From Streptomyces sp. Q6 (GTDB lineage: Bacteria > Actinomycetota > Actinomycetes > Streptomycetales > Streptomycetaceae): a DNA stretch of 64,000 nt. The position numbers and the translations under genes are program-made. The stretch is taken from contig NZ_CP146022.1 of the NCBI RefSeq assembly GCF_036967205.1, positions 1,612,001 through 1,676,000 on the forward strand, given 5' to 3'. The notes beneath the pieces are model-generated. The model was not told the DNA's origin. It searched no databases and saw only the letters and a program-made list of their open reading frames with translations. How positions within the stretch are numbered: position 1 is the stretch's first letter; every line of letters starts with the position of its first letter. Shown here one piece after another: positions 1 through 64,000 of the stretch.

Positions 1-729
1 CAGGTCGCGCATCACCGTGCCCGCCTCGATCATGCGCAGCACCAGGTCGGTCGCGCCGACCTTGAGCAGCATGGTCGTCTCGGACATGTTCGAGTCGCCG
101 ACGATGACGTGCAGCCGCCGGTAGCGCTCGGCGTCGGCGTGCGGCTCGTCGCGGGTGTTGATGATCGGCCGGGAGCGGGTCGTCGCGGAGCTGACGCCCT
201 CCCAGATGTGCTCGGCGCGCTGGCTCACGCAGTACACGGCGCCGCGCGGAGTCTGCAGCACCTTGCCCGCGCCGCACAGCAGCTGACGGGTGACCAGGAA
301 GGGGATGAGGATGTCCGCGAGCCGCGAGAACTCCCCGTGCCGCGCCACCAGGTAATTCTCATGGCAGCCGTAGGAGTTTCCCGCCGAGTCGGTGTTGTTC
401 TTGAAGAGATAGACGTCGCCTGCGATTCCCTCCTCGTGCAGGCGGCGTTCGGCGTCGACGAGCAGGCCTTCCAGAATGCGCTCGCCGGCCTTGTCGTGGG
501 TGACCAGCTCGGTCACGTTGTCGCATTCCGGTGTTGCGTATTCCGGATGCGAACCCACGTCAAGATAAAGGCGGGCACCGTTCCGCAGAAAGACATTGCT
601 GCTGCGGCCCCATGACACGACACGGCGGAAGAGGTACCGCGCCACCTCGTCAGGAGACAGGCGGCGCTGTCCCCTAAACGTGCATGTGACGCCGTACTCG
701 TTCTCCAGCCCGAAAATGCGGCGGTCCAT
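1..729 (-). CDS. pafA: Pup-protein ligase PafA (N-terminal 243 residues; cut by window edge)
   Basis: PafA uses ATP to join the C-terminal glutamate of Pup to lysines of target proteins, marking them for the proteasome. The visible part starts [13 protein letters not shown] and has the carboxylate-amine ligase fold signatures: the Glu of ENEYG for metal binding, the catalytic-type Asp57 in NGARLYLD, the KNNTDS loop and the IINTRDEPH segment. It lacks the inserted loop near residue 50 that marks the paralogue Dop at 5831-7342. The ATG at 727-729 lies 9 bases after the stop of the MFS gene, so the two are probably cotranscribed. The C-terminal half is beyond position 1. Confidence 0.96.
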
Positions 730-738
730 GACTGAACA

Positions 739-1998
739 TTACGCCCGATCCCCCGAGCTGAAACGGGGTTCGACAGCACGGTTTGGATCATTTTCCGATG
801 AGAGCGCGACACGCCCGGACGTGCGAGGCTCCGTCAGGACCCGCCCCGTGGCCAGGAGTACGAGCAGCGCGACCGCCCCCGTGGCGGCCGGGACGGCGAA
901 CCCCCACCGGGTGCCGCCCCACTCGACGACCGGGCCCGCCACGGCCGTTCCGACGCTCGCGCCGACCGTGAACGTCGTCACGAGCCAGGAGAACGCCTCG
1001 GTCACCGTCCCCCGCGGCGCGTGCCGGTCGACGACGATGAACGCGCACGCGATGCACGGCGCGAGGAAGACCCCGGCGACCGCCGTGAGCGCCACCATGG
1101 CGACCGGCCCCGGCACGAGCGTCAACGGCACGTAGCACAGCGCCAGGAGGGCCACCAGCCACCGAAGTCGCGCCTCCGGGGCGCCGCTCCACTGCCGCGC
1201 CCCGTACACCGAGCCACCCACGAGCGCGCCGAGGCCGAGCGCCGCCATCATCCAGCCGTACGTCGCGTCGCCCCTGTTCCCGTCCGCGTACGAGACGCCC
1301 GCCACGGTGATGGAGCCCAGCGCCAGCCCGATGAACAGGAAGGCGGCGAGCAGCACGAGCAGTCCCGGCGAGCGCAGCGCGCCCAGCCAGTGCGCCTCGC
1401 GCGGGGCCGAACGCCACTGCCTCGACGGCTTCGACACGACGACCGAGAGCGCGCCGAGCACCCCGATCACGTTCAGGACGACGAGCGCCGCCTGCGCCGA
1501 CCAGAGCGAGACGCACACGGTCACCAGCAACGGCCCGACGGTGAACATGACCTCCTGCGCGATCGCGTCCATCGCGTACGCGGTGTGGACCTGCTCCTCG
1601 CGCGGCAGCACGTCGGGCCACAGGGCGCGCAGGCCGCCTTCGAGCGGTGGCGTGAACAGGCCCGCCGCCGCCACGGCGGCGTACGCCGGCGGCAACGAGC
1701 TCGTCCCCACCACGGCGAACACGGTCATGGCGAGTGCCGAGACGACCGCCGCGGGCAGTTGCACCCTCGGCTGCCCGCGCAGGTCGACGAGGCGGCCGAG
1801 CACCGGCTGCCCGATCGCGTTCGCCACCCCGTACACCGCCGCGAGCGCGCCCGCGAGGCTGTACGTGCCGCCCTCGTCCCGGATGAACAGCACGATGGCG
1901 ATCGCCGCCGTCGCGTTGGGCAGCCTGCCCACCAGCGTCCCCGTGAGCAGCCGCATCGCGTGCCGCGCCCTGAGGATCTCCGCATATCCCGCGGCCAT
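739..1998 (-). CDS. MFS transporter
   Basis: A 419-residue integral membrane protein of the major facilitator superfamily with about 12 hydrophobic segments. The cytoplasmic motif-A-like stretch is GQPVLGRLVDLRGQPR, between the second and third segments. Substrate unknown; an efflux role is the usual reading for such stand-alone proteins. I chose the ATG at 1996-1998 (MAAGYAEILRARHAM); an in-frame GTG 18 bases upstream is also possible. It is divergent from a LacI-family gene and the shared gap holds a strong palindrome, so repression by that regulator is likely. It is immediately followed by pafA, which places proteasome tagging downstream of a sugar-type regulator's target promoter. Confidence 0.85.
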   Translation of the reverse strand: MAAGYAEILRARHAMRLLTGTLVGRLPNATAAIAIVLFIRDEGGTYSLAGALAAVYGVANAIGQPVLGRLVDLRGQPRVQLPAAVVSALAMTVFAVVGTSSLPPAYAAVAAAGLFTPPLEGGLRALWPDVLPREEQVHTAYAMDAIAQEVMFTVGPLLVTVCVSLWSAQAALVVLNVIGVLGALSVVVSKPSRQWRSAPREAHWLGALRSPGLLVLLAAFLFIGLALGSITVAGVSYADGNRGDATYGWMMAALGLGALVGGSVYGARQWSGAPEARLRWLVALLALCYVPLTLVPGPVAMVALTAVAGVFLAPCIACAFIVVDRHAPRGTVTEAFSWLVTTFTVGASVGTAVAGPVVEWGGTRWGFAVPAATGAVALLVLLATGRVLTEPRTSGRVALSSENDPNRAVEPRFSSGDRA

Positions 1999-2020
1999 CG
2001 TCCCGCCCCACCTCACGTTT

Positions 2021-2048
2021 TACGTATAACCTCGCGGGGTTATACGTA
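2021..2048. promoter_or_regulatory. 28-bp palindromic operator between MFS and LacI-type genes
   Basis: Arms TACGTATAACC (2021-2031) and GGTTATACGTA (2038-2048) are perfect reverse complements around the spacer TCGCGG, whose core CGCG is also symmetric. LacI-family operators are palindromes with a central CG. The arms contain TATA-like hexamers on both strands that could serve as -10 elements, so a bound repressor would block both divergent promoters. Inferred to be the binding site of the product of 2133-3173. Confidence 0.7.
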
Positions 2049-2132
2049 CCACGTGCGCGGCTCCGGGAGCCACCCGATAACGTCGAACACCCCTGGACGC
2101 GACCGACCAGGACGAGACCCACGGAGGCAGCA

Positions 2133-3173
2133 GTGACCAGCGGTACGGACGGGACGGCGACCGCCCGCCCCACCAGCCGGGACGTGGCCCGCGCCGCGGG
2201 CGTCTCGCAGGCCGCCGTCTCCCTCGTCATGGGCGACAAGTGGCGCGGCCGCGTCGCGCCCGCCACCGCCGAGCGGGTCCGCACCGCCGCTCAGCAGCTC
2301 GGCTACCGCCCCAATCTCGCCGCCCGCAACCTCCGCCTGGGCCGCACCCGCACCGCCCTCCTCGTCGTCCCCGCGCTCACCAACGAGTTCTTCGCCGGCG
2401 TCTACACAGGAGCCGCCCGCTTCGCCGCGCGGCACGACTTCGGCGTCGTCCTGTACCCCTCCCCCGACGGCGTCGGCCCGGCCCGCGACCCGTTCCCCTC
2501 GGCGCGCGCCGCCCTGGACGGGATCCTGGCCTCCTCCATGGCCGCCGACGCCGTCACCACCCTGCGCGGCGACGACCTGCCCCTCGTCATGCTCGACAGC
2601 GACCCGGCCGGCAGCCTCGGCGCCGCGACCGTCAACCTCGACCTCGCCGACGGCATCCGGCAGATCACCGACCACCTGCTCGGCCTCGGCCACCGCCACT
2701 TCCTGCACCTCGCCTCGGCGGTCACCTCCTGGACCTTCGACGTGCGCGCCCAGGAACTGGCCGCCCGCACCGCCCAGGTGCCCGGCACCACCGTCCGCAC
2801 CGTCCGCTCGGCCCTCACCGTCGACGAGGCCCTGGCCGCCACGGAGCGGGCCCTGCGCACCAGCGGCGTCACCCCGCCCACCGCGATCGTCTGCGACGAC
2901 GACAAGCTTGCCGCGGGCGCCTACAAGGCCGCCCGCCGGATGGGCCTGCGCGTCCCTGACGACCTCTCGGTCACCGGCTTCGACGACCTCTCCCTCGCCA
3001 TGGCCATCGAGCCCGAGCTCACCACGGTGCGGCTGCCCGCGGAGGAGTTCGGCGCGCGCGGCATGGCGGCCCTCATCGCCGTCCTCGAAGGCCGCGCCCC
3101 CGAGACCGCGCCGCTCCCGGTCGAGTTGAAGGTCCGCGGCTCGTCGGGCCCGCCGCCGCGCACCACGTCCTGA
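2133..3173 (+). CDS. LacI-family transcriptional regulator
   Basis: A 346-residue repressor. Residues about 13-60 form the LacI helix-turn-helix and hinge (SRDVARAAGVSQAAVSLV, then RPNLAARNLRLG), followed by a periplasmic-binding-protein-like effector domain with the typical PALTNEFFAG, DLADGIRQITDHL and VPDDLSVTGFDDL segments. ATG at 2133 is preceded by ACGGAGGCAGC. The likely target is the adjacent MFS gene, and itself, through the palindrome at 2021-2048. The effector is unknown; the family usually senses sugars or nucleosides. The gene converges on prcA across a perfect 44-bp palindromic terminator. Confidence 0.92.
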   Translation: MTSGTDGTATARPTSRDVARAAGVSQAAVSLVMGDKWRGRVAPATAERVRTAAQQLGYRPNLAARNLRLGRTRTALLVVPALTNEFFAGVYTGAARFAARHDFGVVLYPSPDGVGPARDPFPSARAALDGILASSMAADAVTTLRGDDLPLVMLDSDPAGSLGAATVNLDLADGIRQITDHLLGLGHRHFLHLASAVTSWTFDVRAQELAARTAQVPGTTVRTVRSALTVDEALAATERALRTSGVTPPTAIVCDDDKLAAGAYKAARRMGLRVPDDLSVTGFDDLSLAMAIEPELTTVRLPAEEFGARGMAALIAVLEGRAPETAPLPVELKVRGSSGPPPRTTS

Positions 3174-3175
3174 CA

Positions 3176-3219
3176 TGCGTGTGCCCCGGCCGGTTCCGGA
3201 ACCGGCCGGGGCACACGCA
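3176..3219. terminator. Bidirectional terminator, perfect 44-bp palindrome
   Basis: Two 22-base arms meet at 3197/3198 with the core GGCCGGTTCCGGAACCGGCC. It lies between the convergent LacI-type gene and prcA and can stop transcription from both sides. No T tract, as is common in Streptomyces. Confidence 0.8.
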
Positions 3220-3226
3220 CGACGCA

Positions 3227-3991
3227 CTACTCGTCGCCGGAGTCCTCGTCGGAGACGGCGTCCGACTCGGCCTCGGTGGTCGCCGCGGCGCCCTCGGCCG
3301 TCAGGAGCCGGGACAGCTGCCGCCCCGCGATCCGCTTGAACTTCCGCTGCTGCGGCCGCGTACGGTCCAGGACCGCCACCTCGAGACGCTCGGCGGGGAT
3401 CTCCCGCTCGCTCCCGTTCGTGTCGCGCGACAGGGCCTGCACCGCCAGCTTCAGCGCCTCGGACAGCGTCATGCCGTCCCGGTGCCGCTGATCCAGGTAG
3501 GTGCTGATCTGCTCGGCGTTGCCACCGACCGCCACCGAACCGTGCTCGTCGACGATCGAACCGTCGTGGGGCAGCCGGTAGATCTGGTCGCCCTCGGGCG
3601 ACTCACCGACCTCCGCCACGACCAGCTCCACCTCGTACGGCTTCTCGCCCGCACTGGAGAAGATCGTGCCCAGCGTCTGCGCGTACACGTTCGCCAGGCC
3701 GCGCGCGGTCACGTCGTCACGGTCGTACGTGTAGCCACGCAGATCCGCGTAACGCACGCCCCCGATGCGGAGGTTCTCGTACTCGTTGTACTTGCCGGCG
3801 GCCGCGAAGCCGATCCGGTCGTAGATCTCGCTGAACTTGTGCAGGGCACGGGACGGGTTCTCGCCGACGAACACGATGCCGTCGGCGTATTGCAGCACGA
3901 CCAGGCTGCGACCGCGTGCGATGCCCTTGCGCGCGTACTCCGCGCGATCGGCCATCGCCTGCTGGGGTGAGACATAGAACGGCGTCGACAC
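3227..3991 (-). CDS. prcA: 20S proteasome alpha subunit PrcA
   Basis: The 254-residue alpha subunit forms the outer rings and gate of the bacterial 20S proteasome. The N-terminus [29 protein letters not shown] matches the gate helix region of actinobacterial PrcA, and the core has [11 protein letters not shown] and the acidic disordered tail ending DEDSGDE, typical of Streptomyces. The start is a GTG at 3989-3991 preceded by AAGGGACGG. It lies 65 bases after prcB in the pup-endonuclease-prcB-prcA operon and is probably cotranscribed. Confidence 0.97.
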
Positions 3992-4056
3992 CGGCTATCC
4001 GTCCCTTTCTGTCAGTGAAAAGTCAGTGGGGAACCAGAGGCTGAGGAGCAGTCAGC

Positions 4057-4902
4057 TCACAGCAGTGCGGCCCGCGGGCCGTCCGGCTGCTCCATACGCC
4101 GATCCAGGATCGAACGGGCGATCGCCGAGGACTCGTCGTCCGTCAGCCGCCGGAAGCCCTCGTCCGTGATCACGGTGACGATCGGGAAGATCCGCCGCGC
4201 CATGTCGGGACCGCCGGTCGCCGAGTCGTCGTCCGCGGCGTCGTACAGCGCCTGGATGACCAGCGTTGTGGCCTCTTCCTCCGACAGATCCGCGCGGTAG
4301 AGCTTCTTCATCGCCCCGCGCGCGAACACCGAACCCGAACCCGTGGCGGCGTACCCCGTCTCCTCGCTGCGCCCGCCCGTGACGTCGTACGAGAAGATCC
4401 GGCCCTTCTCACGATCGACGTCGTACCCCGCGAACAACGGCACGACCGCCAGACCCTGCATGGCCATGGCCAGGTTCGACCGGATCATCGTCGAGAGCCG
4501 GTTGGCCTTGCCCTCCAGCGACAGCTGGGCGCCTTCCACCTTCTCGAAGTGCTCCAGCTCCAGCTGGAAGAGCTTGACCATCTCGACGGCCAGACCGGCG
4601 GTGCCGGCGATGCCGACGGCCGAGTACTCGTCCGCCGGGAAGACCTTCTCGATGTCGCGCTGCGCGATGACATTGCCCATGGTGGCGCGACGGTCACCGG
4701 CGAGCACGACGCCGCCGGGGAACGTCACGGACACGATGGTCGTGCCGTGGGGTGCCTCGATGACGCCCTGCGTCGGCGGCAACTGCCGGTTGCCCGGCAG
4801 CATTTCGGGCTGGTGCTCGGAGAGGAAGTCCATGAAGGACGACGACCCGGGCGTCAGGAAGGCAGCCGGTAGACGCCCGGTGCTACGAGGGTTGGCTTCC
4901 AC
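4057..4902 (-). CDS. prcB: 20S proteasome beta subunit PrcB
   Basis: The catalytic subunit of the proteasome, 281 residues with a 53-residue propeptide. Self-cleavage at HG/TT exposes Thr54 ([13 protein letters not shown]), the N-terminal nucleophile; Asp and Lys of the active site lie in GDRRATMGN and downstream. The start GTG at 4900-4902 ([15 protein letters not shown]) fits the family length and is preceded by GGAAGGAAACGC. This start sits inside the 3' end of the endonuclease VII-like gene, giving a 49-base overlap in different frames, which suggests coupled expression. Confidence 0.97.
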
Positions 4903-5444
4903 GCGTTTCCTTCCAGGTAGTCGGCGGCACGGCGGACAGCGCCGGGGTCGTCCCCCAACTTGCCGATGGCCGAATTGCAGTTGAAGCACAGTACGCCACG
5001 GACCCTACCCGTCTCGTGGCAGTGATCCACATGTACTGCCGGGGCTTTCCGGCAGATCACGCAGACGCCCACCTGGGAGGCAATCATCTCGTCGCGATCG
5101 GCCTCGGTGAGGTCGTAGTGACGCTTGAGGTGACCTTGCCGACCCCGGATCGCCCGGCGGGTCGTGCATCGCGTGGGCAGGCCGCCGGAGGCCGTCGAAT
5201 TGCGGTGCCACTCACTGTGCGGCTTGATCTCGCCACATGTGCGGCAGTGCTTGTGGCCTTCCGGTACATCGACCTTCTCGCGGACGGTCTTACCCATCGC
5301 AGCCTGTCGGCGCTTGCAGTACTCCGCAGCGCAGTCACGGCAGTTCGTCTGCAGCCCGTCGGGCCGCACCCGATTAGCCGCGAATGCGCTCACGGGAAGG
5401 CACTCCTGACAAGCAGAGCACCTCTTCATGCCCGATTCGGACAT
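4854..5444 (-). CDS. Endonuclease VII-like HNH protein inside the proteasome operon
   Basis: A 196-residue protein with two N-terminal zinc-ribbon-like repeats (C9/C12 or C15 with C35/C38, then C67/C70 with C93 and one missing Cys) and a C-terminal recombination endonuclease VII / HNH domain: CVICR at 128-132, the DHCH catalytic motif at 140-143, then CFNCNSAIG at 153-161. T4 endonuclease VII resolves branched DNA; whether this protein cuts DNA is inference from the intact DHCH/N residues. ATG at 5442-5444 lies 3 bases after the pup stop and its ribosome site falls within the last pup codons; its end overlaps prcB by 49 bases. Such genes occur at this place in other Streptomyces, but the role in pupylation is unknown. 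Confidence 0.88.
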
Positions 5445-5447
5445 TCG

Positions 5448-5666
5448 TCACTGTCCACCCTTTTGCACAAAACTCCTCACGAAGTCCTCTGCATTCTCTT
5501 CCAAGACGTCGTCAATCTCGTCCAGAACCGAGTCGACATCGTCGCTCAGCTTCTCCTGGCGCTCCTTGAGGTCGTCGGTCGCCTGCGCGTCCTGCGCCTG
5601 CTCCTCGACCTCCTCGGTGGAACGCGTCGCCTTCTGCTGTCCGCCGCCGGTGTCCTTGGTCGCCAT
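5448..5666 (-). CDS. pup: Prokaryotic ubiquitin-like protein Pup
   Basis: A 72-residue, acidic, intrinsically disordered tag. It has the polar N-terminus rich in Gln, Glu and Asp and the conserved helix-forming stretch around LDEIDDVLEENAEDFVRSFVQKGG that binds the ARC coiled coil. It ends in GGQ, so Dop must deamidate the last Gln to Glu before PafA can ligate it. First gene of the pup-endonuclease-prcB-prcA unit. Confidence 0.98.
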   Translation of the reverse strand: MATKDTGGGQQKATRSTEEVEEQAQDAQATDDLKERQEKLSDDVDSVLDEIDDVLEENAEDFVRSFVQKGGQ

Positions 5667-5737
5667 CTGAGCTCACCCCGCTCGGTTCGAGATTCAGGTC
5701 GTTCGTGATCAGAACCCTACAAGTCGGGTCTGACATC

Positions 5738-5767
5738 GGCCCCGCACTTCGTCCAACGTGCGGGGCC
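5738..5767 (-). terminator. Hairpin between dop and pup
   Basis: Arms GGCCCCGCAC (5738-5747) and GTGCGGGGCC (5758-5767), perfect 10-bp stem with a 10-base loop, lying between the dop stop and the pup start. It probably ends or attenuates the dop transcript. Confidence 0.6.
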
Positions 5768-5830
5768 CACCTCTGTGATTCCCCTGCCGCAGGCCTTTCA
5801 GCCGCCGATCGGCCATCGATCGGCCATGGA

Positions 5831-7342
5831 TCAGTTTCCGGACAGGACCCGGACCAGATCCTCGGCCGTACGGCACCGGTCGAGGAGCTCCTTCACGTGA
5901 TTGCGCGTTCCGCGAAGGGGTTCGAGGGTGGGGACCCGCTGGAGCGAGTCCCGGCCGGGCAGGTCGAAGATCACCGAGTCCCAGGAGGCCGCGGCGACGT
6001 CGTCCGCGTACTGCTCCAGGCAGCGCCCGCGGAAGTACGCCCTGGTGTCCTCCGGCGGCTTCGTACGGGCCCTCTCGACCTCGTCCTCGTCCAGGAGGCG
6101 CTTCATCTTGCCGCGGGCCACGAGACGGTTGTACAGGCCCTTCTCGGCCCGTACGTCCGCGTACTGGAGGTCGACCAGATGGAGCCGCGCGGCGTCCCAG
6201 TCGAGGCTGTCGCGGCGCCGGTAGCCCTCCATGAGCTCCCGCTTGGCGACCCAGTCCAGCTCGCCGGAGAGGCTCATCGGGTCGGTCTCCAGGCGGCCGA
6301 GCACGTCCTCCCAGCGGGCCAGGACGTCCTTGGTCTGCTCGTCCACGTCCGCGCCGAAGCGCTCCTCGACGTACTTCCTGGCGAGCTCGAAGTACTCCAT
6401 CTGGAGCTGGACCGCGGTGAGTGTGCGGCCGCTACGCAGAGTGATCAGGCGCTGGAGGGTCGGGTCGTGGGAGACCTGGTGCAGGGTGCGCACCGGCTGG
6501 TCCACGGCCAGGTCGACGGCGATGAACCCGTCCTCGATCATGGAAAGGACGAGGGAGGTCGTGCCGAGCTTGAGATAGGTCGAGATCTCCGAGAGGTTCG
6601 CGTCGCCGATGATCACGTGCAGGCGGCGGTACTTCTCGGCGTCCGAGTGCGGCTCGTCGCGGGTGTTGATGATCGGGCGCTTGAGGGTCGTCTCCAGACC
6701 CACCTCGACCTCGAAGTAGTCCGCGCGCTGGCTGAGCTGGAAGCCGTGCTCGTGCCCGTCCTGGCCGATGCCGACCCGGCCCGCGCCGGTGACCACCTGG
6801 CGCGACACGAAGAAGGGCGTGAGGTGGCGCACGATGTCCGAGAAGGGGGTCTCCCGCTTCATCAGGTAGTTCTCGTGCGTCCCGTAGGAGGCGCCCTTGT
6901 TGTCGGTGTTGTTCTTGTAGAGGTGGATCGGCTGGGCGCCGGGCAGCTGGGCGGCGCGCTCGGCGGCCTCGGCCATGATCCGCTCGCCGGCCTTGTCCCA
7001 GAGGACGGCGTCGCGGGGGTTGGTGATCTCCGGGGAGCTGTACTCGGGGTGTGCGTGGTCGACGTAGAGGCGTGCGCCATTGGTGAGGATGACGTTGGCC
7101 AGGCCGATGTCCTCGTCGGTCAGCTGGCTGGAGTCGGCGGCCTCCCGGGCGAGGTCGAAGCCCCGGGCGTCGCGCAGCGGGTTCTCCTCCTCGAAGTCCC
7201 AGCGGGCCCTGCGGGCCCGGTGCATCGCCGCCGCGTACGCGTTGACGATCTGGGACGAGGTGAGCATGGCATTGGCATTGGGGTGGCCGGGGACGGAGAT
7301 CCCGTATTCCGTCTCGATGCCCATTACTCGCCGTACGGTCAT
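5831..7342 (-). CDS. dop: Pup deamidase/depupylase Dop
   Basis: A 503-residue PafA paralogue that converts the terminal Gln of Pup to Glu and also removes Pup from substrates. It has the metal-binding ETEYG at 10-14, the nucleophile-type Asp95 in [30 protein letters not shown], and [19 protein letters not shown]. The segment at residues about 45-82 (rich in Arg/Glu, between [13 protein letters not shown] and TDEDIGL) is the Dop-specific loop absent from PafA. ATG at 7340-7342. It follows arc in the same direction, but an intrinsic terminator separates them. Confidence 0.97.
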
Positions 7343-7557
7343 GCGGCCCTCCTTGCCCGGCGGCGCCCTCGGTCGGGGGCGGCGCTCAAGTACCGCTGGT
7401 TCTCCGGTGCGTGTGCGGTGCCCGTCCCCGCACGGCGCGACTCGGCGGCATGACAGAGCCTAGAACGCCTTTGCGCTGGTGGGGAGATCATTTGCGTCAT
7501 TGCTTCGCTCCGACGTCGAGCAGCTGGTCGCGTGGTCGTTCCCTGTGAGTTGTCCGG

Positions 7558-7600
7558 AAAAACAGTCGGCTGCGGGTACCCGATACGGGCACCCGCAGCC
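7558..7600 (-). terminator. Intrinsic terminator of arc
   Basis: GGCTGCGGGT (7568-7577) pairs with ACCCGCAGCC (7591-7600), and inner CCC/GGG extends the stem; on the minus strand it is followed by a T run (TGTTTTT). It starts 10 bases after the arc stop codon. Confidence 0.8.
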
Positions 7601-7610
7601 ACCCTGTCTT

Positions 7611-9377
7611 TTACAGGTACTGACCCGTGTTCGCCACCGTGTCGATGGAGCGTCCGGTGTCCGCGCCCTGCTTTCCGGTGACGAGGGTGCGGATGTAGAC
7701 GATCCGCTCGCCCTTCTTGCCGGAGATGCGGGCCCAGTCGTCCGGGTTGGTGGTGTTCGGCAGGTCCTCGTTCTCCTTGAACTCGTCGATGCAAGCCTGG
7801 AGGAGGTGGGAGACCCTGAGGCCCTTCTGGTTCTGCTCGAGGAAGGCCTTGATGGCCATCTTCTTGGCGCGTCCGACGATGTTCTCGATCATTGCGCCGG
7901 AGTTGAAGTCCTTGAAGTACAGGACTTCCTTGTCGCCATTGGCGTACGTGACCTCCAGGAAGCGGTTCTCCTCGGATTCCGCGTACATGTGCTCAACGGC
8001 GGTCTGGATCATGTTGTGAACCGTGGCCGCCCGGTCGCTGCCGTGCTCACCGAGGTCGTCGGCGTGCAGCGGGAGGCGCTGGGTGAGGTACTTGCCGAAG
8101 ATGTCCTTGGCCGCTTCGGCGTCGGGACGCTCGATCTTGATCTTCACGTCGAGTCGGCCGGGTCGCAGGATGGCGGGGTCGATCATGTCCTCGCGGTTCG
8201 AGGCACCGATCACGACCACGTTCTGCAAGCCCTCCACACCGTCGATCTCGGCGAGCAGCTGCGGGACGATGGTGTTCTCCACGTCCGAGCTGACACCGGA
8301 GCCACGGGTGCGGAACAGGGACTCCATCTCGTCGAAGAAGACGATGACGGGGGTACCCTCGCTGGCCTTCTCCCGCGCACGCTGGAAGACGAGGCGGATC
8401 TGCCGCTCGGTCTCACCGACGTACTTGTTGAGCAGCTCGGGACCCTTGATGTTGAGGAAGAAGCTCTTCCCCTGGCCCTGTCCGGTCACCTCGGCGACCT
8501 TCTTGGCAAGGGAGTTGGCGACTGCCTTGGCGATCAGGGTCTTACCGCATCCAGGGGGCCCGTAGAGCAGGACGCCCTTCGGCGGCCGCAGCTCGTGCTC
8601 CCTGTAGAGGTCCGGGTAGAGGTACGGCAGCTCGACCGCGTCCCGGATCAGTTCGATCTGGTTGCCCAGGCCGCCGATCTGGTCGTAGCCGATGTCCGGG
8701 ACCTCTTCGAGGACCAGCTCCTCCACTTCGCTCTTCGGAACGACTTCGTAGACGTAGCCGGAACGGGGTTCGAGAAGCAGCGCGTCGCCGGGGCGGATGA
8801 CGACGTCGAGGAGCGGTTCGGCGAGCCGGACCACCCTCTCCTCGTCGGTGTGCCCGGTCACGAGGGCGCGCTCGCCGTCCTCCAGGATCTCCTTGAGGGT
8901 GACGATGTCGCCGACGCTCTCGTACTCCATGGCCTCGACCACGTTGAGCGCTTCGTTGAGCATTACTTCCTGGCCGCGCCTGAGCTCTTCGAGCTCGACA
9001 CTCGGACTCACGTTCACCCGAAGCTTGCGACCGCCGGTGAAGATGTCGGCGGTGCCGTCCTCGTTCGCCGTGAGGAAGACTCCGAAGCCGGCCGGCGGCT
9101 GCGCGAGCCGGTCGACCTCTTCCTTGAGGGCCACGATCTGGTCGCGGGCCTCACGGAGTGTGTTGGCCAGCCGTTCGTTCTGGGCGGACACGCCGGCCAG
9201 ATTGGTCTGCAACTCGACGATCCGCTCTTCGAGAATCCTCGTATGACGCGGAGAGTCGGCGAGCTTGCGCCGCAGGACGGCGATTTCCTGCTCGAGATAG
9301 GCAATCTGCCCGGCCGGGTCGTCGGACCCTCGTCCCGGGCGGATGCCGCGGTTGATGTCGTCGTCGTGGGCTGCCAC
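7611..9377 (-). CDS. arc: Proteasome-activating AAA ATPase ARC/Mpa
   Basis: The hexameric unfoldase that captures pupylated proteins and threads them into the 20S core; 588 residues. Order: N-terminal coiled coil (about 20-90) that binds Pup, double OB interdomain, then the AAA domain with Walker A GPPGCGKT, Walker [11 protein letters not shown], and Arg-finger region [11 protein letters not shown]. It ends QYL, equivalent to the C-terminal proteasome-docking motif. The start is GTG at 9375-9377 (VAAHDDD), preceded by GGAGGAGGTGAGG; a TTG 18 bases upstream overlaps that ribosome site and is rejected. Confidence 0.97.
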
Positions 9378-9641
9378 GGTCCTCACCTCCTCCAAGGGGA
9401 GCTGGACGCTTCCAGACCCTACCTGGGCGGGTGTCGATTGAAACCCCTAGATCACAAAGACGGTCGAGGTGTGTCCGATCTTCACCCTTGCGCTCTCCCT
9501 CACGCCAGTGGAATACCCACCCAACAACATCGGAAAGCGGCCGGTTGTAGGGTCGAAGTGTTCAACACCCGTCAGGCCTGGCCCGACTTGCTCCGCGGAA
9601 GTCGGAATTCGAGGGCCACGACGTAGGAAACGGCAGGAGAC

Positions 9642-9956
9642 ATGACCGTGCAGCAAGAGGCCGGATCCGGCACCGACACCGGCGTTCCGCTGGAGGTGTG
9701 GATCGACCAGGACCTGTGCACCGGGGACGGCATCTGCGCCCAGTACGCGCCCGAGGTCTTCGAGCTGGACATCGACGGTCTCGCGTACGTGAAGGGCGCG
9801 GGCGACGAGCTGCTCCAGGCGCCGGGGGCGTCAACGCCCGTACCGCTTCCGCTTCTCACCGATGTGGTGGCGTCCGCCGAGGAGTGCCCGGGCGACTGCA
9901 TCCACGTACGTCGGGTTTCGGACAGGGTCGAGGTCTACGGACCGGACGCCGAGTGA
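9642..9956 (+). CDS. Ferredoxin (3Fe-4S type)
   Basis: A 104-residue acidic electron carrier. Cluster ligands are Cys26 and Cys32 (CTGDGIC) and Cys82 in ECPGDC; Cys86 is extra. This C-x5-C ... C-P spacing is that of the 3Fe-4S ferredoxins that serve cytochromes P450 in actinobacteria. Compared with small P450 ferredoxins it has a long N-terminus and an insertion around residues 50-75. It is divergent from arc. No P450 is present in the window, so the partner is unknown. Confidence 0.88.
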   Translation: MTVQQEAGSGTDTGVPLEVWIDQDLCTGDGICAQYAPEVFELDIDGLAYVKGAGDELLQAPGASTPVPLPLLTDVVASAEECPGDCIHVRRVSDRVEVYGPDAE

Positions 9957-9992
9957 GCGCGAGGTAGGCGTCCGTCCGGGCGTCGCCGACGC

Positions 9993-10039
9993 CGAAGGGC
10001 CCTGTGCGCCGGTTCGTGACCGGTGCACAGGGCCCTTCG
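9993..10039. terminator. Bidirectional terminator
   Basis: CGAAGGGCCCTGTGC (9993-10007) and GCACAGGGCCCTTCG (10025-10039) form a perfect 15-bp stem with an additional inner CCGGT/ACCGG pairing. It lies between the convergent ferredoxin gene and the gene at 10047. Confidence 0.8.
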
Positions 10040-10046
10040 CGTGGGC

Positions 10047-10631
10047 TCAGACGCTGCGTGCCTCGGACGGCGTGGAGCGGACGAACGAACCGCTCTTCCA
10101 CTGCCACTTGGCCTTGTCGTGCACGTCGGGCTGGTAGCGCGGCACGTCCGGGGACGAGTAGCCCTCCAGGTTCGCGGTGACGGCCGCGTCGCGCACGGCG
10201 AGGTCGGTGACCGTGAAGCCGTCCTTGGGGTCGACGAGCGTGGCGACGATCCGGGGCTTGGCTCCCGCGGGCCGGGTGAGGACGTAGACGCCGTTCGGCG
10301 GGGTGCCGGAGCCGGCGTCGCAGCGGACGACGGCGACCGTCTCGGGTCTCCCGTCGCCGTCGAGGTCGCCGGTGGCCTTCTTCTGCACGAGGACCTTCAC
10401 GGGCCCGCAGTCCAGTGGGAAGTGGACCGCGGCCGGGTCGGGCGGGACGGCGGTCGCGGCGTGGGCGGTGGCCGACTTGGCGTCGGTCTGGGCCGCGGTG
10501 GCGGAGTCCGGCTGGAGGAAGCCGGAGGCCGCGACGACGGCGGCGAGGGCGGCCGCGGTGGCCAGCCAGTGGACGGGTCGGGTGGTGGTGTGCGCCAGTT
10601 CCGGGAGCGTCTGCCGGGGGGGCTGCTGCAC
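10047..10631 (-). CDS. Membrane-anchored or secreted protein with an FG-GAP/VCBS-like motif
   Basis: About 194 residues. One hydrophobic segment near residues 20-40 (WLATAAALAAVVAASGFL) acts as a signal or anchor; the rest is outside the membrane. It contains GDLDGDGRPETVAVVRCD, a calcium-binding-like DxDxDG motif as in FG-GAP/VCBS repeats. I chose GTG at 10629-10631 because AGGAGA lies 9 bases upstream; an ATG at 10685 would add 18 proline-rich residues. Function unknown. Confidence 0.7.
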   Translation of the reverse strand: MQQPPRQTLPELAHTTTRPVHWLATAAALAAVVAASGFLQPDSATAAQTDAKSATAHAATAVPPDPAAVHFPLDCGPVKVLVQKKATGDLDGDGRPETVAVVRCDAGSGTPPNGVYVLTRPAGAKPRIVATLVDPKDGFTVTDLAVRDAAVTANLEGYSSPDVPRYQPDVHDKAKWQWKSGSFVRSTPSEARSV

Positions 10632-10770
10632 TAGGAGCGTCTCCTGTGAGGGCTGTGCCGGTGGGGGTGGCCAGCATCGTGCCATACGTCACAGTGGAGA
10701 GGAACGGCGGGGTCCGGAGTTTCCGCGGTGGCTCGTGGGTGCGGTGCTGCCGTGGTGTCAACGTACGGAC

Positions 10771-10815
10771 GCCGCCGCCGAGTTCCCGTGCGAGGCGAGG
10801 GAACTCGGCGGCGGC
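10771..10815 (-). terminator. Hairpin downstream of trmI
   Basis: Arms GCCGCCGCCGAGTTCCC (10771-10787) and its perfect complement at 10799-10815 with an 11-base loop, 40 bases after the trmI stop. No T tract. Confidence 0.65.
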
Positions 10816-10855
10816 GCCGATGCGTTGTGAAGGGGTACGTCACCGCTGTGACGGG

Positions 10856-11761
10856 TCAGCGGCCGCGGTTGCCGCCGTCCGCGTTCGGGCCGTCGTAGTC
10901 CTCGCCGTAGGCGCCCTTGGCGGGGCGGCGGCGGCGCATGGGCGGCTCGACGCCGTCCGCGAGGCGGCGGGCGGTGAGCAGGAAGCCGGTGTGGCCGATC
11001 ATCCGGTGGTCGGGGCGGACGGCGAGGCCCTCCACGTGCCAGTTGCGGATCATCGACTCCCACGAGGTCGGCTCGTTGAAGCAGCCGATCTCGCGGATGG
11101 ACTCGACGGTGCGGGCGAGCTGCGTGGTGGTGGCCACGTAGCAGCACAGGATGCCGCCGGGGACGAGCGCCTTCTTGACGACGTCCAGGCACTCCCACGG
11201 GGCCAGCATGTCGAGGATGACCCGGTCGACGTCGCCGTCGGAGAGGTTGTCCTGGAGGTCGCCGACGGTGAGCTGCCAGGCGGGGTGCGGGCCGCCGAAG
11301 TAGCGCTCCACGTTCCCCTTGGCGATCTCCGCGAAGTCCTCGCGGCGCTCGTAGGAGTGCAGCATGCCCTCGTCGCCGATGGCGCGCAGCAGGAAGCTGC
11401 TGAGGGAGCCGGAGCCCACGCCCGCTTCGACGACGCGCGCGCCGGGGAAGATGTCGGCGAAGGCCAGGATCTGCCCCGCGTCCTTGGGGTAGACCACGGC
11501 GGCGCCGCGGGGCATGGACAGGACGTAGTCGGGGAGCAGGGGGCGCAGCGCGAGGTAGGCGACGTTTCCGGTGGTGCGGACAACGCTGCCCTCGGGAGCG
11601 CCGATCAGCTCGTCGTGCGGGAAGGAACCCTTGTGGGTGTGGAAGTTCTTTCCCTCTTCGAGCGTGAACGTGTAGTGGCGGCCCTTGGGGTCGGTCAGCT
11701 GAACCTGGTCCCCGACCTTGAAGGGCCCGCGTCGGCGGGCGGCACCGGTCGGTTCGGACAT
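10856..11761 (-). CDS. trmI: tRNA (adenine-58-N1)-methyltransferase TrmI
   Basis: A 301-residue AdoMet-dependent enzyme that methylates A58 of the tRNA T loop. An N-terminal beta-barrel domain (KVGDQVQLTDPKGRHYTFTLEEG) precedes the Rossmann fold: motif I VVEAGVGSGSLSSFLL, the acidic YERREDF after strand 2, and DRVILDMLAPWE near the active site. The C-terminal tail is Arg/Gly-rich. Orthologues sit next to the RecB-like gene and the proteasome locus in other actinobacteria, as here. Confidence 0.95.
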   Translation of the reverse strand: MSEPTGAARRRGPFKVGDQVQLTDPKGRHYTFTLEEGKNFHTHKGSFPHDELIGAPEGSVVRTTGNVAYLALRPLLPDYVLSMPRGAAVVYPKDAGQILAFADIFPGARVVEAGVGSGSLSSFLLRAIGDEGMLHSYERREDFAEIAKGNVERYFGGPHPAWQLTVGDLQDNLSDGDVDRVILDMLAPWECLDVVKKALVPGGILCCYVATTTQLARTVESIREIGCFNEPTSWESMIRNWHVEGLAVRPDHRMIGHTGFLLTARRLADGVEPPMRRRRPAKGAYGEDYDGPNADGGNRGR

Positions 11762-11822
11762 GTGAACAGCCTACCGGGCCCGGCGCGGACCGCCGACCAC
11801 CGTGCGCGGCGCGGGCCGGGGG

Positions 11823-12953
11823 CTACGAGGGCCTGGCCATCGCCTTGACGAAGGCGCGCTCCACGTCGGCGGCGGAGAGGACGCCGTAGATCGCGCCGTT
11901 CTCCTCGACCACCAGGTACTCGGTGGCCGGGGTCGCGCGGAGCGTGTCGAGGAGGTCCTCGCCCGCGAGCTCGGCGGAGACGCGCATGCCGTCCGTGAGG
12001 TCCTGGGCGAGGCCGCTGACCGGGACCCAGGGGCGGCGGTGCTCGGGGACGCCGACGATGGCGGCCTCGCGGACCAGGGAGCGGGGTTCGCCGTCGGCGT
12101 CGACGACGACGAGCGCGCGGGCGCCCGCCTCGTTGGCCCGGCGCAGCGCTTCGGAGAGCGGGGTGGCCGGCTCGATGGGGACGGCGCGGCGGGTGAGGGT
12201 GCGGGCGCGCAGCTCCGGGAGGTGTTCGCGCAGCCGTGCCATCCGCAGGCTGTTCCCGGCGCCGGTCCAGATGATCGCGGCGAGGATCGCGGCCAGCAGC
12301 GCGTCCATGACGGTGTCCATGCCGCCGGTCTCCTCCGCGCTCGAGCCGAGGGCGCCGGACTGGGTGAGCAGCGGGAGGCCGATGAGGACGGCGATGGCGA
12401 GGGCGCGGCCGACCCAGGCGGCGGCGATGGTGCCGCTCATGGGCTTGCCGGTGATCTTCCAGACGACGGCCCGGAGCATCCGGCCGCCGTCGAGGGGCAG
12501 GCCGGGCAGGAGGTTGAACGCGGCGACGATGACGTTCGAGACCATGAGTCCGGCGAGCAGGACCCCCGGGACGGTGCCCGGCTCGACGGCCATCATGCCG
12601 AGGTAGAAGACGCCCGCGAGGACGAGCGAGAGCAGCGGGCCGACGAACGCGAGGACGAATTCGCGGCCCGGGGTCTCGGACTCCTTCTCGATCTCGGAGA
12701 CGCCGCCGAAGAACTGGAGCTGGATCCGGCGGACCGGGAGTTTGAAGCGCAGGGCGGCGACGGTGTGCGCGAGTTCGTGGACGAGTACCGAGGCGTAGAA
12801 CGCGACGGCGAAGAAGAGCGAGACCAGGTAGCGGGCCGCGCCGAGCTCGGGCAGTACGCGGTCGAGCTGCCCGCCGAACACCCAGGTGATCAGTGCGGCG
12901 ACCAGGAACCAGCTGGGCGCGACGTACACGGGGACGCCGAAGGGACGCCCCAT
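11823..12953 (-). CDS. Site-2 protease family (M50) intramembrane metalloprotease with CBS domains
   Basis: A 376-residue polytopic protein. The zinc motif HELAH is in the third helix (VLVHELAHTVAAL) and the third ligand is the Asp of NLLPGLPLDGGRMLRAV, so the active site is complete. The C-terminal 130 residues form a CBS pair (AVPIEPATPLSEALRRA and EYLVVEENGAIYGVLSAADV), which suggests regulation by adenosine ligands. The ATG at 12951-12953 has a poor ribosome site; a better start, GTG at 13363 after GAGGGA, lies in another frame (see 12954-13363). Confidence 0.88.
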   Translation of the reverse strand: MGRPFGVPVYVAPSWFLVAALITWVFGGQLDRVLPELGAARYLVSLFFAVAFYASVLVHELAHTVAALRFKLPVRRIQLQFFGGVSEIEKESETPGREFVLAFVGPLLSLVLAGVFYLGMMAVEPGTVPGVLLAGLMVSNVIVAAFNLLPGLPLDGGRMLRAVVWKITGKPMSGTIAAAWVGRALAIAVLIGLPLLTQSGALGSSAEETGGMDTVMDALLAAILAAIIWTGAGNSLRMARLREHLPELRARTLTRRAVPIEPATPLSEALRRANEAGARALVVVDADGEPRSLVREAAIVGVPEHRRPWVPVSGLAQDLTDGMRVSAELAGEDLLDTLRATPATEYLVVEENGAIYGVLSAADVERAFVKAMARPS

Positions 12954-13363
12954 GAGCAGTCCGCCGCGGGGCTCCGGGGGCTTGGCCGGGCCCTTGCGGC
13001 CGGAGGTCGCGGCGGCGCGCTCGGGGTGGGTGTCGTGGGGGCGGGTGCCGGCGGGTGGCTGCGGTGCGCCGTCCTCGGGCGCGGGCTCCTGGGGGGACGG
13101 GGAGGCGGTGGGTGTCGGTTCCGGGTCCTCGGCCGGCGGGGTGCCGGGCCGCGGCGCGGACCCGTCCGCCGGTTCCTTCGCCTGGTCCGGCGCGGTCTCC
13201 TGGTGGTCCCCGGTGTCGGACGCGGCGGCCGGCCGGGAGGGTGCGGGGCCGGTCGGCGCCGTCCCCTCCGCCGGGACGGCGGGGGCGCGGGGCGCCTCGC
13301 GGTGTCCTCCGCGGGCGGCGTCGCCTCGCCGGTGCCGGACTGCGGCTGCCCGCTCTCGTCCAC
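12954..13363 (-). other. Disordered N-terminal extension of the site-2 protease, separated by an apparent one-base frameshift
   Basis: Upstream of the protease ATG, the same frame stays open as a Pro/Ala/Glu/Asp-rich stretch ending RKGPAKPPEPRGGLL, but it has no start codon. A well-placed GTG at 13361-13363 (VDESGQPQSG) preceded by GAGGGATCACC begins in a different frame. Restoring one base between about 13275 and 13310, where there are G runs, would join them into one 513-residue protein. Either a sequencing indel or a real mutation that forces use of the internal ATG. Confidence 0.6.
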
Positions 13364-13540
13364 GGTGATCCCTCGGTCCCCTCGTTCGAGCGTCTCCCGC
13401 CGCAGGGCGGGACGTTCTGGCGTCGATGGTATGCGGACGGTGTCCGGTGGCCCCCGGCGACTCCCCCGGGCCACGCTACGCAAGACGCCCCGGACGCGCA
13501 GGTGCCTGACTGTCGGTGCCGGGCCGTATCGTCGGGTGAC

Positions 13541-14458
13541 ATGGAGACCAGTACCGAGACGGGCCCGGACAGCGGCCCCGAGAGCGGGTCGGAGAGCGAC
13601 CCCACGCCGGGCGCCGAGCGGGTCGTCACCGCCGTCGCGCCGACGTCGCTCTCGCCGTCGCGCGCGAGCGATTTCATGCAGTGCCCGTTGCTGTACCGGT
13701 TCCGGGTGATCGACAAGCTGCCGGAGAAGCCGAGCGAGGCGGCGACGCGGGGCACGCTGGTGCACGCGGTGCTGGAGAGACTCTTCGACGTCCCCGCCGG
13801 GGAGCGGACCGCGCCGCAGGCCAAGTCGCTGATCCCGGGGCAGTGGGACCGGCTGCGGGAGTCGCGGCCCGAGCTGGGCGAGCTGTTCGCGGACGACGCG
13901 GAGGGCGAGCGGATGACGCGCTGGCTCGGCGAGGCGGAGCGGCTGGTCGAGCGGTGGTTCACGCTGGAGGATCCGACGCGCCTGGAGCCCGCCGAGCGGG
14001 AGTTGTTCGTCGAGGCCGAGCTGGACTCGGGGCTGAAGCTGCGCGGGATCATCGACCGGGTCGACGTGGCGCCCACGGGCGAGGTCCGGATCGTCGACTA
14101 CAAGACGGGCAAGGCGCCGCGGCCCGAGTACGCCGAGGGCGCGCTGTTCCAGATGAAGTTCTACGCCCTGGTGGTGTGGCGTCTGAAGGGTGTCGTGCCG
14201 CGGCGGCTTCAGCTGGTGTACCTGGGCAGCGGTGACGTGATCACGTACGACCCGGTGATCGAGGATCTGGAGCGGGTCGAGCGGAAGCTGCACGCGCTGT
14301 GGGAGGCGATCAGGAGCGCGACCGAGTCCGGTGAGTGGCGGCCGCGGCCGACGAAGCTGTGCGGTTGGTGCGACCACCAGGCCGTCTGCCCGGAATTCGG
14401 CGGTACTCCCCCGCCCTATCCGCTCCGGATCGGGGCGCCCGAGTCCGCCGGGGCCTAG
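13541..14458 (+). CDS. RecB-family PD-(D/E)xK nuclease with a putative iron-sulfur Cys cluster
   Basis: A 305-residue single-domain nuclease. It starts at ATG 13541 (METSTETG) with an acidic linker; the core has SLSPSRASDFMQCPLLYRF, GTLVHAVLERLF (His of the RecB motif), Asp172 in IIDRVD, and VDYKTGK with Asp186 and Lys188. Cys48 and the C-terminal Cys274, Cys277 and Cys283 (CGWCDHQAVC) match the Fe-S arrangement of AddB and Cas4 nucleases. No helicase partner is adjacent. It neighbours trmI as in other actinobacteria. The substrate is unknown. Confidence 0.9.
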   Translation: METSTETGPDSGPESGSESDPTPGAERVVTAVAPTSLSPSRASDFMQCPLLYRFRVIDKLPEKPSEAATRGTLVHAVLERLFDVPAGERTAPQAKSLIPGQWDRLRESRPELGELFADDAEGERMTRWLGEAERLVERWFTLEDPTRLEPAERELFVEAELDSGLKLRGIIDRVDVAPTGEVRIVDYKTGKAPRPEYAEGALFQMKFYALVVWRLKGVVPRRLQLVYLGSGDVITYDPVIEDLERVERKLHALWEAIRSATESGEWRPRPTKLCGWCDHQAVCPEFGGTPPPYPLRIGAPESAGA

Positions 14459-14496
14459 CAGGGCAGAATGGGGCCGGACTACCGAAGGAGACTTTC

Positions 14497-15168
14497 GTGG
14501 CCATCCGCGTCCTACTGGTCGATGACCAGCCGCTGCTGCGTACGGGCTTCCGCATGATTCTGGAGGCCGAGCAGGACATCGCGGTCGTCGGCGAGGCCGG
14601 AGACGGCCTTCAGGCGCTCGACCAGGTCCGCGCCCTCCAGCCCGATGTGGTCCTCATGGACATCCGGATGCCCCGGATGGACGGCGTCGAGGCGACCCGG
14701 CAGATCACGGGTCCCGAGCGCGACGGTCCGGCGAAGGTGCTGGTCCTGACCACCTTCGATCTCGACGAGTACGTCGTGGAGGCGCTGCGGGCGGGGGCCA
14801 GCGGTTTCCTCCTCAAGGACGCCCCGGCCAATGAGCTGGTGCAGGCGATCCGTGTCGTGGCCGCCGGCGAGGCGATGCTCGCGCCGAGCATCACCCGCCG
14901 TCTCCTCGACAAGTACGCGGACCATCTGCCGTCGGGCGAGGAGCCCGTGCCGGACACGCTGCACACGCTCACCGAGCGGGAGGTCGAGGTCCTCAAGCTC
15001 GTCGCGCGCGGCCTGTCGAACGCGGAGATCGCGGCCGACCTCTTCGTGAGCGAGACGACCGTGAAGACCCATGTCGGCCATGTGCTGACGAAGTTGGGGC
15101 TGCGCGACCGGGTGCAGGCGGCCGTGTACGCGTACGAGAGCGGTCTGGTGCGCCCCGGCGCGCAGTGA
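14497..15168 (+). CDS. NarL/LuxR-type response regulator without an adjacent kinase
   Basis: A 223-residue two-component regulator. The receiver domain has the acidic pocket Asp9-Asp10, phosphoacceptor Asp55 (VVLMDIRMPRMDG), Thr and Lys of LTTF and LLKDA. The output LuxR helix-turn-helix is LTEREVEVLKLVARGLSNAEIA then ETTVKTHVGHVLTKL. Start GTG at 14497 is preceded by GAAGGAG at 14484-14490. It follows the nuclease gene by 38 bases on the same strand. No histidine kinase is nearby, so its sensor is elsewhere. Confidence 0.93.
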   Translation: MAIRVLLVDDQPLLRTGFRMILEAEQDIAVVGEAGDGLQALDQVRALQPDVVLMDIRMPRMDGVEATRQITGPERDGPAKVLVLTTFDLDEYVVEALRAGASGFLLKDAPANELVQAIRVVAAGEAMLAPSITRRLLDKYADHLPSGEEPVPDTLHTLTEREVEVLKLVARGLSNAEIAADLFVSETTVKTHVGHVLTKLGLRDRVQAAVYAYESGLVRPGAQ

Positions 15169-15190
15169 GGCGGCGGGCCCGCCCCACGTC

Positions 15191-15227
15191 GAAGGCGGCG
15201 GTCACCCGAGGGTGGCCGCCGCCTTCG
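15191..15227. terminator. Bidirectional terminator
   Basis: A 17-bp stem, GAAGGCGGCGG... with ...CCGCCGCCTTC, one wobble pair and a 3-base loop. It lies between the convergent response regulator and peptide-binding protein genes. Confidence 0.8.
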
Positions 15228-15255
15228 TCGTGTCCGGGGGAATCCGTGGTGGGGC

Positions 15256-16830
15256 TCAGCCCTTGCTGATCTCCCAGAAGCGGAACACGGTCGAGGCGTC
15301 GAGGCAGTTCTCCAGGCCGTAGACGTTGTCGCGGGCGATCGCGTACTGCTTGGCCTGCCACACCGGCAGGATCGGCAGTTGGTCGGCGACGATCTGCTGG
15401 AGCTGCTCGTAGTCCTTGGTGGTGGAGGCGCGGTCGCTCTGGGCGCCGGTCTCCGGGATGATCGTGCCGGTGATGGTGCTGTTGGTGTAGTTGTTCCCGA
15501 GGACGTTGCCGTCGCCGAAGAACGGCTGGGTGAAGTTGTCCGGGTCCGGGTAGTCGGGCACCCAGCCCTTGACGTACACGCCGTACTTGCCGGACTTGAT
15601 GTCCCGCTCGTACTGGGCGAACTCGACGGACTTCACCTGGGCGTCGAACAGGCCGCTCGCGTTGAGCTGCTTGGCGATCGCCTTCAGCTCGGCGTCCGTG
15701 GCGGGTCCGTAGCGCGAGGGCGTGGACCACAGGGTCAGCCTGACCTTGCCGGTGATGCCGTCGGCGCGCAGTGCGGCGGCGGCCTTGCTCCGCGAGGGGC
15801 GGGCCCCGTACGTGTCGAAGAACGCGGTGTTGTGGCCGGTGATGCCCGCCGGGATGATCGAGTACAGCGACGTGGCCGTGTTGTCGTAGACCTCGTCGAT
15901 GAGGGCGTCGCGGTCGATGAGGTAGGCCATCGCCTTGCGGACGCCGATCCGGCCGACGACCGGGTCCTTCATGTTGAAGACGAGGTGCTGCACCTCGGCG
16001 CTGGTGCCCTCGATGACGTTCATGTCCTTGGTGGAGGACGTCTCGATGTCGGAGATGTCCTGCGCGGCGAGCCCTCGGTAGGCGAGGTCGACGTCGCCGG
16101 CGAGCAGGGACTTCTTCAGGGCCGCCTGGTCACCGTGGAAGAACTTCATGGTGACGCCGGAGTTCTTGACCTTCGCGGTGCCCTCGTACGAGGAGTTGAC
16201 CGAGAAGACCGCCTCCTTCTTGCCGTACGAGTCGAGCTTGTACGGGCCCGAGCCGACGGCCTTGCCGTCCGTGCGCAGCTCGCCCGCGGGGTACTCGGTG
16301 TGGTCGACGATCGAACCGGCGCCCGAGGCGATCTTGCTCGGGAAGGTCGCGTCGGCGTACTTCAGCCGGAAGACGACCGTTCGGGCGTTCGGCGTCTCCA
16401 CCTTGTTCAGCATCGGGAACATGATGGCGGGGCCGGCGTCGTCGTTGATCTTCATCATGCGGTCGAAGGAGAACTTGACGTCCTTCGAGGTGAGCGCGTG
16501 ACCGTTGCTGAACTTCAGGTCCGAGCGGAGCGTGCAGGTGTACGTCTTCGTGTTGTCCGTGAAGTGGCACTCCTTGGCCGCCTCGGGCTGCGGCTCGGTG
16601 CCGCCGTTGGGGAAGCTGAGCAGCGACTGGAAGACGTTGTTGAACAGCAACCACGAACCCGGGTCGTAACCGGACGCCGGGTCGGTGGCCTGGATGTCGT
16701 CGGACATGCCGACGACGACGGACTCTCCGGTTCCGGCGGTGTCCCCGTCGTCCGACCCGCAGCCGGTCAGAAGAGCGGCGGCCAGTCCGGCCGCGAGGGG
16801 CGGAACGAGCCACTGGTTGCGCATTCTCAC
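15256..16830 (-). CDS. Lipoprotein solute-binding protein, ABC family 5 (peptide type), copy 1
   Basis: A 524-residue family 5 extracellular solute-binding protein. The signal peptide ends in lipobox LLTGC (Cys24), so it is anchored to the outer face of the membrane. Family features: the LTSKDVKFSFDRMM segment, VRKAMAYLIDRDALI, and the WVPDYPDPDNFTQPFF binding-lobe motif. The ligand is probably an oligopeptide, but this is inferred from family only. Start GTG at 16828-16830 after AAGG; the ATG 6 bases later is an alternative. It follows a paralogue on the same strand; no permease or ATPase gene is in the window. Confidence 0.92.
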   Translation of the reverse strand: MRMRNQWLVPPLAAGLAAALLTGCGSDDGDTAGTGESVVVGMSDDIQATDPASGYDPGSWLLFNNVFQSLLSFPNGGTEPQPEAAKECHFTDNTKTYTCTLRSDLKFSNGHALTSKDVKFSFDRMMKINDDAGPAIMFPMLNKVETPNARTVVFRLKYADATFPSKIASGAGSIVDHTEYPAGELRTDGKAVGSGPYKLDSYGKKEAVFSVNSSYEGTAKVKNSGVTMKFFHGDQAALKKSLLAGDVDLAYRGLAAQDISDIETSSTKDMNVIEGTSAEVQHLVFNMKDPVVGRIGVRKAMAYLIDRDALIDEVYDNTATSLYSIIPAGITGHNTAFFDTYGARPSRSKAAAALRADGITGKVRLTLWSTPSRYGPATDAELKAIAKQLNASGLFDAQVKSVEFAQYERDIKSGKYGVYVKGWVPDYPDPDNFTQPFFGDGNVLGNNYTNSTITGTIIPETGAQSDRASTTKDYEQLQQIVADQLPILPVWQAKQYAIARDNVYGLENCLDASTVFRFWEISKG

Positions 16831-16868
16831 GTGCGTGCCTTGTCGTCGTCGGTCGGAGATGGGCGACG

Positions 16869-16894
16869 GGGCGGTCCCGGCTCCGGGACCGCCC
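16869..16894 (-). terminator. Hairpin between the two peptide-binding protein genes
   Basis: GGGCGGTCCCGG (16869-16880) and CCGGGACCGCCC (16883-16894), perfect 12-bp stem with a 2-base loop, just after the stop of the gene at 16906. It may reduce readthrough into copy 1. Confidence 0.65.
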
Positions 16895-16905
16895 GCACGG
16901 GAGGG

Positions 16906-18510
16906 TCAGCCGCTGACGCCGCGGCCCAGCTCCCACAGCTGGAGTTCGGAGGTGACGGACAGCGCCCACTCCGCACCGGTGATGTCGTCCCGCGTCGCGA
17001 TGTACTGCTTGCTCTGGGTGAGGGGCAGGACGGGGACGTCCTCGGCGACCACGTTCTGGATCTGGCCGAGGGTCTTGGACGCGCTCGCCCGGTCGGCCTC
17101 ACGCCGGGAGGCGGGGATGAGGTTGCGCCGGACGGTGTCGTTGGCGTACGTCGACGCGAGGAAGTTGTCCTTGTCGAGGAACGGTGCCAGGAAGTTGTCG
17201 GCGTCGGGGAAGTCGGCGACCCAGCCCATGCCGTAGACCTGGTAGTCGCCGGCGAGCTCCGCCGCGCGGAACTTGGTCCAGGTCTTGGTCTCGTGGAGTT
17301 CCGTCTTGAACAGGCCGCTGCCGTCGAGCTGCTCGGCGAGCAGCTCGAACTCCTTCTTCATGACCGGGCCGTAGTGGTCCTGGGTGTAGTGGAGCGAGAG
17401 CTTCACGGGGGTGGTGATGCCCGCCTCGCGCAGGATCGCCGCCGCCTTCTCCTTGTCCGGGTCGCTGTACTTGTTGAAGAAGGCGTTGGAGTGGCCCACG
17501 ATGCCGGCGGGGACGAGCGAGTACAGCGACTCGGCCGTGGACTTGTAGGCCTCGGCGGCTATCTGCTCGCGGTCGACGACCTGCGCGATGGCCTGCCGGA
17601 CGGCCTTGTTGCGCACCTCGCCCTTGCCGAGCGAGAACCCGAGGAAGTTCGTCTCCAGGCCGGACGTCTCGATGAAGTTGATGCCTTCGGGGGCGCTGGC
17701 GGAGAACTTCGCGATCTGGTCGGGCGTCAGCTGGCGGCCCATCACGTCGATGTCGCCCTTGTCCAGTGCCGTCGCCATGGCGTCGGCACTGGCCATCGGG
17801 CGCAGCTCGGCCTTGTCGCTCTTGACCTTCCACTCACCCTTGTAGTGCGGGTTCTTGGAGAAGGAGATCTTGACGACCTTGTTGTTCTTGACCTCGGCGT
17901 TGGCGGTGTACACGCCCGAGCCGTCGATCGAGAAGCCGCCCCGCAGCTTCTTCTTCTCGTAGTGGTCGGGGTTGACGATGGCCGCGGCGGGCGTGGCCAG
18001 CTTGTACGGGAAGGTCGCGTCGGGGGTGTTGAGGTGGAAGACCACCTGGTTCTTGTTCACGACCTCGACGGTGTCGATCGTGGAGAGCAGGCCGGCGATG
18101 CCGCTGTCGCTGTCGATGTCCCGGACCCGGTCGATCGAGTACTTCACGTCGGCGGCGGTCATCGGCCGGCCGTCGGAGAACTCCAGGCCCGAGCGCAGCG
18201 TGCACGCGTAGCGCTCGCTGCCGGTGTCGGTGAAGCGGCAGCTCTGCGCCGCCTCGGGAACCGGCTCGCCGCCGCCCTTGGGCACGGCCACCAGCGTCTG
18301 GAAGGTCTGCCGCAGCACGTTCCAGCTGCCCGCGTCGTAGGCGTAGGCCGGGTCGAACGGGGCCGGGGTGTCGGAGGTGACCTCGAACTGGTCCGTCGTG
18401 CCGACCACGATGGCGTCAGCGTCACTGCCGCTGTCCGTGCCTCCACACGCGGCCAGCGCGGGGGCGAGCAGGCCAAGGGCGGCCGACAGCACCAGTGTCT
18501 TACGGTTCAT
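16906..18510 (-). CDS. Lipoprotein solute-binding protein, ABC family 5 (peptide type), copy 2
   Basis: A 534-residue paralogue of the product of 15256-16830. Lipobox ALAAC (Cys22). It shares with copy 1 the PAGIxGHxxAFF segment, the SxxDVKxSxDR segment and the WVADFPDADNFLAPF lobe motif. ATG at 18508-18510 with GGAG upstream. Divergence between the two is large enough for different ligands. Transport partners must be encoded elsewhere. Confidence 0.92.
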   Translation of the reverse strand: MNRKTLVLSAALGLLAPALAACGGTDSGSDADAIVVGTTDQFEVTSDTPAPFDPAYAYDAGSWNVLRQTFQTLVAVPKGGGEPVPEAAQSCRFTDTGSERYACTLRSGLEFSDGRPMTAADVKYSIDRVRDIDSDSGIAGLLSTIDTVEVVNKNQVVFHLNTPDATFPYKLATPAAAIVNPDHYEKKKLRGGFSIDGSGVYTANAEVKNNKVVKISFSKNPHYKGEWKVKSDKAELRPMASADAMATALDKGDIDVMGRQLTPDQIAKFSASAPEGINFIETSGLETNFLGFSLGKGEVRNKAVRQAIAQVVDREQIAAEAYKSTAESLYSLVPAGIVGHSNAFFNKYSDPDKEKAAAILREAGITTPVKLSLHYTQDHYGPVMKKEFELLAEQLDGSGLFKTELHETKTWTKFRAAELAGDYQVYGMGWVADFPDADNFLAPFLDKDNFLASTYANDTVRRNLIPASRREADRASASKTLGQIQNVVAEDVPVLPLTQSKQYIATRDDITGAEWALSVTSELQLWELGRGVSG

Positions 18511-18863
18511 GCTCGACGTTCTCCAGAGCTTGAACCCCCCGGCACCGCCGCACGGGTGGGCGGCAGGGACACGAGGGGCGGGGCGATGTTCTCGCGACGA
18601 GATTAATAGGCGGGTGGCCTGGGCCCGAAGGCGCCGGAGAGGGGCACCCATCACGCTGCGGAATCAGGCGTGGACGCACCGAAAACACCTCAGGAGGAAG
18701 GTTCGGCGCAGGGGGCGACCAATCGGGACACAAGGTCACCCGCGGGGGGACGCAGGGGCGTCGGCCAGCACGCGGGCGCACACCTGTCGACCCCCCGTCG
18801 AGTGGGAAAGGTCACACCTTCAACTGGGTTGAGGGGCGCGGCAATTCGGCCACGCCGACGGGT
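18511..18863. other. Intergenic region upstream of the peptide-binding protein genes
   Basis: I see no credible gene in these 353 bases. On the minus strand TATTAAT near 18600-18606 could be a -10 element for the solute-binding gene. An 8-base word AAGGTCAC occurs at 18732-18739 and 18808-18815; the second is part of AAGGTcacACCTT (18808-18820), and CAACtggGTTG follows at 18821-18831. These may be regulator sites. Confidence 0.4.
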
Positions 18864-19559
18864 TCAGGGCGTCATCAGGCCGTGCAGGAAAGGCAGGTTG
18901 ACGTGCTCCAGGGACGGCACCACGGTCCGGCGGTGGGCCGGCTCGATCGGGGTGACGGACGGGACGGCGACGACATGGCACCCCGCCGCCTCGGCCGCCG
19001 CGACGCCGGTCGCGGTGTCCTCGATGACGGCGCAGCGCTCCGGTGCGGCGCCGAGCCCCTCGGCCGCGATCAGGTACGGGTCGGGGTGCGGCTTGGTCCG
19101 GGCGACCTCGTCACCGGCGATGGTCAGGTGGAAGTTGCGGTGCCCGAGCGAGTGCAGGACCCGGTCGATGATGCGCCGGTGGGAGGCGGAGACCAGCGCG
19201 GTGGGCACCCGGTGGGCCGCGAGTTCCGCGAGGAGCCGGGCGGCGCCCGGCATCAACGGCAGGGACTGGCTGATGCGTCGCTCGAAGCCGTCGTTGAGCA
19301 GCACGGTCACCTCGGGCAGGGTGATGTCGGCGCCGGTGGCCTCGATGAGGAATCCGGCGCTGCGGCTCATCGGGCCGCCGACGACGACCTGGCGCCAGGA
19401 GTCGTCGAGGGTGTGGCCGAGCGCGGCGAAGACGGCCACCTCGGCGTCCCACCAGAAACCTTCGGTGTCGACGAGGGTCCCGTCCATGTCGAGGAGCACG
19501 GCCTGCAAGGTGGAGCCTTCGGCCGATCGGGTACCGAGTGCGGGGACCGTACTGGTCAT
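18864..19559 (-). CDS. HAD-superfamily phosphatase, beta-phosphoglucomutase-like subfamily
   Basis: A 231-residue hydrolase with all four HAD motifs: nucleophile and acid in LLDMDGTLVDTE, Ser in LVSASH, Lys in RTKPHPDPY, and the metal-binding Asp in VIEDTATGV. The cap helical domain between motifs I and II places it with subfamily I phosphatases acting on small phosphorylated metabolites. ATG at 19557-19559 with GGAGGTGTGACCGG upstream. Downstream of metH across a terminator, same direction. Confidence 0.9.
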   Translation of the reverse strand: MTSTVPALGTRSAEGSTLQAVLLDMDGTLVDTEGFWWDAEVAVFAALGHTLDDSWRQVVVGGPMSRSAGFLIEATGADITLPEVTVLLNDGFERRISQSLPLMPGAARLLAELAAHRVPTALVSASHRRIIDRVLHSLGHRNFHLTIAGDEVARTKPHPDPYLIAAEGLGAAPERCAVIEDTATGVAAAEAAGCHVVAVPSVTPIEPAHRRTVVPSLEHVNLPFLHGLMTP

Positions 19560-19586
19560 CCGGTCACACCTCCATGAGGGACGAAG

Positions 19587-19624
19587 AGGCCGGTCACCCT
19601 CCCTGGCGGAAGGGCGACCGGCCT
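19587..19624 (-). terminator. Terminator of metH
   Basis: AGGCCGGTC (19587-19595) pairs with GACCGGCCT (19616-19624), and inner CCCT/AGGG extends the stem. It sits between the metH stop and the HAD gene. Confidence 0.7.
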
Positions 19625-19657
19625 GCGCTGGACCGACCAGTGTACGACCGGTACCGA

Positions 19658-22600
19658 TTACCGCGCGTTGAAGTACTTCGCCTCGGGGTGATGGATGACG
19701 ATCGCGTCCGTGGACTGCTCGGGGTGCAGCTGGAACTCCTCGCTGAGGTGCACGCCGATCCGCTCGGGCTCCAGGAGCTGCGCGATCTTGGCGCGGTCCT
19801 CCAGGTCGGGGCAGGCGCCGTATCCGAGCGAGAAGCGGGCGCCCCGGTACTTCAGGGCGAACATGTCCTCCATCACGGACGGGTCCTCGCCGGCGAAGCC
19901 CAGCTCGGAGCGGACCCGCGCGTGCCAGTACTCGGCGAGCGCCTCGGCCAACTGGACGGACAGGCCGTGCAGTTCGAGGTAGTCGCGGTAGGAGTCGGAC
20001 GCGAACAGCTCGGCGGTCGCCTCACCGATCCGGGAACCGACGGTGACGACCTGGAGGCCGACGACGTCGATCTCGCCGGACTCCTCCGGGCGGAAGAAGT
20101 CGGCCAGGCACAGGCGGCGGCCGCGGCGCTGGCGCGGGAAGGTGAAGCGGGTCCGCTCGTTGCCCTGCTCGTCGAGGATGATCAGGTCGTCGCCCTTGGA
20201 CACGCACGGGAAGTAGCCGTAGACGACGGCCGCCTCCAGCATGTTCTTGGTGTGCAGTTCGTCGAGCCAGCCGCGCAGCCGCGGGCGGCCCTCGGTCTCC
20301 ACGAGCTCCTCGTACGTGGGTCCGTCGCCGGTCCGCGCCTGCTTCAGGCCCCACTGGCCCTTGAACAGCGCGCCCTCGTCGAGCCAGGAGGCGTACTCCT
20401 TGAGCTGGATGCCCTTGACGACGCGGGTGCCGCGGAAGGGCGGCTCGGGGATCGGGTTGTCGACGGCGACGTCCGAGCGCGCGGGCCCGTCGTCGGGGCG
20501 GTCCTCGATCTGTACGGTGGCCGCCTTGACGCGGCGCTGCTTGAGCTCGGGCAGGGTCGCGCCGGGCACGCCGCGCTTGACCGCGATGAGCGCGTCCATC
20601 AGGCGCAGGCCCTCGAACGCGTCGCGGGCGTAGCGGACTTCGCCCTCGTAGATCTCGTGCAGGTCCTGCTCCACGTACGCGCGGGTCAGGGCGGCGCCGC
20701 CGAGGATGACCGGGAAGTCGGCGGCCATCTTGCGCTGGTTGAGCTCCTCCAGGTTCTCCTTCATGATCACGGTCGACTTGACCAGGAGCCCGGACATGCC
20801 GATGACGTCGGCCCTGTGCTCCTCGGCGGCTTCGAGGATCGCGGAGACGGGCTGCTTGATGCCCAGGTTGACGACGTTGTAGCCGTTGTTCGACAGGATG
20901 ATGTCGACGAGGTTCTTGCCGATGTCGTGGACGTCGCCGCGCACGGTGGCCAGGACGATGGTGCCCTTGCCCTCGGCGTCGGACTTCTCCATGTGCGGCT
21001 CCAGGTAGGCCACCGCGTTCTTCATGACCTCGGCGGACTGGAGCACGAACGGCAACTGCATCTGGCCGGAGCCGAAGAGTTCGCCGACGACCTTCATGCC
21101 TTCCAGCAGGGTGTCGTTGACGATCTCCAGGGCGGGCCGCGCCTGGAGGGCCTCGTCGAGGTCGGCCTCCAGGCCGTTCTTCTCGCCGTCGATGATGCGG
21201 GCCTTGAGGCGCTCCTCCAGCGGCAGCGCGGCGAGCTCCTCGGCCTTGCCCGCCTTCAGCGACTTCGCCGTGGCGCCCTCGAACAGCGCCATCAGCTTCT
21301 GGAGCGGGTCGTAGCCCTCCGCGCGCCGGTCGTAGATCAGGTCGAGGGCGGTGGTGACCTGTTCCTCGTCGAACCGGGCGATCGGCAGGATCTTCGAGGC
21401 GTGCACGATCGCCGAGTCGAGGCCGGCCTTCACGCACTCGTCCAGGAACACGGAGTTGAGGACGATGCGCGCGGCCGGGTTCAGGCCGAAGGAGATGTTC
21501 GACAGGCCCAGCGTGGTCTGCACGTCGGGGCGGCGCTTCTTCAGCTCGCGGATCGCCTCGATCGTCGCGATGCCGTCCTTGCGGGACTCCTCCTGACCCG
21601 TACAGATGGTGAACGTGAGGCAGTCGATCAGGATGTCCGACTCGTGGATGCCCCAGTTGCCGGTCAGGTCCTCGATGAGCCGCTCGGCGATGGCGACCTT
21701 GTGCTCGACGGTGCGGGCCTGGCCCTCCTCGTCGATGGTGAGCGCGATCAGCGCGGCGCCGTGCTCGCGGGCGAGTGCGGTGACCTTCGCGAAGCGGGAC
21801 TCGGGGCCGTCGCCGTCCTCGTAGTTGACGGAGTTGATGACCGCGCGGCCGCCCAACTTCTCCAACCCGGCCCGGATCACCGGCACTTCGGTGGAGTCCA
21901 GGACGATCGGCAGCGTCGAGGCGGTCGCGAAGCGGCCGGCCAGCTCCTCCATGTCGGCGACGCCGTCGCGGCCCACGTAGTCGACGCAGAGGTCGAGCAT
22001 GTGCGCGCCCTCGCGGATCTGGTCGCGGGCCATCTCCACGCAGTCGTCCCAGCGGCCTTCCAGCATGGCCTCGCGGAACTTCTTCGAGCCGTTGGCGTTG
22101 GTGCGCTCGCCGATCGCCATGTACGCGGTGTCCTGGCGGAACGGGACGGTCTGGTACAGGGAGGCGGCGCCGGGCTCGGGGCGCGGGTCGCGGGCCGGCG
22201 GGGTCATCTCGCGGACCCGCTCGACGACCTGGCGCAGGTGCTCGGGGGTGGAGCCGCAGCAGCCGCCGACCAGCTGGAGGCCGTAGCTGTTGATGAAGTT
22301 CTCCTGCGCGTCCGCCATCTCCGGCGGGGTCAGCGGGAAGTGCGCGCCGTCCTTGCCCAGGATCGGCAGACCGGCGTTCGGCATGCACATCAGCGGCGTC
22401 GTGGAGTGCTGCGCGAGGTAGCGCAGGTGCTCGCTCATCTCGGCGGGGCCCGTCGAGCAGTTCAGACCGATCAGGTCGATGCCGAGCGGCTCCAGGGCGG
22501 TCAGCGCCGCGCCGATCTCGGAGCCGAGCAGCATCACGCCGGTGGTCTCGAAGGCGAGGGAGCAGATCAGCGGGACCGAGACGCCGAGGGCGTCCATCGC

Positions 22601-23167
22601 GCGGCGGGCGCCGATCAGGGACGACTTGGTCTGGAGCAGGTCCTGGCTGGTCTCGACGATGAGCGCGTCGGCGCCGCCGGCGAGGAGGCCCTCGGCGTTC
22701 TGCTGGTAGCCGTCGCGGATCGTGGCGTAGTCGATGTGGCCGAGCGAGGGCAGCTTGGTGCCGGGGCCGATGGAGCCGAGCACCCAGCGCTGCCGCCCGG
22801 TCCTCGCGGTGAACTCGTCGGCGACCTCGCGGGCGATCCGGGCGCCGGCCTCGGACAGCTCCACGACCCGGTCGGCGATCTCGTACTCGCTCGCGGCGGT
22901 GAAGTTCGAGCCGAACGTGTTCGTCTCGACGCAGTCCACGCCGACGGCGAAGTACTCCTCGTGCACCGAGCGCACGATGTCGGGCCGGGTGACGTTCAGG
23001 ATCTCGTTGCAGCCCTCGAGGTTCTGGAAGTCCTCAAGAGTGGGGTCCTGCGCCTGGAGCATGGTTCCCATCGCGCCGTCGGCCACCACGACACGGGTGG
23101 CGAGGGCTTCGCGGAGGGCGTCCACACGGGCGCGGGAATCGGATGCGGGCGTTGGCAACGAGGCCAT
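19658..23167 (-). CDS. metH: Cobalamin-dependent methionine synthase MetH
   Basis: Transfers the methyl group of methyltetrahydrofolate to homocysteine through cobalamin; 1169 residues, slightly shorter than E. coli MetH. Domains in order: homocysteine-binding TIM barrel with zinc ligands Cys237 (NCSTG), Cys303 and Cys304 (GGCCGS); pterin-binding barrel starting near IGERTNANGSKKF; cobalamin cap and binding domain with the DVHDIGKNL axial-histidine motif; and the reactivation domain with the AdoMet-binding YRGARFSLGYGACPDL. ATG at 23165-23167 is preceded by AGGGAG, which lies in a strong leader stem. Confidence 0.97.
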   Translation of the reverse strand: MASLPTPASDSRARVDALREALATRVVVADGAMGTMLQAQDPTLEDFQNLEGCNEILNVTRPDIVRSVHEEYFAVGVDCVETNTFGSNFTAASEYEIADRVVELSEAGARIAREVADEFTARTGRQRWVLGSIGPGTKLPSLGHIDYATIRDGYQQNAEGLLAGGADALIVETSQDLLQTKSSLIGARRAMDALGVSVPLICSLAFETTGVMLLGSEIGAALTALEPLGIDLIGLNCSTGPAEMSEHLRYLAQHSTTPLMCMPNAGLPILGKDGAHFPLTPPEMADAQENFINSYGLQLVGGCCGSTPEHLRQVVERVREMTPPARDPRPEPGAASLYQTVPFRQDTAYMAIGERTNANGSKKFREAMLEGRWDDCVEMARDQIREGAHMLDLCVDYVGRDGVADMEELAGRFATASTLPIVLDSTEVPVIRAGLEKLGGRAVINSVNYEDGDGPESRFAKVTALAREHGAALIALTIDEEGQARTVEHKVAIAERLIEDLTGNWGIHESDILIDCLTFTICTGQEESRKDGIATIEAIRELKKRRPDVQTTLGLSNISFGLNPAARIVLNSVFLDECVKAGLDSAIVHASKILPIARFDEEQVTTALDLIYDRRAEGYDPLQKLMALFEGATAKSLKAGKAEELAALPLEERLKARIIDGEKNGLEADLDEALQARPALEIVNDTLLEGMKVVGELFGSGQMQLPFVLQSAEVMKNAVAYLEPHMEKSDAEGKGTIVLATVRGDVHDIGKNLVDIILSNNGYNVVNLGIKQPVSAILEAAEEHRADVIGMSGLLVKSTVIMKENLEELNQRKMAADFPVILGGAALTRAYVEQDLHEIYEGEVRYARDAFEGLRLMDALIAVKRGVPGATLPELKQRRVKAATVQIEDRPDDGPARSDVAVDNPIPEPPFRGTRVVKGIQLKEYASWLDEGALFKGQWGLKQARTGDGPTYEELVETEGRPRLRGWLDELHTKNMLEAAVVYGYFPCVSKGDDLIILDEQGNERTRFTFPRQRRGRRLCLADFFRPEESGEIDVVGLQVVTVGSRIGEATAELFASDSYRDYLELHGLSVQLAEALAEYWHARVRSELGFAGEDPSVMEDMFALKYRGARFSLGYGACPDLEDRAKIAQLLEPERIGVHLSEEFQLHPEQSTDAIVIHHPEAKYFNAR

Positions 23168-23174
23168 GAAAGTG

Positions 23175-23237
23175 CTCCCTGAGGTGCGACGGCTGTCGGC
23201 TTTACGGCTCCACTGCTGGAGGCGCACCCGGTCAGGG
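23175..23237 (-). promoter_or_regulatory. Structured leader that can hide the metH ribosome binding site
   Basis: On the minus strand CCCTGA plus GGTGCG (plus-strand 23237-23223, with a 3-base bulge) can pair with CGCACC plus TCAGGG (23188-23177), a 12-bp stem whose 3' arm includes most of the metH Shine-Dalgarno AGGGAG (23180-23175). The enclosed 34 bases carry a hairpin CTCCAgcagTGGAG. This fits a translational switch. I could not match it to the cobalamin, SAM or SAH riboswitch consensus. Confidence 0.45.
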
Positions 23238-23389
23238 TAACGGGGACCCCCACCCCGTCGCGCGGGCGTCCACGGGCCGGAACGGCGGGGACGAACCGTG
23301 GCCGGGGCGTGCATGTGGTGTGGGCGAAACGAAACGGGTGGAAATATTGGCGCACGCCGCGCTCGCAGGAGGTCGGCAACGACCGATAC

Positions 23390-23408
23390 TGTTCGTCATT
23401 GCCGAACG
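23390..23408. promoter_or_regulatory. Predicted GylR operator in front of gylR
   Basis: TGTTCGTCATTGCCGAACG is a near-perfect palindrome centred on CAnTG (TGTTCGnCA / TGnCGAACA). A second copy, reversed, lies upstream of glpF at 24438-24456 and agrees at 16 of 19 positions. Location in both gyl promoters suggests the IclR-type regulator binds it. A GATACT just upstream could be the -10 element. Confidence 0.6.
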
Positions 23409-23458
23409 TTGCACGGTGAGAAGCGACGGTGAGAGAACCGAGGGAGGAAGGGACTGCG

Positions 23459-24226
23459 ATGGCACGCAACATCCAGTCGCTCGAACGGGCCGCGGCGATG
23501 CTCCGGCTCCTCGCGGGCGGTGAGCGGCGGCTCGGCCTCTCCGACATCGCCTCCGCCCTGGGCCTCGCCAAGGGCACGGCCCACGGCATCCTGCGCACGT
23601 TGCAGGCCGAGGGGTTCGTGGAGCAGGACGGACCGTCGGGGCGCTACCAGCTGGGCGCGGAGCTGCTGCGCCTGGGCAACAGCTACCTCGACGTGCACGA
23701 GCTGCGCGCGCGGGCGCTCGTGTGGACCGACGACCTGGCGCGCTCCAGCGGCGAGGCCGTCTACCTCGGCGTCCTGCACCAGCAGGGCGTACTGATCGTG
23801 CATCACGTCTTCCGGCCCGACGACAGCCGGCAGGTCCTGGAGGTGGGGGCGATGCAGCCGCTGCACTCGACCGCGCTCGGCAAGGTGATCACGGCGTACG
23901 ACCCGGTCGCGCACAGCGAGGTGGTGGAGGCCGAGCGCAAGGAGTTCACGGCGCGAACGGTGTGTGACATCGCGGACTTCGAGTCGGTGCTCGATCTGAC
24001 CCGCGCGCGCGGGTACGCCGCCGATGTCGAGGAGACCTGGGAGGGCGTGGCCTCCGTCGCGGCCCCGATCCACGACCGGCACCGGATGCCGGTGGGCGCC
24101 GTCGGCGTGACCGGCGCCGTGGAGCGGGTGTGCACCAAGGAGGGCGAGCTGCGCCCCGAACTCATCGCGGCCGTACGGGACTGCGCCCGCGCGGTCTCCC
24201 GTGACCTGGGCGCCAGCAGGTTCTGA
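23459..24226 (+). CDS. gylR: IclR-family glycerol operon regulator GylR
   Basis: A 255-residue IclR-type regulator. N-terminal winged helix (LERAAAMLRLLAGGERRLGLSDIASALGLAKGTA at about 6-40) and an effector-binding domain (residues 85-250) with LHSTALGKVITAY. In S. coelicolor the gyl operon next to it is glycerol-inducible through GylR, with glycerol-3-phosphate proposed as inducer; the same gene order here supports the assignment. ATG at 23459 follows GGAGGAAGGG; an upstream ATG would overlap this ribosome site's leader. Divergent from metH. Confidence 0.93.
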   Translation: MARNIQSLERAAAMLRLLAGGERRLGLSDIASALGLAKGTAHGILRTLQAEGFVEQDGPSGRYQLGAELLRLGNSYLDVHELRARALVWTDDLARSSGEAVYLGVLHQQGVLIVHHVFRPDDSRQVLEVGAMQPLHSTALGKVITAYDPVAHSEVVEAERKEFTARTVCDIADFESVLDLTRARGYAADVEETWEGVASVAAPIHDRHRMPVGAVGVTGAVERVCTKEGELRPELIAAVRDCARAVSRDLGASRF

Positions 24227-24254
24227 CCCGCGCGCACCCTCCCTTCGACTCCCG

Positions 24255-24279
24255 AGCCCCGCTTCCGAGCGGGGCTTTT
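24255..24279 (+). terminator. Intrinsic terminator of gylR
   Basis: AGCCCCGCT (24255-24263) and AGCGGGGCT (24268-24276) with a 4-base loop and a run of T to 24279. It uncouples gylR from glpF, giving glpF its own promoter. Confidence 0.85.
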
Positions 24280-24592
24280 CGCCGTTCAAGGTGCAGCTTG
24301 CACCTTTCCGCGCGACCATCGGGGGACGCCCGTCGGAACGTGCGACAGGTGATAGCCGGAAACGATCAATAACGATCGTGCTTTCGATAACACAACCCTT
24401 GACGAGCGAGTAACCGCAGAGCGAGACTCGCGTCCATCGGTCGGCATTGTCGAACACCTACCGGCAATACGCGCTAGAGTGTGGACAGGCCAGGCCGCGA
24501 CCCGCCCCTCCTGTGGGGGCTCGGACCACCGGAAAGGGACCCGGAGGTTCGTACTCGGGTTTTCCCCTGGACGAAGGACAAAGGAGTCGCGG
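24280..24592 (+). promoter_or_regulatory. glpF promoter and leader region
   Basis: No gene is visible in these 313 bases. They hold an inverted repeat AAGGTGCA-gct-TGCACCTT (24288-24306), a possible promoter with TTGACG near 24398, a possible -10 TAGAGT at 24475-24480, and the predicted GylR operator at 24438-24456 just upstream of that -10. The leader to the glpF start is about 110 bases. Confidence 0.5.
24438..24456. promoter_or_regulatory. Predicted GylR operator in front of glpF
   Basis: CGGTCGGCATTGTCGAACA; its complement TGTTCGACAATGCCGACCG matches the site at 23390-23408 at 16 of 19 positions, with the same symmetry around CAnTG. It overlaps where the -35 region of the glpF promoter should be, consistent with repression. 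Confidence 0.6.
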
Positions 24593-25384
24593 GTGTCCAG
24601 CCACGACATCTTCCTCGGCGAGACCATAGGTACCGCCGTACTCATCCTGCTGGGCGGTGGCGTCTGCGCCGCCGTCACGCTCAAGCGCTCAAAGGCGCAG
24701 AACGCCGGCTGGCTCGCCATCACCTTCGGGTGGGGTTTCGCGGTCCTGACCGGTGCCTACCTGGCGGGCGGCGTCTCCGGCGCCCACCTCAACCCGGCGG
24801 TCACCATCGGCCTCGCCATCGAGGGCGGCACCAAGTGGAGCGACGTACCGCTCTACCTGGCCTCCCAGCTCCTCGGTGCCATGATCGGCGCGGTGCTGGT
24901 GTGGCTGGTCTACTACGGGCAGTTCCACGCCCACCTCACGGACGAGGACGTCCTCAAGGCCCACACGGGCAACGGTGAGGAGGGCATGGTCGACCCCAAG
25001 GCCGCGCCCAAGGCCGGTCCGGTGCTCGGCATCTTCTCCACCGGCCCGGAGATCCGCAACGCGGTGCAGAACCTCGTCACGGAGATCATCGCCACGATCG
25101 TGCTCGTCCTGGCGATCCTCACGCAGGGCCTGAACGACGGCGGCAACGGCCTGGGCACGCTCGGCGCCCTGATCACCGCGCTCGTCGTCGTCGGCATCGG
25201 CCTCTCGCTCGGCGGCCCGACCGGTTACGCGATCAACCCGGTCCGTGACCTCGGCCCCCGCATCGTCCACTCGCTGCTCCCGCTGCCCAACAAGGGTGGT
25301 TCGGACTGGTCGTACGCGTGGATTCCGGTGGCGGGACCGCTCATCGGCGGCGCCCTCGCCGGCTGCATCTACAAGCTGTTCTGA
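24593..25384 (+). CDS. glpF: Glycerol facilitator GlpF (aquaporin family)
   Basis: A 263-residue channel with six membrane helices and two re-entrant half-helices. The first pore motif is HLNPAVT (Asn67-Pro68-Ala69); the second is [12 protein letters not shown], where NPA is replaced by NPV, and the Asp after it is typical of glycerol-permeable members. An acidic extracellular or cytoplasmic loop ([16 protein letters not shown]) separates the halves. Start GTG at 24593 after AAGGAG. First gene of glpF-glpK-glpD. Confidence 0.95.
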
Positions 25385-25458
25385 GCGACACGACAGCGAC
25401 AGACAGCCACAGACAGCGACGAGACCGCGAACCGACCACGCACCACGAGGAGCACACC

Positions 25459-27006
<1,548 letters not shown>

Positions 27007-27014
27007 GACCCCAG

Positions 27015-28628
27015 ATGAGTACCCCCACCCTCCAGACCGTGCCTGCCCTCGGAACGCACCCGGCCGGCGGCTCCAACCCGAGCCGCGCCGAGACCCGCGA
27101 GCAGCTTTCCAAGGCGACGTACGACCTCCTGGTCATCGGCGGCGGCATCCTGGGCATCTCCACTGCCTGGCACGCCGCGCAGTCCGGTCTCAGGGTGGCG
27201 CTGGTGGACGCCGGCGACTTCGCCGGCGCCACCTCCTCCGCGTCCTCCAAGCTGCTCCACGGCGGTCTGCGCTACTTGCAGACCGGCGCGGTGAAGCTGG
27301 TCGCGGAGAACCACTTCGAGCGGCGTGCGGTGTCGCGCAACGTGGCACCGCACCTCGCCAACCCGCTCACCTTCTACCTGCCCGTCTACAAGGGCGGCCC
27401 GCACGGCGCGGCCAAGCTGGGCGCGGGCGTCTTCGCGTACAGCGCGCTGTCCGCGTTCGGTGACGGGGTCGGGCACCTGCTCTCCCCCGGCAAGGCGCAG
27501 CAGGACGTGCCCGAGCTGCGGACCGAGGGCCTCAAGGCCGTGGCCGTGTACGGCGACGACCAGATGAACGACGCGCGCATGGCGCTGATGACCGTCCGCG
27601 CGGCCGTCGACGCGGGCGCCGTGGTGCTCAACCACGCCGAGGTCACCGGCCTGCGCTTCACGCGGGGCCGGGTCACGGGCGCCGAGCTCAAGGACCGCAC
27701 CAGCGGCGAGGAGTTCGGTGTGAACGCGCGGCTCGTGCTGAACGCGACCGGGCCGTGGGTCGACCACCTGCGCAAGCTGGAGGACCCGAACGCGGCGCCC
27801 TCCATCCGTCTGTCCAAGGGCGCGCACCTGGTCATGAAGCGGACCTCGCCGTGGAAGGCCGCGCTCGCGACGCCGATCGACAAGTACCGCATCACGTTCG
27901 CCCTGCCCTGGGAGGACATGCTCCTGCTCGGCACGACCGACGAGGAGTACGAGGGCGACCCGGCGGACGTGTCGGTGACCGAGAAGGACATCGAGCAGAT
28001 CCTCGACGAGGCGGCCTTCTCCGTACGGGACCAGCAGCTGAAGCGGGAGCTGATGACGTACGCGTTCGCCGGCCTGCGGGTGCTGCCCGGCGGCCCCGGC
28101 GACACGTCGAAGGCCAAGCGCGAGACGGTGGTCACCGAGGGCCGTGGCGGCATGCTGTCCGTCGCGGGCGGCAAGTGGACGACCTTCCGGCACATCGGCC
28201 GTACGGTCATGCAGAAGCTGGAGTCGCTGCCGGGCCACCCGCTCGGTGACGACTTCGAGCCGATCAAGGAGCTGCCGAAGCGGCTGCCGCTGCCCGGCGT
28301 CGCCAACCCGCGTGCCGTCGCGCACCGCCTCCTCGTCGACAACCCGGCGCCGGGCCCGCGGATGGCCGCCGACACGGCGAAGCACCTGGCGACGCACTAC
28401 GGCTCGCTGGCCTTCGACATCGCGCGGCTCGCCAACGAGAACCCGGAGCTCGGCGAGCGGATCCACCCGGACGCGCCGGAGATCATGGCTCAGGTCGTCT
28501 ACGCGCGCGACCACGAGTGGGCCGAGACGACGGACGACGTGCTGCGCCGCCGTACGACGCTGACGATCCGCGGCCTCGCCTCGGACGACGTGCGCGGCAA
28601 GGTGCAGGACGTGCTCGACAAGAAGTAA
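27015..28628 (+). CDS. glpD: Aerobic glycerol-3-phosphate dehydrogenase GlpD
   Basis: A 537-residue FAD enzyme that oxidises glycerol-3-phosphate to dihydroxyacetone phosphate and passes electrons to quinone at the membrane. Rossmann FAD motif LLVIGGGILGISTAWHAA near residue 38, then SSKLLHGGLRYLQ, and the GGKWTTFRHIG segment; the C-terminal DAO_C domain ends VQDVLDKK. The ribosome site overlaps the glpK end (GAGGAG before TAA), so translation is likely coupled. Last gene of the operon, closed by a strong hairpin. Confidence 0.96.
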   Translation: MSTPTLQTVPALGTHPAGGSNPSRAETREQLSKATYDLLVIGGGILGISTAWHAAQSGLRVALVDAGDFAGATSSASSKLLHGGLRYLQTGAVKLVAENHFERRAVSRNVAPHLANPLTFYLPVYKGGPHGAAKLGAGVFAYSALSAFGDGVGHLLSPGKAQQDVPELRTEGLKAVAVYGDDQMNDARMALMTVRAAVDAGAVVLNHAEVTGLRFTRGRVTGAELKDRTSGEEFGVNARLVLNATGPWVDHLRKLEDPNAAPSIRLSKGAHLVMKRTSPWKAALATPIDKYRITFALPWEDMLLLGTTDEEYEGDPADVSVTEKDIEQILDEAAFSVRDQQLKRELMTYAFAGLRVLPGGPGDTSKAKRETVVTEGRGGMLSVAGGKWTTFRHIGRTVMQKLESLPGHPLGDDFEPIKELPKRLPLPGVANPRAVAHRLLVDNPAPGPRMAADTAKHLATHYGSLAFDIARLANENPELGERIHPDAPEIMAQVVYARDHEWAETTDDVLRRRTTLTIRGLASDDVRGKVQDVLDKK

Positions 28629-28650
28629 CCGCCGTTGCCTGTCTCGGACA

Positions 28651-28685
28651 TGAGGGGCGGCTCCCACGGGGGGAGCCGCCCCTCA
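28651..28685 (+). terminator. Terminator of the glp operon
   Basis: TGAGGGGCGGCTCCC (28651-28665) pairs perfectly with GGGAGCCGCCCCTCA (28671-28685), loop of 5 bases, 23 bases after the glpD stop. Confidence 0.85.
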
Positions 28686-28752
28686 GGGCTGTTCGTGGGC
28701 GCTGCCATGCCGCGTACATACGCCCGCAATGTCCGCAGGTGAAGGTGGGGTC

Positions 28753-29673
28753 ATGCCTCAGAACCCCTTCCTTCTCGGGCTCGCGCTCACGGGCGATCCG
28801 AGCCTTGGCCCCGACGACTTCGTCCGTCTCGTGCGCCGCGCGGAGGCGGCCCGGATCGCGTTCGTGAGCGTGGAGGACGGGCCCGGCCGGCTCGACTCGA
28901 CCGTGCTGCTCACGCTCGCCGCGCGGGAGACGACGCGCATCGGGCTCGTCCCGCTCGGTCCCGTGCTCGGGCAGCCCGCCGGGTACGCGGCCCGCTACGC
29001 GACGCTCGATCTGGTCAGTGGCGGCCGGGCCGGAGTGCGGCCGCGGATCGCCGCGGACGACGTCGAGCACGACCGGATCCTGAAGGTGCTCGGCACGCCG
29101 GAGGGCGACGCGCTGGTGGCCGAGCTCTTCGAGCGGGCAGCGGAGTTCACCGGCCGGGTCGCGCGGGAGTGGGACAGTTCGGGGGCCGCGCCGCAGGGCA
29201 GGCCGCCGCTGATCTCGCTCGCGCACGACACCGTGCCGTACCGGTTCGCGGCCCGGCGCGCCGACGTCGTCCTGGTCACGCCGTTCGACGTACCGGGGCT
29301 GCGCCGCATCCGCTCCGAGGTGGACGCCCTGGCGGCCGAGGAGGGGCGCGGCCTCAAGGTGCTCGCCGATCTGAACGTGCTGCTCGCCCCGACAGCCGCC
29401 GAGGCGGAGGAACGGCGGGCCGCGCTGGGCGCGTTCGAGTCCGACGCCGCGCTGTTCACCGGCACCCCCGAGGGGCTCGCCGACCGGCTGGAGGAGTGGC
29501 ACCGCGAGGGCGGCGCCGACGGCTTCCGGATCCGGCCCGTCGCCGTACCGCAGGACGTGTACGCGCTCGTGGACCGGGCCGTGCCCGAGCTGGTCCGGCG
29601 CGGGCTGCTCCCGGAGGCGTACGAGACACGGACGCTGCGGGGGCACCTGGGCCTGACGGAGGTGGCGGCGTGA
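28753..29673 (+). CDS. LLM-class flavin-dependent oxidoreductase (divergent)
   Basis: About 306 residues of luciferase-like TIM barrel. The start chosen is ATG 28753 with AAGGTGGGG upstream; an ATG at 28729 would add 8 residues. N-terminal strand FLLGLALTG, then RRAEAARIAFVSVEDG and the TTRIGLVPLGPVLG strand. It is shorter than its neighbour at 29670 and lacks several of its conserved segments. Its stop overlaps the next start by 4 bases (GTGA), so the two form a coupled pair, perhaps a two-component monooxygenase. Substrate unknown. Confidence 0.85.
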   Translation: MPQNPFLLGLALTGDPSLGPDDFVRLVRRAEAARIAFVSVEDGPGRLDSTVLLTLAARETTRIGLVPLGPVLGQPAGYAARYATLDLVSGGRAGVRPRIAADDVEHDRILKVLGTPEGDALVAELFERAAEFTGRVAREWDSSGAAPQGRPPLISLAHDTVPYRFAARRADVVLVTPFDVPGLRRIRSEVDALAAEEGRGLKVLADLNVLLAPTAAEAEERRAALGAFESDAALFTGTPEGLADRLEEWHREGGADGFRIRPVAVPQDVYALVDRAVPELVRRGLLPEAYETRTLRGHLGLTEVAA

Positions 29674-30728
29674 GGTTCCAGGTCCTGTCGATCATCGGCC
29701 ACGCGCCGCACCCGCTGACCGGTGAACTACCCACCGCCGCGGACCGGTTGGCGCAGGTCGTCGACGTGGGGGTCGCGGCGGAGGAGCTCGGCTACGACGC
29801 CTACGCGGTGGGCGAGCGGCACGCCGGGGCGTTCCTGTCGTCGAGCCCGACGGTGGTGCTCGGCGCGCTGGCCGCCCGCACGACCCGTATCAAACTGCTC
29901 ACGGGCGTCACCGTCGTCGCGATCCTCGACCCGGTGCGGGTCGCCGAGGACTACGCGACGCTCGACCAACTCTCGCGCGGCCGGATCGAGTTGGTGATCG
30001 GCAAGGGCGCCGAGGCGGGTCACTTCGATCTGTTCGGGCTCGACGAGGCGCGGCAGTGGGATCTCCAGGAGGAGAAGTACGAGCTGCTGCGCCGGCTGTG
30101 GACGGAGGAGGGGGTGGACTGGGACGGGGAGTTCCGGCCCGCGCTGAAGGGGGTGACGACGGTGCCGCGTCCGTACGCGGGCCTCCCCCGCGTCTGGCAC
30201 GGCTCGGCGACCTCGCTCAACTCCCCCGAACTGGCCGCACGGCACGGCGATCCGCTGTTCACCGCGAACGCGATCCAGCCGCGGGCCGCGTACGCGAAGC
30301 TCATCGACCACTACCGGGAGCGGTTCGAGGCGTACGGGCACGATCCGGCGAAGGCGCATGTCGCGGCGGGGTCGGGCGGGCTGCTGATCGCGGACACGCA
30401 CGAGCAGGCCGTCGCCCGCTACCGGGAGCTGTACGAGGCGAAGGTCGCGCAGTCCTTCAAGCCGCACCTGGCGGGCAAGGCGGGGTACAACACGCCGTTC
30501 CGCACGATCGAGGACGCCATCGCGGACGGGCCGCAGCTCATCGGCTCGCCGCAGCAGATCATCGACAAGATCCTCGGCTACCACGAGGTGTACCGGCACG
30601 ATCTGCAATCGGTGACGGTGGACGCGTTCGGGCAGGGCACGAGCGAGCAGGTGGAGACGCTGCAACGGTTCGCGGAGGAGATCGCGCCGGTGGTGCGGCG
30701 GGAGGCGCCCAGTTCGCTGTGGGCCTGA
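29670..30728 (+). CDS. LLM-class flavin-dependent oxidoreductase
   Basis: A 352-residue bacterial luciferase-like enzyme. Typical segments: AEELGYDAYAVGERH, ARTTRIKLLTGVTVV, and YATLDQLSRGRIELVIGKG. The C-terminal part has IGSPQQIIDKI, as in alkanal monooxygenase-like members that use FMN or F420. GTG start at 29670 overlaps the previous stop. Downstream are only remnants of other genes. Confidence 0.9.
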   Translation: MRFQVLSIIGHAPHPLTGELPTAADRLAQVVDVGVAAEELGYDAYAVGERHAGAFLSSSPTVVLGALAARTTRIKLLTGVTVVAILDPVRVAEDYATLDQLSRGRIELVIGKGAEAGHFDLFGLDEARQWDLQEEKYELLRRLWTEEGVDWDGEFRPALKGVTTVPRPYAGLPRVWHGSATSLNSPELAARHGDPLFTANAIQPRAAYAKLIDHYRERFEAYGHDPAKAHVAAGSGGLLIADTHEQAVARYRELYEAKVAQSFKPHLAGKAGYNTPFRTIEDAIADGPQLIGSPQQIIDKILGYHEVYRHDLQSVTVDAFGQGTSEQVETLQRFAEEIAPVVRREAPSSLWA

Positions 30729-30735
30729 GCACGGG

Positions 30736-30890
30736 TCAGTCCTCCAGGTCGTCCGAGTCCACGATCGAGTGCTCCAACTTGCCGAGCAGGCGGGCGAGTT
30801 GGCGGCGCTCGGACAGGGAGAGCCCGGCGAGCGTCCGGCTTTCGTCGTCGAGGCGTTCGGCGCACACCTCGTCGACCTTCGCGAGGCCAC
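30736..30890 (-). pseudogene. 3' fragment of a MarR-family regulator gene
   Basis: The minus strand encodes about 50 residues ending LSLSERRQLARLLGKLEHSIVDSDDLED and a TGA stop at 30736-30738. The pattern (RVCAE-like helix, then LSxxERRQLxxLL) is that of the C-terminal dimerisation helices of MarR proteins. The frame stays open only to about 30927 without a start codon, and the DNA-binding domain is missing. Homology breaks near 30888, where a cupin fragment begins on the other strand. Confidence 0.6.
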
Positions 30891-31100
30891 GAGAGCGACA
30901 GCCGCACCGTCCCGGCGGGCAGCTTCACGTTCTCCACCATGCTGCTGCCGCCCGGCGCCGAGGGCCCGGCCCACGCCCACCACGACCTGGTGGCGTTCCT
31001 CGTCCTGGAGGGCGAGGAACGCGTGGGCGTCCAACGCGGGGCTGAGCGTCCCGCCGAAGGCCCCCACCCGGCAGCCCCCGCACCACCCGTACGCCCATAA
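30888..31100 (+). pseudogene. Cupin-domain fragment
   Basis: The plus strand reads HESDSRTVPAGSFTFSTMLL, then a PAHAHHDLVAFLVLEGEERV segment: the two-His metal motif and following strand of a cupin barrel. It has no start codon, is cut at its 5' end where the MarR fragment stops, and drifts into Pro/Ala-rich sequence before TAA at 31098. Together the two fragments mark a deletion that fused two broken genes. Confidence 0.6.
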
Positions 31101-31154
31101 TGGTCCGAGACATCGGAGGTATGGGCCCTCCGGGTACGAGCAGAGGGGGCTGCC

Positions 31155-31826
31155 ATGGCCGTCACCGACGAAGCCATCGAGAAGATCAAGGGCATGATCG
31201 TCTCGGGCGCCCTTCGCCCCGGCGACCGGCTCCCCAAGGAGACCGAGCTCGCCGCCGATCTCGGCCTGTCCCGCAACTCGCTGCGGGAGGCGGTGCGCGC
31301 GCTGTCGCTGATCCGCATCCTCGACGTACGGCAGGGCGACGGCACGTACGTCACCAGTCTCGACCCGCAGCTGCTGCTCGAGGCGCTCAGCTTCGTCGTC
31401 GACTTCCACCGCGACGACACGGTCCTGGAGTTCCTCGCCGTACGCCGCATCCTGGAGCCCGCCGCGACGGCGCTGGCCGCCACCCATATCGAGGCGGCGC
31501 AGCTCGACGAGCTCACCGCCCAGCTCGACGACCTGGGCCCCGAGCCGTCGGTCGAGGAGCTGGTCGCCGCGGACCTCGACTTCCACCGCGGCATCGTCAG
31601 GGCCTGCGGCAACTCGGTCCTGTGCTCCCTCCTCGACGGCCTGTCCGGGCCGACCACGCGGGCCCGCATCTGGCGCGGGCTGACCCAGGAGGACGCGGTC
31701 GGCCGCACCCTGCGCGAGCACCGCGCGATCCTCGCGGCGCTGCGCGACGGGGACGCGGAGGCGGCCCGCTCGTGGGCGACCGTGCACATCGCGAGCGTGG
31801 AGCAGTGGCTGCGCTCGACCTTGTGA
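31155..31826 (+). CDS. FadR/GntR-family transcriptional regulator
   Basis: A 223-residue regulator. N-terminal winged helix-turn-helix of GntR type (GDRLPKETELAADLGLSRNSLREAVRAL at about 23-50, then RQGDGTYVTS), followed by an all-helical FCD effector domain with the metal-binding pattern (VRRILEPAATALAA, ADLDFHRGIVRACGNSV, EHRAILAALRDGD). Upstream TCCGAgacaTCGGA (31104-31117) may be its operator. The effector is unknown; FCD members often sense organic acids or sugar acids. Confidence 0.92.
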   Translation: MAVTDEAIEKIKGMIVSGALRPGDRLPKETELAADLGLSRNSLREAVRALSLIRILDVRQGDGTYVTSLDPQLLLEALSFVVDFHRDDTVLEFLAVRRILEPAATALAATHIEAAQLDELTAQLDDLGPEPSVEELVAADLDFHRGIVRACGNSVLCSLLDGLSGPTTRARIWRGLTQEDAVGRTLREHRAILAALRDGDAEAARSWATVHIASVEQWLRSTL

Positions 31827-31877
31827 ACTCCGCGGCCCCGGTGGAGTGCGAGCCGTCGACTCGGGGCAGTGTCCGGT

Positions 31878-31901
31878 CAGCCCCCGGGTTCCAGGGGGCT
31901 G
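31878..31901 (+). terminator. Hairpin between the FadR-type and PAC2 genes
   Basis: CAGCCCCC (31878-31885) and GGGGGCTG (31894-31901), 8-bp stem with an 8-base loop. Confidence 0.5.
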
Positions 31902-31967
31902 CGGAGGGCCCCCGCGGACGCCGTAAGGTGGGCAGGTACGCGAGGGCACGTCGGAAGGAGGCACTGG

Positions 31968-32936
31968 GTGATCGAGCTCGAGGGGGTTCCCGAGCTGGTC
32001 GACCCGGTCATGGTGGCCGCGTTCGAGGGCTGGAACGATGCCGGCGACGCCGCCTCCACCGCGGTCGCGCATCTCGACAAGGAGTGGAAGGGCGAGGTGT
32101 TCGCGGCGCTCGACGCCGAGGACTACTACGACTTCCAGGTCAACCGGCCCACGGTCTTCCTGGAAGACGGCGTGCGCAAGATCACCTGGCCGACGACCAG
32201 GCTGTCCGTGGTCCGCGTCGGCGGCGACAAGCCGCGTGACCTGGTGCTGGTCCGCGGCATCGAACCGTCCATGCGCTGGCGGTCGTTCTGCAACGAGATC
32301 CTGGGCTTCGCGCACGAGCTGGGTGTGGAGCTGGTCGTCATCCTGGGCGCGCTGCTCGGTGACACCCCGCACACCCGCCCGGTGCCGGTGAGCGGGGTCA
32401 CGTCCGACGCCGACCTGGCCACGCGCATGGACCTGGAGGAGACCAAGTACGAGGGTCCGACGGGCATCGTCGGCATCCTCCAGGAGGCGTGCACGCACGC
32501 GGGGCTGCCCGCTGTGTCGCTGTGGGCGGCGGTGCCGCACTACGTGTCGCAGCCGCCGAACCCGAAGGCGACGCTGGCGCTGCTCAACCGCCTGGAGGAC
32601 CTGATCGACCTGCGCATCCCGCTGGGCGAGCTGCCCGAGGACGCGCGGGCCTGGCAGCGCGGGGTGGACGAGCTGGCGGCGGAGGACAGCGAGGTCGCCG
32701 AGTACGTCCAGACGCTGGAGGAGGCGCGCGACACCGCGGAGCTGCCGGAGGCGTCCGGCGAGGCGATCGCCCGCGAGTTCGAGCGCTATCTGCGCCGCCA
32801 CGATCCCAGCTCGCCGCAGAGCGGACACGCGACGGACGGCGGTGAGTCCTCGACGTACCTGCGGGACAATCCGGGCGGTCGTACCCGTCCGCCGAAACCG
32901 CCACGGCCGGAGGGCGACGAGACGACCGAGGAGTGA
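31968..32936 (+). CDS. PAC2-family protein
   Basis: A 322-residue protein of the PAC2 (proteasome assembly chaperone 2-like, carboxylate-amine-ligase-associated) family. GTG start at 31968 follows GGAAGGAGG. Recognisable segments are PVMVAAFEGWNDAGDAAS at the N-terminus, GALLGDTPHTRPVPVSG and YEGPTGIVGILQEAC in the middle. The C-terminal about 60 residues are charged and disordered. In M. tuberculosis the homologue Rv2125 lies between metH and mshC, near the proteasome genes, an order kept here with insertions. Its role with the bacterial proteasome is not shown. Confidence 0.9.
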   Translation: MIELEGVPELVDPVMVAAFEGWNDAGDAASTAVAHLDKEWKGEVFAALDAEDYYDFQVNRPTVFLEDGVRKITWPTTRLSVVRVGGDKPRDLVLVRGIEPSMRWRSFCNEILGFAHELGVELVVILGALLGDTPHTRPVPVSGVTSDADLATRMDLEETKYEGPTGIVGILQEACTHAGLPAVSLWAAVPHYVSQPPNPKATLALLNRLEDLIDLRIPLGELPEDARAWQRGVDELAAEDSEVAEYVQTLEEARDTAELPEASGEAIAREFERYLRRHDPSSPQSGHATDGGESSTYLRDNPGGRTRPPKPPRPEGDETTEE

Positions 32937-32940
32937 CGAG

Positions 32941-32974
32941 GAAGGGCCGGGACCCGTACGGGTCCCGGCCCTTC
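32941..32974. terminator. Bidirectional terminator, perfect 34-bp palindrome
   Basis: GAAGGGCCGGGACCCGT followed by its exact reverse complement. It lies between the convergent PAC2 and beta-propeller genes. Confidence 0.85.
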
Positions 32975-32987
32975 GCGCACCCTCGGG

Positions 32988-33944
32988 TCACACCTGGTCG
33001 ACCGCGATCACGTCGTAGTCGGTGTCCGGGGTGGGCACCTCCACGTCGAAGCGGGCGTTCGGCAGATAGAGCCGCCGCCCGTACGCGGCGATGGTCGTCG
33101 GGATCCGGAACCGCGGGTCCGTGATCCGGGCGACGGCGACCCCGCGCGTGCCCGCCGCGTCGAGCCGGAACACGTCGATGGCGTTCTGCCACTGCTGTGC
33201 CACGTACAGCATCCGGCCGAGGAGCAGGATCCCGTCCCCGTTCGGCACGGTCGCCCCGCCGAGGTCGATGGCGCGCGCCGCGCCCGTGCGCGGGTCGACG
33301 CGCATCAGGCTCCCGCCGCCCGCCACGGTGTTGACGACGATGAGGGCCCGCCCGTCGGGGGTCCGCGCGATGCCGTTCGCCGTGAAGTCGGGGCCCTGCT
33401 CCCACTCCCCCGTGAGCGGCAGGGTCCGCACCGTCCCGGGCTCTCCGTGTCGGCCGAGCCCGAGCCCGTACAGCTGCGGCTTGTACGAGTCGGTGAACCA
33501 CGCGGCGCCGGGCGTGAGGACCACGTCGTTCACCATGGTGCCGTCGGAGCCGACGACGTACGTCTTCTCGATCCGGCCGTCGTGGGCCGACGCGACGCGG
33601 ATCTCACGGCTGGTGGCGCCCGCGAGGTACAGCCGGCCGTAGTCGTCGATCTTGAGTCCGGCGGTCGGGTGCGCCTCTCCCAGGCCGGTCGGGACGAGGG
33701 TGCCGCGCCCTGTGGCCAGGGAGGCGCGGTACAGGTCACCGCCGGCGAGCGAGCCGAAGTACGCGTACGGGGAGGTGCCGATGGCGATGCCCTCGGGCCG
33801 GAATCCGTTCGGCAGCGGGAAGCGGGTGGGCCCGCTCCCCGCCGCCGTGGGGGAATCGGCCGCCCGGGCGGTGCCCGCGGCACGTCCCAGGAAGCCGGCC
33901 GCTCCGGCGGCCATGAAGCTTCTTCGTGCGAAGGAACGGTGCAT
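32988..33944 (-). CDS. Tat-exported SMP-30/gluconolactonase-like beta-propeller protein
   Basis: A 318-residue secreted protein. The N-terminus MHRSFARRSFMAAGAAGFLG has the paired Arg and hydrophobic run of a Tat signal, cleaved near ARA/AD. The body shows repeated propeller blades: FRPEGIAIGTSPYAYFGS, AGLKIDDYGRLYLAG, ANGIARTPDGRALIVVN and PNGDGILLLGRMLYVAQ. The Asn/Asp residues at metal sites of SMP-30 proteins are partly present. ATG at 33942-33944 follows GGAAGGACGC. Homologues are sometimes labelled superoxide dismutase, which the sequence does not support. Confidence 0.85.
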   Translation of the reverse strand: MHRSFARRSFMAAGAAGFLGRAAGTARAADSPTAAGSGPTRFPLPNGFRPEGIAIGTSPYAYFGSLAGGDLYRASLATGRGTLVPTGLGEAHPTAGLKIDDYGRLYLAGATSREIRVASAHDGRIEKTYVVGSDGTMVNDVVLTPGAAWFTDSYKPQLYGLGLGRHGEPGTVRTLPLTGEWEQGPDFTANGIARTPDGRALIVVNTVAGGGSLMRVDPRTGAARAIDLGGATVPNGDGILLLGRMLYVAQQWQNAIDVFRLDAAGTRGVAVARITDPRFRIPTTIAAYGRRLYLPNARFDVEVPTPDTDYDVIAVDQV

Positions 33945-34092
33945 GGAGCGTCCTTCCGCAAAGGGCCGGAGCGGCGTCCGTGCCGCCCGGCCGAAGGGTC
34001 AACAGACGCTCATACCCCACCACATGACCCATCTCTCCGCAGGCTTTGGCCGGTTTGCGGCGTGACATCGGTTTCCGGACGGATTGCAGGGG

Positions 34093-34131
34093 GTTCCCCG
34101 TTCAACTTGATTTCAAACGCACTTGGGGAAC
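34093..34131. repeat. Spaced inverted repeat upstream of the subtilase
   Basis: GTTCCCC (34093-34099) and GGGGAAC (34125-34131) flank an AT-richer core that contains TTCAACTTGATTTCAAA. It sits about 110 bases before the subtilase start, in the lowest-GC part of the 293-base gap, and may be part of its promoter. Confidence 0.4.
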
Positions 34132-34237
34132 GAGGGCTGGACGGGCGGGCCAGGCCGTAGCAGGGTGTGCCCCGACGCACGCGACACAGCACGGACACAC
34201 CCGAACGACCAGCTAGGGCGAGGGGAGCTGTGGACCG

Positions 34238-35977
34238 ATGACCGACCAACACGCGGAACCGGCGCGGGGCCCGGGAACCGCGGGTCCAGGACCGGACGGA
34301 ACCGGTTTCGCCTACCAGGGAGCGGAAGAGGAACTGATCGTCGTGGCGCGGCCGGAGGCCCGGCTGCGCGCCCAGCCGGACGGAGTCAGCTCGGCCGCGG
34401 GCGCCGACGTGTCGGCGCTGAACATGTTCCTCGGCGACGAACAGCTCGCCCTGGAGCCGCTGTTCGGCAACGAGGAGCGGTTGCAGGGCATCACCGAGGC
34501 GGCTCAGGCCGGGGCCGACATCCCCGATCTGGCGCTCTTCTACCGGGTGCGCGGCGGCGCCGACCGCGCCCAGGAGCTGCGGTCCAGGATCGCGGCGCTG
34601 CCGGAGATCGACACGGCGTACGTGAAGCCGGGCGCGGTACCGGCCGGTTCGGCCGCCGAGTTCGAAGAGGCGCGGCGGATGAAGGAGAAGGCGGCCGCCA
34701 CGCCCGACTTCACCGGCAGGCAGCGGTACCTGGGCCCGGCGCCCGAGGGCATCGACGCGCAGTGGGCGTGGCAGCGGCTCGGTGGCAGCGGCGAGGGCGT
34801 CACGGTGATCGACGTCGAGGGCGCCTGGCAGCTCGGCCACGAGGACCTGTCGGCGAAGCTCGCCGGCGTCGTGGTCGGCACGCCGATCTCCGATGTGGCG
34901 TGGCGCAACCACGGCACGGCCGTGCTCGGCGTGATCGGCGGTGACCGCAACGAACGCGGGATCACCGGGATCGTCCCGGAGGCCGTGACGGCGGCGGCGT
35001 CGTTCCAGGGCGTGGGCACGGCCGCGGCGATCCACGCGGCGGCCGAGCGGCTGAACCCGGGCGACATCGTCCTGGTCGAACTGCACCGCCCCGGGCCGCG
35101 GTTCGACTTCGAACCACGTGACGACCAGCGCGGCTACATCGCCCTGGAGTGGTGGCCGGACGACTTCGCGGCCATCAAGTACGCGACGGCGAAGGGCATC
35201 GTGGTGGTCGCCGCGGCGGGCAACGGCGCCGAGTCGCTCGACGACGCGGTGTACGAGCGCCGTCCGGACGAGTTCCCGGCCTGGTGGCACAACCCGTTCA
35301 ACCCGTCGAACCGCTCCTCCGGCGCGGTCCTGGTGGGGGCGGGGGCGCCGCCGCCGGGCACGCACGGCCGCGACCACGGCCCGGACCGCTCGCGGCTCGC
35401 GTTCTCCAACTACGGGGCGCGGCTCGACGCCCAGGGCTGGGGCCGTGAGGTCACGACGACCGGCGGCTCCTGGAACGGGCCCGGAGATCTCCAGGGCGGC
35501 GCCGAGGAGATCGCCTGGTACACCGACACCTTCTCCGGCACCTCGTCCGCCTCCCCGGTGGTCGTCGGCGCGCTGGCCGCGCTCCAAGGCATGCTCAAGG
35601 CCGGCGGCCAGCGCCCGATGACGTCGCAGCGGGCCCGCGAGGCGCTACGGGCGACCGGCTCACCACAGCAGGACGCCCCCGGCCGGCCCGCTTCGCAGCG
35701 GATCGGCAACCGGCCCGACCTCAGGGCGGCGGTCACGAACCTGCTGCCCTCCACGGTCGGCTCGGGCCAGGCCGAGCGGTACTGGGACGAGCTGATCCCG
35801 TATCCGCCCGAACTCCCGCCGCGGCTGCGGCTGTTCGTGGCGGGCTCCTGGAGGAATCTGAACCATCCGTCCCCCGAGATCCGCCAAGCGGTGCACGCCG
35901 CTTTCGCGGGGGGACGGCCCGACATCCGTGTCTGGTTCTCGGACGACGAAGTCGTCGGCCTGGTGGTCACGGGCTGA
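34238..35977 (+). CDS. Intracellular-type subtilisin-like serine protease (S8) with an unusual C-terminal module
   Basis: 579 residues, no signal peptide. Residues about 95-135 (LALFYRVRGGADRAQELRSR) look like a small inhibitor-type propeptide. The catalytic domain (about 170-515) keeps all residues: Asp192 (VTVIDVEG), His225 (WRNHGTAVLG), oxyanion Asn329 (AAAGNG) and Ser436 (FSGTSSASP). The last about 55 residues (RLRLFVAGSWRNL onward, ending VVGLVVTG) resemble the C-terminus of the next gene's product, a glutamine-rich protein 35 bases downstream. The two are surely cotranscribed. Substrate and biological role unknown; the neighbour is the obvious candidate partner or substrate. Confidence 0.88.
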   Translation: MTDQHAEPARGPGTAGPGPDGTGFAYQGAEEELIVVARPEARLRAQPDGVSSAAGADVSALNMFLGDEQLALEPLFGNEERLQGITEAAQAGADIPDLALFYRVRGGADRAQELRSRIAALPEIDTAYVKPGAVPAGSAAEFEEARRMKEKAAATPDFTGRQRYLGPAPEGIDAQWAWQRLGGSGEGVTVIDVEGAWQLGHEDLSAKLAGVVVGTPISDVAWRNHGTAVLGVIGGDRNERGITGIVPEAVTAAASFQGVGTAAAIHAAAERLNPGDIVLVELHRPGPRFDFEPRDDQRGYIALEWWPDDFAAIKYATAKGIVVVAAAGNGAESLDDAVYERRPDEFPAWWHNPFNPSNRSSGAVLVGAGAPPPGTHGRDHGPDRSRLAFSNYGARLDAQGWGREVTTTGGSWNGPGDLQGGAEEIAWYTDTFSGTSSASPVVVGALAALQGMLKAGGQRPMTSQRAREALRATGSPQQDAPGRPASQRIGNRPDLRAAVTNLLPSTVGSGQAERYWDELIPYPPELPPRLRLFVAGSWRNLNHPSPEIRQAVHAAFAGGRPDIRVWFSDDEVVGLVVTG

Positions 35978-36012
35978 CGTACGACCACGCTATGACGAGA
36001 AGGGGTACCCGC

Positions 36013-36666
36013 ATGAGCACCACCCCGCAGATCGGTCAGCAACAGCAGCAACAGCCCTTCGGACAGCAGCAGGGCCAGCAGGGTCAACAGGGGCAGCAGC
36101 AGGGCCTCCAGCCGATTCCGCGCAGCGCCCAGCAGGGGCAGCAGGGCCAGCAAGGGCAACAGGGTCAGCAGCAGGGCATCCAGGGTCCGAGCACGATGCC
36201 GCCGCAGTTCGGCCAGCAGCAGCAACAGCCCTTCGGACAGCAGCAGTTCGGACAGCAGCAACAGCAGCCGTTCGGGCAGCAGCAGATCCCGCAGCACCTT
36301 CAGCAGCAGCTCCAGCAGATGGGCCAGCAGCAGCCGTTCCAGCAGCTGCTCCACCAGATGGGCCAGCAGCGCGGCCAGCAGCAGGGGCAGCAGTCCCAGG
36401 TGCCGCAGACCGAGGTCCCGGAGATCTCGACCCAGGCCCTGGTCACGGGCGTCGCGCAGAACTTCTTCGACTACGTCCAGCCGCTCCCCGGCCAGGCCGA
36501 GCTGCTGTACCTGTTCGTGGACAACGCCTGGCGCGTCCTGGTGAACCCGGTCGACGAGACGCACGAGATGGTCCAGCAGGCGTTCGCCTTCGGGCAGCAG
36601 GTCATCGCCTTCTACGACAACGCCAACAACCCCGGTCTCATCGTCGGCGTGGCGATCACCCGCTGA
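36013..36666 (+). CDS. Glutamine-rich prion-like protein sharing a C-terminal module with the subtilase
   Basis: 217 residues; ATG at 36013 follows GAAGGGG (an upstream frame start adds 7 residues without a better site). Residues 6-129 are low complexity with 67 Gln among the first 130 residues, Gly, Pro and Phe the rest (repeats such as QQQQPFGQQQ and GQQGQQGQQ), very like yeast prion domains. After a short linker, residues about 163-217 form a folded-looking module, AELLYLFVDNAWRVL to LIVGVAITR, that aligns with the end of the subtilase: same LFV, WR, NP/HP, AF and VG-[VL]-xT positions. No signal or membrane segment. I know no named family for it. Confidence 0.85.
   Translation: MSTTPQIGQQQQQQPFGQQQGQQGQQGQQQGLQPIPRSAQQGQQGQQGQQGQQQGIQGPSTMPPQFGQQQQQPFGQQQFGQQQQQPFGQQQIPQHLQQQLQQMGQQQPFQQLLHQMGQQRGQQQGQQSQVPQTEVPEISTQALVTGVAQNFFDYVQPLPGQAELLYLFVDNAWRVLVNPVDETHEMVQQAFAFGQQVIAFYDNANNPGLIVGVAITR
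36028..36399 (+). repeat. CAG/CAA-rich coding repeat
   Basis: The DNA for the glutamine-rich half consists of CAG and CAA codons with GGC/GGT/GGG, in units such as GGCCAGCAG. The mixed CAG/CAA use shows that the Gln tract is kept at the protein level, not only by repeat slippage. Confidence 0.85.
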
Positions 36667-36678
36667 CGTGACCCGACC

Positions 36679-36717
36679 GCGGCGCCGGACGGGAGAACGA
36701 ACCCCGTCCGGCGCCGC
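36679..36717. terminator. Bidirectional terminator
   Basis: GCGGCGCCGGACGGG (36679-36693) and its perfect complement at 36703-36717, loop 9 bases, between the convergent glutamine-rich gene and the GH31 gene. Confidence 0.8.
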
Positions 36718-36723
36718 TCCACG

Positions 36724-39700
36724 TCAACTCCCGGCTGCACAGGTGAACTTGGCGGCGGCCCAGTCCCCGTGGTCCCCGGTCTTCGACCCGTTCGTGTCGG
36801 TCACCTTGAGCCGGACGTGGCGCGCGCCCGACACGTCGACGTCGACCGGCACGGTCGCCGAGGCGCCGGTCACCTTCGGCGAGGTCCACAGCACCGTGCC
36901 GTCGGCCTCGACGGAGAAGGCGACCTCCCCGTATCCGTTGATCTCGTCGTCGATCCCGACGTCCGCGGTCAGCTTCGTGCACCGCCCGCCGAGATAGACC
37001 TCGATGTCGGAGTCGGCGTGCACGCCGATCCCCTTGGCGTACGTCTTCCCGGCGAGGGTGAGGGTGTGACCGTCGGTGGCGCCCGACTCGCCGTTGCTGC
37101 GGTCGCGCTCGGCGGGCCCGTAGCCGTTGGTGGACCTGAGCCACACCAGGTCGCTCGCCCAGGCGTCACCGGTGGGCGGTGGCGGCATCACGGAGACGGC
37201 GAAGTGCCCCTGGGCGGTGCGTTGTTGACCGGCCGCCCGGTAGCGGGCGGTCGCGGTGAGCGCCTGTTCTCCCGCGGTGGCTCCGGCCGCCGGGGTGACG
37301 GCGACCTCGACGCGCCGCGTGGTGCCGGCGGGGACCCGGTCGAGCGTCACGGCGTCGCCGACGCGCCAGCCCTCGGGGGCGTCGAGAGCGACGGCCACGT
37401 CGGTGGCGTCCCGGCCGCCCGCGGTGACGTCCACGGCGACCGTGCCGCTCGCGCCCGCGCCGAGCTCCTGCCCGACGGGGGCCGCGACGGTCGCGTCGGC
37501 GCCCGGCACGGCTCCGCCCACGGCCGCGGTGTCCCGCAGGTCGAGGGTGAAGGCGCGGCCCGTGGACAGCTTCGCCGTCTTCACGAGGACGACGCCGCCC
37601 CGCTCGTCCCGGTCGTAGAACCACCCGCTCCCGGCCTTGTCGTACGCGCTCCTGGAGTCCAGCCGCGCCATCTTCCGCCCGTCGAGCTCGACCTGAGAGG
37701 GCGCGTCCCCGGTGTGCACGGTGAACGCGTACGGCCGCGCGCTCTGCTTCCCCCGGTACGTCCCTTCGCTCGCGCCGACCCGTACGCGCACGTCGCCGGG
37801 GCCCGACCGCGGTGCGGTGACGTCGGCGCGCTGTGTCGCGTAGGCGCCGTCGCGGTGCGCGCGGGTCACGCCGTCGTCCTCGTACAGCTCGAAGGACGAG
37901 CTTCCCTGCGGGTACACGTCCCAGGCGAGCGGCGAGTCCGCGTCCCGGTCGGCGTACGAGCGGATGCCGGGCCACATCGGGACGGCGGCGCCGCCCTTGA
38001 CGAACAGCGGCAGGGTGTCGAGCGGCGCGCTGTATCCGTCGATCGTGGTCGGCCCCTGGTACACGCGCCCGGTCCAGTAGTCGGTCCACGTCCCCTTCGG
38101 CAGATAGATCCCGTCGCGTACGGCGGTGTCCTTGTAGACCGGCGCGACGAGGAAGTCCTCGCCGGTCAGGAACTCGTACTTGGCGGCGTCGGTCGCGACC
38201 TTCGGGTCGTCCGGGTACTCCAGCGCGAGCGGCCGCACGGCGCCGACCCCGGTCTTCGTGGCCTGGTGCGCGTACGAGTACAGGTACGGCAGCAGCGACT
38301 CGTGCAGCTTGAGGTACTTACGGTTGATGCCGGTGTACGGCTCGCCCTGCCGGAACGGCTGCTTGTCGCTCGCCGCCCATCCGTCCATGGTCATGGTCAC
38401 CGGCAGCAGCGACTTCCACTGGAGATCGCGTACGTACGTCTTGGGGCTGCCGCCGAAGATGCCGTCCACGTCACCGGTCGTGTAGGCGAGCCCGGACATG
38501 GTCGCGCCCGCGTAGGTCGGGATCTGCCAGCGGATGTACTCCCAGGATCCGGACTGGTCGCCGGACCACTGCACGCCGCAGCGCTGGGCGCCGGACCAGC
38601 TCTCGGGGGCCCAGGTGAAGCCGCGGGCGTCGGAGTTCTCCTCGATGCCCTGGTAGGCGGCCTTGCAGCCGTCGAGCGCGAACTTGTATCCGGCGCCGAC
38701 CCAGGCGACGTCGAGTTTGGCGACGCGCTGGCCCGCCTTCACCTGGTCGGCGATCCGGTCGATGCCGTCCTCGGTCCACAGACCGAGCTGTGCGCCGTTC
38801 GCCTGGAGGCCCTTCGCCGTCGCGGCGAGGTCCTCGTAGCCGCAGCCGTAGCCGTCGTTGACGAGCATCCAGCCCAGCGGCATGTCGTGCTCGACGTACT
38901 GGTCGGCAATCTTGAGCGCGTCCAGGGTGTGCCGCTCGCCGCGGTTGGCGTTGTGCAGATAGCAGTCGGCGTCGCCGATCTCCAGGCCGTAGACGGGCGG
39001 CAGGAACGGCTTGCCGGTCAGCTTCGTGTACTGCCCGATGACGTCCTTGGCGCTGTCCCGGCCGCTGCCCGCGAAGTAGTAGGCGTCGAAGCGGCGCTCC
39101 TCGGCGGCGGCCGTGACGGGCTCGCCGAAGGTGTACGTGTTCGGGGCGAAGGTGTTCCGGAAGACGCCGTACCCGGCGGAGGAGAGGTAGAAGGGGACGG
39201 AGTTGGGGTGGCCCCCGTCGTCCCAGTCGTAGTCGACCTCGGCCTCGACGGTCTGGCCGCGCAGCGAGGTGTTGCCGCGCCCGTTCTGCATGCCGACGCC
39301 GTAGAACTGCTCGTCGGCGCCGCGCCCGAGGGTCTGGGTGGTGCTGTCGGCGGACCAGCTCAGGGGCGCGGTCTCGGACCAGACCTGGGTGCCGTCGGCC
39401 CGGAACAGGGCGAAGCGCAGCGGGGACTTGTAGGCCCGCAGGGTGACACGGTCGGTGCTGAGCTCGTAGCGGTCGGCCTTCTCCTTCCAGCGGGTGGCGG
39501 GCGGCGTGCCCTGCGGCAGGACGATGTCGTCCCCGGCCGGGTCGGTGAACTCGCCGTCCGGCGCCACCTCGATCCGGAAGGTCTCCCCGGACACGAAGCT
39601 GACGCGGGCCTCGGCGCTCCCGGCGTCGAAGGTGTAGCGGGATCCGTCGGGGTGGAATCCCGTGACGGCGCCGAGGGCGCCGGTGCCGTCGTCGGCCTGA

Positions 39701-39798
39701 GCGGCGTGGCCGGGCCCGAGGAGGGCGGCGGCCAGCCCGAGTGCGGTGAGGGCGACCAGGGATCTGAGACGTCGAGGCGTGCTCAATGCTGATTGCAT
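36724..39798 (-). CDS. Secreted GH31 alpha-glycosidase with C-terminal NPCBM domain
   Basis: 1024 residues with a Sec-type signal (LRSLVALTALGLAAALLGPGHAAQA). The GH31 barrel has nucleophile Asp363 (KLDVAWVG) and acid/base Asp414 (WSGDQSGSWE), and the N-terminal domain carries RGADEQFYGVGMQNGR. After the beta-sandwich domains there is a NEW3-type alpha-galactosidase-associated region (GASGTVAVDVTAGGRDATDVAV) and a C-terminal NPCBM domain (KGIGVHADSDIEVYLGGRC) that binds carbohydrate. Probable substrates are alpha-glucans or alpha-galactosides outside the cell. ATG at 39796-39798. Confidence 0.92.
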   Translation of the reverse strand: MQSALSTPRRLRSLVALTALGLAAALLGPGHAAQADDGTGALGAVTGFHPDGSRYTFDAGSAEARVSFVSGETFRIEVAPDGEFTDPAGDDIVLPQGTPPATRWKEKADRYELSTDRVTLRAYKSPLRFALFRADGTQVWSETAPLSWSADSTTQTLGRGADEQFYGVGMQNGRGNTSLRGQTVEAEVDYDWDDGGHPNSVPFYLSSAGYGVFRNTFAPNTYTFGEPVTAAAEERRFDAYYFAGSGRDSAKDVIGQYTKLTGKPFLPPVYGLEIGDADCYLHNANRGERHTLDALKIADQYVEHDMPLGWMLVNDGYGCGYEDLAATAKGLQANGAQLGLWTEDGIDRIADQVKAGQRVAKLDVAWVGAGYKFALDGCKAAYQGIEENSDARGFTWAPESWSGAQRCGVQWSGDQSGSWEYIRWQIPTYAGATMSGLAYTTGDVDGIFGGSPKTYVRDLQWKSLLPVTMTMDGWAASDKQPFRQGEPYTGINRKYLKLHESLLPYLYSYAHQATKTGVGAVRPLALEYPDDPKVATDAAKYEFLTGEDFLVAPVYKDTAVRDGIYLPKGTWTDYWTGRVYQGPTTIDGYSAPLDTLPLFVKGGAAVPMWPGIRSYADRDADSPLAWDVYPQGSSSFELYEDDGVTRAHRDGAYATQRADVTAPRSGPGDVRVRVGASEGTYRGKQSARPYAFTVHTGDAPSQVELDGRKMARLDSRSAYDKAGSGWFYDRDERGGVVLVKTAKLSTGRAFTLDLRDTAAVGGAVPGADATVAAPVGQELGAGASGTVAVDVTAGGRDATDVAVALDAPEGWRVGDAVTLDRVPAGTTRRVEVAVTPAAGATAGEQALTATARYRAAGQQRTAQGHFAVSVMPPPPTGDAWASDLVWLRSTNGYGPAERDRSNGESGATDGHTLTLAGKTYAKGIGVHADSDIEVYLGGRCTKLTADVGIDDEINGYGEVAFSVEADGTVLWTSPKVTGASATVPVDVDVSGARHVRLKVTDTNGSKTGDHGDWAAAKFTCAAGS

Positions 39799-39840
39799 AG
39801 CGGTTGTTTAGCGCAGAAACGAGCACACGGCTAGAGGCAC

Positions 39841-39916
39841 GGAAAAGCCCCTCCGGTGCGGGAGGAGCCGGTCCGGGGCAGCGCCCCGCGACCTCGACTC
39901 CTCCCACCGGAGGGGC
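39841..39916 (-). terminator. Large intrinsic terminator of the mshC operon
   Basis: GCCCCTCCGGTG (39847-39858) pairs with CACCGGAGGGGC (39905-39916) and the stem continues with GGGAGGAG/CTCCTCCC; an inner hairpin CGGGGCagcGCCCCG fills the loop. On the minus strand TTTTCC follows. It lies after the mshC stop. Confidence 0.85.
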
Positions 39917-39936
39917 TGTTCGCAGCTGGAGCAGGA

Positions 39937-41166
39937 CTACAGGGCCACCCCGAGCAGCGCGTCGACCGCCCGGGACACCACCCCCGGCGCCCCTTCGTCC
40001 GTACCGCCGTCGGCGGACTGGGCCGCGGCCCACCGGTCGACGGCGGCCAGCGCGGCGGGCGCGTCCAGGTCGTTCGACAGCGCCGCGCGGATCTCCTCGA
40101 CCAGCGCCTGGGCGGGGAGGCCGTCGGGCCGGGACACCGCCGCGCGCCAGCGCCCGAGCCGCTCCACGGCGTCCTCCAGGACCTGGTCGGTCCACTCCCA
40201 GTCGGCCCGGTAGTGGTGGGCCAGGAGCGCGAGCCGGATCGCGGCCGGGTCGACCCCGTCGCGGCGCAGCGCCGACACGAAGACGAGGTTGCCCTTGGAC
40301 TTGGACATCTTCTCGCCGTCGAGGGCGACCATGCCGGCGTGCACGTACGCCTTGGCCATGGGGAACTCGCCGGTCAGCACCTGCGCGTGCGAGGCGCCCA
40401 TCTCGTGGTGCGGGAAGGCCAGGTCGGAGCCCCCGCCCTGGACGTCGAAGCCCATGCCGAGGTGGTCGAGGGCGATGGCGACACACTCGATGTGCCAGCC
40501 GGGGCGCCCCTGGCCGAGCGATCCGCCGTCCCAGCTGGGCTCGCCGTCGCGGGCGGCCATCCACAGCATCGGGTCGAGCGGGTTCTTCTTGCCCGGCCGG
40601 TCGGGGTCGCCGCCCCGCTCGGCGGACAGGAGCCGCATCGCCGCGGCGTCGAGGTTCGAGACGGACCCGAAGTGCGGGTCGGCCTCGACGGAGAAGTAGA
40701 TGTCGCCCTCGAGCTCGTAGGCGGCACCCGCGTCACGGAGCCGCTCGACGAGCGGCACGATGCCGGGTATCGCCTCGACGGCTCCTATGTAGTGCTGCGG
40801 CGGCAGCATCCGCAAGGCGGTCATGTCCTCGCGGAACAGGGCGGTCTCGCGCTCGGCGAGGCCCTCCCACTCGATACCGTCGCGCACGGCCCGCTCAAGC
40901 AGAGGATCGTCGACGTCCGTCACGTTCTGGACGTAGTGAACCTGCCGCTTGGTGTCGAGCCACACGCGCTGCACGAGGTCGAACGCGTTGTAGGTCGCCG
41001 CGTGACCCATATGGGTCGCGTCGTACGGAGTGATGCCGCAGACGTAGATACGGGCGACGGGACCGGGGTCAAGGGTGACGAGCCCACCGGTCGCGGTGTC
41101 GTGGATCCGAAGGTCGCGGCCCTTGCCAGGAAGGGCGGGGACCTCAGAAGCGGGCCAGGCATGCAT
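39937..41166 (-). CDS. mshC: Mycothiol ligase MshC (Cys:GlcN-Ins ligase)
   Basis: Ligates cysteine to 1-O-glucosaminyl-inositol, the third enzymatic step to mycothiol. 409 residues, a class I cysteinyl-tRNA synthetase relative: HIGH-like HMGHAATYN near residue 53, zinc ligands in [18 protein letters not shown] and the HHE of [12 protein letters not shown], and KMSKS in [10 protein letters not shown]. The N-terminal [10 protein letters not shown] and lack of a tRNA anticodon-binding domain separate it from CysS. Last gene of a five-gene minus-strand cluster. Confidence 0.96.
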
Positions 41167-41257
41167 GCCATGAGCCTAACCGGACGGTGCTTCCGTATAC
41201 GAACCGGACCAGGCCTGATGACCGACAAGGCCCTCTTGCGCCGCCGCGCCGCACGGG

Positions 41258-41695
41258 TTAGGCCTCCACCGTGGCGCGGATCGCGTCCGAGAGTCCGAAG
41301 TGGCGTATCCCGTGCAGCAGATGGGCGCGCAGGCCGCACACGAAGTACGTCCAGCCCTGTGTCTGGCCCACGGCGTGGGCCGCGCCCTCGACACCGTCAC
41401 CCATCGGCTGCTCGGTGATGGTCAGCCGCGTGGCCCCGTCCGCGTCCGCCAGCGTGATCGCCACGTCGCCGCCGGGCCAGCTCCAGGAGATCAGCCGATC
41501 CGTCTCGATCTCGCCGATCCGCACCTCGAACGTGGCGTCGACATGTCCGAAGCGCCAGGTCACGGTCGTGCCGGGGATCATCGGGGCGGACGCCTCCGCG
41601 GTGAAGAAGCTCGACAGGCCCTCCGGACTGACGATGGTGTTGAACACGTCCTTGACCGGGCGGTCGATCCGGTCCTCGACAATCAGCTTGGTCAT
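41258..41695 (-). CDS. SRPBCC/AHSA1-family protein
   Basis: About 145 residues with the START-like Bet v 1 fold pattern: N-terminal strand KLIVEDRIDRPVKDVFNTI, central TVTWRFGHVDATFEVRIGEIE and a C-terminal helix ending in RAHLLHGIRHF. Members bind hydrophobic ligands or act as stress co-chaperone-like proteins. I chose ATG at 41693-41695 (MTKLIVE); ATG at 41725 would add 10 residues and neither has a strong ribosome site. Confidence 0.8.
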   Translation of the reverse strand: MTKLIVEDRIDRPVKDVFNTIVSPEGLSSFFTAEASAPMIPGTTVTWRFGHVDATFEVRIGEIETDRLISWSWPGGDVAITLADADGATRLTITEQPMGDGVEGAAHAVGQTQGWTYFVCGLRAHLLHGIRHFGLSDAIRATVEA

Positions 41696-41770
41696 GCCCT
41701 CGAACGTAACGCCGACCGCTGACAACCGCCCCCGGGCGCCACGGAACCGCAGGTCGGAGCCGCCACCGGG

Positions 41771-42634
41771 TCAGATCGGCGGCCACGGGATCGCGGGCCA
41801 CTCGCCGCTCGGCTCCCGGTGCCGGCCGCTCTTCAGCAGGGCCGCCACCCGGTCCCGTACGGCCTCCAGCTCGACCGTGGTGATCAGCCCGCCGAGCCGC
41901 ACGGCCAGCGGTTCGCCGTCCCTCAGGCGCCCGCTCAGCGCCTCCAGGGCGGCGCGCGCCTCATCGGTCAGCGGCTCCCCCGCCCAGCCCCACAGCAGGG
42001 TGCGCAGTTTGTCCTCGGCGTTGAACGTGACCCCGTGGTCGATGCCGTACAGGTGCCCTTCGGCGTCGACGAGCAGATGCCCGCCCTTGCGGTCGCCGTT
42101 GTTGATGACCGCGTCGAGCACGGCGAGCCGCCGCAGCCGCGCGTCGTCGGCGTGCACGAGCAGCGCGGTGCGCCCCTCGCCGACCTCCGCGAAGCCGATC
42201 GCCTTCCAGCCCTCGCCGGGCTCCTCGCCGTCGACGAGCGCGAGCAGCTTGTCGCCGCCGGCGTCGGCCTCCCCCTCGTCCTCGCTCTCGCCCCGCGGGC
42301 CGTCGATCCAGAGCTGGCACATGCCGTCGCCGTACGGCCCGTCACGCAGCACGGTCGGCGGCACGAGGCCCCAGCCGAGCGCCTCGGAGACCTCGTACGC
42401 GGCGACCTCGCGCTGGGCGAGCGTGCCGTCGGGGAAGTCCCACAGGGGGCGCTCGCCGCGCACCGGCTTGTAGACGCAGGACGCCTCACGGCCCTCGTGC
42501 GTGACGGTGCACAGCAGGACGGCGTTCGAGGCCTCACGGATCTGTCCCCGCACCGTCAGCTCCCCGTGTGCGAGGAGGGCGAGGTCGTCGCGGTCGCTCA
42601 CGCGCCGCGCCGGTATCCGTTCTGGCGCGGACAT
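41771..42634 (-). CDS. SCO1664-family protein (kinase-like fold)
   Basis: 287 residues of a family almost confined to actinobacteria (TIGR03843). Segments like ASCVYKPVRGERPLWDFPDGTLAQREVAAY and INNGDRKGGHLLV...YGIDHGVTFN resemble the ATP-grasping Lys, catalytic Asp-x-x-x-x-N and DHG motifs of PI3/PI4-kinase-like and HipA-like enzymes, so kinase activity is possible but unproven. ATG at 42632-42634 follows GGAGGGAC. It overlaps the DUF3090 gene upstream by 37 bases. Confidence 0.88.
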   Translation of the reverse strand: MSAPERIPARRVSDRDDLALLAHGELTVRGQIREASNAVLLCTVTHEGREASCVYKPVRGERPLWDFPDGTLAQREVAAYEVSEALGWGLVPPTVLRDGPYGDGMCQLWIDGPRGESEDEGEADAGGDKLLALVDGEEPGEGWKAIGFAEVGEGRTALLVHADDARLRRLAVLDAVINNGDRKGGHLLVDAEGHLYGIDHGVTFNAEDKLRTLLWGWAGEPLTDEARAALEALSGRLRDGEPLAVRLGGLITTVELEAVRDRVAALLKSGRHREPSGEWPAIPWPPI

Positions 42635-43188
42635 ACGTGTCCCTCCGGGTCGAGCGGGAGACTGCACAGGGGGCACGGCGGGCGGCCGGCGTTCACCACG
42701 TCAAGGGCCCGCTTGGCGAAGGCGCGGGCCTGCGGCCCGGTGAGGCGGACCCGCAGCATCGGCGGCCCGTTCTCCTCGTCCTGGAGAAGCCTTTCCTCGG
42801 CTTCGGCCAGGTCTTCGTCGGTGTCGGCGTCCAGCTCGACGAGTGCCTGCGCCTCGACGATCATGCGCTGCTCGTCGCCGTCCCAGGCGAGGGCCATCGT
42901 GCCGACGCGGAACTCCTCCTCGACGGGGCTCTCCAGGGGCGCCGTGTCGGAGATCTCCATCGGGGCGGTGGCGGGCACCGGAGCGCTGCCGCCGCTGCGC
43001 CGCACGACCTCGTCGAGCAGCTCGTCCATGCGCTCCGCGAGCGCGGCCACCTGTGTCTTCTCCAGCGCCACACTGGTGACCCGGGCTCCTGCCGTGGCCT
43101 GAAGGAAGAAGGTGCGGCGCCCGGGGAGCCCGACCGTACCGGCCACGAAACGCTCCGGAGGGTCGTAGAGGAACACCTGACGGGACAC
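42598..43188 (-). CDS. DUF3090 family protein
   Basis: 196 residues (TIGR03847 family), actinobacterial. N-terminal MSRQVFLYDPPERFVAGTVGLPGRRTFFLQA, an acidic central helix, and a C-terminal CPLCSLPLDPEGHVCPRQNG that looks like a small zinc knuckle with His/Cys ligands. Function unknown. It is genetically tied to the phosphatase upstream and the SCO1664-family gene downstream, which overlap or closely follow it. Confidence 0.9.
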   Translation of the reverse strand: MSRQVFLYDPPERFVAGTVGLPGRRTFFLQATAGARVTSVALEKTQVAALAERMDELLDEVVRRSGGSAPVPATAPMEISDTAPLESPVEEEFRVGTMALAWDGDEQRMIVEAQALVELDADTDEDLAEAEERLLQDEENGPPMLRVRLTGPQARAFAKRALDVVNAGRPPCPLCSLPLDPEGHVCPRQNGYRRGA

Positions 43189-43254
43189 GTCCTGTCTCCA
43201 TGAGATCGGGGGATCGACTGGTTTACCGGTGCTTCACCCTACTGCGGCCGACGA

Positions 43255-43941
43255 TCACGGTGCGCCCGCGCCGCCCCCGACGGGGGCGTCCGGGCCCGCC
43301 GGTTCCGCGCGCGGCGCCAGGGACGCGAAGTCTCCGGTGTCACCGAGGCGTACGAGAAAGGGGCGCAGGCGCGTGTAACGGATCGCCGTGATGGAACACG
43401 GCTCTACAGAGATGCGCTGAAAGAGGTCCAGATGCAGCCCGATGGCGTCCGCCACCAGAGACTTGATGATGTCGCCGTGCGAGCACATGACGTACGCGGC
43501 GTCCGCGCCGTGGTCCCGCTCCACGCGCGCGTTCCACTCACGTACCGCCTCGGCGGCCCGGTGCTGCATCTGCCGCATCGACTCGCCGCCGGGGAACGCG
43601 GCGGCCGTCGGGTGCTGCTGCACAACCTGCATGAGCGGCTCGTCGGCGAGCTCGGCGAGCTTGCGGCCCGACCAGTCGCCGTAGTCGCACTCGCCGATCC
43701 GGTCGTCGGTGTGCGCGGTCAGCTCGGGCCGCGCGGCGAGCAGCGGCGCCACGGTCTCCTGACAGCGTTGCAGGGGGCTGGTGACGATCTCCGCGAGGGG
43801 CACGTCCTTCAGCCGCTCGGGCAGGCTCGCGGCCTGCGCGGCGCCGCGCTCGTCGAGGGCCACGCCGGGGGTCCACCCGGCGAGCAGACCCGCGGTGTTG
43901 GCAGTGGACCGTCCGTGCCGGACAAGGATGAGCGTGGGCAT
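43255..43941 (-). CDS. Histidine phosphatase (MSMEG_4193 family)
   Basis: 228 residues of the phosphoglycerate mutase-like phosphatase superfamily. Catalytic LVRHGRSTANTAG, second Arg in SPLQRCQET, acid/base Glu in ECDYGDWSGRKL, and second His in VMCSHGDIIKS. The actinobacterial subfamily TIGR03848 is found with DUF3090 and SCO1664-type genes, as here. The C-terminal tail is Gly/Pro-rich. Substrate not known; cluster context suggests a cofactor or small-molecule pathway. Confidence 0.9.
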   Translation of the reverse strand: MPTLILVRHGRSTANTAGLLAGWTPGVALDERGAAQAASLPERLKDVPLAEIVTSPLQRCQETVAPLLAARPELTAHTDDRIGECDYGDWSGRKLAELADEPLMQVVQQHPTAAAFPGGESMRQMQHRAAEAVREWNARVERDHGADAAYVMCSHGDIIKSLVADAIGLHLDLFQRISVEPCSITAIRYTRLRPFLVRLGDTGDFASLAPRAEPAGPDAPVGGGAGAP

Positions 43942-44003
43942 ACGGGCCAGCCTAGGCGCATACGGAAGTGCGGCCCCCGTACCCCCTGGGAAGAATGCCT
44001 CTC

Positions 44004-45005
44004 ATGATCGTCGACTGCGCCATCTACCAGGACGGCCGCCGGACCGAGGGCCCCGACGACTTCTCCGACGCCCTCGACGCGGCACGGGCGGCGGGCGACG
44101 CCTTCGTGTGGATCGGGCTCCACGAGGCCACCGAGGACGAGTTCGAGCGGGTCAGCCAGGAGTTCGGGCTGCACCCCCTGGCCGTCGAGGACGCGCTCAA
44201 GGCGCATCAGCGGCCGAAGCTGGAGGTCTACGACGACTCGCTCTTCGTGGTCCTCAAGCCGGTCGTGTACGAGCCGAGCAGCGACAAGGTGTCCACCGGC
44301 GAACTGATGCTCTTCCTGGGCGACTCGTTCGTGGTGACGGTGCGGCACGGCGAGGGCGCGCCCCTGAAGGCCGTACGGCAGCGTCTCGAGGCGGATCCGG
44401 AGGTCCTCAAGCAGGGCCCCACGGCGGTCTTCTACGCGATCGCCGACGCCACCGTCGACCACTACCTGGAGGTCGCGAACGAGCTCCAGACCGACCTGGA
44501 GGAACTGGAGGCGGAGGTCTTCTCGCCGGACGGCGGCGGTTCGCGGGACACGGCGTCGCGGATCTACACGTTCAAGCGGCAGATCCTCGAATTCCGGCGC
44601 GCCACCGGGCCGTTGGCGATGCCGCTGGCGCGGCTGTCCGGGGTGGGCCCGTGGGGGCTCGCGTCCGTGCCGTTCGTCAACGAGGACGCGAAGCCCTTCT
44701 TCCGTGACGTGAACGACCACCTGACGCGGGTCAACGAGTCCGTGGACAGCCTGGACCGGCTGGTGTCGGACATCCTCTCGGCGCACCTGGCGCAGATGAG
44801 CGTGCGGCAGAACGACGACATGCGGAAGATCTCCGCGTGGGCGGCGATGGCCGCCGTGCCCACGATGATCGCGGGCATCTACGGCATGAACTTCGACCAC
44901 ATTCCGGAGCTGCACTGGGTCTGGTCGTACCCGGCCGTGATCGTGCTGATGGCCGCCCTGGAGCTGCTGCTGTTCCGCCTCTTCAAGCGACGCGGCTGGC
45001 TCTAG
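44004..45005 (+). CDS. CorA-family divalent metal transporter
   Basis: 333 residues. A large cytoplasmic N-terminal domain with helices rich in Glu and Leu is followed by two C-terminal membrane helices; the signature GMN lies between them (IYGMNFDHIPEL), and the protein ends with basic KRRGWL. Transports Mg2+ or Co2+ as a pentamer. I chose ATG at 44004 (MIVDCAIYQDG), 10 bases after GGGAAG; an ATG at 43995 is too near that site. It is convergent with the ferritin-like gene. Confidence 0.92.
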   Translation: MIVDCAIYQDGRRTEGPDDFSDALDAARAAGDAFVWIGLHEATEDEFERVSQEFGLHPLAVEDALKAHQRPKLEVYDDSLFVVLKPVVYEPSSDKVSTGELMLFLGDSFVVTVRHGEGAPLKAVRQRLEADPEVLKQGPTAVFYAIADATVDHYLEVANELQTDLEELEAEVFSPDGGGSRDTASRIYTFKRQILEFRRATGPLAMPLARLSGVGPWGLASVPFVNEDAKPFFRDVNDHLTRVNESVDSLDRLVSDILSAHLAQMSVRQNDDMRKISAWAAMAAVPTMIAGIYGMNFDHIPELHWVWSYPAVIVLMAALELLLFRLFKRRGWL

Positions 45006-45024
45006 CGGCTCCCCGCCGCCCGGG

Positions 45025-45813
45025 TCACGCGAACTCCACGGACGTGGTGGCCGGACCGCCGAGGGCGTCGCGGCGCTCCGGCATCGTCAGGGACACCATC
45101 CGCCGCCAGCCGCCGAGCCGCTCGTACGCGTACACGGCGTGGATCCCGGCGGCGAGCACGGCCGCCTTCGGCTTCGACCAGCCCAGGAGGCGGCCCATGT
45201 GGTCCATGACGGCGAGCGAGACGTCCCGGTAGACGGCGATCTCGGCGAGGGCGCACGCGCGCAGGGTGCGCTGGATCGCGCGGCCGTGGCCCGCGCGGGC
45301 GAAGCGGAGCAGTTCCTCGTGACAGTAGGCGAGGTGGTTGTCCTCGTCGTTCGAGATCATCTTCACCGCGCGGCCGATGTCGGGGTGGTGCGCGAAGTGC
45401 TTGCGCAGCAGCTCCATCTGCTCGGAGGCGCGCTGTTCGGTCACGCGGCTGTGCGCCAGGTACGTGACGATGTCCTGCACGGTGAGCGGCTCCTCGCGCC
45501 GCAGCCGCTCGTGCGTGAGCCCGATGCCCTGCCGTTCCAGGAGCATCGTGTAGTCCGCCTCCTCCGGTACGGGGACCGGGTCGAGGCCGCGCTTCTTCAT
45601 CAGGGCGTTGAAGATGCGCCCGTGCTTGTCCTCGTCCGCGCCGTGCCGCGCCACCTTGGGGGCGAGGGCGCGCTCGCTCTCGGGGACGAGCGCGGCGATC
45701 CGCGCGTTCTCCCAGCCGCCCTGGGACTCTCCGCCCGCGGCGATGGAACAGAACAGCCGAAAGGACTCGTCGTCGTCGAGGATCTCCTCGAACAGGCTCT
45801 TGGCCGACAGCAT
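45025..45813 (-). CDS. Ferritin-like domain protein
   Basis: 262 residues, all helical. ATG at 45811-45813 follows AAGGAGG. Glu and His residues in the helix pair ARHGADEDKHGRI and in SNDEDNHLAYCHEELL fit the ExxH di-iron pattern of ferritin-like proteins. Homologues in Streptomyces are annotated only as ferritin-like; the reaction is unknown. Upstream about 240 bases up to the next gene carry a hairpin at 45983-46024. Confidence 0.82.
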   Translation of the reverse strand: MLSAKSLFEEILDDDESFRLFCSIAAGGESQGGWENARIAALVPESERALAPKVARHGADEDKHGRIFNALMKKRGLDPVPVPEEADYTMLLERQGIGLTHERLRREEPLTVQDIVTYLAHSRVTEQRASEQMELLRKHFAHHPDIGRAVKMISNDEDNHLAYCHEELLRFARAGHGRAIQRTLRACALAEIAVYRDVSLAVMDHMGRLLGWSKPKAAVLAAGIHAVYAYERLGGWRRMVSLTMPERRDALGGPATTSVEFA

Positions 45814-45982
45814 CGTGGGTGTACCTCCTTGCCCCGGGCGGTCTTCCGCGTCCGCAAAGAACGAGTCAAATGCGGTGTGCGGGTCGGGGCAACAGGTGAG
45901 CGGGCCAACTCGGCCGAACGAAGGACCTCCCGCGGGGAGCCGAGGCGTAACCACGCGCGCGGTGACGCGTTGTGCTCCGTGA

Positions 45983-46024
45983 CGGCCGTGGCGGGGAAGA
46001 CCCCCCGAGCCCCCACCACGGCCG
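45983..46024 (-). terminator. Possible terminator after the LLM gene
   Basis: CGGCCGTGG (45983-45991) and CCACGGCCG (46016-46024) with inner GGGG/CCCC pairing, just beyond the stop of the gene at 46053. Confidence 0.5.
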
Positions 46025-46052
46025 CTGAAACGTCCTTCTGATCCCCCCGCTG

Positions 46053-47108
46053 CTACGCGAGTCCGGCGCGCTCGACGGCTTCCACGCCCGCGCGCAGCGA
46101 GGCGAGGCGCTCGTCCAGCGTGAAACCGGCCGGGGACAGCGTCAGGGTGGTGACACCGGCGGCGGCGTAGGCCCGCATCCGGTCGGCGATCCGGTCCACG
46201 GAACCCAGCAGCGTGGTGGAGTCGATGAGCTGGTGCGGGATCGCCGCGGCGGCGCCGTCCTTGTCGCCGGACAGGTACTTGCCCTGGACCTCGGCGGCTT
46301 CCTTCTCGTAGCCCATGCGCTGCGCGAGCTGGTTGTAGAAGTTCTGCTTGGCGCTGCCCATGCCGCCCACGTAGAGCGCGGTGTACGGGCGGAAGCCGTC
46401 GGCGAGCGCGGTCACGTCCTTGTCGTCGCCGACGGCGATCGGCACGGTCGGGCAGACGTCGAAGCCCTCCATGGTCTTGCCGGCCTTCTCGCGTCCCGCG
46501 CGCAGGTGCGAGATCGCCGTCTCCTCCAGGTGCTCGGCGGACGGGAAGATCAGCAGGGCGCCGTCGGCGATCTCGCCGGTCTGCTCCAGGTTCTTGGGGC
46601 CGATCGCGGCGATGTAGAGCGGGATGTGCTCGCGCTGGGGGTGCACGGTCAGCTTGAGCGCCTTGCCGGGGCCGTCGGGCAGCGGCAGGGTCCAGTGCGC
46701 GCCTTCGTAGGAGACCCGCTCGCGGCTCATCGCCTTGCGCACGATGTCGACGTATTCACGGGTGCGGGCCAGCGGCTTGTCGAACTTCACGCCGTACCAG
46801 CCCTCGGAGACCTGCGGCCCGGAGACGCCGAGGCCGAGGCGGAAGCGGCCGCCGGAGAGCGTGTCCAGGGTCGAGGCGGTCATCGCCGTCATCGTGGGCT
46901 GGCGGGCCGGGATCTGCATGATGGCCGAGCCGACGTCGATGCGTTCGGTCTGCGCGGCCACGAAGGAGAGCACGGTGACCGTGTCGGATCCGTAGGCCTC
47001 GGCCGCCCAGCACACCGCGTAGCCGAGCTTGTCGGCCTCCTTCGCGACGGCCAGATTGTCGGTGTCCATACCCAGGCCCCAGTACCCGAGGTTGATGCCG
47101 AGCTTCAT
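46053..47108 (-). CDS. LLM-class F420-dependent oxidoreductase
   Basis: 351 residues, luciferase-like barrel of the Rv3520c type. It starts MKLGINLGYWG (ATG 47106-47108, AGGGG upstream); conserved segments are WAAEAYGSDTVTVLSFVAAQTERI, the bulge GSAIMQIPARQPTMTAM, and GGRFRLGLGVSGPQV that line the F420 site in this group. Substrate unknown. Divergent from the aldo/keto reductase gene. Confidence 0.92.
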   Translation of the reverse strand: MKLGINLGYWGLGMDTDNLAVAKEADKLGYAVCWAAEAYGSDTVTVLSFVAAQTERIDVGSAIMQIPARQPTMTAMTASTLDTLSGGRFRLGLGVSGPQVSEGWYGVKFDKPLARTREYVDIVRKAMSRERVSYEGAHWTLPLPDGPGKALKLTVHPQREHIPLYIAAIGPKNLEQTGEIADGALLIFPSAEHLEETAISHLRAGREKAGKTMEGFDVCPTVPIAVGDDKDVTALADGFRPYTALYVGGMGSAKQNFYNQLAQRMGYEKEAAEVQGKYLSGDKDGAAAAIPHQLIDSTTLLGSVDRIADRMRAYAAAGVTTLTLSPAGFTLDERLASLRAGVEAVERAGLA

Positions 47109-47251
47109 TGACCACATCCCCTTAACGCCGTGCGGATCCGCTGGTTTACCCATCGGTAATGTCTCTCGCCGGGCACCCTAGCGCGACGGGTCCGACGACA
47201 GATATCCACAGGGGCTCCGATCCTGACCTTGGGCCAGTAATCTCAGCGCCC

Positions 47252-48235
47252 ATGGAGCAGAGGCATCTCGGCCGCACCGGCCTGCGCGTGTCCCGGATCG
47301 GGCTCGGCACCCTCACGTGGGGCCGGGACACGGACGAGCACGACGCCGCCGACCTGTTGAAGACGTTCTGGGAGGCGGGCGGCTCGCTCGTCGACACGGC
47401 CGACGTGTACGGGGACGGGGAGTCGGAGTACCTGCTCGGCCGGCTCATCGAGGGGCTCGTGCCCCGCCGCGATCTGGTCATCTCCACGAAGGCGGGCAGC
47501 GTGCCCGACCCCGAGCGGCGCTTCGACGGCTCGCGCGGCCATCTGCTCTCCGCGCTCGACGCGTCGCTGGCCCGGCTCGGCACCGACTACGTCGACCTGT
47601 GGCAGGTCCACGCGTACGACACGCAGACCCCCCTCGACGAGACGTTGCAGGCCCTCGACATCGCTGTCAGCAGCGGGCGGGCGCGGTACGCCGGTGTCTC
47701 GAACTTCTGCGGGTGGCAGCTGGCGAAGGCGGGCACCTGGCAGCTCGCGGCGCCGGGCGTGCGCACGCGTCTGGCCAGTACGCAGATGGAGTACTCGCTG
47801 TTGCAGCGCGGCGTGGAGCGCGAGGTGCTGCCCGCGGCGCTCGACCTGGGGATCGGGCTGCTGCCGTCGTCGCCGCTGGGCCGCGGCGTGCTCACCGGCA
47901 AGTACCGCGGCGGCACGCCCGCGGACTCGCGGGGCGGCTCCGACCACATGGCGCCGTTCGTCGCGCCGTACCTGGACGAGGCGGCCGGGCACATCGTGGA
48001 CGCCGTCTCCATAGCGGCGGACGGGCTCGCGGTGACTCCGTTGCAGGTCGCGCTCGCCTGGGTGCGGGACCGGCCGGGGGTGGCCGCACCGATCGTCGGC
48101 GCGCGCAACGCGCAGCAGCTCGCGGCGGCGTTGTCAGTGGAGGCCCTTAGTCTTCCTGACGAGATCTGCCAGGCGCTCGACGATGTGTCGGCGCCCGTGC
48201 ACCGCTATCCCGATCAGGACTGGAGCACGTTGTGA
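47252..48235 (+). CDS. Aldo/keto reductase
   Basis: 327 residues, NADPH-dependent TIM barrel. Catalytic tetrad Asp48, Tyr53, Lys80, His120 (VDTADVYG, ISTKAG, WQVHAYD) and the cofactor-binding region APIVGARNAQQL near the C-terminus. The ATG at 47252 begins MEQRHLGRTGLRVSRIG, the usual family start. Its stop overlaps the GTG of the next gene by 4 bases, so they are translationally coupled. Confidence 0.94.
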   Translation: MEQRHLGRTGLRVSRIGLGTLTWGRDTDEHDAADLLKTFWEAGGSLVDTADVYGDGESEYLLGRLIEGLVPRRDLVISTKAGSVPDPERRFDGSRGHLLSALDASLARLGTDYVDLWQVHAYDTQTPLDETLQALDIAVSSGRARYAGVSNFCGWQLAKAGTWQLAAPGVRTRLASTQMEYSLLQRGVEREVLPAALDLGIGLLPSSPLGRGVLTGKYRGGTPADSRGGSDHMAPFVAPYLDEAAGHIVDAVSIAADGLAVTPLQVALAWVRDRPGVAAPIVGARNAQQLAAALSVEALSLPDEICQALDDVSAPVHRYPDQDWSTL

Positions 48236-50440
48236 GTACGGAGTCCGCTGCCGCGGAGAACGAGTCCGGGGCCGGCCCCGACGCCGGGCCGGACGAGACG
48301 CCCGCCACCCCGAAGGCGGACGCCTCCGGCGAGGCCGGAGCGGCTGCCCACGACGACACGGCCGCGCCGGGCGACGAGGCTGACGAGGCCGGGGAGAGCG
48401 CCGACGGTGCCGGTGCGGCGGCGGAAGCCGCTCCCCAGCCGTCGGAGGCCGAGGCCGAGCTGGCCGCGCAGCGGAGCTCCGGGAGCGGATCGCACAGCGC
48501 AAGGCCGCCAAGGAAGGGCCGATCGAGGCCGGCGCGAAGCTGAGCGGCACGGCCGCCGACCTGCTGGCCGCCGTGCGGGCCGTGGAGAGCGGCGAGAAGC
48601 CGGTCGCCACCGTGTTCGCGGAGCCGGCGCCCGAGCCGCGCCGGGTCGTCACGGCCGAGCCGGTGCGCAGGCCGCAGCCGGTGCCCGCCGTCGACGCGGG
48701 GCCCGACGGCGAGGCCGTGGCCGCGGTGCGGGCCGTGCTCGGCGAGGGCGGGGCGCCGGACGCGCTGGCCGCCCCGGCCGCCGCGACGCTGGGCGAGGAG
48801 CGGACGAGCAACTGCGGGCGGACCCCTGGCAGTTGCTGCGGGTCGGCGGTGTGCGGCCGGAGCAGGCCGACGGGTTCGCGCGGGCGCTGCTCGGCGCCGA
48901 CTGCGCCCCGGACGACGAGCGCAGGGGCCGCGCCGTCACCGTATGGCTGCTCGAACAGGCCGCCGTCGCCGGGCACACGGCCCTCGACCTGGCGGTGCTG
49001 ACCGAGGCGCTCGGCAAGCGCGGGGTGAGCGAGCCGGACGAGGCCGTGCAGAGCGCCGTCGCGGAGGGCGACGCGCTGATCTTCCAGGACGCGCTCGACG
49101 ACACCCCCGCTCCGGAGCCCGCGGAGGGTGAGGAGGAGGTCGAGCGGCCCGTCCGGATCCTGGTCGGCCTGGAGCGGTACGCGCTCGCCGAGGAGAGCCT
49201 CGCGGACGGCATCGCCCGAGTGATCAACTCGGGGCCCAAGGACGGCGGCCCGCTCGGCGAGGGCTGGGAGGACGCCGCCGGCGCCGCGGGCGGCAGCACG
49301 GCCGAGCTGATCCGGGCGATCGGCGGGCACCGCCTCGTGCTGCACACCGGCGGCGAAGCGGCCCGTGCGGAGCCGATCGGCGCGGCGGCGGCCGCGGCCC
49401 GGCTCGGTCTGCGGGTCTGCGTCGCGGCGCACAGCGCGGACGGGCGGCGGCGTGCCGCGGAGCTGCTCGGGCCCGACGCGCCGGAGAGCGCCACGGCCAC
49501 CGTCGCGGGGCTGCTGGCCGGGGCGGAGGGGCCCGCGCGGGACGGGGAGGGTGCGTTCGCCCTGGATCTGCTGGTCGTCCTGGACGCGCCGCAGCTGGAC
49601 GTGGAGGGCGCCGCGATGCTCGTCGAGCTGCTCGCGGACGGCTGCGGGCTGGTGCTCAGCGGTGACCCGGGCACCCTGTGGTCGGCGGGGCCCGGCCGGG
49701 TGTTCGCGGACCTCCTGGCCGCCGCGATCTGCCCGCGCGTCGCCTCGCGCACCCCGGACCCCGGACCGATCGGGGAGCTCGTCTCCGGGATCGGTATCGG
49801 CGAGCTCAACCAGGTGGAGGCGCCCGGCAAGGAGGTCGTGATCGTGCCGGTGCGGGACGCCGCCGAGGCGATCCACCGCACCGTGCAGCTCGTCGCGGAC
49901 TCGGTGCCGCGGGCGATCGGCGTGCCGGCCGACCGGACGCAGGTGATCACTCCGGGGCACGGCGGCGCGGCGGGCACCCGTGCGTTGAACGCGGCGCTCA
50001 AGGAGCGGCTGAACCCGGGTCCGGGGCGGTTCGCGGGCTTCGACCCGGGAGACCTCGTGGTGTATGTCCCGGCGCCCGGCCGGATCCGTCCGGGGCGGGT
50101 CGTCGGCGCCGACCCGCAGGGGCTGCGCCTGGAGTGCGACGGCGAGCCCGTCCTCGTACCGAAGGACCAGGTCGAGCGGGCGGTGCGGCACGGGTGGGCG
50201 GTGACCGGGCACCAGGCCGTGGGGCTGCGGTGGCCGGCCGCCGTGGTCGTGCTGCCGGGGGACGCCACGCAGGCGCTCAGCCGGCCCTGGGTGTACACCG
50301 CGTTCGGGCGCGGAGAGCGGCATCTGTCGGTCGTGCACGGGGCGGACGCGGCGCTGGCGCGGGCCATCGCGGAGGTGGCCGCGAAGCCGCGTACGACCCG
50401 GTTGCCGGTCCTGGTCCGCGCCCAGGTACCCGCGGCCTAG
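48232..50440 (+). pseudogene. RecD2-like pseudo-helicase, reading frame broken by two apparent one-base deletions
   Basis: Frame 1 starts at GTG 48232 (MSTESAAAENESG, acidic) and runs to about 48474; frame 2 (RIAQRKAAKEGPIEAG to AAATLGE) to about 48797; frame 3 to the stop at 50440. Restoring one G at CAGCGG|AGC and at GGCGAGG|AGCGG gives one 736-residue protein. After the disordered N-terminus comes a helix-hairpin-helix-like part (RADPWQLLRVGGVRPEQADGF), then helicase-like domains where Walker A is HTGGEAARAEP (no GKT) and Walker B is DLLVVLDAPQLD (no DE), but LSGDPGTLWSAGPG, HQAVGLRWPAAVV and VYTAFGRGERHLSV match RecD/UvrD. So even the repaired protein should not hydrolyse ATP. Confidence 0.75.
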
Positions 50441-50448
50441 CCGGCGGT

Positions 50449-50490
50449 GGGCGACCTCCCGTACCGGTCCGCCGGTCCAGGAGGTCGCCC
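50449..50490. terminator. Bidirectional terminator
   Basis: GGGCGACCTCC (50449-50459) and GGAGGTCGCCC (50480-50490) with inner ACCGG/CCGGT, between convergent genes. Confidence 0.75.
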
Positions 50491-50502
50491 TCGCACGCGT
50501 GG

Positions 50503-51204
50503 CTAGCGGTCCGCTTCCTCCAGCGTCTCCACGTCCGTGGCGTCGGCGACGTCCGTGACGTCTTCGAGGCCCACCTCGTCCAGGTCGTCCGTGACATCGT
50601 CCAGGTCGTCGTCGAAGACCGCGCTGACGTCGAAGCGGCAGACGACCCGCTGCGGGTCCGCCTGGTCGAAGGGGGACTCCAGCCACTCCCCCGGCTCCGG
50701 CGGATCGTCGGACGCCGTCACCCAGAGTGTGGAGTCGCCCTCCTCCAGGCCGAACTCCTTGTGCCGCGAGGCGATCTCGTCCGGCTCGAACTCGCCGAAA
50801 AGCACCCCCAGGGCGGTGTGCACACTGCTGCCCGCTCCGGTCTCGGCGTCGGCGTCCAGGTCGGCGACCCGGCCCGCCTGGGCCAGCAGTCGCTGCGGTT
50901 CCACCACGGCGTAGTCGCGTCGGATCAGCACGCTCAGCGCGTTCGGCTCCTCCGGCCCGGTGTACGGGGGCAGCGCGTCCTCGCCGCCGGGGATCTCGAA
51001 GGGGGTGACCTCGTCGTAGCGGTCGTAGAGGAGCTCGTCGTACTCCTCGGCCGCGGCGGCCAGTTCGTTGAACGCTTCGTAGACGGCCGGGTCGTCCTCT
51101 CCCGACCTGCGCTCGACAGCCGCCAGGTGGCGGTCGAGCGCAGCCTTGACCGCCTCGGCGGCGGCGCGTACCTCGGCAGCGGTGGGCTGCGCAGCATCAG
51201 ACAT
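50503..51204 (-). CDS. Conserved acidic protein of unknown function
   Basis: 233 residues from ATG at 51202-51204 (MSDAAQPTAAEVRAA). It is strongly acidic, with an Asp-rich C-terminus (FDDDLDDVTDDLDEV). The middle part PPYTGPEEPNALSVLIRRDYAVV and ALGVLFGEFEPDEIASR look folded. No ribosome site precedes the ATG and a TACGGAT lies about 10 bases upstream, which would fit a leaderless transcript. Divergent from the DUF5703 gene with a 47-base gap. Confidence 0.75.
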   Translation of the reverse strand: MSDAAQPTAAEVRAAAEAVKAALDRHLAAVERRSGEDDPAVYEAFNELAAAAEEYDELLYDRYDEVTPFEIPGGEDALPPYTGPEEPNALSVLIRRDYAVVEPQRLLAQAGRVADLDADAETGAGSSVHTALGVLFGEFEPDEIASRHKEFGLEEGDSTLWVTASDDPPEPGEWLESPFDQADPQRVVCRFDVSAVFDDDLDDVTDDLDEVGLEDVTDVADATDVETLEEADR

Positions 51205-51251
51205 AGTGCAGACGCTATCCGTACCGGGCCACTGCCCGCACAATAGATGCG

Positions 51252-51440
51252 ATGCCGGAATACGAATTTGTCGACGTGTACGTGCCGCGCGGGGTCTCCC
51301 GCAAGGAAGCGACGCGTCTGCTGACAGACCATGCAGAGTACGGACACTGGGAGTTGGACCGATTGAGCCTGCGCCGCGACGGCAGTCGCCGCGTACGCCT
51401 TCGCCGACGGATCATCCGCCAGCTACGGGCCACATGGTGA
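51252..51440 (+). CDS. DUF5703-family small protein
   Basis: 62 residues, MPEYEFVDVYVPRGVSRKEA..., with a highly basic second half (RLSLRRDGSRRVRLRRRIIRQ). Small conserved Streptomyces protein of unknown function; the basic tail suggests nucleic acid contact, which is inference only. Confidence 0.8.
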   Translation: MPEYEFVDVYVPRGVSRKEATRLLTDHAEYGHWELDRLSLRRDGSRRVRLRRRIIRQLRATW

Positions 51441-51467
51441 CCTGAACCTGACGGGTCGGCGACCGAA

Positions 51468-51505
51468 AACGGAGCGGGCCCCGCCGATGCGGGGCCCGCT
51501 CCGTT
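51468..51505. terminator. Bidirectional terminator
   Basis: AACGGAGCGGGCCCCGC (51468-51484) and its perfect complement at 51489-51505, loop CGAT, between the DUF5703 gene and chpC. Confidence 0.85.
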
Positions 51506-51533
51506 CGTACCGCCGACGCGGTTCAGGCTGCCG

Positions 51534-52283
51534 TCACACCGCGGCCTTCGCGCGGCGGTAGAGCACCGCGCCCGCGAGCAGCGCGCCCGCGCCCACCGGG
51601 ATGACCGCGCCGATCGGCAGCGAGCTGCCGGTCATCGCGAGCTGGGACTCGCCCTTGGGCTGGGTGACGGCCTGCGTCCCCGGCTGGTTGGGGGTGTCCG
51701 TGCCCGGCGCGCCCGGGGTGCCCGGCACGGTGCGGTCCGGCGACGTCGGGTGGCCCGGCGTCCCGGGGTGGCCGGGGGTGCCCGGGTTGCCCGGGTGCTC
51801 CGGTCCCGTCGGGGGCTGCTCGTGGTCACCGGGGGGCGTGTCGGTGTTCGCGCAGTCGTCGCCGTAGCCCGCGTTGCCGGCGCCGCCGACGCTGACCGAG
51901 TTCCCGCACGCGTTGACCGGGACGTCGACCGGTACCTCCACGTGGTTGCCCGAGCCGACGCCCGGCGAGTCACTGGTGTGTCCGCCGGCCTGCGAGCCGC
52001 CGCCGGACGGGTGCTGCGACCCGCTGCCGCCGTCGTCGTCCGACGTGTTGGCGCAGCTGTTGCCCACCGCCGGGTTGAGCAGCCCGATGACGTTGACGGT
52101 GTTCCCGCACAGGTTGATCGGGACGTCCACCGGGACCTGGACCGCGTTGCCGGACGCGACGCCCGGCGAGTTCGACGCGCTGCCGTTCGCACCGGAGTCG
52201 GCGTGCGCGTAGCCGCCGGTGACGGCGAGCACGCCGGACGCGGCGGCCGCGGTGATCAGGCCCTTGCGCATGACCTGTCGCAT
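51534..52283 (-). CDS. chpC: Long chaplin ChpC, cell-wall anchored by sortase
   Basis: 249 residues. A signal peptide (to about AHA/DS) is followed by two chaplin domains (about 38-78 and 105-145), each with a Cys pair (C59/C77, C126/C144) and the SPGV-xSGN start; then a Pro/Gly/Thr wall-spanning linker and a sortase signal LAMTG (215-219), hydrophobic segment and RRAK tail. Chaplins are amyloid-forming surfactants that let aerial hyphae leave water; long ones anchor the short ones. ATG at 52281-52283 follows AGGGAAAGC. Neighbour order with chpH is that of SCO1674-SCO1675. Confidence 0.94.
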   Translation of the reverse strand: MRQVMRKGLITAAAASGVLAVTGGYAHADSGANGSASNSPGVASGNAVQVPVDVPINLCGNTVNVIGLLNPAVGNSCANTSDDDGGSGSQHPSGGGSQAGGHTSDSPGVGSGNHVEVPVDVPVNACGNSVSVGGAGNAGYGDDCANTDTPPGDHEQPPTGPEHPGNPGTPGHPGTPGHPTSPDRTVPGTPGAPGTDTPNQPGTQAVTQPKGESQLAMTGSSLPIGAVIPVGAGALLAGAVLYRRAKAAV

Positions 52284-52411
52284 AGCTTTCCCTGCCTTAG
52301 AACGTTGCCTAAGCACCATCTGGAAAGGCGAAGGAGCGGTGTGCCCCCGCGCCGAATGCCCAAGCGGCCCCGGAGCGCATGGCGCGCACTCCGAGGCCGA
52401 TGGGCTCAGCC

Positions 52412-52426
52412 CCTCACGGGGTGAGG
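52412..52426 (-). terminator. Small hairpin after chpH
   Basis: CCTCAC (52412-52417) and GTGAGG (52421-52426), with alternative CCCC/GGGG pairing, 10 bases past the chpH stop. Confidence 0.4.
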
Positions 52427-52436
52427 CACAACAACG

Positions 52437-52670
52437 TCAGCTGTTGGCGCAGGTGTTGCCGAAGGTGGGGTTCAGCAGCCCGATCACGGAGACCGTGTTG
52501 CCGCAGACGTTCACCGGCACGTGCACGGGCACCTGGACGACGTTGCCCGAGAGCACGCCGGGAGACTTCACGGCGGCACCCTGGGCACCAGCGTCGGCGA
52601 CGGCCATACCCGCACCAGCGAGAACCAGGCCACCAGTGGCAGCCGCAGCAGCGACGACCTTCTTGATCAT
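52437..52670 (-). CDS. chpH: Short chaplin ChpH
   Basis: 77 residues: signal peptide ending MAVADA, then one chaplin domain with Cys56 and Cys74 (VNVCGNTVSVIGLLNPTFGNTC). Secreted, assembles into the amyloid rodlet layer on aerial hyphae. ATG at 52668-52670 follows AAGGAGGAATA. ChpH is one of the two or three chaplins sufficient for aerial growth in S. coelicolor. No TTA codon is present. Confidence 0.96.
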   Translation of the reverse strand: MIKKVVAAAAATGGLVLAGAGMAVADAGAQGAAVKSPGVLSGNVVQVPVHVPVNVCGNTVSVIGLLNPTFGNTCANS

Positions 52671-52821
52671 TATTCCTCCTTGTTGGCAATGCAGTCCCAG
52701 CCGCGGACTGCACTCCCTGTAACGAAGAGGAACGTATGGGGCTACGAGCGTATGGTCTCTTTCACTCTTTTCAGTCAAGTGCGCACGCACGGGCGATTGT
52801 CGGGATCACGCTGGGTTGACG

Positions 52822-54147
52822 TCAGGACGCGTCGATGAACCGGTCGAGGACCCGCACGCCGAACTTGAGTCCGTCCACCGGCACCCGCTCGTCGACCCCG
52901 TGGAACATGCCCGCGAAGTCCAGCTCGGGCGGCAGCTGGAGCGGCGCGAAGCCGAAGTTGCGGATGCCGAGCTCCACGAAGGACTTGGCGTCGGTGCCGC
53001 CGGAGAGCATGTAGGGGATGGCCTTGGCGATGGGGTCCTCGGCGACGAGCGCCGTCTGCATGGCCTCGACGATCGCGCCGTCGAAGTCCGTCTCGACCGC
53101 CTTGTCGCTGTGCACGTCCTCGCGCCGCACCTTGGGGCCGAGGATGCGGTCGAGGTCGGCGAGGAACTCCTCCTCGTGGCCGGGCAGGTAGCGGCCGTCG
53201 ACGTGGGCGGTGGCCTCGCCGGGAATGACGTTGACCTTGTAACCGGCACCCAGCTGGGTGGGGTTGGCGGTGTTGCTGAGGGTGGCGCCGATGAGCTTGG
53301 CGATGCCGCCGAGCTTCGCGATCGTCTCCTCCATGTCCTCCGGGTCGAGCTCGGTGCCGAGCGCGTCGCCGAGTTCGTCGAGGAAGTGGCGGAGCGTCTT
53401 GGTGACGCGGACCGGGAACTTGTGGCGGCCGAGCCGGGCGACGGCCTCCGACAGTTCGGTGATCGCGTTGTCCCGGTGGATCATCGAACCGTGCCCGGCG
53501 GTGCCGGCCACGGTGAGCTTCATCCAGTGCATGCCCTTCTCGGCGGTCTGGATGAGGTAGAGCCTGCGCTGCTCGTTCACGGTGAACGAGAACCCGCCGA
53601 CCTCGCTGATCGACTCGCTCACGCCCTCGAAGAGTTCCGGGTGGTGGTCGACGAGGTGGTGCGCGCCGAACACGCCGCCCGCCTCCTCGTCGGCGAGGAA
53701 CGCGAGGACGATGTCGCGCGGGGGCTTGCGGCCGGTGCGCAGCCGGTCGCGGACGACCGCGAGGGTCATCGCGTCCATGTCCTTCATGTCGACCGCGCCG
53801 CGGCCCCACACGCAACCGTCGGCGACCTCGCCCGAGAAGGGGTGGTGGGTCCAGTCCGCCGCGTTGGCGGGGACGACGTCGGTGTGGCCGTGGATGAGGA
53901 GCGCGGGCCGCGACGGGTCCTCGCCCTCGATCCGGGCGACCGTGGAGGCGCGGCCGGGATGGGACTCGAAGATCTTCGGTTCGAGGCCCACCTCGGCGAG
54001 CTTCTCCGCGACGTACTCGGCGGCCTTGCGCTCGCCGGGACCCGAGTGATCGCCGTAGTTGCTGGTGTCGATCCGGATCAGGTCGCGGCAGAGGTCGACG
54101 ACCTCGTCCTGACCGGAGACGGCCCTGCCCGTGCTCGGCTCGCTCAC
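52822..54147 (-). CDS. M20/M25/M40-family zinc peptidase
   Basis: 441 residues, cytoplasmic. Metal and catalytic residues: His-x-Asp in LLIHGHTDVVPAN, Asp in GRGAVDMKD, Glu-Glu in LADEEAGG, and a later His in the FHGVDERVP segment. A dimerisation lid is inserted (TAGHGSMIHRDNAITEL). It probably acts on small peptides or N-acyl amino acids. Start GTG at 54145-54147 with AGAGGAAC upstream. Confidence 0.93.
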   Translation of the reverse strand: MSEPSTGRAVSGQDEVVDLCRDLIRIDTSNYGDHSGPGERKAAEYVAEKLAEVGLEPKIFESHPGRASTVARIEGEDPSRPALLIHGHTDVVPANAADWTHHPFSGEVADGCVWGRGAVDMKDMDAMTLAVVRDRLRTGRKPPRDIVLAFLADEEAGGVFGAHHLVDHHPELFEGVSESISEVGGFSFTVNEQRRLYLIQTAEKGMHWMKLTVAGTAGHGSMIHRDNAITELSEAVARLGRHKFPVRVTKTLRHFLDELGDALGTELDPEDMEETIAKLGGIAKLIGATLSNTANPTQLGAGYKVNVIPGEATAHVDGRYLPGHEEEFLADLDRILGPKVRREDVHSDKAVETDFDGAIVEAMQTALVAEDPIAKAIPYMLSGGTDAKSFVELGIRNFGFAPLQLPPELDFAGMFHGVDERVPVDGLKFGVRVLDRFIDAS

Positions 54148-54355
54148 GCTTGTTCCTCTCTCCGTGGGGGGTGCCCCTGTGGATGTCTCCCATCCTCTCT
54201 CTCCGGCCGCCCGCACCCAAGGCCGGGCGCCTGTCGTCACGTGCCGTTCACAGCGCCGACCTGCGGAAAGGGGGTGTGATCGAGGCACTCGGAAACCCTG
54301 GTAATGTTCTCTGTGTCGCCGCGGGGAACACCCCGCAGAAAGCGGCAGACACCTT

Positions 54356-54440
54356 GTCCGGGTGGCGGAATGGCAGACGCGCTAGCTTGAGGTGCTAGTG
54401 CCCTTTATCGGGCGTGGGGGTTCAAGTCCCCCCTCGGACA
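54356..54440 (+). tRNA. tRNA-Leu (anticodon GAG)
   Basis: 85 bases. Acceptor GTCCGGG/CTCGGAC, D loop GGCGGAATGGCAGAC, anticodon stem CTAGC/GCTAG with loop TTGAGGT (GAG, reads CUC), long variable arm TGCCCTTTATCGGGCG typical of class II tRNAs, and T arm GGGGGTTCAAGTCCCCC. CCA is not encoded. It is not the UAA-reading bldA tRNA. Confidence 0.95.
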
Positions 54441-54450
54441 CAGAGACCGG

Positions 54451-54480
54451 AGGCCGGTCGGGAGAGATCCCGACCGGCCT
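54451..54480. terminator. Terminator after tRNA-Leu
   Basis: AGGCCGGTCGGG (54451-54462) and CCCGACCGGCCT (54469-54480), 12-bp stem with a 6-base loop, between the tRNA and the convergent gene at 54507. Confidence 0.8.
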
Positions 54481-54506
54481 TCGGCGTTGTGCGTTCCCGA
54501 CGGTGT

Positions 54507-55007
54507 TCAGTCGTCGCTCGGGGCGGGTGAGGGCAGGGAGCCCGAGCAGCTCGCCCGGCCGAAGGAGCCGGCCGCGGTCGCGCTCTGGACGTGGCGGCCG
54601 CGGATCGCGAGCGCGCAGGTGGCGGTGGTGCCGTCCTCGCCGAGGACCACGGAGACCACCGGCGCGCGCCCGAGCGGCACCCGGACCGTGGTGCGCCACG
54701 GCAGCCGGGCGCCGGAGACCGAGACGGCGGTGCCGCGCTCACTGGCGCCCTGGTAGCTGATGTCGGCCCGACCCTCGCCCTTCACCTCGTACGTCACCGA
54801 CGCCGTCGGCACGTGGCGGCGCCGCTCCTCGTCGTCGCCGCCGAGGACGCCGTAGAGGACGAGCCCGCCGCACAGGGCCAGGGCCACCGCCGCGGCCAGG
54901 ATGCCGACGCGGTCGGCGCGCGGTCCGCGCCGGTCGGTGTCGTCCGCGGACGGGTCCACCGGTTGCCGGGCCTGCTCCTCGGCCGGTGATTCGGTTCTGC
55001 TGGTCAT
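54507..55007 (-). CDS. Membrane-anchored small protein, MmpS-like
   Basis: 166 residues: polar N-terminus, a single hydrophobic helix (VGILAAAVALALCGGLVLYGVLGG), and an extracellular domain with VTYEVKGEGRADISYQGASERGTA and CALAIRGRHVQSATA. The beta-strand pattern after the anchor is like MmpS-type proteins of actinobacteria, which assist export in mycobacteria; no MmpL partner is adjacent. ATG at 55005-55007 follows GGGAGGGAC. Confidence 0.72.
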   Translation of the reverse strand: MTSRTESPAEEQARQPVDPSADDTDRRGPRADRVGILAAAVALALCGGLVLYGVLGGDDEERRRHVPTASVTYEVKGEGRADISYQGASERGTAVSVSGARLPWRTTVRVPLGRAPVVSVVLGEDGTTATCALAIRGRHVQSATAAGSFGRASCSGSLPSPAPSDD

Positions 55008-55158
55008 GCCGTCCCTCCCCCTGGGCCCGGCCCGGCGCCGGTGCGACGCCCAGATACAAGGGCGGACCGTGACGCCGTGTCAAGTGTGGTCACAAGTACG
55101 GCATTCGGGATTCGGAACGGTCAACTCCCCCCGCTTTCAAGACATTTGAAGTCAGTGC

Positions 55159-55207
55159 GGCGATATCGCCGATCGATTGACATGTGCATACCGCATCGAG
55201 GTAGAAC
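55159..55207 (+). promoter_or_regulatory. Promoter and palindrome upstream of the RHS gene
   Basis: TTGACA (55177-55182) and TAGAAC (55202-55207) with 19 bases between them resemble a vegetative promoter. A perfect 12-base palindrome GGCGATATCGCC (55159-55170) ends 6 bases before the -35 and may be an operator. Confidence 0.5.
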
Positions 55208-55263
55208 GTGCCGCCGACTGCCGACCGGCGGCCGGTGCGTGGTTCCGTTGTGAAGGGAAACCG

Positions 55264-58200
55264 ATGCACAGACCGAGAGCCGCAAGGCTCCTGGCCACGA
55301 CTGTGGTGCTGGCGGTCGTCTCCGCCCTCGCGCCCATGACACCCGCGTTCGCGCAGCCCCCGGACACCGCCAGGATCGCCGGCGGGATCAAGGACTTATT
55401 GGGGGCCGGCGACGCCGACGACAAGGAGCCGGCGACTCCGGCCGAGCTCCCCGACACCGACGTGCCCGCCCATGAGCGCCTCGCCAAGAGCCGGGCCGCC
55501 ACCCCGCCGAAGCGCGTCAAGGAGCTCACCGGGCGCAGGACACCGCAGGCCCGCTCCTGGCAGCTGTCCGACGGGCGGATCCAGTCCGAGGTCTCCTCGG
55601 TGCCCGACTCCTACCCCACCGGCACGGGGAAGGGGCGCAGCTGGAAGGCGATCGACACCCGGGTCACCGGGACGAGCCGCGCCGGGTTCGAGAAGGCCAA
55701 CACGACCAATGTCGCCCGGAGCTACTTCGGCTCCCGCCCCGGTGAGCTGGTGCGGTTCGAGCTCGACGCGGGGCACTGGGTGTCCCTCGGGCTCAAGGAC
55801 CCCGCGGCGAAGAAGCTGACGCCGGTCGCGGACGGCAACACCGTCACGTACAAGGACGCCTTCGGCAAGGGCGTCGACCTCACGTACACCGTCGGCAACG
55901 GCAGCGTGAAGGAAGGCATCGTCCTGCGGGAGCGCCCCGCGACGGCGCCGGTCTTCGACTTCGCGCTCGACACGCACGGGCTCGACGCGAAGGCGCGCAA
56001 GGACGGCAGCATCGCGCTGTTCGGTGAGAGCGGCAGCAAGGGGCGGCCCGAACTCGTCATCCCCGCACCGTTCATGACGGACGCGAAGGCGGACGCCGAG
56101 TCCCCGTACGGAACGAAGTCCACGGACGCCGTGACGCAGCGGCTCACCGGCGAGGACGGTTCGTACGCGGTGCGGTTGCGGCCCGACGCGACGTGGCTGG
56201 CCTCGGACGCGCGGAAGTACCCCGTGACGGTCGACCCGACCATCACGATCGCGCCGACCCCGTCGCAGTCCGAGGACGTCATGATCTCCTCGGACGACGC
56301 CTCGGCGAACTACGACGGGAGCTGGCGGCTGTCCGTCGGCAACACCAGCACCGGCTCCAGCCGCGCCCTGCTGCGGTTCGGGCTGTCGGGGATCCCCGCC
56401 GGGACCAAGCTGGACTCCGCCGATCTGAAGCTCTACTACGACCAGACGCACACCACCGGGGCCGACGAGGTCGAGCTGGAGGCGCACCGCGCCACCGGGC
56501 CCTGGACCGAGACCGGCGCCACCTGGAACAGCGCCAAGGACCTGACGGGTGAGCTGTCCGGTACGTCGGTGCTCGTCGACGACGGGGACGCGGGAACCAC
56601 CGCGGCCCAGGGCGCCTGGCCCGCGTCGACCAACACGGCGTACACGCAGTACGCGACCGGCCAGGACTACCGGTACAACAAGGACGCCACGGCCGGCGAC
56701 ACCTACAGCTGGCAGCCGAACCTTCCCGAGGACGGCAACTACCAGGTCGACGTGCACTACGTCCCGGCGTCCGACCGCGCCACCAACGCCCCCTACACGG
56801 TGGCCTACAGCGGCGGCACCAAGGCGTACACGGTCAACCAGCAGGCGGGTACGGCCGGGCAGTGGAAGACCCTCGGCACGCATCCGTTCAAAGCCGGGAC
56901 CGCCGGGAAGGTGGTGCTCGGGGACGGGCCCGCCTCCACCTCGACGACCGTGCTCGCGGACGCCGTGCGCTTCACCAAGGGCGGCGTCGTCACCAAGCGC
57001 GCCGGCGAGTCCAACACCTGGCACAGCTTCCCGGTCACCAGGACCGTGCAGCAGTGGCTCGACGGGACGTACGGCAACAACGGCTTCGTGGTGAAGGCGG
57101 CCGACGAGTCCGCGACCGGGCCCAAGGGCGGTCCGCGGTACGAGGCGGCCGAGTACGCGTACAAGGGCGAGGTCGCCAACTACCCGAAGCTGGTGCTGAC
57201 CTACGGCACGCAGGGCGTCGACGTCGACGCGCCGCGCACCGTGCACTCGACGGGCGCCGACCTGACCTGGCCCGCGTACACGGACCCCTCGGCGGCGGAC
57301 ACCGGTGACGACATCGTCGAGTACCAGGTGCACCGCAGCGTGTTCCAGCACTTCACACCCTCGTCGCAGACGCTGGTCTCGCCGGTGGCGAAGGACACCC
57401 GGGCGTTCACGGACACGACGGCGACGCCGACACCGGCGGACTCCGCCGATCCGCTCGGCAACGCCTACTACTACATGGTCGCCGTGAAGCTGAAGGACGG
57501 GCGTGTGCTGCCCTCCGTCACGCAGCTCGTACGGCTGCCGAAGGCCGGGCGCACGACGGTCGTGCTCCAGAGCGGGCAGAGCGACACCACGCTGTCCTCG
57601 GCGCAGCCGACGACGGGGCACGACACGCTCTCCGAGTCGGGCATCGACCGGCGCTGGCTCTCGGTGGGCAACAACTCGTCGACGTACGGGACCACGCGGG
57701 CGCTGGTCGACTTCCCCGGTCTCGCCGACATCCCGGCGAACGCGCGGGTGCTCGACGCCGACCTCGACATGTGGGGTTTCACGACCACGACCGAGACGGC
57801 CGGGGCGATCTACGAGGCGCGCGGGCTGACCCGCGACTTCGACGAGACGGCCGCCGGCTGGAACAAGGCGGACGCGACGACGTCGTGGGCCACCGCGGGT
57901 GGTGACATGGACGCCGCCGTCTCCGACACGGTCGCCACCGTCACCAACGACCCGGCGCGGCAGAGCTGGTCGCTGACCTCGCTCGCGCAGAAGTGGGTGA
58001 CCGACCCGGCGAGCAACCACGGGGTCGCGATCCGGCTGCGGGACGAGTCGACGGCCGGGCCGCGCGAGCGGACGCTGTTCCTGTCGTCGGAGGCCGAAGA
58101 GGCGCAGCTGCGGCCGCAGTTGGTGGTCACGTACCTCGACCGGTCGACGGAGAGCACGTACTTCGCGCCGTACACGCCCGCCCGGATGATCCCCGGCGAC

Positions 58201-61200
58201 GAGTACACCGTGGACGTCACGCTCACCAACACCACGACGAGCCTGTGGGCGGCGGGGCAGCGGGCGCTGACGTACACCTGGTCGCTGCCGGACGGCACGG
58301 ACGCCACCACCGGCGGCAACCAGCTGGAGACGGCGCTCGCGCACGAGGTGCTGCCGGGTGACTCGATCACCGTCCCGGCGAAGCTGAAGGCGCCGATCAA
58401 CTCGGACTCGGGCAACAAGCGCCTGGAGTACGTGCTCAAGTGGGATCTGAAGAACACCGCCGACGGGAGCCGGCTGTCGACGAGCGACAACATCGCGCCG
58501 CTCGCGCAGAACGTCCGCACCGAGGACCCGACGTCGGACCAGCTCGGTCTGGAGGACTTCCACTCCTACGCGGGCAAGAACACGGGCGCGGGCTCGTCGC
58601 TGATGACGAACCTGTCCGCGGGCAACACGGTCTGGCAGTACAACGCGTTCAACAATCCGGGCCGTGGCCTCGCCACGTTCGCGCGGTTCGCCTACAACTC
58701 GCAGGACACCTCGGACACGGTGCTCGGCGCGGGCTGGTCGGCGCAGGCGGCGATGCCGCTGCGGCTCGGGGCGGCGCTCGACTTCCATCCGAACCCGCAC
58801 CCGACCGAGGTGTCGCTGCCGGACGGCGACGGCACCACGCACGTCTTCCGCAAGCAGGACGACGGCAGTTGGCGGGCTCCCGCGGGCGTGCACTACCTGC
58901 TGCGGCAGGGCGCGGGCGTGGACTGCACCCCCGACAAGGACGGTGATCCGCGCGCCTGGTCGCTGACGCGTCCCGACCGGGCCCAGTTCTTCTTCGACTG
59001 CGACGGCTATCTGACGTCCGTCGTCGACAAGAACGGCAACACGCAGACGTACACGTACGCGGAACGCAAGTCGAACAACAAGCCGGTCAAGTTCCTGACC
59101 TACATCGAGGACCCGGCGCGGCGGCAGTCGCTGACCGTCACGTACTACACGAAGGCCGACACCAACAAGCCCAAGATCATCGACCATGTGAAGTCGATGA
59201 CCGACATCTCCGGGCGGACGGTCACCTTCGGCTACGCGGACGAGGGGCTCCTGACCACCCTCACCGACGGTGCCGGCAGTGCGCAGCCCAAGGTGTTCCG
59301 GTTCACGTACGACGCCGAACAGGGCAACAAGAACGTCAAGTTGGTGAAGGTCACCGACCCGCGTGGCAACGCGACCTCGCTGGACTACTACTACCCGAGC
59401 GAGGGCGACGACCCGAAGTTCCACTGGAACACGCAGACGCTGACCGACCGCCTCGGCGGCACGACGACGTACGCGTACACCGATCCGGACGGCACGGCGG
59501 GCTCGGTCGTCGAAACCGAGGTGACCGACGCCGAGAACCACACGACGCGGTACACGCTGGACGGCTACGGCCGCGCCACCGAGATGACCAACGCCAAGTC
59601 CGAGACCACGAAGACGGCCTGGGACACCGACAACAACGTCACGCGCCTGGAGGAGGCCAACGGCGCGGTCACGACCTGGAAGTACGACACCACGACCGGC
59701 TATCCGCTGGAGCAGAAGGACCCGGAGGCCAACAAGAACGGCACGGCCGCACAGACCTTCACGTACTCCTACGGTCTCGACGGCCACGTCGCCGATCTCT
59801 TCGAGAAGAAGTCCCCGGAGGGGCGCACCTACCGCTTCGGCTACGACACGGCGGGCAATCTGACCTCGGTCACCGACCCGAAGGGTGTCGCGTCCGCGAC
59901 GGAGGGCGACTACACGTCGCGCACCGAGTACGACGTGTACGGCCAGGTCGTCAAGGAGACCGACGCCAACGGCCACGCCACCCGCTACAGCGGGTTCGAA
60001 CCGGTCGGCTTCCCGGCGACGATCACCGACGCGGCCGGCAACGACTCGCACTTCACGTACGACGTGCGGGGCAACGTCCGCAAGGTCGTCAACGCCAAGG
60101 GCGCCGAGGTCACCCAGGACTACGACGCCTTCGGCCGCCCGCTGGAGAAGAAGGAGCCCAAGGACCGGGCGGCGGGCGACTACATCGTCACGCCGGCGCC
60201 CGTGTACGACGCCAACGACAACATCACCACGGCGTTCGCCCCCAACGGGTCCAGGACGACCGGGGTGTTCGACAAGGCGGACCAGCGTCTGGAGACGGTC
60301 AAGCCGTCGGACGAGCCGACCGGGCCCGTGCGCCGCAGCACGTCCGTGTACGACAAGGTCGGCAACCTCGTCTCGGCCACCGGCGCGCAGGGCAACCTGA
60401 CCGCGACCGAGGGCGACTTCACCGCCACGACCCGCTACGACGCGATCTACCAGCCCGTCGAGATGGTCGACGCCGAGGGCAACAAGGCGTCGGTGGAGTA
60501 CGACAACGTCGGCAACGTCGTCAAGGTGGTGGACGGCCGCAAGAGCGCCAGCGCCGACCCGGACGACTACACCACCCGCTACGAGTACGACCTGAACCAC
60601 CGGGTGAAGCGGACGATCGACGCGCTGGAGTGGGCCACCTCGGTCCGCTACGACAAGGACGGCCTGCGGATCGGGCAGACCGACGCGGACGGCAACGAGT
60701 CGCTGGCGACGTACGACGAGCGCGGCGCGCTGGTCGAGTCCAGGGTTCCGGTGTCGCAGACGTCCGGGACCATCGACTACCGCACCACGCGCTATGTGTA
60801 CGACCAGGTCGGCAACCGGACGAAGACGGTCACCCCGCGCGGTGTCGCCACCACCGACGACGACGCGGACTTCACGTCGGAGACCGTCTACGACGAGCTG
60901 AACCGGGTCAAGGAGGAGCGCTCGCCCTTCGACAAGGACGACGCCGAGTACGCGACACCGGACTCGGTGTTCTACTCCTACGACTCCGTCGGCAACCTGG
61001 AGTCGGTGTCGGCCCCGCCGTCCGACGGCCAGTCGGTCCGCAACGTCACCGACTACACGTACTACGACAACGGACTGACCCGGACGTCGAAGGACCCCTG
61101 GGACATCACCACGTCCTACGAGTACAACAAGCTGGGCCAGCAGACCAAGAACACGCTGACCTCGGCGGGCGGCTCCCAGCAGCGCACGATGACCTGGGAC

Positions 61201-64000
61201 TACTACCCGTCGGGCAACCAGAAGGCCCGCTCGGACGACGGTGTGCCGGTCGGCAACCAGGTCGTCCTGGTCGACAGCTCGGACTTCAACAACACGGCGA
61301 CGCAGGGCAGTTGGACGCGTACGCAGGCCGAGCAGCAGTACGGCTACGACACGTACTCGCACCCCGCGGGCAGCGGCAGCGCCTCGCTGTCGTGGCAGCT
61401 CAACGTCCCGCAGGACGGCACGTACGAGGTGTTCGTCCGGTACCCGAAGATGACGGGCGCCGCGACCGACACGAAGTTCACCGTCGACCACGACGGCGGC
61501 AGCGCCGCCAAGACGGTGAACCAGACGGCGAACACGGGCAGTTGGGTCTCGCTCGGGTCCTACGCGTTCGTCGAGGACGGTCCGCAGAAGGTCACGGTGA
61601 CCGACGCCGCGAACGGCACGGTGCTCGCGGACGCGGTGAAGCTGGTCCGCTCGAACTCCGGTGACACGGACAACGAGAAGAAGGACTTCACCTACACGTA
61701 CAACGCGAACGGCAACATGGTCGAGGTCCAGGACCACTCGCCGGGCGCGAAGATCGACACGTACAAGATCACGTACGACGGCCTCAACCACATCTCCAAG
61801 GTCGAGGAGATCGCCGGCGGCACGGTGAAGAACACCACCGCGCTGACGTACGACGAGAACGGCAAGCCCGTCACGTCCACGCACGACCTGACCTGGACGA
61901 AGATCGAGTACGACGCACGCGACATGGTCAAGAAGGTGACCGACGCCGATTCCCCCACCGCGGGCGATCAGCAGATCACCACGATGACCTACACCGGGCG
62001 CGGCCAGCTCCTGAAGCAGACCAAGCCCAACGGCAACACGCTCGACATGCGGTACTACCTCGACGGCTCGGTGAAGCAGTCGCAGGAGAAGACGTCGGGC
62101 GGCGCCGTCGTCGCGCAGCACGACCTGGAGTACTCGGCCAACGGGCACCGCTCCAAGGACACGCTGAAGCTGATGAACGCCGACGACAACACGGCGTACA
62201 TCAACAACACGTACTCCTTCGGCTACGACCCGCAGGACCGGATCACCAAGGTCACCAAGAGCGGGGACGCGCCGTCGTCCGAGTCGTACACGTACGACCG
62301 CAACAGCAACATCGTCGCGCAGACGGTCGACGGGACCACCACGACCCAGCGCTACGACCGCAACCGGCTCCTCTCGGCGAGTTCCGGCGGGGTCACGTCC
62401 ACCTACAACTACGACCCGCTCGGCCGGCTCGACACGGTCAGCACCAGCGGCCAGACCGTCGAGAAGCACTACTACGACGGCTTCGACCGGGAGGCCAAGG
62501 TCCGTCAGGGCGTCGGCGCCTCGGCGGTGACGACGTCGTACGCCTACGACCCGTTCGACCGGACGGTCTCCCAGACCACGTCCGGCGACCAGGGCAAGAC
62601 CACGGCGTTCACCTATCTCGGCCTGGACAGCACGCTGTTGCGGGAGACCGTCGACGGCAAGGCCGACAAGGACTACCAGTACCTGGCCGGCAATCAGCGC
62701 TCCACGCAGATCACGCACAAGGAGGACGGCAGCAAGGAGTACTCGCAGTACGTCACGAGTCCGCGCGGTGACGTCGAGGCCATCACGAAGGAGAACGGCA
62801 ACACCCGTTCCACGTACGGCTACACCGCCTACGGGAGCGCCGACGAGTCCCAGATGACCGGCGCGGACAAGCCGGGCAGCGGGGGCGAGCAGAAGGACGA
62901 CTACAACTCCTTCCGCTTCAGCTCCTCGCGCTGGGACGGCGCTTCGGGCACGTACGACATGGGGTTCCGCAACTACGACCCGGGGCTCAACCGCTTCCTG
63001 ACCCGGGACTCGTACAGCGGTGCGCTCGCCGACATGTCGCTGTCCACCGACCCCTTCACCGGGAACCGGTACGCGTTCGCCGGCGGCAACCCGATCAGTT
63101 TCGTGGAGCTCGACGGCCACCTGTTCGGCATGTCGCTCTCGGACATCGGGCACGCCGCGCTCGACGTGGTCGGCCTGGTGCCGGTCGTCGGTGAGGTCGC
63201 CGACGTCGCCAACGGCATCTGGTACGCCGCCGAGGGCAACTACGTCGACGCCGCACTGTCGTTGACCTCGGCGATCCCGCTGGTCGGCTACGGCGCCTCG
63301 GCGGTCAAGGCCGGCAAGTACGCCAAGAAGGGCATCGAGGCGGCCGACGCCGTCAACGACGCCCGCAAGGCGGAGAAGACCGTCGACGCGGCGAACGACG
63401 CCCGCAAGGTGGACGTGCCCGACAAGCCGTCGACGAAGTCGCCGGACAAGCCGGACGCGCCCTCCTGCAAGGTCAACAGCTTCCTGCCGGGCACCAAGGT
63501 CGTCCTCGCGGACGGCTCGTCCCGGTCGATCGAGAAGCTGAAGGTCGGCGACGAGGTCGTGGCGACCGACCCGGAGACCGGGGACACCCGGGCCCGGCAG
63601 GTCACCGGCACCCGCAGCCACCAGGGCGAGAAGGACCTCGTCACCCTGACCGTCGGTTCCGGCGGGAAGGACGGCAAGGGCGGCAAGGCGTTCCAGCTGA
63701 CGTCGACGGCCGCGCACCTGTACTGGCTGCCGGACTACGGCAAGTGGGTCGAGGCCAAGGACCTGAAGTCCGGGATGTGGTTGCAGACCGCGGCCGGCAC
63801 CTGGGTCCAGATCAGTGCGATCGACACGGCGCACCGGTCGGCGCGGGTCCACAACCTCTCCGTCGAGGGTGTCCACACCTATTACGTGGGTGCGGGCTCC
63901 GGCGCGGTCCTCGTCCACAACTGCGGTTACAAGGACGAAGCCGTCGCCGCGCAGAAGCGCGCGCAGGAACTCGCGGGTCAGCTGCACTTCTTCAAGGAGA
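55264..64000 (+). CDS. Secreted RHS/YD-repeat polymorphic toxin with Hint domain (C-terminus cut by window edge)
   Basis: At least 2912 residues; ATG 55264 follows GAAGGGAAACCG. Sec signal (LLATTVVLAVVSALAPMTPAFA), then two DNRLRE-type beta domains (DNA about 56240-56550 and 57540-58130), two golvesin/CBM-like modules (about 56580-56990 and 61280-61650; SWQPNLPEDGNYQVDV and SWQLNVPQDGTYEVFV), many YD repeats (about 59000-62900), the RHS core (YDMGFRNYDPGLNRFLTRD), a hydrophobic pretoxin segment and a Hint domain (residues 2735-2887) ending VLVHN/C. RHS shells enclose a C-terminal toxin; here only GYKDEAVAAQKRAQELAG of it is visible. Codon 45 is TTA. The immunity gene should follow beyond 64000. 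Confidence 0.92.
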   Translation, partial: MHRPRAARLLATTVVLAVVSALAPMTPAFAQPPDTARIAGGIKDLLGAGDADDKEPATPAELPDTDVPAHERLAKSRAATPPKRVKELTGRRTPQARSWQLSDGRIQSEVSSVPDSYPTGTGKGRSWKAIDTRVTGTSRAGFEKANTTNVARSYFGSRPGELVRFELDAGHWVSLGLKDPAAKKLTPVADGNTVTYKDAFGKGVDLTYTVGNGSVKEGIVLRERPATAPVFDFALDTHGLDAKARKDGSIALFGESGSKGRPELVIPAPFMTDAKADAESPYGTKSTDAVTQRLTGEDGSYAVRLRPDATWLASDARKYPVTVDPTITIAPTPSQSEDVMISSDDASANYDGSWRLSVGNTSTGSSRALLRFGLSGIPAGTKLDSADLKLYYDQTHTTGADEVELEAHRATGPWTETGATWNSAKDLTGELSGTSVLVDDGDAGTTAAQGAWPASTNTAYTQYATGQDYRYNKDATAGDTYSWQPNLPEDGNYQVDVHYVPASDRATNAPYTVAYSGGTKAYTVNQQAGTAGQWKTLGTHPFKAGTAGKVVLGDGPASTSTTVLADAVRFTKGGVVTKRAGESNTWHSFPVTRTVQQWLDGTYGNNGFVVKAADESATGPKGGPRYEAAEYAYKGEVANYPKLVLTYGTQGVDVDAPRTVHSTGADLTWPAYTDPSAADTGDDIVEYQVHRSVFQHFTPSSQTLVSPVAKDTRAFTDTTATPTPADSADPLGNAYYYMVAVKLKDGRVLPSVTQLVRLPKAGRTTVVLQSGQSDTTLSSAQPTTGHDTLSESGIDRRWLSVGNNSSTYGTTRALVDFPGLADIPANARVLDADLDMWGFTTTTETAGAIYEARGLTRDFDETAAGWNKADATTSWATAGGDMDAAVSDTVATVTNDPARQSWSLTSLAQKWVTDPASNHGVAIRLRDESTAGPRERTLFLSSEAEEAQLRPQLVVTYLDRSTESTYFAPYTPARMIPGDEYTVDVTLTNTTTSLWAAGQRALTYTWSLPDGTDATTGGNQLETALAHEVLPGDSITVPAKLKAPINSDSGNKRLEYVLKWDLKNTADGSRLSTSDNIAPLAQNVRTEDPTSDQLGLEDFHSYAGKNTGAGSSLMTNLSAGNTVWQYNAFNNPGRGLATFARFAYNSQDTSDTVLGAGWSAQAAMPLRLGAALDFHPNPHPTEVSLPDGDGTTHVFRKQDDGSWRAPAGVHYLLRQGAGVDCTPDKDGDPRAWSLTRPDRAQFFFDCDGYLTSVVDKNGNTQTYTYAERKSNNKPVKFLTYIEDPARRQSLTVTYYTKADTNKPKIIDHVKSMTDISGRTVTFGYADEGLLTTLTDGAGSAQPKVFRFTYDAEQGNKNVKLVKVTDPRGNATSLDYYYPSEGDDPKFHWNTQTLTDRLGGTTTYAYTDPDGTAGSVVETEVTDAENHTTRYTLDGYGRATEMTNAKSETTKTAWDTDNNVTRLEEANGAVTTWKYDTTTGYPLEQKDPEANKNGTAAQTFTYSYGLDGHVADLFEKKSPEGRTYRFGYDTAGNLTSVTDPKGVASATEGDYTSRTEYDVYGQVVKETDANGHATRYSGFEPVGFPATITDAAGNDSHFTYDVRGNVRKVVNAKGAEVTQDYDAFGRPLEKKEPKDRAAGDYIVTPAPVYDANDNITTAFAPNGSRTTGVFDKADQRLETVKPSDEPTGPVRRSTSVYDKVGNLVSATGAQGNLTATEGDFTATTRYDAIYQPVEMVDAEGNKASVEYDNVGNVVKVVDGRKSASADPDDYTTRYEYDLNHRVKRTIDALEWATSVRYDKDGLRIGQTDADGNESLATYDERGALVESRVPVSQTSGTIDYRTTRYVYDQVGNRTKTVTPRGVATTDDDADFTSETVYDELNRVKEERSPFDKDDAEYATPDSVFYSYDSVGNLESVSAPPSDGQSVRNVTDYTYYDNGLTRTSKDPWDITTSYEYNKLGQQTKNTLTSAGGSQQRTMTWDYYPSGNQKARSDDGVPVGNQVVLVDSSDFNNTATQGSWTRTQAEQQYGYDTYSHPAGSGSASLSWQLNVPQDGTYEVFVRYPKMTGAATDTKFTVDHDGGSAAKTVNQTANTGSWVSLGSYAFVEDGPQKVTVTDAANGTVLADAVKLVRSNSGDTDNEKKDFTYTYNANGNMVEVQDHSPGAKIDTYKITYDGLNHISKVEEIAGGTVKNTTALTYDENGKPVTSTHDLTWTKIEYDARDMVKKVTDADSPTAGDQQITTMTYTGRGQLLKQTKPNGNTLDMRYYLDGSVKQSQEKTSGGAVVAQHDLEYSANGHRSKDTLKLMNADDNTAYINNTYSFGYDPQDRITKVTKSGDAPSSESYTYDRNSNIVAQTVDGTTTTQRYDRNRLLSASSGGVTSTYNYDPLGRLDTVSTSGQTVEKHYYDGFDREAKVRQGVGASAVTTSYAYDPFDRTVSQTTSGDQGKTTAFTYLGLDSTLLRETVDGKADKDYQYLAGNQRSTQITHKEDGSKEYSQYVTSPRGDVEAITKENGNTRSTYGYTAYGSADESQMTGADKPGSGGEQKDDYNSFRFSSSRWDGASGTYDMGFRNYDPGLNRFLTRDSYSGALADMSLSTDPFTGNRYAFAGGNPISFVELDGHLFGMSLSDIGHAALDVVGLVPVVGEVADVANGIWYAAEGNYVDAALSLTSAIPLVGYGASAVKAGKYAKKGIEAADAVNDARKAEKTVDAANDARKVDVPDKPSTKSPDKPDAPSCKVNSFLPGTKVVLADGSSRSIEKLKVGDEVVATDPETGDTRARQVTGTRSHQGEKDLVTLTVGSGGKDGKGGKAFQLTSTAAHLYWLPDYGKWVEAKDLKSGMWLQTAAGTWVQISAIDTAHRSARVHNLSVEGVHTYYVGAGSGAVLVHNCGYKDEAVAAQKRAQELAGQLHFFKE
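55396..55398 (+). promoter_or_regulatory. TTA leucine codon (bldA control) in the RHS gene
   Basis: Codon 45, in IKD-L-LGAG, just after the signal peptide. In Streptomyces TTA is read only by the developmentally expressed bldA tRNA, so translation of this gene is probably limited to late growth. I found no other TTA in a real gene in this window. Confidence 0.8.
63466..63924 (+). other. Hint autoprocessing domain within the RHS protein
   Basis: It begins at Cys2735 (CKVNSFLPGTKVVLADG), has the block-B-like TSTAAHLYWLP with His, and ends VLVHN followed by Cys2887. These are the residues used for self-cleavage in intein-like Hint domains of polymorphic toxins, which release the tip after export. 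Confidence 0.85.

What the first reader, a model, noticed from the sequence alone, without database searches (positions are those of the whole stretch)
34238..36666. Subtilase and glutamine-rich protein in one operon share a C-terminal module
Seen: two genes 35 bases apart end in similar segments of about 55 residues. Lined up, both have L-x-LFV, then WR-x-L, a Pro two or three residues on, AF about 20 residues later, and a terminal V-G-[LV]-[VA]-[VI]-T. One copy follows an intact S8 protease, the other a 130-residue glutamine-rich region. A shared tail on two unlike proteins in an operon is the usual sign of partners that meet through that tail, in the manner of effector-associated domains. 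A protease and a prion-like polymer could form a regulated degradation or signalling system. I know no described system of this make-up.
Basis: partly seen in the sequence, partly recalled or inferred. Interest (0 to 1): 0.85.

Follow-up and report, generated by a model that had tools for sequence, protein, structure and literature searches.

The report
Protease paired with its own tail
A soil bacterium carries a protein-cutting enzyme whose small end-piece is repeated in the glutamine-rich protein made by the next gene, and an unrelated end-piece shows the same pairing in other microbes, which hints at a swappable docking system.

Summary
The last ~70 residues of the S8 subtilase and of the glutamine-rich protein are homologous (hhalign E 3.9e-12, probability 97.6; best of 200 shuffles scores 22 against 62.8), although pairwise BLASTP misses it. 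The pair is kept in 21 of 23 Streptomyces that have the subtilase tail in a 150-genome sample and in 80 of 80 named loci returned, the best of 277. The tail has no significant Pfam, NCBIfam or PDB match; AlphaFold2 gives a beta-rich, OB-like domain.

Unexpectedly, close relatives of the protease in Haloferax and in another Streptomyces carry an unrelated tail, and there too the next gene encodes a free copy. That second tail also ends an astacin metalloprotease and a beta-propeller protein, each with a free copy downstream; on two other proteins no free copy was found. Three tail-less relatives have neither domain nearby.

Best reading: an exchangeable docking module joining a cytosolic protease to an adaptor or scaffold, like effector-associated domains but matching none described. 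Binding is inferred; polymer formation is untested.

The parts
34238..35977 (+). S8-family subtilase, 579 aa, no hydrophobic signal sequence
   Evidence: ORF; PF00082 E 2.8e-12; max 12-residue Kyte-Doolittle mean 0.54 in first 45 aa
34340..34765 (+). N-terminal domain of the subtilase family, prodomain-like (inferred)
   Evidence: No Pfam match; homologous to a 147-aa protein in L214, 33% identity, E 2e-20
34811..35656 (+). S8 catalytic domain, from D192 to the end of the Pfam match; D192, H225, N329, S436 invariant in 21 aligned homologues
   Evidence: Pfam match itself is 34880-35656
35747..35974 (+). C-terminal type-1 tail of the subtilase (76 aa)
   Evidence: homologous to the Q tail, hhalign E 3.9e-12; no significant Pfam, NCBIfam or PDB sequence match
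35978..36012 (+). 35-base gap between the two genes
36013..36666 (+). Glutamine-rich protein (mechanical ORF starts at 35992; conserved start MSTTPQ at 36013)
36013..36405 (+). Gln/Gly-rich N-terminal part
   Evidence: 80 homologues: Gln 33-51%, median 44%; Asn median 0; Gly median 13%
36295..36363 (+). Conserved block HLQQQLQQMGQQQPFQQLLHQMG inside the Gln-rich part
   Evidence: motif pattern matched in 79 of 80 homologues
36406..36663 (+). C-terminal type-1 tail of the Gln-rich protein, predicted beta-beta-beta-alpha-beta-beta domain
   Evidence: AlphaFold2 pLDDT 88.5, pTM 0.76; OB-like by Foldseek, weak

Best explanation
The pair is a cytosolic subtilase and its dedicated partner, coupled through an exchangeable C-terminal module. 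Shown: the subtilase ends in a small domain, predicted beta-rich; the next gene encodes a second copy of that domain, here carried by a Gln/Gly-rich arm; in two close relatives the tail is an unrelated domain and the free copy next door is of that same type; three tail-less relatives have neither domain in their loci. Inferred: tail and free copy bind each other or co-assemble, so that the partner acts as adaptor or scaffold which gathers, holds or positions the protease (possibly letting the N-terminal domain be removed when proteases are brought together), and the Gln-rich arm adds multivalent self-association. The likely setting, also inferred, is a conflict or stress response, because distant relatives lie beside trypsin-like, astacin-like and nuclease genes.
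For: Tail homology. Pair kept in 21 of 23 sampled genomes and 80 of 80 named loci, at a fixed site between a PAC2 gene and a tRNA-synt_1e-family gene in 76 of 76 full-length loci. Matched types: Haloferax tail vs next gene 78% identity over 85 aa, E 1e-50; Streptomyces G667 59% over 81 aa, E 1e-36; type-1 and type-2 profiles unrelated (hhalign probability 0.1). Same arrangement on a BNR/sortilin-like propeller (G194) and an astacin (G001). No type-1 or type-2 domain around tail-less relatives L117, L118, L199. 'EAD principle' of copies on adjacent genes: PMC7159879 and PMC8195603, passages read.
Against: No binding data and no complex model. No clear coevolution signal between the two type-1 tails beyond the protease body, and in six loci same-locus copies are no more alike than copies from other loci (0.296 vs 0.292). 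Two Streptomyces keep the tailed subtilase with no detected partner gene in the genome (G011, G108). Type-2 tails in G430 and G097 have no second copy in the genome. Relatives with other tails show no duplicated tail (only 1 of 20 loci did, and several of the 20 have no tail; G984 did not). The Q tail evolves faster than the subtilase tail (mean identity 52% of 12 against 85% of 10).
Confidence: 0.45

Rival explanations
1. The free copy is a titrating inhibitor: it occupies the site that the protease tail uses for self-association or target docking and keeps the protease quiet until it is removed.
For: Protease and small partner are adjacent on one strand, partner downstream in all pairs seen; two genomes lacking the partner are compatible with a dispensable regulator.
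Against: Retention of the tailed protease without the partner in G011 and G108 argues that an unopposed protease is not lethal; a Gln-rich arm of about 130 residues is not needed for a blocker.
Confidence: 0.15
2. The free-tail protein is the cognate substrate: tail-tail contact delivers the Gln-rich (or other) arm to the protease, whose cleavage releases it.
For: Gln-rich arm with a conserved block in 79 of 80 homologues and faster evolution of the Q tail than of the protease tail.
Against: In Haloferax, Streptomyces G667 and G194 the partner is the bare 84-aa domain with no arm to release; in G194 the tailed protein has no protease match.
Confidence: 0.13
3. The tail is a sorting or ligand-binding domain and free copies co-assemble with it into a ring or array, as in A-B proteins or secreted proteases with a common C-terminal tag.
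For: Best Foldseek matches of the Q tail are OB-fold B subunits of AB5 proteins (best E 0.01; one with TM 0.58/0.66); the type-2 tail is C-terminal in all 6 tailed proteins seen, on several hydrolase types, and the free copy is downstream in all 4 pairs.
Against: No Foldseek match with E<=0.001, and OB folds are common; no signal-peptide-like stretch in subtilase or Q protein.
Confidence: 0.15
4. Simple tail duplication without functional coupling: the free copy is a by-product of gene duplication kept by chance.
For: No clear coevolution signal; 2 of 23 lack the partner.
Against: Present in 80 of 80 named loci, occurrence with two unrelated tail families and three effector types, neither domain found where the tail is absent.
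Confidence: 0.1

Closest known systems
Effector-associated domains (EADs) of NTP-dependent conflict systems (Kaur et al. 2020, PMC7159879; follow-up PMC8195603); passages read
   Same: Small non-catalytic terminal domain present on an effector peptidase and again in the protein of the adjacent gene; seen on several effector types (type 2).
   Different: Predicted beta-rich, whereas most EADs are helical; no Pfam match to a described EAD; none of the five neighbouring genes tested is a MoxR, vWA, GAP1, STAND or caspase component; the partner is a bare domain or a Gln-rich protein rather than an NTPase core; type-1 copies from one locus are not closer to each other.
NucA-trypsin multi-peptidase systems ('System 3' of PMC7159879)
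   Same: A protein homologous to the subtilase's N-terminal domain lies between a trypsin/Endonuclease_NS protein and a SIR2-HerA pair (L214); the paper mentions S8 domains in such systems (passage).
   Different: None of the five neighbours tested at the Streptomyces locus is a trypsin, nuclease or NTPase gene.
KLIKK proteases of Tannerella forsythia (PMC4404884; abstract and passages)
   Same: Unlike proteases share one C-terminal domain of similar size (86 residues).
   Different: Those carry signal peptides and are secreted; no free copy of the domain in an adjacent gene appears in the passages seen.
Amyloid signalling motif pairs (NLR and adjacent effector)
   Same: Adjacent genes share a short terminal module for homotypic signalling (search listing and recall).
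   Different: Here the module is a predicted folded ~70-residue domain, not a short amyloid motif (motif length recalled).

Membership tests
Peptidase S8 (subtilase) | Sequence match to the family above the curated cut-off | tested here: met
   PF00082 47 bits vs cut-off 21.8
Peptidase S8 (subtilase) | Asp, His, Ser triad and oxyanion Asn | tested here: met
   D192, H225, N329, S436 invariant in 21 sequences; role of residues recalled, activity not tested
Type VII secretion mycosin (TIGR03921) | Score above the NCBIfam equivalog cut-off | tested here: not met
   36.4 bits vs 278.75
Effector-associated domains (Kaur et al.) | Small terminal domain, second copy in the adjacent gene | tested here: met
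   type 2:
Effector-associated domains (Kaur et al.) | Adjacent copies closer to each other than to other copies | tested here: inconclusive
   Type 1 not (0.296 vs 0.292); type 2 sister pairs in 2 of 4 (Haloferax, G001)
Effector-associated domains (Kaur et al.) | One copy fused to a core component (VMAP, iSTAND, Ubl, GAP1) | tested here: not met
   Own genome holds two detected copies of the domain, on the subtilase and the Q protein; neighbours are GntR, PAC2, SMP-30-like, GH31, tRNA-synt_1e
Effector-associated domains (Kaur et al.) | Sequence membership in a described EAD family | tested here: not met
   22 type-1 tails: best Pfam match E 0.069, to a cellulose synthase domain; type-2 tails: none above cut-off. 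That Pfam holds EAD models is recalled
AB5-type B subunit | OB fold of the B-subunit kind | tested here: inconclusive
   Foldseek best E 0.01, TM about 0.4-0.6
AB5-type B subunit | Secreted with a signal peptide | tested here: not met
   No hydrophobic N-terminal stretch in either protein, Kyte-Doolittle only
Q/N-rich prion-like proteins | Gln/Asn-rich low-complexity region that self-templates | tested here: inconclusive
   Gln-rich yes, Asn 0% median; templating not testable

The most novel reading that the evidence does not exclude
A general design in prokaryotes that I found no description of: cytosolic proteases and other effectors carry an exchangeable C-terminal docking domain whose free copy, encoded next door, is the scaffold; tail and scaffold are swapped together between unrelated domain families and across bacteria and archaea, and in Streptomyces the scaffold has gained a glutamine-rich condensing arm, giving a protease recruited to a self-made condensate.
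Probability: 0.3. Interest if true: 0.8.

Novelty: new variant of a known kind. Interest (0 to 1): 0.62.

Why it matters
If matched tails bind, this is a simple two-gene protease-recruitment system with interchangeable adaptors, outside the NTPase-centred systems in which the effector-associated-domain principle was defined, and seen in Actinomycetota and a haloarchaeon. It gives two domain families without a Pfam model, a ready set of matched and mismatched pairs for binding tests, and a folded-domain protein with a Gln-rich arm in bacteria whose condensation can be tested directly.

Tried and rejected
BLASTP between the two window tails: nothing; the relation needs profiles or the cross-genome search. 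Extra subtilase-tail hits in G070 and at G104:C1:11137308 are rejected as chance: the family profiles do not recover them (one unrelated 7-bit match in L082). Full-length AlphaFold2 of the subtilase is unusable (mean pLDDT 41.6); it neither supports nor contradicts the tail fold. Mirror-tree coevolution: no clear signal. A relation between type-1 and type-2 domains: none. Mycosin: rejected. Defence models: PADLOC 'subtilase' 12.1 bits, E 0.025, not taken as a match; none for the Haloferax, G667 and G001 effectors. Viral collections: no relative of either tail confirmed in IMG/VR, one distant relative of the protease body there and one in a Paenibacillus phage record (not opened). Plasmids: no type-1 tail; of 15 plasmid records with the protease I opened 13, not the two Proteus mirabilis records. 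Sigma-70 promoter and T-tailed terminator scan of the locus: nothing. Generality of tail duplication: of 20 loci tested only Haloferax showed a real hit (L208 gave E 0.003 to an antisense frame, rejected), several of the 20 having no tail to test; G984 gave only E 0.011. So the rule is shown for type-1 and type-2 tails only. Nine paper searches showed no description of this pair in their listings; subscription literature and preprints are not held.

Full report
1. What is there. The window lies in a genome of the genus Streptomyces (its genus-mates include contigs identical in length to named Streptomyces records, e.g. G093 C1 and L131). At 34238-35977 there is a 579-aa subtilase and, 35 bases after its stop, a glutamine-rich protein gene whose conserved start is 36013. 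The subtilase has the S8 domain above the Pfam cut-off and keeps D192, H225, N329 and S436 in all 21 aligned sequences (their roles are recalled). Neither protein starts with a hydrophobic stretch, so both are probably cytosolic (inference).

2. The shared tail is real. Two window tails compared directly give no BLASTP match. With 23 subtilase tails and 20 Q tails as profiles, hhalign gives E 3.9e-12, probability 97.6, over 65 columns; 200 column-shuffled profiles reach a score of at most 22.1 against 62.8. Searched alone against 150 whole Streptomyces genomes at E <= 0.001, the window's Q tail finds in 21 genomes two places, the Q gene and the subtilase gene next to it, and in 2 genomes the subtilase only. 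Profiles of each tail find the other: the Q profile hits the subtilase tail in 80 of 80 named loci, the subtilase profile hits the Q tail in 68 of 80.

3. The pair is kept. Of 23 sampled genomes with the subtilase tail, 21 have the Q gene directly downstream (20 measured, gaps 35-145 bases; L072); in G011 and G108 no such frame follows. A sample of 200 family genomes gave 10 with the tail, all with two copies (three of the ten, G000, G067 and G095, were already in the first sample). A scan of GTDB genome contigs gave 277 relatives of the protease body; the best 80 were returned, all Streptomyces, and all 80 carry one subtilase tail and one Q tail. In 76 of 76 full-length loci a PAC2-family gene lies upstream and a tRNA-synt_1e-family gene (cysteine ligase MshC by recall) downstream, so the pair looks like an inherited feature of one chromosomal site. 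In a phylum sample of 396 genomes from 236 genera the type-1 tail occurs in 3, all of this genus. Most sampled Streptomyces lack it (127 of 150).

4. The glutamine-rich protein. In 80 homologues the part before the tail is 85-184 residues with 33-51% Gln, median 0% Asn and 13% Gly. A block of the form QPxQxLLxQ recurs in 79 of 80. It is Gln/Gly-rich rather than Q/N prion-like in composition.

5. The fold. AlphaFold2 on the Q tail with 22 sequences gives pLDDT 88.5 and pTM 0.76, strands 12-23, 33-38, 41-46, helix 50-61, strands 65-71, 75-85. Foldseek's first matches are B subunits of AB5 proteins (OB folds), none significant (best E 0.01; TM up to about 0.58/0.69 further down the list). No significant PDB sequence (best E 0.7), Pfam (best E 0.069) or NCBIfam match. 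The full subtilase model is unusable.

6. The unexpected part: tail type and partner type go together. The protease body is widespread: by tblastn 55-56% identical on a Haloferax mediterranei and a Nostoc plasmid, 48-56% on Mycetohabitans and Paenibacillus plasmids. The Haloferax enzyme has an unrelated C-terminal domain (type 2, Trp-rich), and the next gene encodes that domain alone: 78% identity over 85 residues, E 1e-50. A Streptomyces, G667, has an enzyme 59% identical to the Haloferax one, with the same type-2 tail and, downstream, a free type-2 domain, 59% over 81 residues, E 1e-36. Type-1 and type-2 profiles are unrelated. A type-2 profile then found two of 296 genomes of the phylum: in G194 the tail ends a protein of BNR/sortilin-like repeats (no subtilase match) and the next gene is again a free type-2 domain; in G430 it ends a protein without a Pfam match above cut-off, and there is no second copy in the genome. 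In 209 Streptomyces it occurs in two: G001, at the end of an astacin-family metalloprotease (PF01400 E 8e-49) with a free copy downstream after a ~92-residue Gly/Ala/Pro-rich reading frame, and G097, on a protein that looks by eye like that of G430, with no second copy in the genome. So type-2 tails have a free copy next door in 4 of 6 cases. Tail-less relatives (Mycetohabitans, Paenibacillus, G377) have neither domain in their loci, nor has Nostoc, whose tail is an FG-GAP-like fragment. Of the 20 loci tested only Haloferax had a duplicated tail; several of the others have no tail to test, and more distant relatives with other tails have none duplicated.

7. What does not fit. The two type-1 tails show no clear coevolution beyond the protease body (partial r 0.066, 32 of 500 permutations as high), and copies from one locus are no closer than copies from different loci. 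For type 2, two of four pairs are sisters in a FastTree tree (Haloferax 0.99, G001 0.97); in the other two the free copies and the tails tend to group by role, with weak support (0.57 for the free copies). Two genomes live with a tailed protease and no detected partner.

8. How it may work. Matching of tail and partner across unrelated domain families is hard to explain unless the two act together. The simplest mechanism is that the free domain binds or co-assembles with the tail and serves as scaffold or adaptor for the protease; in Streptomyces the Gln-rich arm would add multivalency. Inhibitor, substrate and ligand-binding-ring readings remain open and are ranked below. The setting may be a conflict system: a plasmid locus of Rhizobium johnstonii holds a protein homologous to the N-terminal domain between a trypsin/Endonuclease_NS protein and SIR2-HerA genes, and a Paenibacillus plasmid has an astacin-like, an S8 and a trypsin-like gene beside this subtilase. 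This is context at a distance, not evidence for the Streptomyces pair.

9. Comparison. The arrangement follows the 'EAD principle' of Kaur et al. (passages read), but fold class, sequence families and the absence of a core NTPase component at the locus speak against membership. Nine searches of the held library showed no paper on this pair in their listings.

Noticed in passing
L214:949-7562 (Rhizobium johnstonii plasmid pRlX5): A 147-aa protein homologous to the subtilase's N-terminal domain, without catalytic domain, lies between a trypsin/Endonuclease_NS protein and a SIR2-HerA pair; it may be a remnant of a subtilase gene.
   Followed up: partly
L118:1594-6080 (Paenibacillus sp. 37 plasmid pART37): Cluster of astacin-like, S8, trypsin-like and this subtilase, whose N-terminal domain and catalytic domain are in two overlapping reading frames.
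   Followed up: no
L247:6970-7288 (unnamed Streptomyces genome G001): A Gly/Ala/Pro-rich ~92-aa reading frame sits between the type-2-tailed astacin and the free type-2 domain, perhaps the counterpart of the Gln-rich arm.
   Followed up: no
L241:3792-5816 and L248:4965-5789: Two proteins, alike by eye and without a Pfam match above cut-off, carry the type-2 tail without a second copy in their genomes.
   Followed up: no
L080 and L081: Two Streptomyces keep the tailed subtilase, but no glutamine-rich reading frame follows within the 1.2 kb read and no second type-1 domain is in the locus.
   Followed up: partly
window 36679-36717: A long GC-rich inverted repeat lies between the Gln-rich gene and the convergent GH31 gene, read by eye; the T-tail terminator scan does not list it.
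   Followed up: no
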